Of a DNA stretch of 22,305 nt, positions 1 to 22,305 are shown one piece after another. The stretch is from Bacteroidales bacterium (GTDB lineage: Bacteria; Bacteroidota; Bacteroidia; Bacteroidales; WCHB1-69): contig JAFXPL010000154.1 in the NCBI GenBank assembly GCA_017527945.1, forward strand, positions 1 through 22,305, given 5' to 3'. Each line of letters opens with the position of its first letter. The first letter of the stretch is position 1. The notes beneath the pieces are model-generated. The model was not told the DNA's origin. It saw only the letters and a list, made by a program, of their open reading frames with translations, and searched no databases. The translations under genes were made by a program, and so were the position numbers.

Positions 1-41
1 CTTTATACGAAATCTAATAATAATAACTACTACATCAAAAG

Positions 42-809
42 ATGAATACCTATTACAATTTTGAACATTCTATAAAAACAAAAGTGGTCGGAAGTGCCCC
101 GGGGGGACAATTGGAACTCCTTCAGCCCCTGAATTTTAACAGTATGCAAAATCGCGATGAGTTGCCAAAACAACCGGAATTCAGGCTAAAAGGGAACTCC
201 CGCCTTACAGATTTACTCTATTGCCTGAATATTAGCACTATCAATAACTTTATTGTCAGTTCAAAAATGTATTCAATATTGAAGGAATTCAATATTCAAG
301 AACACCAATGGGCGAGCTGTACCATTAGAAAAAAGGACAAAACCTGGGACTATCATCTGCTCAGATTTGCGCAACCGCGCGATAATAAAAGGCGTCCACA
401 GCTCTGTTGTCCAGAAATGGTGGATTGGAAAAATTCGGTTTTTTTTGAGGATTCCTATGCTCGTTTTGGGGGAATAAAAGGGAATGAGTCCATCTTAAAA
501 ATTAACAGCTATGATGACTATCTGAAAGTACAAGCCGAATATAATCGCAAATTCGATGAACATGAAAATATAGACTTGACAATAGGTGTCATGAAATTTG
601 CTTTCAACGAGGAATATTTGGAGAAAAGCAACCCCGATATGTGTTGGTTGTACCCATTGCATTCAAATCCGTTGATTTCGGAAAGACTAAAAACAGCATT
701 GGAGGAAAACAATATCACCAATGTGGAAACGATGGAAATAAACTCCTATCTCTGTCGCAACGATGCAGAAGTACTTGGCAATACCTTTAAGGAACTTGGC
801 GTGCGGTAG
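42..809 (+). CDS. Probable Imm11/DUF1629-family immunity protein
   Basis: A 255-residue protein with no signal peptide or membrane segment, so probably cytosolic. The middle resembles the Imm11 (DUF1629) immunity family: a 'RLTDLLYCLNIS' stretch (about 54-65), then an 'F-I-V-S-S-K-M-Y-S-I-L-K-E-F-N-I' segment (about 70-85), then 'WDYHLLRFAQ' (about 102-111) and 'VDWKNSVFFE' (about 127-136), in the order usual for that family. Members are known or predicted to neutralise toxins delivered by contact-dependent or type VI systems; the partner here is unknown. The gene begins 41 bases from the window edge, so a toxin gene just upstream cannot be seen. It is noticeably more AT-rich than the housekeeping genes further right, which suggests acquisition. 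The family call is from motif recall, not a search. Confidence 0.6.
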   Translation: MNTYYNFEHSIKTKVVGSAPGGQLELLQPLNFNSMQNRDELPKQPEFRLKGNSRLTDLLYCLNISTINNFIVSSKMYSILKEFNIQEHQWASCTIRKKDKTWDYHLLRFAQPRDNKRRPQLCCPEMVDWKNSVFFEDSYARFGGIKGNESILKINSYDDYLKVQAEYNRKFDEHENIDLTIGVMKFAFNEEYLEKSNPDMCWLYPLHSNPLISERLKTALEENNITNVETMEINSYLCRNDAEVLGNTFKELGVR

Positions 810-897
810 AGATCATAAATCCAACAGTTTTGTTATGTATAAGTTTTTTTAGACTAAAATGTGGTTGAATCAAAAATAGTTGTATTTTTGCAGCGGA

Positions 898-930
898 TTT
901 GCAGAAATAATCAGAAAGCGATTAGTTTTG
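898..930 (+). promoter_or_regulatory. Bacteroidetes-type promoter(s) for the AbiEi gene
   Basis: A -33 box TTTG (898-901) and a -7 box TAGTTTTG (923-930) are separated by 21 bases, close to the Bacteroidetes consensus, giving a leader of about 20 bases before the ATG at 959. A second possible -7 box, TATTTTTG, lies upstream at 883-890 with a TTG at 865-867. There may be two start sites, as is common for autoregulated antitoxin genes. Confidence 0.55.
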
Positions 931-958
931 CTTATAAACAGACAATAAGACGATTACG

Positions 959-1774
959 ATGGCAGATATTAAATGTTTGCAAGACTGGGTTACCCATGAA
1001 ATGGTGAGAGGCCGGTACATTTTCACGAAGGAAGATGTGCTGAATCTGCACCTGCCCATTTCAGACCAAGCGTTGCAGAACAGTTTGACCCGACTGACTG
1101 ATCGTGGCATCATCATGTCACCTTGGCAAAACTTTTACGTCATCATACCCAATGAGTACAAGTTGAGAGGTGTTGTTCCTCCTTCGTTTTACATAGACAA
1201 GTTGATGAGTTTTCTGAAGCGTGATTATTACGTCTCGTTACTGACGGCTGCTGCGATGAATGGAGCTTCGCATCAACGGGCCATGGTGTTCCAAGCAACG
1301 GTCAATGGGGGACCTATCCGTTCAGGAATGAAAAACGGCGTACGCGTACAATTCACTCTAAGACAAAATCTGCCACTTGAATTCACCAGGCGTGTGAAAA
1401 CCTTGACTGGCTATATGACTGTGGCAGAACCTGAGTTAACTGCTTTGGACGTGGTGGCAGAAGAACGCAAAGTGGGGGGTGTGAGTCGAGCTGCAGAACT
1501 TTTAGTGGAACTGTGCGAGTCAACCTCCTGGGATGACAAAAAGGTGCCATTGCTGAGTTATTTCAGCAGTGCCACCATTCAACGTCTTGGCTATCTGCTT
1601 GAACAGATTGAAGAGCAGGATCAAGCCAACAAACTCTATACATTATGGAAACAAACAGGTAGGATAATGCGAAAGACTCCACTGAAGCAAACGTATGCCG
1701 TTAGCGATGATATGCCCATAGATAAGCGTTGGAAAATTATTATAAACTACGAAGTTGAAATTGACGAAATATGA
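959..1774 (+). CDS. AbiEi-type antitoxin/regulator of a type IV toxin-antitoxin system
   Basis: A 271-residue protein resembling AbiEi antitoxins. The N-terminal part (about 1-70, including 'FTKEDVLNLHLPISDQALQN' and 'LTDRGIIMSPWQNFYVIIP') looks like the winged-helix DNA-binding domain. The rest resembles the AbiEi antitoxin domain, with 'YIDKLMSFLKRDYYVSLLTA' (about 79-98) and 'PELTALDVV' (about 159-167). In characterised AbiE systems AbiEi represses its own operon and neutralises the nucleotidyltransferase AbiEii without forming a stable complex with it. The stop codon overlaps the next ATG (ATGA at 1771-1774), the usual AbiEi-AbiEii coupling. The toxin downstream is broken, so this intact reading frame is now an orphan. 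Confidence 0.82.
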   Translation: MADIKCLQDWVTHEMVRGRYIFTKEDVLNLHLPISDQALQNSLTRLTDRGIIMSPWQNFYVIIPNEYKLRGVVPPSFYIDKLMSFLKRDYYVSLLTAAAMNGASHQRAMVFQATVNGGPIRSGMKNGVRVQFTLRQNLPLEFTRRVKTLTGYMTVAEPELTALDVVAEERKVGGVSRAAELLVELCESTSWDDKKVPLLSYFSSATIQRLGYLLEQIEEQDQANKLYTLWKQTGRIMRKTPLKQTYAVSDDMPIDKRWKIIINYEVEIDEI

Positions 1775-1988
1775 TTCCCCAATACTACATACAAGAATGG
1801 TACGAGCAAGTACTCTGGAACTCTGACGCGATGGTCGAACAAGACCTCATCATCTGCAAGGCCCTGGTCTGCATATTCAACGATGAATTTTTGGCTTCGC
1901 AGCTGGCTTTTCGCGGAGGTACGGCGTTGCACTGAACGAACTGGTCAAGAAAACCTTTATCGACCTAATGCCCGGAAGTAGAGATTAG
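1771..1988 (+). pseudogene. Remnant of AbiEii-type nucleotidyltransferase toxin
   Basis: Translation from the ATG at 1771 gives 54 residues beginning MIPQYYIQEWYEQ and ending with 'QLAFRGGTALH' at the stop TGA 1933-1935. 'FRGGTALHK' is the hallmark N-terminal nucleotidyltransferase motif of AbiEii/AbiGii toxins, which are usually around 250-300 residues long. Here the protein stops inside that motif. Reading a different frame from 1932 gives 18 more residues ('LNELVKKTF...') to a stop at 1986-1988, possibly the original C-terminus joined by an internal deletion. The catalytic Asp residues after the motif and the rest of the fold are missing, so no active toxin can be made. The N-terminal assignment is strong; the C-terminal piece is a guess. 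Confidence 0.78.
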
Positions 1989-1995
1989 ATTTTTG
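1986..1995 (+). promoter_or_regulatory. Near-consensus -7 box for the following lipoprotein
   Basis: TAGATTTTTG, followed by C, resembles the Bacteroidetes -7 box TAnnTTTG but has two extra bases in the spacer. It overlaps the stop of the abiEii remnant and lies about 26 bases before the next ATG. No clear -33 box was seen. Confidence 0.3.
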
Positions 1996-2021
1996 CAAAT
2001 AACAATTAAATACGTATTAGT

Positions 2022-2945
2022 ATGAAAAAAATCCTGATTTTCGCTATCGCCGCGCTGTTATTTGCGGCATGTAGTGATTCTGAAAAACAGCTGCAGAAAC
2101 GTGCGGCAGAACTGTGCCAATACATCCCCGACCATGAATTGTCGGAGAAGTCAAAACCGTACATGACGGCCGAGTTCTACGCCGTTTTGGACACAGTGTT
2201 CAACCAGCTGCCCGAGTTCGAGGCCATGGACCACGAATGGCTCCACTACTTCGTGACCGGCAACGGCGGCACTATCGCCGACTACGAGGTGACCGGCGTG
2301 GAACTGACCGACAAAACCCATGCCGTCGCGACCATCATGGTGCGCCAGAAATGGGAAGACGGCTCCTTTGACGAAAACTCTGACATAGAGGAACATAAAC
2401 TCTATATGGAGAAGGTGAACGGCCAATGGCTGATATCCGACTTCGACGGGCACAAGGCAGACTGCATCCGCCATATCGCCATCAACAAAAAGGAGCAGGT
2501 GGTGCGCAACGCCATCAGCAACTACCTGGTGAATGAGATTGACGAGCACTACCAGAAAGGCGAACTCTGCATCCCTATGATGATCATGGTACACGAAGAG
2601 GACGAACTCTTCATGGGAGATTTCTGGGTGTACTGGTACGACAAATCTGGTGACACGCTGAAGTGCGTCTCTGGCGGCAACCACGCGGGCACGATGACCC
2701 TGAAGAAGGAGGGCGACCAGTACAAGGTGGTTTCCTTCGAGCAGACTGTCGATGGGGCCGGCAACGAAGCCAGCGCCCAACGCATCTTCGGCAGCTATTT
2801 CGACATCTACCAGAACATCCACTCCAACGAGAAGGTCCGCGAGGCCGTCCGTCAGGAGCAGCTGCGCGAGTATGTGAAAAAACACAACCTCAACGTCAAA
2901 TACTACCAAGACTACGGCTGGCCTGCGGTGGCGATAGAGGAGTGA
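2022..2945 (+). CDS. Lipoprotein with a DUF3828-like N-terminal domain
   Basis: A 307-residue protein. MKKILIFAIAALLFAAC is a lipoprotein signal peptide, with the lipobox FAAC and Cys17 as the lipidated residue. Residues about 22-150 resemble DUF3828 (NTF2/cystatin-like fold): 'YMTAEFYAVLDTVF', then a 'YEVTGVELTDKTHAVATIMV' strand pair, then 'KLYMEKVNGQWLISDFD'. Residues about 160-290 show a second, similarly organised unit ('NAISNYLVNEI', 'GDFWVYWYDKSGDTLKCVSG', 'LKKEGDQYKVVSFEQT'), which suggests a duplicated domain. The protein should be tethered in the periplasm or on the outer membrane. Its function is unknown. It faces rsmA convergently, with only 5 bases between the two stops. Confidence 0.75.
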   Translation: MKKILIFAIAALLFAACSDSEKQLQKRAAELCQYIPDHELSEKSKPYMTAEFYAVLDTVFNQLPEFEAMDHEWLHYFVTGNGGTIADYEVTGVELTDKTHAVATIMVRQKWEDGSFDENSDIEEHKLYMEKVNGQWLISDFDGHKADCIRHIAINKKEQVVRNAISNYLVNEIDEHYQKGELCIPMMIMVHEEDELFMGDFWVYWYDKSGDTLKCVSGGNHAGTMTLKKEGDQYKVVSFEQTVDGAGNEASAQRIFGSYFDIYQNIHSNEKVREAVRQEQLREYVKKHNLNVKYYQDYGWPAVAIEE

Positions 2946-2950
2946 CCCGG

Positions 2951-3724
2951 TCAGTCAGCTTGGTCGTTCAGACGGCGGCTCAAGTACTCGAAATCCTGCA
3001 GTGACAGTTGCTCGGCGCGTTTCGTGAACAGCGGCTCCGCCTCCACAAACGCCTTGTCGAACGGCAACGACTGCAGGGCGTTGCGCAGCGTCTTGCGACG
3101 GTAGTTGAAGGCCGTCTTCACCACCGTGCGGAAGGTCTTCTCGTCGCATTCCAGCCGCTTGCCGAAGTTGCGGATGAGGCGGATGACAGCCGATTTCACC
3201 TGCGGCGGCGGCGTGAACTCATGCTCCCCGACGGTGAACAGGTACTCCGCATCGTAGTAGGCCTGCAACAGCACGCTGAGGATGCCGTACTGCTTGTTGC
3301 CGGCGTGGGCACACACTCGCTCGGCCACTTCCTTCTGGAACATGCCCACCACCTCCACCACCGTCTCCTTCTCGTCCAGCACCTTGAACAGGATCTGCGA
3401 AGAAATGTTGTAAGGAAAATTGCCCACGATTACCTTCGGCCCGTCGTAGAATTCCGTCAGCGGATACTGCAGGAAGTCGCCATGAATTAGGTTGCTGCCC
3501 AACTCCGGAAAATGCGTCTGCAGATATTCCACCGACTCTTCATCTAACTCTATTACAGCTAATTGTGAAAATTCGCGCTGTAGGAGATACTGTGTCAGCA
3601 CGCCCATGCCCGGCCCGATTTCCAACACGTGCGCGTCTGGCGTGCGGATGGCGTCGGCGATGTCCTGCGCTATCGCCTGGTTGTTCAGGAAATGCTGCCC
3701 TAAACGTTTCTTTGCCCGTACCAT
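2951..3724 (-). CDS. rsmA: 16S rRNA (adenine1518-N6/adenine1519-N6)-dimethyltransferase RsmA
   Basis: A 257-residue S-adenosylmethionine-dependent enzyme that dimethylates two adjacent adenines in the 3' terminal hairpin of 16S rRNA during small-subunit assembly. Visible motifs: KKRLGQHFL near the N-terminus (5-13), SAM motif I EIGPGMG (35-41), the ribose-binding acidic residue in VIELD (57-61), GDF (82-84), the catalytic NFPYNIS (102-108; NLPYNIS-like) and FTPPPQV (170-176). The reading frame opens 16 codons further upstream, but the ATG at 3724 gives the standard MVRAKKRLGQHF start and lies downstream of the -7 box at 3770-3777. Length matches the family. Confidence 0.96.
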   Translation of the reverse strand: MVRAKKRLGQHFLNNQAIAQDIADAIRTPDAHVLEIGPGMGVLTQYLLQREFSQLAVIELDEESVEYLQTHFPELGSNLIHGDFLQYPLTEFYDGPKVIVGNFPYNISSQILFKVLDEKETVVEVVGMFQKEVAERVCAHAGNKQYGILSVLLQAYYDAEYLFTVGEHEFTPPPQVKSAVIRLIRNFGKRLECDEKTFRTVVKTAFNYRRKTLRNALQSLPFDKAFVEAEPLFTKRAEQLSLQDFEYLSRRLNDQAD

Positions 3725-3766
3725 TAGTATTGTGATTGGTGAATAGAGACTGCCTGTTTTTTCAGG

Positions 3767-3799
3767 CGGCAAAAGTACAAAAAAATCCTACTTTTGCCG
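3767..3799. promoter_or_regulatory. Symmetrical divergent promoter pair between rsmA and bcp
   Basis: CGGCAAAAGTA (3767-3777) and TACTTTTGCCG (3789-3799) form a perfect 11-base inverted repeat with an 11-base spacer. Each arm contains a -7 box TACTTTTG: minus strand at 3777-3770, reading towards rsmA, and plus strand at 3789-3796, reading towards bcp (ATG 3822). The two polymerase footprints would overlap heavily. No clear -33 boxes were found. Confidence 0.6.
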
Positions 3800-3821
3800 T
3801 CCACAGAAAAATATAGGTACT

Positions 3822-4268
3822 ATGCTGCAAATCGGAACAAAAGCTCCCTATTTCAAGGGGGTTGACGAAAACGGGAACACCGTGAAACTGAGCGACTTCG
3901 CTGGCAAGAAGCTCGTGCTCTACTTCTACCCCAAGGACAGCACGCCAGGCTGCACCTCCGAGGCCTGCGACCTGCGCGACAACTACCAGCGCTTCCTCGC
4001 CATGGGCTACGAGGTGTTGGGCGTGAGCCGCGACTCCGCCGCCTCGCACCAAAAGTTCATCGCCAAGCACGAGCTGCCCTTCCATCTCATCGCCGACACC
4101 GACCTCACCATCCTAAAGGCTTACGAGGCCTGGGGTGAAAAGAAAATGTACGGCAGGGTGACCGAAGGCACGCTCCGCACTACCTACGTTATTGACGAAC
4201 AGGGCATTATCATTGATGCTATCGGCAAGGTGAACACCAAGGCGCACACGGCACAATTGTTGAAATAG
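3822..4268 (+). CDS. bcp: Thioredoxin-dependent thiol peroxidase (peroxiredoxin Bcp/PrxQ)
   Basis: A 148-residue cytosolic peroxiredoxin that reduces hydrogen peroxide and organic hydroperoxides using thioredoxin. The active-site segment is YFYPKDSTPGCTSEACDLRD, with peroxidatic Cys44 and resolving Cys49 spaced as in E. coli Bcp (atypical 2-Cys, Prx-Q class). The N-terminal IGTKAPYF and 'LSDFAGKKLVLYFYP' fit the thioredoxin fold, and 'SRDSAASHQKFIAKHELPF' and 'GTLRTTYVIDEQG' match the later family blocks. Length is normal. The gene has its own promoter, divergent from rsmA, and converges on the DUF1287 gene with a 39-base gap in which no terminator was seen. Confidence 0.96.
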   Translation: MLQIGTKAPYFKGVDENGNTVKLSDFAGKKLVLYFYPKDSTPGCTSEACDLRDNYQRFLAMGYEVLGVSRDSAASHQKFIAKHELPFHLIADTDLTILKAYEAWGEKKMYGRVTEGTLRTTYVIDEQGIIIDAIGKVNTKAHTAQLLK

Positions 4269-4307
4269 CGGCAGGTTACCCGCAGGCCGTCAAATCTGTG
4301 GGCAAAT

Positions 4308-4892
4308 CTAAAGCTTGTATCGGTAGTGGCCGATGATTTTGAAACTGAAAAGACAGTCTTCCTGCACTTGGCCATTCCCGATATTGTGTATGATCAGATG
4401 CCTTTTGCCATCGGACGTGCTCTTTTGGGACACTATTCCGATATGGGTGACACCGCCGCCCAAGTTCCAGCATACGATGTCGCCGGGGCGATAATCAGCG
4501 GCCTTGTCGGAAATGGGCAGTGATGTGCCTTTCCGTCTGAAAAAGGTCATCAGATTGGGTACCCGGCGATGGTCGATATTCGGATCCGGGCCCTTTAACC
4601 TCCATTTTTGCGGATAAAGGCGGAAATTTGCTTTCATATCGAGGTGCACCTCTTTCTGCAGGTCGATACCGAGTTTCCGGTAGGCGCGAATGACCACGTC
4701 CGTACATACGCCCTTGTTCGCAGGCACGTCACCGTTGGGATAGCTTATCTTAAAATAAGCGGGATCGTACTGCACTTGCTGATGCGTCAACGTCAAGGCC
4801 GAGTCGGCCAGACGGCTGAAGAAATCCTGCTGCGCCAAAGCCACAACCTGGATGCAGAAACTCAACAATAGCAGGAACAGTGTTTTTCTCAT
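4308..4892 (-). CDS. DUF1287 exported protein (YijF-like, NlpC/P60-like fold)
   Basis: A 194-residue protein with an N-terminal signal peptide (MRKTLFLLLLSFCIQVVALA, cleavage probably before QQDFF). DUF1287 hallmarks follow: YDPAYFKISYPNGDVP (about 42-57), GVCTDVVIRAYRKLGIDLQ (about 61-79), YPQKW and PDPNIDHRRVPNL (about 102-114), YRPGDIVCWN (about 134-143) and GVTHIGIVS (about 147-155). Cys63, His150 and His169 are plausible members of a papain-like catalytic set; the fold link is family knowledge, and no substrate is established. A TTG two codons earlier would extend the frame, but the ATG at 4892 places the basic MRK start properly for a signal peptide. The next minus-strand gene, a membrane protein, starts upstream of it and ends 42 bases away. 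Confidence 0.85.
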   Translation of the reverse strand: MRKTLFLLLLSFCIQVVALAQQDFFSRLADSALTLTHQQVQYDPAYFKISYPNGDVPANKGVCTDVVIRAYRKLGIDLQKEVHLDMKANFRLYPQKWRLKGPDPNIDHRRVPNLMTFFRRKGTSLPISDKAADYRPGDIVCWNLGGGVTHIGIVSQKSTSDGKRHLIIHNIGNGQVQEDCLFSFKIIGHYRYKL

Positions 4893-4934
4893 ACCCAAAT
4901 TATCGCAAAAAAGTTCATTTTATTGTTTTAATGG

Positions 4935-5792
4935 TCAAGATTTCATCTCCTTGCGGTAAAGGACAAAGGCAGCCAAAAACAACACCCAATTACAACAAGA
5001 TGCGACATTGTCGAAAAGCATCCCCTGTTGGGTGGTGACGGTGTTTGGCGTGCCGTGTTCAAAAAGAATAACGCTCAAATAATTGGAAATGAAAAAATGA
5101 GCGGCAACAACAACTAAAATCACCGCAAACGGGATTACAACTGTCCGCTTCTTAGCCAACAAATAAATGGCTGCACCTGAAAGCGTTGCCATCAGCAGAC
5201 AAAGCACAACCTCCATGAGCACAGGCTGATGCACATAAAACCACAATGTACCTCCTAATATGGAAATTGCATAGAGGATGTATCCGAAGGTTATCACAAA
5301 CAGCATCCCCGCGTAATAATCTCTTGATTCGTTCGGGGAGATTTCGGGGACCGCGTCTGTATTTTCCGAATCGAAACGCCACCACAAGAAGCCGATCAGA
5401 AGGAGTGAAGTGGCCAAATTCGCCCACTTCCGGACGTTTCGCATGGTGTACATGGTCACATCCTTATCCATCCGATTGTCCGCAACAGAATGAACGTCAA
5501 AGAAGCGGTCAAGCAAAAAATAATCCAGCGCTGTCATCAAAACAACGAATCCGACCAATATCGCGAGATGCCCCCATTTGACATTGAACATCCTCGGTTT
5601 ACGAAACAAGAGATAAAAGAGCAGCAGGTACAGCAGGGATTTTCCGATGACTATGGATACCGGATGCATCACGGCTTCCAACGCGAAGAGGAACGGGGTG
5701 AACGATGCCCAAACGGCATCAAACATCCAATACAGGATGATTCCGAGCAAAAAGCAGCGATAATCCAACGGTTTTTCGTTTGTGTTATTCAT
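4935..5792 (-). CDS. Unrecognised multi-pass membrane protein
   Basis: A 285-residue integral membrane protein of no family I recognise. About eight hydrophobic stretches are visible: residues 13-35, 44-65, 72-92, 121-137, 160-180, 185-212, 217-237 and 265-280, with short polar loops and a hydrophilic N-terminus (MNNTNEKPLDYR). A larger polar section at about 94-120 (FDVHSVADNRMDKDVTMY) and another at 138-158 probably lie outside the membrane. The aromatic and Leu/Val-rich make-up is typical of small inner-membrane proteins. It lies 42 bases upstream of the DUF1287 gene on the same strand, so the two may be co-transcribed. No function can be assigned. Confidence 0.75.
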   Translation of the reverse strand: MNNTNEKPLDYRCFLLGIILYWMFDAVWASFTPFLFALEAVMHPVSIVIGKSLLYLLLFYLLFRKPRMFNVKWGHLAILVGFVVLMTALDYFLLDRFFDVHSVADNRMDKDVTMYTMRNVRKWANLATSLLLIGFLWWRFDSENTDAVPEISPNESRDYYAGMLFVITFGYILYAISILGGTLWFYVHQPVLMEVVLCLLMATLSGAAIYLLAKKRTVVIPFAVILVVVAAHFFISNYLSVILFEHGTPNTVTTQQGMLFDNVASCCNWVLFLAAFVLYRKEMKS

Positions 5793-5883
5793 ATTGTGAT
5801 GTATTTTGAAATCTTAAAATCTCTCACGCTGCCTCCGCGAATGGTGCACAGTTCGGGAACACCTTTCGACGACAATGGCGCGG

Positions 5884-5891
5884 CAAAGTTA
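5884..5891 (-). promoter_or_regulatory. -7 box for the membrane-protein/DUF1287 transcript
   Basis: On the minus strand TAACTTTG, followed by CCG, matches TAnnTTTG exactly. Transcription would begin near 5877, leaving a leader of roughly 85 bases before the ATG at 5792. Confidence 0.5.
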
Positions 5892-5944
5892 CAACATTTT
5901 CTATATGATATGACGCAAAAAACACGAATAGAATAAAGTTTTTG

Positions 5945-5952
5945 TATATTTG
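5945..5952 (+). promoter_or_regulatory. -7 box for the aminotransferase gene
   Basis: TATATTTG, followed by CC, matches TAnnTTTG and lies 56 bases before the ATG at 6009. No good -33 TTTG was found at the expected distance. It is divergent from the minus-strand promoter at 5884-5891. Confidence 0.55.
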
Positions 5953-6008
5953 CCACTTAAACTATTAAAATCAATATACTGATTATCAATTCATTAATAT
6001 AAAAAGTT

Positions 6009-7214
6009 ATGCCGAAAATCTCTCAAAAAGGACAAAACATGCCGGCTTCCCCGATTCGGAAACTGGTGCCGTATTCCGATGCCGCCAAAGAACGTGGCAT
6101 ACACGTCTATCACCTGAACATCGGCCAGCCCGATATTGAAAGCCCGAAAGCGATGCGCGAGGCCGCCAAGCACATCGACATTCCGGTGATTGCCTACAGC
6201 CACTCCGCAGGCAACATCAGCTACAGAAGAAAACTGGTGGAATACTACCATTCCGTCGGCATAGAGGTGAATGTTGACGAAATCCTGGTCACCGTGGGCG
6301 GCAGCGAGGGCATCCTCTTTGCCTTCAACGCCTGTCTGGACCCCGGCGACGAGGTGATCATCCCTGAACCTTATTACGCAAACTACAACGGCTTCGCCAA
6401 CATGAGCGGCGTGCATGTGAAACCCATCATCTCCTCCATTGAAAATGGCTTCGCACTTCCGCCCATCGAAGAGTTCGAGAAAATGATCACGCCGAAGACG
6501 AAGGCCATCATGATCTGTAACCCCAACAACCCCACAGGCTACCTCTACTCCAAAGAGGAAATCCTGAAGCTCGGCGAAATCGCGAAAAAACACGACCTCT
6601 TCCTCTTTGCCGATGAGGTCTATCGCGAATTCTGCTACGACGGCGCCCAACACTTTTCCGTGATGCAGCTCACCGATGTCGCGCAAAATGTCGTCCTTTT
6701 GGACTCTGTGTCAAAGCGTTACAGTGCATGCGGCATCCGCGTTGGCGCACTCATCACACACAACAAGGAGGTCTATGCCACGGCACTGAAATTTGCCCAG
6801 GCCCGTCTGAGCCCTCCGTTGTACGGCCAGATTCTCGGCGAGGTGGCGGTTGACACCCCGAAAGAGTATTTCGACAATGTGGTGGCCGAATACGAGGCCC
6901 GCAGGAACACCATCGTGAACGGCGTGAACTCCATCCCCGGCTGCTTCGTGCCGATGCCGAAGGGCGCATTCTACTGCGTCGCACGCCTTCCAATCGACGA
7001 TTCCGACAAGTTCTGCCGCTGGATGCTCCAGGAGTTCAGCTACAACGGTGCCACGGTGATGTTCGCCCCCGCCACCGGCTTCTTCTCCGAGGAAAGCCGC
7101 AGCCAAGGATTGAACGCCGTCCGTATCAGCTACTGCCTGAACGTCCAAGATCTTGAAAAGTCAGTCGAATGCCTCCGTGAAGCCCTCAAAGTCTATCCCG
7201 GACGCACAATCTAA
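6009..7214 (+). CDS. Pyridoxal-phosphate aminotransferase, class I/II (aspartate aminotransferase-like)
   Basis: A 401-residue fold-type I PLP enzyme. Visible landmarks: LNIGQPDI (36-43), the cofactor-phosphate loop GGSEG (97-101), NPNNPTG (171-177) with Asn174, ADEVYREF (201-208) with the ring-binding Asp202 and Tyr205, the Schiff-base lysine Lys236 in DSVSKRYSACGIRVG (232-246), and the substrate-carboxylate arginine in VRISY (Arg372). This subgroup transfers amino groups between amino acids and 2-oxoacids; substrate choice (aspartate, alanine, aromatic) cannot be told from sequence alone. Length is normal and there is no signal peptide, so it is cytosolic. The stop is immediately followed by the 13-base tandem repeat before the next plus-strand gene. 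Confidence 0.93.
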   Translation: MPKISQKGQNMPASPIRKLVPYSDAAKERGIHVYHLNIGQPDIESPKAMREAAKHIDIPVIAYSHSAGNISYRRKLVEYYHSVGIEVNVDEILVTVGGSEGILFAFNACLDPGDEVIIPEPYYANYNGFANMSGVHVKPIISSIENGFALPPIEEFEKMITPKTKAIMICNPNNPTGYLYSKEEILKLGEIAKKHDLFLFADEVYREFCYDGAQHFSVMQLTDVAQNVVLLDSVSKRYSACGIRVGALITHNKEVYATALKFAQARLSPPLYGQILGEVAVDTPKEYFDNVVAEYEARRNTIVNGVNSIPGCFVPMPKGAFYCVARLPIDDSDKFCRWMLQEFSYNGATVMFAPATGFFSEESRSQGLNAVRISYCLNVQDLEKSVECLREALKVYPGRTI

Positions 7215-7217
7215 GTT

Positions 7218-7295
7218 TGACTTTGACGAATGACTTTGACGAATGACTTTGACGAATGACTTTGACAAATGACTTAGACGAATGACTTAGACTTA
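7218..7295 (+). repeat. 13-base tandem repeat, six copies
   Basis: Unit TGACTTTGACGAA. Copies at 7218-7230, 7231-7243 and 7244-7256 are identical. 7257-7269 has one change (..ACAAA), 7270-7282 one change (TGACTTAGAC..), and 7283-7295 is more diverged (TGACTTAGACTTA). A partial echo (ACTTTGACTTAGAC) continues to 7310. It starts three bases after the aminotransferase stop and ends about 22 bases before the next ATG. Confidence 0.95.
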
Positions 7296-7317
7296 AACTT
7301 TGACTTAGACATTGATA

Positions 7318-8175
7318 ATGATTAGGACAAACTTTCATAAGGGAAAAGATGTGGTGGCGGTTCGCTTGCCGCATCTTTTCCTCTTTTTTACCATTGCTTT
7401 TGCCGTCACTATTCCACAAAACACTCAGGCACAGCGCAGTAAGCCTGTCTATCAGACGGATTTTTCCAGCAAGAACTATGTCGATACCGCCGCGCCGATG
7501 ATTTGGTTGGACGCGCACCTCGCCTACCATTTCCCCTTTGGTGAGCTGGGCAAAATGTTCAAGAACAATTTCGCCGTGGGGCCCGGTTTCACCTTCAAGT
7601 CGAGGAGCAACTGGACCGTGGGGTTCCATGTCGATTACATGTTCAACGCCAACATGCGCGACCCGAACTTCTTCAACGGCACGCTGGCCAACGATCACGG
7701 CATTGTCATCGACGGCAACGGCTTGGTGTCGCAGGGCGGCATCACCGCCGAGGGCCGCTACTGGACCGTCCAGGCCGACTTCGGCAAAATCATCCCCGTT
7801 GATCGCTGGAAGAACTCCGGCATCTGGCTGAAACTCGGCGCGGGCTACTTCAGCCACCGGCTGCGGCTCGACGACTTCGGGAAACAGTACCCGCAGTTAG
7901 ACGGCAACTACGCCAAGGGCTACGACCGGCGCTCGGGCGGCTTCGTCCTCAGCCAGTTCGTCGGCTACCAGTTCGTCCGCAAGAACCGCATGCTGAACTT
8001 CTTCGTCGGACTCGAATTCCATGAGATGTGGACCAAGCCGAACCGCAACTACGTCTTTTTCGAGGGTCCAACCAACGAGATGAAAGCCAAATTCAGCGGT
8101 CTGGTCGGCCTGAAAGCAGGCTGGAACATCCCGCTGTATGAAAAGAAGACCACAACGACATTCTACTATCGATAA
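7318..8175 (+). CDS. Outer-membrane beta-barrel-like protein of unknown function
   Basis: A 285-residue protein with a long N-terminal signal peptide: a hydrophobic core around residues 18-32, LPHLFLFFTIAFAVTI, with cleavage likely after ...QNTQA before QRSK. The mature part alternates hydrophobic and polar residues with many aromatics and glycines ('GPGFTFKSRSNWTVGFHVDYMF', 'GIWLKLGAGYFSHRLRL', 'VLSQFVGYQFVRKNRMLNFFVGLEF', 'FSGLVGLKAGWNIPL'), as in 8- to 10-strand outer-membrane barrels. The C-terminus FYYR is not the classic terminal Phe. I prefer the ATG at 7318 to the TTG at 7312. It precedes waaA by 36 bases, so co-transcription with an LPS gene is likely. Confidence 0.75.
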   Translation: MIRTNFHKGKDVVAVRLPHLFLFFTIAFAVTIPQNTQAQRSKPVYQTDFSSKNYVDTAAPMIWLDAHLAYHFPFGELGKMFKNNFAVGPGFTFKSRSNWTVGFHVDYMFNANMRDPNFFNGTLANDHGIVIDGNGLVSQGGITAEGRYWTVQADFGKIIPVDRWKNSGIWLKLGAGYFSHRLRLDDFGKQYPQLDGNYAKGYDRRSGGFVLSQFVGYQFVRKNRMLNFFVGLEFHEMWTKPNRNYVFFEGPTNEMKAKFSGLVGLKAGWNIPLYEKKTTTTFYYR

Positions 8176-8211
8176 ACGCGGGACATTCGACACCTTTCAT
8201 CAATCACCAAA

Positions 8212-9450
8212 ATGCGATTACTGTACACGATAGGAATATGGTTTTACGGGTTCGGCATCCGGGTGGCGGTGCTGTTCAACGAAAAGGCGCGGCTTTGGGT
8301 GCGAGGGCGCAAAGGAATTTTTGGCGATCTGGAGAAGGCCTTCGGCAATTCCTCCCGTCCTGTGTGGGTACACTGCGCTTCGTTGGGCGAATACGAGCAA
8401 GCCAAACCGCTCATCGAAAAAATAAAATCAGAAAACAATAATATTCAGATACTTACAACTTTTTTTTCTCCGTCCGGATACACGCAGGGCATCAAAGACA
8501 AGCTCTCCGACCAAGTCTTCTACCTGCCTTTGGATTTGCCCCGTAACGTGCGCCGTTTCCTTGGCATCGTCAAGCCAAAGGCGGCCGTCTTCGTGAAATA
8601 CGAGTTTTGGTACAACTACATGCAACAGCTGGACCAAAACGGCGTTCCCTTTTATTATATCAGCGCCATATTCAGGGAAAAGCAACACTTTTTCAAGCCC
8701 TTCGGCCGCTGGTTTGCCCGTCAGCTGCAACATGCCACACATCTGTTCGTGCAAACGGAAAAATCCAAGAAGTTATTAGAAAGTATTGATATAAAACAGG
8801 TTACCGTCTGCGGCGACACACGCTTCGACCGGGTGAGCGCCATCGCCGCGCAGGTGAAGCCATTCCCCTTCATGGAAACCTTCCGCAACGGGAAGAAAGT
8901 CATCGTGGCGGGTAGCACCTGGGGACCTGACGAGCAGCTGCTGGCACAGTTATTGCATTCTTTCCCGGAGTACAAGTTGGTTGTCGCCCCCCACGAAATC
9001 ACCCGAAAAGAGGAAGTGAAAAACACCTTTGCCGCATATAAGACCACTTTCTATTCTTCCATGAAAGATGAGGATCTCCATGGCTCTCAAGTACTTGTTA
9101 TCGACACGATTGGCATCCTGAGCCGCTTGTACCAATACAGCCACGTCTCCTACATCGGCGGCGCGTTCAAGACCGGCCTGCACAACATTCTGGAGGCCGC
9201 CGTCTATGGCAAACCGCTCTTTTTCGGCCCGCACTACGACCATTTCAATGAAGCGGTGCAGCTGGTGGAACTGAAAGGGGCTTTCTCCGTTAATTCCGCC
9301 GATGAAATGACCAAGATTATGGAAGATTTTGAAAGCCAAAGAAATCCCGAATATTATCGCCACACCTGCGAAATATGCCAGCAATATGTGGCGCAAAACT
9401 CGGGAGCGGTGGAAAAGATATACGAACAAATTAAAAATTCAATATTATGA
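8212..9450 (+). CDS. waaA: 3-deoxy-D-manno-octulosonic acid (Kdo) transferase
   Basis: A 412-residue glycosyltransferase of family GT30 that moves Kdo from CMP-Kdo onto the lipid A precursor at the inner membrane, starting the LPS inner core. A membrane-associating N-terminal stretch (about 4-23) precedes the N-terminal Rossmann domain. VHCASLGEYEQ (53-63) holds the catalytic base Glu60. KYEFWYN (about 129-135), the sugar-nucleotide-domain motif VIAGST-like 'VIVAGSTWGPDE' and VVAPHEI follow. 'YIGGAFKTGLHNILEAAVYGKPLFFGPHYDHF' is the characteristic C-terminal acceptor/CMP-binding block. Length is typical. The stop overlaps the lemA start by four bases (ATGA). The ATG is preceded by AATCACCAA rather than a Shine-Dalgarno sequence. 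Confidence 0.95.
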   Translation: MRLLYTIGIWFYGFGIRVAVLFNEKARLWVRGRKGIFGDLEKAFGNSSRPVWVHCASLGEYEQAKPLIEKIKSENNNIQILTTFFSPSGYTQGIKDKLSDQVFYLPLDLPRNVRRFLGIVKPKAAVFVKYEFWYNYMQQLDQNGVPFYYISAIFREKQHFFKPFGRWFARQLQHATHLFVQTEKSKKLLESIDIKQVTVCGDTRFDRVSAIAAQVKPFPFMETFRNGKKVIVAGSTWGPDEQLLAQLLHSFPEYKLVVAPHEITRKEEVKNTFAAYKTTFYSSMKDEDLHGSQVLVIDTIGILSRLYQYSHVSYIGGAFKTGLHNILEAAVYGKPLFFGPHYDHFNEAVQLVELKGAFSVNSADEMTKIMEDFESQRNPEYYRHTCEICQQYVAQNSGAVEKIYEQIKNSIL

Positions 9451-10046
9451 GCAAATTAGTAAAGACTATCCTGGTAATTGTTTTGATTCTGGCTGTGCTG
9501 GCCGGATTCTTTGTGAAACCTTACAACAACATGGTCCAGAAAGACGAGGGCTGTTCGCAAGCTTGGGCCAATGTGGAGAATGCCTACCAGCGCCGTATGG
9601 ACCTCATCCCCAATTTGGTGAAGACCGTGCAAGGTGCCGCCGACTATGAGAAAGGCACATTGGAGGCCGTGATCGAGGCCCGCGCGAAAGCCACATCCGT
9701 GCAGGTGGACCCGAGCAACCTGACGGAGGAGTCCATCGCGAAGTTCCAGGCTGCGCAAGACCAGCTGAGTTCCGCCCTGAGCCGACTGATGGTGGTCGTG
9801 GAGCGCTATCCCGAACTGAAGGCCAACCAGAACTTTCTGGAGCTGCAGGCCCAGTTGGAAGGCACGGAGAACCGCATCGCCGTGGAGCGCGGAAAATACA
9901 ACGAGACGGTGAACGACTACAACAGTTACATCCGCAAGTTCCCGAACAACATCATCGCCGGCATGTTCAACTTCGACAAGAAGGGCTATTTCAAAGCGGC
10001 GGAAGGTGCCGACAAAGCTCCGGATGTGGAGTTTAACTTCAACTAA
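9447..10046 (+). CDS. lemA: LemA family protein
   Basis: A 199-residue protein with one N-terminal membrane anchor (about 4-24, KTILVIVLILAVLAGFF) and a mostly helical extracytoplasmic body. Family hallmarks are 'YNNMVQKDEGCSQAWANVENAYQRRMDLIPNLVKTVQG' (about 26-63), 'EKGTLEAVIEARAKA' (about 68-82) and 'ELQAQLEGTENRIAVERGKYNETVNDYN' (about 132-159). The molecular role of LemA is not settled. The gene overlaps waaA by four bases and is followed 18 bases later by a TPM-domain gene, a pairing seen in many bacteria. Confidence 0.94.
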   Translation: MSKLVKTILVIVLILAVLAGFFVKPYNNMVQKDEGCSQAWANVENAYQRRMDLIPNLVKTVQGAADYEKGTLEAVIEARAKATSVQVDPSNLTEESIAKFQAAQDQLSSALSRLMVVVERYPELKANQNFLELQAQLEGTENRIAVERGKYNETVNDYNSYIRKFPNNIIAGMFNFDKKGYFKAAEGADKAPDVEFNFN

Positions 10047-10064
10047 TAGCCAAACCATTCCATC

Positions 10065-10862
10065 TTGAAAAGACTGACAATCACATTGTTGTGCATTGCT
10101 GCCGCATGTGTGGCAACGGCGAAGGGTGCGGGTGGCATTCCGCCCGCACCCAATCCGCCCCGCTTGGTCAACGACTTTGCCGGCATCCTCACCCCTTACC
10201 AAATCGAGGAAAAAGAGAACCGGCTCGTGGCTTTCAACGACTCCACGACGAATGTCATCTGCGTGGTCACGGTCAATGACTTAGGGAACTACACCGCTGC
10301 GGAGTTTGCGTACGAAATCGGGGAACAATGGGGGGTACGTTCCACCGATGACAAGCGTAACGGGGTGGTGCTGCTGCTCAAGCCGCGCAACGAGACCTCC
10401 GGCGAGGTCTATATCGCCGTAGGCTACGACTTGGAGGCGGCCATCCCCGATGCCATCGCGAAGCGCATCATTGAGACCAAGATGATGCCCGCCCTGCGCG
10501 AAGGCGACTACAACGCGGCCATCGATTCGGCCTTGGCATACATCCTGCCCCTCGCGGCCGGCGAAATCAGCGTAGAACGGCTGTACGACGACAACATCTC
10601 CACAGCAGACATTCTGCTGACCCTCTTCTTCATCATCGCGATTATCGTGGTCATCGTCTATTTCTCGAAAAAGCATCCGGGCACCGGACATGGCGGCAGT
10701 ATCTACGGAGGTTCCTATTTCCCGCCTTCGCACTACGGCGGCAATGTCTGGACCGATTTCGGAGGAAGCGGAGGCGGCTTCGGCGGAGGTTTTGGCGGAG
10801 GCTTCGGTGGCTTCGGTGGCGGTGGCGGCTTCGGTGGCGGCGGCGCCGGAGGACGGTTCTAA
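10065..10862 (+). CDS. TPM-domain membrane protein (YgcG family) with Gly-rich tail
   Basis: A 265-residue protein. A signal peptide (KRLTITLLCIAAACVATAKG) is followed by a TPM domain (about 34-165: 'RLVNDFAGILTPYQIEEKENRLVAF', 'VVTVNDLGNYTAAEFAYEIGEQWGV', 'RNGVVLLL', 'VYIAVGYDLEAAIPDAIAKRI'), a transmembrane helix (about 180-200) and a C-terminal tail of repeated GGGFGG. The start is TTG: in-frame stops lie directly upstream (10044-10049), and the next in-frame ATG would remove the signal peptide and most of the TPM domain. TPM domains act as acid phosphatases in plant thylakoids and as accessory factors of membrane protein quality control elsewhere; the role here is unproven. It follows lemA by 18 bases. 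Confidence 0.92.
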   Translation: MKRLTITLLCIAAACVATAKGAGGIPPAPNPPRLVNDFAGILTPYQIEEKENRLVAFNDSTTNVICVVTVNDLGNYTAAEFAYEIGEQWGVRSTDDKRNGVVLLLKPRNETSGEVYIAVGYDLEAAIPDAIAKRIIETKMMPALREGDYNAAIDSALAYILPLAAGEISVERLYDDNISTADILLTLFFIIAIIVVIVYFSKKHPGTGHGGSIYGGSYFPPSHYGGNVWTDFGGSGGGFGGGFGGGFGGFGGGGGFGGGGAGGRF

Positions 10863-10895
10863 TTAGGAATTAGGAATTAGAAATTAGGAATTAAT
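10861..10895 (+). repeat. 7-base tandem repeat AATTAGG, five copies
   Basis: AATTAGG at 10861-10867 and 10868-10874, AATTAGA at 10875-10881, AATTAGG at 10882-10888 and the degenerate AATTAAT at 10889-10895. The first copy includes the last two bases of the TPM gene's stop codon. Confidence 0.93.
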
Positions 10896-10917
10896 GGCTA
10901 TATTTTCAGCTAATACC

Positions 10918-10931
10918 AATCACTAATCACC
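10918..10931 (+). repeat. 7-base tandem AATCACY abutting the dihydroorotase start
   Basis: AATCACT (10918-10924) and AATCACC (10925-10931) are followed directly by AATG, whose ATG (10933-10935) is the dihydroorotase start. The same AATCACCAA string precedes the waaA ATG (8202-8210). Confidence 0.7.
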
Positions 10932-10932
10932 A

Positions 10933-12285
10933 ATGAACTACTACATCAAAAACGCAACAGTGGTAAACGAGGGCGAATGTTTTGAAGCGGACGTCCACAT
11001 CTCCAATGGCATCATCGACAAAATTGTCCGTGAAGGCGAATGCTTTGACGCGGGTGGTGCCACCGTCATCGATGCGCGGGGCAAGTACCTGATCCCTGGC
11101 GTCATCGATGAACATGTCCATTTCCGGGAGCCGGGGATGACCTCAAAAGCAGACATTCACAGTGAAAGCCGGGCGGCTGTGGCGGGCGGCGTAACCTCCT
11201 ATATGGAGATGCCCAACACGGTGCCGCAGACCACCACGCAGGCCTTACTGCGAGAAAAATTCGAGCTCGCAGCCGAGAAGTCCTTGGCCAACTACTCCTT
11301 CTACATCGGGGCCACGAACGACAATTTGGACGAAATTGTGAAGACCGACCCTGCCACGGTATGCGGTGTGAAGCTGTTCATGGGGTCCAGCACTGGCAAC
11401 ATGCTGGTGGATCAGGACGCTGTCTTGGAAACGCTCTTCAAGGAGTCGCCTTGCCTGATTGCCGCCCACTGCGAGGACGAAGGAATCATAAAGCGGGACA
11501 CTCAATACTACAAAGAGTTAGTTGAAAAGCATGAAATGGTGGATAACGCCGCTCTCCATCCACTCGTGCGCACGGATGAAGCCTGCTACCGTTCCACCGA
11601 AAAAGCGGTGGCCTTGGCCACAAAAACAGGAGCGCGCCTGCATGTCATGCACATCTCCACTCGGGCGGAACTCTTGCTTTTCGATCCCAGAATTCCACTG
11701 GCTTCGAGAAAAATAACAGCGGAAACCTGTCCGCACTACCTCCTGTTCGATAACCGCGACTACGATCAGCTCGGCTTCGCCATCAAGTGCAACCCAGCCA
11801 TCAAATCAGCTAATGACAAGTATGCACTTTGGCGAGGGGTGCAGGACGGATACATCGACACCATCGGCTCCGACCATGCACCACACCTTTGGGCGGAAAA
11901 ATTCACCGGCAGCTATTTCACCGCCAAATCGGGATTCCCGTCCATCCAACACAATTTCCCGTTGATGGTCGATCATTTCCAACGCAACAAACTCTCTATT
12001 GCTGCCTTGGTGACGCTGATGTGCCACAACCCTGCCCTGCTGTACCGCATCGACCGCCGGGGCTTTGTCCGTGAAGGCTACCATGCCGACTTAGCCATTG
12101 TGGATGTCAACGCGAACGAACTGATAACCAACGAAAAAGTTTATTACAAATGCGGCTGGACTCCCTACGACGGAACAACCGTGCACACGAAAGTGACGCA
12201 CACCTTCGTCAACGGGACTTTGGTCTATGAAAATGGAATTTTCCACGAAGAAAGTCGAGGGGAGCGGCTGGTTTTCAGAGGGTAG
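10933..12285 (+). CDS. pyrC: Dihydroorotase
   Basis: A 450-residue amidohydrolase-superfamily enzyme of the class I dihydroorotase type, catalysing reversible cyclisation of N-carbamoyl-L-aspartate to dihydroorotate in pyrimidine synthesis. Metal ligands are visible: His61 and His63 in DEHVHFREPG (59-68), the lysine expected to be carbamylated, Lys147, in GVKLFMGSSTG (145-155), His179 in AAHCEDE (177-183), His240 in MHISTRAE (239-246) and the catalytic Asp314 in GSDHAPH (312-318). ETCPHYL (264-270) is also present. A small beta-sandwich is formed by the ends of the chain. Allantoinases and dihydropyrimidinases are relatives, but the REPG and GSDHAPH motifs favour dihydroorotase. It lies 70 bases after the TPM gene and ends convergent to the flippase. 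Confidence 0.92.
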   Translation: MNYYIKNATVVNEGECFEADVHISNGIIDKIVREGECFDAGGATVIDARGKYLIPGVIDEHVHFREPGMTSKADIHSESRAAVAGGVTSYMEMPNTVPQTTTQALLREKFELAAEKSLANYSFYIGATNDNLDEIVKTDPATVCGVKLFMGSSTGNMLVDQDAVLETLFKESPCLIAAHCEDEGIIKRDTQYYKELVEKHEMVDNAALHPLVRTDEACYRSTEKAVALATKTGARLHVMHISTRAELLLFDPRIPLASRKITAETCPHYLLFDNRDYDQLGFAIKCNPAIKSANDKYALWRGVQDGYIDTIGSDHAPHLWAEKFTGSYFTAKSGFPSIQHNFPLMVDHFQRNKLSIAALVTLMCHNPALLYRIDRRGFVREGYHADLAIVDVNANELITNEKVYYKCGWTPYDGTTVHTKVTHTFVNGTLVYENGIFHEESRGERLVFRG

Positions 12286-12358
12286 GAAACAAGGGTTGCG
12301 AGTGTCGCAATACTCATGGGAAATTTCGAATGCGGAAAACGATTCTCTCCCCGCAGAA

Positions 12359-13891
12359 TCACAAGTTTTTCTTGTTTATCCGCAAAGTCTTACGTATCAA
12401 TCGGTTCACATCTTCGGAAACATGCCAATAATAGCACACCGCAGCGGTGACAGCCATCAGGAATACGCTTTTAACCACTGCATCCAACAGTGTGGAAACT
12501 ATCGTGGAAACTGGTATCTTCAAAAACACGGGAGTGAGGATGGTATCCCAGCCGTAATTCAGCAGAAGCAGGCCGGCCATTAAAACAAGCACTTTCAATT
12601 GATCGAAAGACAAAATGTTGATATTCAGCTTGATGCGAACAAGTAGCAAAAGACATACGTAGAAAGTCAGATAGGACAACAGATGCGACAAGGAGGCCCC
12701 ATCCATGCCGAAACGAGGAATCAGCAGGACGTTCAACGCCACCGCCATACCGGTCAGCAGAACAGTGAATACCAACGACCAGTAGTAGTATTTGGAATAG
12801 TTCAGTGCGCTGGAACTGACGAAAAGGGTGGAATTGATGCATTTGGCAATACCCAGAATCAGAACCACGCTTTTCCCCGCCTCATACTTTTCGCCGTTTG
12901 GAAGCAGCATAAACAATGCGTCAATGTTAATCCAGATGAAGAAGAAAATAATCACGCTGGAGAGCATCAAATGCAACGAGACAGACTTGCAAAGTTTTTC
13001 CGCCGTCTCGAAGTCGTTGTCCTTGAATGCTTGTGCGATTTCCGGCTGCACGATGGCGTTCAACGACCGATTGGGTACTTCCACCACCGTAGCAATGTAG
13101 TTGGCGATGGCATAAATGCCCGTGAAAGCAAGCCCCATGCCCGCGCTGACGAAGAAAGTGTTCAGCAGCGGCATCACGTTCACCGTTACAGCATTCAGCA
13201 GCATGAATAGCGTATATAAGCCGATATCCTTCAGCAAAGGTCTTGTAAACACTTTGAAATCAGGCTTGAAAGAAATTTTCCCCAAAGTGAGCAGATAAAA
13301 GAAGTCAATGAGTGCGGCGAGAAAATAGATGATGCAGATTCCAACAACCAGACCGTCCAGGTCAATGACGTGCCAGTAGCCATACAGCAAATAGGTTACC
13401 AAAAGTCCGACCCGCACGCCCACTTCGCGAACAAGCTTCGGCACCACAATACGCATCAACACGTTGGCATTTGCCTCGAACACACTTTGATACAACATGA
13501 AGAGCGACAAGGGAAAGACAAATCGGTAGTAGTTGACGAACAACTCGGAATGTTTCGAAAATGTCTGTATGATGGTGCCTTGCAACAGTTTAGACACTAA
13601 AAAGAAAATAAGGAACCCAACAAGAGGCACCACAAGCGTCCAAAAAAAGAACCCGTAGTGTCGTTTGGACTCGTCCTTGAAATAAGGGAAGAACCGGACG
13701 ATGGACGAGCTTGTCCCCAGTTGCGCGAAACTGGCGAAAAGAACGGCCGCATCAATCATTATGCGGGTGAGGCCGACCTCTTCCTGAGTCAAATAGGCGG
13801 TGACAATGAAGAAAGTGGTGAGAAAGCCGACCGCTATTCCCAAATAGTTGACAATTGTGCCGCGAATACTCTGTTTAATGACAACACCCAT
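12359..13891 (-). CDS. Polysaccharide/oligosaccharide flippase (Wzx-like, MOP superfamily)
   Basis: A 510-residue membrane protein with about 14 hydrophobic helices spread over its whole length. The N-terminus 'KQSIRGTIVNYLGIAVGFLTTFFIVTAYLTQEEVGL' and 'LGTSSSIVRFFPYF' match the polysaccharide-biosynthesis branch of the MOP exporter superfamily. Such proteins flip undecaprenyl-linked sugar units across the inner membrane for O-antigen, capsule or related glycans. No glycosyltransferase cluster surrounds it here; its neighbours are a lytic transglycosylase and a dihydroorotase, so the substrate is unknown. The C-terminus is basic (RLIRKTLRINKKNL). A minus-strand -7 box lies 23 bases before its ATG. 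Confidence 0.9.
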   Translation of the reverse strand: MGVVIKQSIRGTIVNYLGIAVGFLTTFFIVTAYLTQEEVGLTRIMIDAAVLFASFAQLGTSSSIVRFFPYFKDESKRHYGFFFWTLVVPLVGFLIFFLVSKLLQGTIIQTFSKHSELFVNYYRFVFPLSLFMLYQSVFEANANVLMRIVVPKLVREVGVRVGLLVTYLLYGYWHVIDLDGLVVGICIIYFLAALIDFFYLLTLGKISFKPDFKVFTRPLLKDIGLYTLFMLLNAVTVNVMPLLNTFFVSAGMGLAFTGIYAIANYIATVVEVPNRSLNAIVQPEIAQAFKDNDFETAEKLCKSVSLHLMLSSVIIFFFIWINIDALFMLLPNGEKYEAGKSVVLILGIAKCINSTLFVSSSALNYSKYYYWSLVFTVLLTGMAVALNVLLIPRFGMDGASLSHLLSYLTFYVCLLLLVRIKLNINILSFDQLKVLVLMAGLLLLNYGWDTILTPVFLKIPVSTIVSTLLDAVVKSVFLMAVTAAVCYYWHVSEDVNRLIRKTLRINKKNL

Positions 13892-13913
13892 GATTTACAA
13901 TCAAATGATGGCG

Positions 13914-13921
13914 CAAAAGTA
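13914..13921 (-). promoter_or_regulatory. -7 box for the flippase gene
   Basis: On the minus strand TACTTTTG, followed by CGCC, matches TAnnTTTG and would start transcription about 15 bases before the ATG at 13891, a short leader. Confidence 0.55.
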
Positions 13922-14007
13922 AACAATAATTTCCAAAAGGAGACCGCCGGGTGTTTTTCCTTGAGACATTTCCCGAAAGGTCTCTGGCCTGCACACCGCC
14001 GAAAGGA

Positions 14008-15630
14008 CTATTTTTTCGGTATTTTCAGCTTCTGGCCCGCCCTGATGGCATCCTTATTGGAAAGGTTATTGTATTGGGCGATATCGTTGGCCGTAGTGCC
14101 GTAGCGCTTGGCGATGGAGGTCAGCGTGTCGCCCTGCCGGATGGTGTAAGAGGTGTAGCTCAGTTGCGGCTTCACCAGCTTGATTTCAGGCACGGGTTTC
14201 GTGGGCACAGGACCGCCGATAGTATCGCTTTTGGCAGTGGCCGAATCATTTGCGCCTGTTTGGGCAATCGCTTTCGTCGAATCCTGCGCTGCCGGTTTCG
14301 CGTTGGGGTTCGGCACCTTGACCGTGGTGCCCTTCTTCACCAGAAGGCGCTGCCCGATGCGGAGGTTTGTACTGCGTATGCGGTTCAACGATTTGATATT
14401 GCCCACAGTGGTGTGGTATTTCGCCGCTATTTTCCCCAGCGTCTCTCCCTTGCGCACCGTATGATATTTGTTCGGGGTTTGCTGGACAATCATCATGCCG
14501 TCGTCGCTCACCGACTCATTAGCCGCTATCGTGTTCAGGTTGCGGGTAGGGTTGAAGTAAGCATCATAATTGTATTTGGAGATGGAGTCGCTCAGCGCGA
14601 TGTAGTGCAAAAGGTCATGAGAGCGCAGTCGCAGCGGCTTCGGCTCCGTGAAGGCAGGGATAATCTCCTTTTTATACTGCGGGTTGAGGGATTTGATTTC
14701 GTCATAGCTAATACCCAGTACCTCAGCTATTTGTCTAAAATGAGTCTCCTTGTTGATCATGACAGTGTCCACATCGGACGGGATGGAGATTTGCGCCGGC
14801 TGGATGCCGTAGAGGTTATGGTAGGTCATCATGTACATGGCACCGATGAAGGCGGGGAAATAGTTCTGGGTTTCACGGGGCAGGAAGCGGCTGACGCTCC
14901 AGAAGTCGGTTTTGCCGCCGGAGCGCTGGATGGCCTTGCGCACGTTACCGGCACCGCAGTTGTAGGCGGAGATAGCCAATCCCCAATCTCCGAAGATGTT
15001 GTACAGGTCGCGGAAGTGGCGGGCGGCGGCATCGGTGGCCTTGTAGGGGTCGCGACGATCATCCACGTAGGAGGTGACCTCCAAGCCGTAGAGCTTGCCC
15101 GTGCCGTACATGAACTGCCAGATGCCGGTGGCACCTGCAGGGGAAACGGCGGTCGGGTTCAACGCCGACTCGATAATCGTGATATAAACCAGCTCTTCAG
15201 GCAGGTCATATTTGTCGAAAATGGCCTTCATCCACGGGTAGTAATACTGGGCAAGTCCCAAAATGACGGACGAACTGCGCTGGCGCTGGACGGCATAGAG
15301 TTCGATGAAACGTTTCACCTTGTCGTTGTAGGCCACTTCAATCGGAGTCTGAATTTGACTCAAACGATTGAAAATCAAGGAGTCGTTGTTGTCATATTTC
15401 GTGGTGTCGTCAGTGAGTTTGGAAAGCACCGAGTTTTGGGAGGCGAGATCGCGCTTAATGTACCAGACATTCAACAGGGAATCCATCAGGCGGATCTCCT
15501 TCCGGGTAAAAATTTCCAAACTTTCCTGAGCGGCCTTATTGGCGAAAGAATCGACGGGAGCAACATTCTGCGCCCATAAATTCCACGTGAACCCGCACAA
15601 TAAAACCAATATCCATATTTTTAACTTCAT
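14008..15630 (-). CDS. LysM-containing lytic transglycosylase (MltD-like)
   Basis: A 540-residue exported peptidoglycan hydrolase that would cut the MurNAc-GlcNAc bond and form 1,6-anhydro-MurNAc ends. A signal peptide (MKLKIWILVLLCGFTWNLWAQ) precedes an all-helical region. The SLT domain (about 130-265) has catalytic Glu154 in ITIIESALNP, then SPAGATGIWQFM, 'DPYKATDAAARHF' and AISAYNCGAGNV, as in family 1 MltD enzymes. A weak LysM-like unit (about 294-335) is followed by two clear LysM domains, 389-433 ('YHTVRKGETLGKIAAKYHTT') and 495-538 ('YTIRQGDTLTSIAKRYGTT'), joined by a Pro/Ala/Lys-rich linker. A TTG three codons upstream is possible, but the ATG at 15630 is preferred. It has no lipobox, so it is likely periplasmic or wall-bound. 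Confidence 0.93.
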   Translation of the reverse strand: MKLKIWILVLLCGFTWNLWAQNVAPVDSFANKAAQESLEIFTRKEIRLMDSLLNVWYIKRDLASQNSVLSKLTDDTTKYDNNDSLIFNRLSQIQTPIEVAYNDKVKRFIELYAVQRQRSSSVILGLAQYYYPWMKAIFDKYDLPEELVYITIIESALNPTAVSPAGATGIWQFMYGTGKLYGLEVTSYVDDRRDPYKATDAAARHFRDLYNIFGDWGLAISAYNCGAGNVRKAIQRSGGKTDFWSVSRFLPRETQNYFPAFIGAMYMMTYHNLYGIQPAQISIPSDVDTVMINKETHFRQIAEVLGISYDEIKSLNPQYKKEIIPAFTEPKPLRLRSHDLLHYIALSDSISKYNYDAYFNPTRNLNTIAANESVSDDGMMIVQQTPNKYHTVRKGETLGKIAAKYHTTVGNIKSLNRIRSTNLRIGQRLLVKKGTTVKVPNPNAKPAAQDSTKAIAQTGANDSATAKSDTIGGPVPTKPVPEIKLVKPQLSYTSYTIRQGDTLTSIAKRYGTTANDIAQYNNLSNKDAIRAGQKLKIPKK

Positions 15631-15687
15631 AATCTTCAATTATAAAACAATAAAAATCAAGGTCTTACAGATTCCTGAGACCAATAA

Positions 15688-15733
15688 GCCTCAATCTGAA
15701 TCCTTTAAGGAATAGCAGATTGAAATTTGAGGC
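15688..15733 (-). promoter_or_regulatory. Structured 5' leader of the lytic transglycosylase gene
   Basis: CAATCTG (15692-15698) pairs with CAGATTG (15716-15722), enclosing a second stem TCCTT/AAGGA (15701-15705/15707-15711). An alternative outer stem GCCTCAA/TTGAGGC (15688-15694/15727-15733) shares bases with the first. Transcription from the adjacent -7 box would place this hairpin at the extreme 5' end of the mRNA. A further short stem GGTCT/AGACC (15661-15665/15678-15682) lies closer to the gene. No known riboswitch is recognised. Confidence 0.45.
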
Positions 15734-15735
15734 CA

Positions 15736-15743
15736 CAAAAATA
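15736..15743 (-). promoter_or_regulatory. -7 box for the lytic transglycosylase gene
   Basis: On the minus strand TATTTTTG matches TAnnTTTG. The expected start near 15730 leaves about 100 bases of untranslated leader before the ATG at 15630. Confidence 0.5.
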
Positions 15744-15763
15744 CGATTTTTTCAACGTAAAAC

Positions 15764-17269
15764 TTATTCTTTTATTGTATAGTCATTCCATTTTAATTCC
15801 TTACCCTCTTGGAATAAGGTCGTCATCAATATATTCCCTTCTTCGTCATAAAGTTGCCAAACGCCCTCCTGCAGGCCGTTTTCGTATTTCCCGGAAAGCC
15901 GGATGTTGCCGTTCTCCCAATAGAGAACATACTTGCCGTCCATCACATTTTCCGAATATTGTATCTCGGAGGCCGGTTTTCCCGACTCAAACCATGATTT
16001 CCATAACCCTTCGCGCAAACCACCGCTGTATTTTCCTGTTTCGTAGGAAGTTCCGTTCCGATACATCCATGTTCCCTCTTCATAGCCCGCTTCGTACTGC
16101 CCTGAGGTCACCGTCACGCCCTCTTCGTCATACTCCACGTAGCGACCTTCCAATTCCCCGTCCTCATAATTGGCAGCAGTCATCGTGTCGCTTGTCGGGT
16201 AGAACCAGAACCACTCCCCTATTTTTTGTCCCTTGGCATTATAACTTCCTGTTATCTCGACTGTTTTGTCGGGAAAGTAGAAATTCCACTCGCCAATGGG
16301 CTTGGAATTCTTGTACTTGCCTTTCGAGCGCAGTTCACCAGTCGGGTAGTACTCCTTCCAAAGTCCTTGTCGCAGGCCGTTAAGGTCGGTGATGCCCTCG
16401 TAGCGGAGCCATCCGTCCTCGTAGAGGTAGCCGTTGATGATTTTACCGGTGGAATCGAAGTCGCGGCGGATGCCGTCGGGACGACCGTTGTAGTAAGTCG
16501 CGGCGATGGCCACCTGCCCGTTCGGGTGGTAGGTGCGCCGCCGCTCCAACTCCTTAGTCTCCTTGGCGTCTTTCACCAATTGGTCGTTCTCGTACTTCTC
16601 CACATAGAGAAAGTCGCCGTTTTCATCATAATATTTGAAGAAACCATGCTTCTTGTCGTTGAGGTACTGCGCTTCCAGCTTCAGGTTCCCGTTTTCCCAG
16701 AAATATTTCCAACTGCCCTGCCGGAGGCCGAACTTGTCGGTGCGGTTGATGATTTCGCGGCGACTGCGCACCCCGCGGTAATATTTGGTCACCGCCACCA
16801 CCAAGCCCGTGTCATTGAACTCCTTGGCCAGACCATGCGGCAGCCCGTTCATATAGGGCACTGTCTTCTTCCATACATTATTTATATTGTAAGTGTTCAC
16901 TTGGCCGACAATCGTGTCCTTCCGCCACTGTGTCACAGTATATTCATCTTTCTGATACACAATTTGTTCCCCCTCTTTCTTATCCTCCTTGTAATGCACC
17001 GTCATGCGCAACGACGCATCATCGTTGTAGAACGTCCAGAGACTGTCGAGAAGGAAGTTTTTGCGATTGCCCTCGGAGACGAGGATACCGTTTTCATTGT
17101 AGGATTTCCACCAGCCGTCGGGCTTGCCATCAACAAGGCGGCCTTCGCTCGACTTCACGCCGTTGGGGTAATGGAATATTTTGTAATCAGGCAAAAAAGT
17201 GGAATCCTGAGCCTGGCAAAACGCCCATCCTAAAAGGAAAAACAGCCCAAGAGTCCACTTTCTCATCAT
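15764..17269 (-). CDS. Exported YwqK/MORN-repeat protein
   Basis: A 501-residue protein with a signal peptide (MMRKWTLGLFFLLGWAFCQA, cut before QDST). Almost all of the mature chain is a run of about 15 YwqK/MORN-type repeats of 22-24 residues of the form 'G.y.nG...G.W..y..nG.l..e', for example 'GLRQGSWKYFWENGNLKLEA', 'GLRQGLWKEYYPTGELRSKG' and 'GLQEGVWQLYDEEGNILMTT'. These form extended beta-hairpin solenoids. YwqK is annotated as an antitoxin component in some Bacillus loci, but exported Bacteroidetes versions have no proven role, and I would not call this an antitoxin. It begins 13 bases after the preceding lipoprotein gene ends, so the two are probably co-transcribed. Confidence 0.88.
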   Translation of the reverse strand: MMRKWTLGLFFLLGWAFCQAQDSTFLPDYKIFHYPNGVKSSEGRLVDGKPDGWWKSYNENGILVSEGNRKNFLLDSLWTFYNDDASLRMTVHYKEDKKEGEQIVYQKDEYTVTQWRKDTIVGQVNTYNINNVWKKTVPYMNGLPHGLAKEFNDTGLVVAVTKYYRGVRSRREIINRTDKFGLRQGSWKYFWENGNLKLEAQYLNDKKHGFFKYYDENGDFLYVEKYENDQLVKDAKETKELERRRTYHPNGQVAIAATYYNGRPDGIRRDFDSTGKIINGYLYEDGWLRYEGITDLNGLRQGLWKEYYPTGELRSKGKYKNSKPIGEWNFYFPDKTVEITGSYNAKGQKIGEWFWFYPTSDTMTAANYEDGELEGRYVEYDEEGVTVTSGQYEAGYEEGTWMYRNGTSYETGKYSGGLREGLWKSWFESGKPASEIQYSENVMDGKYVLYWENGNIRLSGKYENGLQEGVWQLYDEEGNILMTTLFQEGKELKWNDYTIKE

Positions 17270-17282
17270 GAAGGTTCAATGA

Positions 17283-17750
17283 TTATCTGGTACCGTCAAA
17301 TTTGACGATGGTGATACGAGTGTTGACCGTACCCAAGATTTCAATTTCGTACTGCAACTCGGCATGAACGTTATTTCCGGAGAAATCAACAGTAATACCA
17401 ATGTTTTTAATCTGCTCTGTAGCAGCATTGTAGATGTTATTTTGATAACCGATGTTCGTAAGCAGCAAATCGAGGTAGTCCAAAAGACCGCTGTTGGAGA
17501 CATAATGCTCAGGCGTGACGGCGTTGAGCGGGATAACGCTGTAGAGGAACAAGCCGTTTGTCAACGGGTTAGTAAGGAACTGCATTTTACCCTGCTTGTT
17601 GTCTGAGCTTGTCGCACTTTGCGAAATGTCCGTGGTGTTGAACTTGAAGAAGGTGAAATTACCAGCATAGGTGCCGGCATACTGATTTTTGTTCTGGCAG
17701 CCAGTCAGTGCGAGGACAGCCACCAACAGGATCGGAATAATCTTTTTCAT
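17283..17750 (-). CDS. Small lipoprotein of unknown function
   Basis: A 155-residue protein. From the ATG at 17750 the N-terminus MKKIIPILLVAVLALTGC is a lipoprotein signal with the lipobox LTGC (Cys18). The frame opens 26 codons earlier, but that extension has no signal-like N-terminus and runs through the promoter, so the internal ATG is chosen. The mature part starts QNKNQYAGTYAGNFTFFKFN, a lipocalin-like GxYxGxF opening, and ends in beta-rich segments ('VHAELQYEIEILGTVNTRITIVKFDG'). It is probably a single small beta-barrel or sandwich. It is the first gene of a likely two-gene transcript with the YwqK/MORN protein. Confidence 0.78.
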   Translation of the reverse strand: MKKIIPILLVAVLALTGCQNKNQYAGTYAGNFTFFKFNTTDISQSATSSDNKQGKMQFLTNPLTNGLFLYSVIPLNAVTPEHYVSNSGLLDYLDLLLTNIGYQNNIYNAATEQIKNIGITVDFSGNNVHAELQYEIEILGTVNTRITIVKFDGTR

Positions 17751-17787
17751 TTTCTTATAATTTTTTGGTGATACAATTTTCAGGCGG

Positions 17788-17795
17788 CAAAGATA
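17788..17795 (-). promoter_or_regulatory. -7 box for the lipoprotein-MORN transcript
   Basis: On the minus strand TATCTTTG, followed by CCGCC, is an exact TAnnTTTG match 37 bases before the ATG at 17750. Confidence 0.6.
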
Positions 17796-17902
17796 CAAAA
17801 AAAGATGATAGTCATTCGATATTTGCAATAGATCAATTTTTGAACGAACGTTAGACTGTTGACAAATAAAAAGATTAAAACGCTGTATATTGAGAAAAAA
17901 TA

Positions 17903-17910
17903 TATTTTTG
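17903..17910 (+). promoter_or_regulatory. -7 box for the small Cys-containing lipoprotein
   Basis: TATTTTTG, followed by CCG, lies 43 bases before the ATG at 17954. It is divergent from the minus-strand promoter at 17788-17795. No clear -33 box. Confidence 0.55.
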
Positions 17911-17953
17911 CCGTCGAAAAGACAACAGTAACGAACCTTAAAATTTGACAGAA

Positions 17954-18181
17954 ATGAAAAAGATTATGGCTATCTGTGCTGCCACGCTGTTGCTGGCAGG
18001 CGTTGCAACTTCTTGCAACAAGAAATGTGAATGCAAAACCTATCTCGCAGGCGTGGTTGTCGGTGACCCCACGGAAATGGAATTAGACAAGGATTCCTAC
18101 AAGAGCTGCTCTGAAATGAACACCGTTGCTGAAATCGACGGTAAAAAGACCGGTATCGAATGCACCTCGAAGGTCTTCTAA
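17954..18181 (+). CDS. Small Cys-containing lipoprotein
   Basis: A 75-residue precursor: MKKIMAICAATLLLAGVATSC is a lipoprotein signal with the lipobox ATSC (Cys21). The mature 55 residues carry four more cysteines (25, 27, 52, 70), enough for two disulfides in the periplasm, and are rich in charged residues. An in-frame TTG at 17945 would add three residues; the ATG is preferred. The gene stands alone, with its own promoter and a strong terminator 20 bases after the stop, which supports it being real and expressed despite its size. Function unknown. Confidence 0.78.
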   Translation: MKKIMAICAATLLLAGVATSCNKKCECKTYLAGVVVGDPTEMELDKDSYKSCSEMNTVAEIDGKKTGIECTSKVF

Positions 18182-18201
18182 GCATTCCTCGAAACCTCAT
18201 C

Positions 18202-18230
18202 AGCCGCAGCGAATTGCTGCGGCTTTTTTT
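18202..18230 (+). terminator. Rho-independent terminator
   Basis: A perfect 9-base stem, AGCCGCAGC (18202-18210) and GCTGCGGCT (18216-18224), with loop GAATT, is followed by a run of Ts to 18230. It closes the small lipoprotein transcript. Confidence 0.93.
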
Positions 18231-18239
18231 GTATCTTTG
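18214..18239 (+). promoter_or_regulatory. rimO promoter overlapping the upstream terminator
   Basis: The -7 box TATCTTTG (18232-18239), followed by CCGG, directly abuts the terminator T-run. The only -33-like TTG (18214-18216) lies in the terminator loop and stem, 15 bases upstream. The leader to the ATG at 18260 would be about 15 bases. Confidence 0.6.
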
Positions 18240-18259
18240 CCGGCTAAAAATTGAGCCTT

Positions 18260-19543
18260 ATGACCATCAACATCATCACCTTGGGCTGTTCCAAGAACAT
18301 CGTCGATTCGGAAGTCATGGCCGCGCAGCTGCACCGCAACGGGCACGAGCTCTACTACGAGAGTGCGCAGAAGTCCGACATCGTCATCATCAACACATGC
18401 AGTTTCATCCACGACGCGCGTGAGGAGTCCGTGAACGAGATTCTGAACCAGATTGAGCGCAAGAAACGCCGTCAGGTCAAGAAGTTGTACGTTGTGGGAT
18501 GCCTCGTGCAGCGCAATAGGGCGGAATTGCAGGAGGCCCTGCCCGAGGTGGATGGTTTTTTCACCTTCGCGGAATTGCCGAAGCTATTGGAGTCTCCTGA
18601 TTTCCAATTGCTTGGCACATCCGACAGAATGCTCTCCACGCCCCGCCACTACGCCTACCTCAAGATCTCCGAGGGCTGTGACCATCAGTGCTCCTACTGC
18701 TCCATCCCGCTCATCCGCGACCGGCAGGTCTCCAAACCGATTCCGCTTCTCGTCGAGGAGGCGCAGCGTTTGGCCGACCAAGGGGTGAAAGAGCTGATGC
18801 TGATAGCCCAGGACCTCACCTACTACGGCATCGACCGCAGCGGCAAGCGCGAGCTCGCCGACCTGATGGACAAACTCGCACAGGTGAACGGCATCCAGTG
18901 GATTCGGCTGCATTACGCCTACCCGCTGAACTTCCCCTACGAGATTCTGGAGGTAATGAAGCAGTACCCGCAATATTGCCGCTACTTGGACATCCCGTTC
19001 CAGCACATCAGCGACGACATCCTGCAGAGTATGCGGCGCGGCGGCAGTTCGGCCTACATCTACGACCTCATCGCGCGTATCCGCGAGACGATTCCCGGCA
19101 TCGCGCTGCGCACTACGCTGATCTCCGGCTACCCGACCGAGACCCGCGAACAGCACAAGGAACTCGTGGAGTTCGTGCGCCGCAACCGCTTCGAGCGGCT
19201 CGGGGTCTTCGCCTACTCGCGCGAGGACGACACGCCCGCCTACGCCCTCGGCGACCCCGTCAAGGCGTCTGAAAAGAACAAACGGGTGAACGAAATCATG
19301 AAATTGCAGGAGACAATCTCCCACGAAATCAACCAAACCCGCGTCGGCACCACGATGAAGGTGCTGATCGACAGCGAAGAGCAGGACTGCTACATCGGCC
19401 GCACCGAGTTCGACTCACCCGATGTCGATAACGATGTTTTCATCGACAAGAACCAACCGCTGACCGTTGGCGAATTCTACAACGTGGAAATCACCGACGC
19501 CGCGGAATATGATTTGTTCGGGACTGTTTGCCCGCAGGCCTAA
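18260..19543 (+). CDS. rimO: Ribosomal protein S12 methylthiotransferase RimO
   Basis: A 427-residue radical SAM methylthiotransferase, expected to add a methylthio group to the conserved aspartate of ribosomal protein S12 (Asp89 in E. coli). The N-terminal UPF0004 domain binds one 4Fe-4S cluster through Cys10 (TLGCSKN), Cys47 (NTCSF) and Cys81 (VVGCLVQR). The radical SAM cluster uses Cys140, Cys144 and Cys147 (CDHQCSYC). A TRAM domain ends the chain ('MKVLIDSEEQDCYIGRTEFDSPDVDN'...). The motif after CSIP reads LIRDRQVS, where these enzymes usually have RG: residue 154 is Asp (GAC), one transition from Gly. The ATG at 18260 is chosen over the upstream TTG. The last four codons (CPQA) and the stop lie in a palindromic repeat. 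Confidence 0.95.
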   Translation: MTINIITLGCSKNIVDSEVMAAQLHRNGHELYYESAQKSDIVIINTCSFIHDAREESVNEILNQIERKKRRQVKKLYVVGCLVQRNRAELQEALPEVDGFFTFAELPKLLESPDFQLLGTSDRMLSTPRHYAYLKISEGCDHQCSYCSIPLIRDRQVSKPIPLLVEEAQRLADQGVKELMLIAQDLTYYGIDRSGKRELADLMDKLAQVNGIQWIRLHYAYPLNFPYEILEVMKQYPQYCRYLDIPFQHISDDILQSMRRGGSSAYIYDLIARIRETIPGIALRTTLISGYPTETREQHKELVEFVRRNRFERLGVFAYSREDDTPAYALGDPVKASEKNKRVNEIMKLQETISHEINQTRVGTTMKVLIDSEEQDCYIGRTEFDSPDVDNDVFIDKNQPLTVGEFYNVEITDAAEYDLFGTVCPQA

Positions 19544-19731
19544 CGGCCTGCGAAAAATCGCGCGTGAAACCCCATTTGCTACCGAGCCCTTCAGCCCTAA
19601 CGGGCTGGTTTGCGGACGGAGCATTTCCCCATATTAGTTATAAAACAGGCACGGGCAGGCCGTTAGGTCTGCCGGGCTTGGTAGTAGGGATGGGCGGCCA
19701 CGATGAGTTCCGCACGTCGTTAGGTGTGCGG
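19533..19731. repeat. Composite palindromic element, four hairpins with TAAC/GTTA loops
   Basis: Hairpin 1: arms CGCAGGCC/GGCCTGCG (19533-19540/19545-19552), loop TAAC. Hairpin 2: CAGCCC/GGGCTG (19592-19597/19602-19607), loop TAAC. Hairpin 3: GGCAGGCC/GGTCTGCC (19654-19661/19666-19673), loop GTTA. Hairpin 4: CCGCACGTC/GGTGTGCGG (19710-19718/19723-19731), loop GTTA, with two G-T pairs. Hairpins 1-2 and 3-4 are thus in opposite orientation. CTACCGAGCCC (19579-19589) and GGGCTTGGTAG (19674-19684) form a 10-of-11 inverted repeat between them. The layout is REP/BIME-like or a MITE-like non-autonomous element. It lies between the convergent rimO and minus-strand lipoprotein genes. No transposase is present. 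Confidence 0.85.
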
Positions 19732-19738
19732 GGAAATT

Positions 19739-20236
19739 TTATTCCCGAAATTCGACTATGTGATGATATACGTAACCGGTAACCGTATCAAACACGAAAA
19801 AGTGATGATGCGGCGTCCTGCAGCAGTGATAGTATAGCAGATGATCCTCCGGTAGGGTTTCCCATTCGTCAAAAAAGTCGATTCTCTGATGAGGGCTCTG
19901 TTTTTCCAAAATATAATTTCGATCACAACTGATAAATGCGGAGTCAGGCGTGATTTCTGTGTAGGTACATTCTTTGGCGATAATAGCAGACTCCACTTGC
20001 GCCGGTGTGCCTTGATACCGAAACCACATATTGTAGAGAGGCCATTCTTCGAAAACCCCGCAATCATCGTCTTGACCCAAAGAAGGATAAAGTTGCCTGA
20101 CATGGTATTCTTCGAAATTAGAACTTGTCCTCAACCAATCCACCACTTTATTCCGAACTCTTGTGCAGGATGCGGTAAGACAAAGTGTAAAGAGTATCAG
20201 TAATATTTTAGGTCTGCACATTTTAAAAGTATTCAT
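19739..20236 (-). CDS. Lipoprotein translationally coupled to hicA
   Basis: A 165-residue protein. MCRPKILLILFTLCLTASC (residues 6-24) is a lipoprotein signal with lipobox TASC (Cys24 from the first ATG, Cys19 if the ATG at 20221 is used). The mature part is rich in aromatic residues, His and Cys ('DDDCGVFEEWPLYNMWFRYQG', 'HLLYYHCCRTPHHHFFVFDT', 'VYHHIVEFRE') and matches no family I recognise. From the first ATG it overlaps the hicA stop by four bases (ATGA, 20233-20236), implying translational coupling. No terminator is seen after it apart from the palindromic element, which ends seven bases beyond its stop. Confidence 0.72.
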   Translation of the reverse strand: MNTFKMCRPKILLILFTLCLTASCTRVRNKVVDWLRTSSNFEEYHVRQLYPSLGQDDDCGVFEEWPLYNMWFRYQGTPAQVESAIIAKECTYTEITPDSAFISCDRNYILEKQSPHQRIDFFDEWETLPEDHLLYYHCCRTPHHHFFVFDTVTGYVYHHIVEFRE

Positions 20237-20421
20237 TTAATTTTTGGAATATCCAGCAGCTTACAGATTTCCACTGCTAAGCGGTCTCCTAATTCAGAAT
20301 GGCGCGGAACGGCAGATAACCCTTTTCCATTTTTATTAATATATACAGAATGATTACTTCCTTCTTTGAAAAGGATGCAATTGTTTTCCAATAAGTATTT
20401 GATTAAGGCTGTTCGTTTCAT
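20233..20421 (-). CDS. hicA: HicA-type toxin (mRNA interferase)
   Basis: A 62-residue protein of the HicA/YcfA family, small double-stranded-RNA-binding-fold ribonucleases that cleave mRNA. The catalytic histidine His24 is in GSNHSVY (21-27), and the second hallmark VPRHSELG (38-45) is intact. 'LIKYLLENNCILFKEGSNH' is the usual first helix-strand region. Full length for the family, with no sign of decay. Its ATG shares one base with the hicB stop (TAATG, 20423-20419 on the minus strand), and its stop overlaps the next ATG by four bases. Confidence 0.9.
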   Translation of the reverse strand: MKRTALIKYLLENNCILFKEGSNHSVYINKNGKGLSAVPRHSELGDRLAVEICKLLDIPKIK

Positions 20422-20636
20422 TAAAGAATAGCTATTTTGCGTCGTAATATGCGACGTCCGATAAATTGTTTTCTGGTAAGTTCTTTTTTGGCGGCCAGAA
20501 CCATCTCTATGGCATCTTTGATGTTCTCTTTTGCCTCTTCAATGGTGGCTCCTTGGGTTACTGCCTCTGGTACCTGTTCACATTGACAGAACCATTGACC
20601 ATTGTCCATTTTTTCCAATATAACAGTATATTCCAT
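20421..20636 (-). CDS. hicB: HicB-type antitoxin
   Basis: A 71-residue HicB antitoxin. Residues 1-52 carry the partial RNase H-like domain: YTVILEKMDNGQWFCQCEQVP, then G.T.EEA..NI.DAIE (residues 29-44). In place of a full C-terminal DNA-binding domain there is only a short basic tail (KELTRKQFIGRRILRRKIAIL), as in the short HicB class. It neutralises HicA by blocking its active site (family knowledge). It is encoded first in the operon, before hicA. The region is AT-rich compared with the flanking rimO and ABC genes, suggesting acquired DNA. Confidence 0.87.
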   Translation of the reverse strand: MEYTVILEKMDNGQWFCQCEQVPEAVTQGATIEEAKENIKDAIEMVLAAKKELTRKQFIGRRILRRKIAIL

Positions 20637-20657
20637 ATATGTTTATTAATAACGGGG

Positions 20658-20686
20658 CAAAAATACGTTTTTTTCAAAAAAATCAA
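20658..20686 (-). promoter_or_regulatory. Promoter of the hicB-hicA-lipoprotein operon
   Basis: On the minus strand the -7 box TATTTTTG (20665-20658), followed by CCCC, has a TTG 18 bases upstream (20686-20684). The leader to the hicB ATG would be about 15 bases. Confidence 0.5.
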
Positions 20687-20712
20687 TTCCGTTTTCAGAT
20701 AAATTATTTTGT

Positions 20713-20720
20713 ACTTTTGC
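20713..20720 (+). promoter_or_regulatory. -7 box for the ABC exporter gene
   Basis: TACTTTTG, followed by CGG, is an exact TAnnTTTG match, giving a leader of about 67 bases before the ATG at 20794. It is divergent from the hicBA promoter. Confidence 0.55.
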
Positions 20721-20793
20721 GGCTTGAAACTCTAAAAAAGATAATAAATCGCTCTGTGCAATCTCCCGCTTCAATAACCAATAACCATTCCCA

Positions 20794-22305
20794 ATGAACC
20801 TCCTCCAACTTTTCAAAAACATCCGGCCTTTCGTTAAGCCATACAAATGGCTGGTTTTCATCACATTAGTTCTCACATTAGTAGGCTCCCTGATGGCGCA
20901 GGTCAATGCCATTGTGCTCGACCGGACGGTGGATGCCATCAACGCGCTCATCGGCACGAACTTCAGCTGGGGCCAGGCGGCACGCATCATGACCATCATC
21001 AGCGTTGTGCTGCTGGGCAAGGAGGTGCTCTCCGCCATCATCACCTTCGCGCAGAACTATTTCGGCGAGCGGATGCGCATCTACGTCAGCCGCGACTTGG
21101 CGCAGAGCGTCATCGAAAAGGTACTCACTTTCCGCATCGCCTTCTTCAACTCCGGCGACAACGCCACCGGCAAGCTGCAGGCCCGTATCGACCAGGGTGT
21201 CAGCTCGTTGTCACGAACGGTGCAGAACTTCTTCATCGACTTGCTACCGCTGTTCACCAGCGCCCTGCTCGCCCTCATCCTGATGTTCGCGGCCAACGTC
21301 TATGTCGGCTTAGTCGCCCTCGCCATCGTGCCCGTCTATTTCTGGATCACCTACCGGCAGGCACGGCGGCTCAAAGGCTGGCGGCGCGAGATGCGCACCC
21401 ACTTGGAGACCAAAAGCCAGGGCATCAAGAACATCATCGACTCCATCAACGTCATCAAAAGTTTCAACCGCGAGAAAATCGAGGCGCAGAAGCAGTTGGA
21501 CATCCAGAACCAGGTGACCGAGAACCAGATGAAGACCCGCCAGGTGGCCTTCTACTACAACGGACTCAAGAGCTTCGTGCGGCAGGTAGGCACCGTGCTG
21601 GTCATCATTCTGACGGCTTTCTTAGTGTTGAAGGAGTATCCGGGCATGACCATCGGTAAAATCATGTACCACGTGATGTTGTTCAGCAACGTCATCGCGC
21701 CCATCACGCAGCTGCAGCGCATCTTCGACGACGTGAACGACGCGCTGATCTACGCGGAGGGATTCTTCGGCATCCTCAACTCCGAGAAGGAGATCGAGCC
21801 GTCGGGCGACCACCGTCCCGAAAAAATCCGGGGCGAGTTCGAGCTGCGGGGTGTCGATTTCACCTACCCGAGCGGCACGCAGGCGCTGTTCGGCGTGAAC
21901 ATGAAGATCGAACCGGGCAAGATCACGGCGTTGGTGGGCCTCTCCGGTGCGGGCAAGAGTACCATCGTGAACCTGTTGGACAAATTCTACGAGCCGCAAG
22001 TGGGCACCATCACGTTGGACGGAATCGATTTGCGCGACTATGACACACAATACCTGCGCGAGAACATCGGCTTAGTGTTGCAGAAGAACCACATCTTCGA
22101 CGGCACCATCGAGGAGAACATCCTCTACGGCAACCCGCGCGCCACGCACGAGGAGGTGGTGGAGGCGGCCAAGAAGGCGCACCTCTATGACCAGGTGATG
22201 GAGCTACCCAAGCAGTTCGCAAACAACGCCGCCGACCTCTCGGGCGGACAGCAGCAGCGCGTGGCCATCGCCCGCATGTTCCTCAAGAACCCGCCCATCA
22301 TCTTC
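20794..22305 (+). CDS. ABC exporter, MsbA/MDR type half-transporter (3' truncated by window edge)
   Basis: 504 codons are open from the ATG to the window end, so the gene is incomplete here. Residues about 1-320 form the membrane domain, with hydrophobic helices near 18-36, 64-84, 145-165, 168-186 and 260-280. The nucleotide-binding domain starts near 348 (FELRGVDFTYPSGTQALFGV). Walker A is GLSGAGKST (382-390), the Q-loop is in GLVLQKNHIFDGTIEENI, and the signature LSGGQ is at 482-486. The sequence stops within Walker B (PPIIF), so about 60-80 residues (catalytic Glu, H-loop) are missing. The family exports lipids, drugs or peptides; the substrate is not determinable. The start is supported by the promoter upstream and an N-terminus typical of such exporters. 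Confidence 0.92.
   Translation, partial: MNLLQLFKNIRPFVKPYKWLVFITLVLTLVGSLMAQVNAIVLDRTVDAINALIGTNFSWGQAARIMTIISVVLLGKEVLSAIITFAQNYFGERMRIYVSRDLAQSVIEKVLTFRIAFFNSGDNATGKLQARIDQGVSSLSRTVQNFFIDLLPLFTSALLALILMFAANVYVGLVALAIVPVYFWITYRQARRLKGWRREMRTHLETKSQGIKNIIDSINVIKSFNREKIEAQKQLDIQNQVTENQMKTRQVAFYYNGLKSFVRQVGTVLVIILTAFLVLKEYPGMTIGKIMYHVMLFSNVIAPITQLQRIFDDVNDALIYAEGFFGILNSEKEIEPSGDHRPEKIRGEFELRGVDFTYPSGTQALFGVNMKIEPGKITALVGLSGAGKSTIVNLLDKFYEPQVGTITLDGIDLRDYDTQYLRENIGLVLQKNHIFDGTIEENILYGNPRATHEEVVEAAKKAHLYDQVMELPKQFANNAADLSGGQQQRVAIARMFLKNPPIIF

Follow-up and report, generated by a model that had tools for sequence, protein, structure and literature searches.

A BIME-like pair of inverted hairpin repeats at the rimO 3' end of a Bacteroidales genome, and the occurrence of its relatives beside one clade of Y1 transposase genes

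Four hairpins lie close together at positions 19533-19731 of a stretch of Bacteroidales DNA of 22,305 nucleotides (the window), and the question they raise is to what kind of element they belong and what may have spread it. The original prediction held that all four share a four-base loop, and this could be read directly from the sequence. Hairpin H1 (19533-19552; CGCAGGCC-TAAC-GGCCTGCG) has a perfect stem of 8 bp and H2 (19592-19607; CAGCCC-TAAC-GGGCTG) a stem of 6 bp, while on the plus strand H3 (19654-19673; GGCAGGCC-GTTA-GGTCTGCC) has 8 bp with one G.T pair and H4 (19710-19731; CCGCACGTC-GTTA-GGTGTGCGG) has 9 bp with two. The loops had been described as two TAAC and two GTTA; they are present, but they are not two kinds, since TAAC and GTTA are the same loop on opposite strands, and there is thus one hairpin type in inverted orientation. 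An inverted repeat matching at 10 of 11 positions, CTACCGAGCCC (19579-19589) against GGGCTTGGTAG (19674-19684), was likewise found as described. It holds the two copies of a short box, GCTCGGTAG on the minus strand (19579-19587) and GCTTGGTAG on the plus strand (19676-19684). Each box belongs to a half-unit composed of an inner and an outer hairpin, the left one (19527-19619, minus strand) with H2 as its inner hairpin, of type C, and H1 as its outer hairpin, and the right one (19644-19736, plus strand) with H3, of type B, inside and H4 outside. The two half-units face outwards and are inverted with respect to each other, which is the arrangement of a BIME or REPIN, two inverted REP sequences; other copies of the family, unlike the inverted pair in the window, are single or in tandem. 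The folding energy of the region is -99.5 kcal/mol against a shuffle mean of -73.5 kcal/mol (z -5.65; none of 200 shuffles as good), and when the window half-units were folded as DNA the GTTA strand was favoured in both (-19.0 against -12.4 and -21.3 against -19.5 kcal/mol). No Rfam 15 family matched in the window at gathering score, a plasmid collection gave a single weak 35-base match (E 0.2) and a phage collection gave none.

The left edge of the element lies within a gene. The plus-strand open reading frame at 18251-19543, which we take to be rimO from its UPF0004, Radical_SAM and TRAM domains, has its 3' end inside the element, its TAA stop codon (19541-19543) being part of the H1 loop. 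On the minus strand, an ORF that has no Pfam match ends at position 19739. Thus the two reading frames do converge, as had been proposed, but the element does not lie cleanly between their stop codons, because that of rimO sits in the H1 loop. The copy in the rimO 3' end supplies this stop codon and, we believe, has no further function; for annotation, it means that a REP hairpin can provide the stop codon of a conserved gene.

Relatives were used for all genome work. A search of genome contigs with the rimO product gave 28 loci, of which 24 were from Bacteroidales or Bacteroidetes MAGs with 76-97% identity in the best segment, and L023, L026, L027 and L028 were more distant; goat, sheep, yak, reindeer, red deer and water buffalo are named in the titles of several of these relatives. 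The rimO 3' flank was compared at 22 of the loci. Five of them (L002, L003, L004, L005 and L009), which have the same rimO end as the window, lack the 146 bp at 19549-19694, a segment bordered in the window by CGGCC at 19544-19548 and again at 19695-19699. All five share the resulting junction with the window and retain the left arm, the loop and half the right arm of H1 together with the whole of H4. Since they keep these parts, deletion by slippage between the CGGCC repeats is simpler than an insertion in the window, and the 146-bp absence would most simply reflect a deletion in an ancestor of the five. A one-hairpin, sister-type unit occupies the rimO site at nine further loci (L006, L007, L008, L010, L012, L013, L014, L021 and L024), and among the remaining eight there is a half-unit at L017 (42.5 bits) and, at L001, a questionable relic that scores 23.9 bits (E 0.0019).

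The order of parts in a half-unit, read on the GTTA strand, is an inner hairpin, a GCTYGGTAG box, a linker of 23-30 nt and an outer hairpin, with 2-4 nt between inner hairpin and box in the window. Regular expressions found 40 half-units in the sequences examined, and in 33 of these an outer hairpin could be recognised, 23-30 nt beyond the box; the classes were assigned by eye and diverged copies were missed. A covariance model, R1, was built from 32 aligned half-units, with one copy at L031 excluded, and it scores the left and right half-units of the window at 86.6 and 79.9 bits, both copies being in its training set. In the alignment 93.4% of the 544 cells (17 pairs in 32 half-units) are paired. 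Both partners have changed together in 27 cells, a number that none of 500 shuffles reached, and the signal was lost when the partners were slid against each other, so that the compensatory stem changes looked for at the outset are found. Examples are pair 81/92 (CG in 22, GC in 10), pair 17/26 (GU in 19, CG in 12) and pair 82/91 (GU in 26, GC in 6). Neither the number of pairs that change nor that of pair types stood above the shuffles, 497 of 500 of which reach them. The outermost pairs 12/31, 13/30 and 76/97 are open in 12, 13 and 10 of the 32 rows, respectively. Non-Watson-Crick cells in the core are wobbles on the GTTA strand, and outer position 13/30 has C-A cells that would wobble on the opposite strand. 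At a site with aligned solo-type units the stem reads GCCCC/GGGGC, GTCCC/GGGAC, GCCTC/GAGGC or GTCTC/GAGAC according to species. Among 56 solo-type units, some of them orthologs or members of one array, conservation falls to near background right after GGTAGA.

The pairing of inner with outer hairpin types differs between copies. The window has C with outerG and B with outerC; L030 and both units at L078 (G006:C12) have B with outerG and C with outerC. Combinations swapped in this way, as though exchanged at the box, set L050, L054 and the window apart from L030 and L078, and either an inversion between boxes or a strand exchange at boxes would yield them.

Had the element been single-copy and absent from relatives, the idea of a dispersed repeat would have failed. 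Counted in relatives, R1 matches occur in 28 of 29 related Bacteroidales genomes, with 2-29 in each and 280 in total by our own sum; up to 149 candidates were scored per genome, several of the genomes had supplied training copies, and 19 of the 29 came from the rimO loci and 10 had been pre-chosen as box-positive. G006 and G010 together (1.57 Mb) hold 16 of these matches, one interrupted by a contig end. A loose hairpin pattern matched 149 times, in 18 of 19 genomes, and its reversed control 54 times (our own sum), a sizeable background. The sister one-hairpin pattern CCGNNAGG-N7-GCTCGGTAG was present in 34 of 99 family genomes and absent from the reversed control. The exact box CTACCGAGC-N{5,10}-CCTNNCGG, searched in 395 Bacteroidota genomes, gave 16 matches in G006 and five singles elsewhere against 29 in the control by our own count, and in that sample the box sequence is therefore not above noise outside the family.

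Some further observations were made on these copies. Same-orientation half-units lie about 1.1-1.2 kb apart at L031 (G008:C35), G010:C5 and G011:C103, those at L031 between similar small lipoprotein-like genes. A palindrome containing GAGCGCAGCGA directly follows GGTAG in several copies. A second dispersed repeat, at about 1200-1394 of L040, has many matches in the genomes and occurs also near boxes at G010:C9 and G006:C16. Spacers in relatives (L172, L174, L176 and others) carry short tandem repeats of GTTAGTAGTTAGCA or GTGATTT and differ in length between orthologs.

Genes for Y1 transposases were also sought, a REP-associated Y1 gene having been named as a thing to look for. Pfam Y1_Tnp gave 45 matches in 17 of 19 genomes, and 30 loci were examined. 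Four of them (L059, L067, L070 and L078) are flanked by R1 matches, L078 having a full two-half unit on each side of the Y1 gene and L070, on both sides, boxes at a spacing of 118 bp. Relatives thus do contain Y1 genes set between hairpins of this kind, the arrangement of a REPtron, in which a Y1 gene is flanked by its own repeat family; the window is without such a gene. In a tree of the 30 proteins the four Y1s with window-type units form a clade (support 98/98), five Y1s with arrays of about 52 bp form another (100/98), and the two are sisters (93/90); the repeat-type labels were assigned after the flanks had been viewed, and the program flagged long branches in other parts of the tree. The proteins at L064 and L080, whose flanks lack GCTYGGTAG and carry CTGTAG at the same spacing, join both repeat types in a clade of 11 loci (98/96). 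A hairpin followed after 6-9 nt by GTAG was found at all 11 of these loci and at none of the 19 other Y1 loci of the same genomes, with GTAG 7-9 nt after the hairpin in 49 cases. The family is repeated, structured and often intergenic, and of the Y1 clades present in these genomes it flanks a single one. G010 has 18 R1 matches, yet its Y1 genes L061 and L077, the two that were read of three Y1 matches there, fall outside the matching clade. At L062 the repeated hairpins around the Y1 gene, which belongs to another clade, are of a different kind and lack GTAG.

The motif YxxxQxxHH is present in 29 of the 30 in-family Y1 proteins, L075 being cut short, and so is not special to the GTAG clade; it was also found in 66 of 68 out-of-family proteins. 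In an alignment of 47 Y1 proteins the HUH motif and Y115-Q119-H122-H123 are conserved, with Y, Q and both H invariant, and the window-type Y1 has NH[VI]H as its HUH motif. Two Y1 proteins scored against NCBIfam were just above the cut-off of 55 bits for IS200/IS605 (59.2 and 62.6 bits) and well below that for REP_Tyr_transpos. The L078 Y1, a protein of 152 aa, had no match in a PDB sequence search at 1e-3. Of 198 Bacteroidota genomes sampled, 86 have a relative of it at E 1e-20, and at E 0.001 its relatives number 7175 database proteins, a count in which subclasses are not sorted singly. Motif and length, the only two features used, would place the clade in subclass 1.2 of TnpA-Y1.

Whether such a system still moves its repeats bears on the alternative that survives best, namely that the element is what remains of an old and now dead repeat family, altered only by recombination and deletion, with the Y1 genes as passengers. 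The deleted forms at five rimO loci and the weak L001 relic would suit such decay, and a recent insertion is nowhere proven: contig synteny between G006 and G010 and three ortholog queries gave presence and absence only, with neither a clean empty site nor a target duplication. Of 14 right flanks aligned at one window-type site, three (G006, G010 and G011) contain the half-unit and in the other 11 it was not seen, but the left flanks do not align and the difference is not proof of insertion. Y1 reading frames that are intact, judged by the motif, at 29 of 30 in-family loci speak against an inert family, as do near-identical copies within one genome, for example at L078 and L031, and we regard it as unlikely that the family is dead in this sense.

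The position of the boxes among genes bears on a second alternative. For 46 boxes of all types in G006 and G010, placed with a simple ORF caller, 14 were inside ORF calls, many of these over arrays or beside Y1 genes, one was at a contig end, and 24 lay between codirectional, four between convergent and three between divergent genes. The 32 boxes outside ORF calls stand against spacers of at least 60 nt that make up only 6.1% of the sequence, and the family is, like a canonical REP, a short repeated palindrome lying largely between genes. For the last three groups, 31 intergenic boxes lying between two genes, the length-weighted expectation was 55.5% codirectional, 15.6% convergent and 28.9% divergent. 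The proposed preference for convergent gene ends finds no support in the four convergent boxes among 31, three of them in one array. Divergent spacers were rarer than expected (3/31, p 0.010) and codirectional ones commoner (p 0.010); many boxes are clustered, and among lone elements only, 17 were codirectional, one convergent and two divergent (2/20, p 0.044). The avoidance of divergent spacers would fit hairpins retained as host signals, at transcript ends or in protection of mRNA 3' ends, with the Y1 link a by-product of the site where the repeats originated. So would the paired changes that preserve the stem between species at the aligned solo site, and so would H4 with its tail (19708-19741), the only terminator-like site on the plus strand within 19300-20000, a region for which shuffles average 0.7 such sites. 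On the other side, no terminator-like site was reported at H1-H3, boxes occur in both orientations relative to codirectional genes, and the tie to a single Y1 clade, at 11 of 11 loci as against 0 of 19 in the same genomes, also tells against it, and we judge this explanation decidedly unlikely. A MITE, a deleted derivative of a transposon with inverted ends that moves by a double-strand route and duplicates its target, could account for the nested inverted repeats and for CGGCC at each edge of the missing 146 bp, but it is very improbable given the H1 part and entire H4 kept by the five relatives, where CGGCC slippage is simpler, and half-units that stand alone or in direct tandem arrays, which a terminal-inverted-repeat unit does not predict.

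The REP/BIME type of architecture originally proposed is instead borne out by the inverted half-units, the repeat copies in relatives, the compensatory changes and the Y1 flanks. In our view the element is likely to be one copy, BIME/REPIN-like in form, from a REP family whose spread is or once was the work of a single-strand Y1 (HUH) transposase bearing the subclass 1.2 motif. In such a mechanism the GTTA/GGTAG strand would fold when single-stranded, a Y1 dimer would bind the hairpins and GGTAG would mark the cut; the hairpin before GGTAG would correspond to the right end of an IS200/IS605 element, and the linker with the hairpin that follows to its left end. The transposing unit would then be linker, hairpin(s) and GGTAG, which would explain both the array periods of about 52 bp or 115-118 bp and the occurrence of full units to either side of a Y1 gene. 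Mobility and GTAG cleavage, like any role in RNA, are inferred here.

A system confined to this family was considered and dropped, the same architecture being found more widely with other hairpins. Sixty-eight high-ranking Y1 loci of a longer list, from 48 genomes and none from G006, made up of 29 loci from the search of the 198 genomes and 39 of a further 40 retrieved, were scanned with hairpins called by script, GTAG counted and GTGG left out, and mononucleotide shuffles as controls. A hairpin followed after 6-9 nt by GTAG was present at 25 of the 68 loci, in 22 of the 48 genomes, against 3 of 340 shuffled, and the hairpin sequences were unrelated; 43 of the 68 were without the pattern at the thresholds used. 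GTAG lay 7-9 nt after the hairpin in 60 cases, other offsets up to 38 nt having 0-3 each and offsets of 39-40 nt 7-8. Before a hairpin GTAG formed a broad peak at about 19-27 nt, compared with 23-29 nt in the family. The stricter GGTAG was found at 11 of 68 loci against 1 of 204 shuffled. Three box patterns of other families gave 29 copies in 5-6 genomes each (control 1), and as 15 of the 29 lie within 1 kb of a Y1 gene, genome-wide dispersal there is modest. We propose tentatively, as a possibility somewhat short of an even chance, that a Y1 clade with the subclass 1.2 motif acts across Bacteroidota on its own REP arrays of the form hairpin-GTAG-hairpin, with GTAG as the cut site between right-end and left-end hairpins. 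If true, REPtrons would include one more kind, intermediate between IS200/IS605 and TnpAREP, with the canonical guide motif occupying the position of the cleavage site.

Comparison with known systems places the repeat as one of the REP/RAYT kind and as a candidate substrate for an orphan group of Y1 proteins. With the REP, BIME and REPIN sequences served by TnpAREP (RAYT) of the E. coli and Stenotrophomonas type it shares multicopy short hairpins, often intergenic and in inverted pairs, the presence of GTAG, repeats that also flank Y1 genes and a hairpin type matched to the Y1 clade. In the available text of one report, TnpAREP requires GTAG at the 5' foot of the hairpin, where it is a proposed guide, and cuts at CT or CA (PMC8266576). 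In canonical REPs GTAG lies 0-2 nt before the hairpin foot and the Y1 motif is Y---NP, whereas here GTAG follows one hairpin by 7-9 nt and precedes the next by about 19-29 nt, and the Y1 motif is Y---Q--HH. A GTAG 0-2 nt 5' of a hairpin foot was seen in two cases outside the family and in none within it, and the repeat is not filed as a canonical REP because foot position and Y motif, when tested, both differed. IS200/IS605 elements of the IS608 type share an IS200-type Y1 by NCBIfam. The IS608 TnpA, in the portion of the account available, binds a hairpin near each end and uses guides, with TTAC as its left-flank and TCAA as its right-end cut site (PMC5934647); on that account the motif here, shortly after one hairpin and a linker before another, stands where IS608 cut sites lie. 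In contrast to IS200/IS605, there are many REP-like repeats without a Y1 gene, and the motif is Y---Q--HH and not Y---Q alone.

The GTAG/CGTC repeats of Di Nocera et al. (2013) are alike in their GTAG motif, their dimers and clusters and the GT wobbles in their stems, and differ in that the motif is at one palindrome end; in the sections of that article available, the taxa given for GTAG families are Proteobacteria, Cyanobacteria, Chloroflexi and the PVC group, without Bacteroidetes, for which CGTC repeats and no GTAG repeats are reported (PMC3733652). In open-licence PMC literature, represented mostly by titles and the openings of abstracts, no recognisable description of this repeat-Y1 association was found. 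The closest protein group is TnpA-Y1 subclass 1.2 of Quentin et al. (2018), which, as far as the accessible part of that survey goes, shares Y---Q--HH, a length of about 150 aa and occurrence in Bacteroidetes, and for which DH[IV]H and a length of about 148 aa are stated, as against the NH[VI]H of the window-type Y1 (PMC6006769). The same part of the survey tabulates subclass 1.2 (YxxxQxxHH) as without REP, whereas a clade bearing that motif is here flanked by REP-like arrays. Y1 relatives are common in Bacteroidota and no REP had been tabulated, in that part of the survey, for the subclass with this motif (PMC6006769), and a candidate substrate of fixed spacing makes the activity of such a Y1 directly testable. 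The comparison bears, too, on the origin of REP transposases from IS200/IS605, because GTAG occurs in both settings, at different places.
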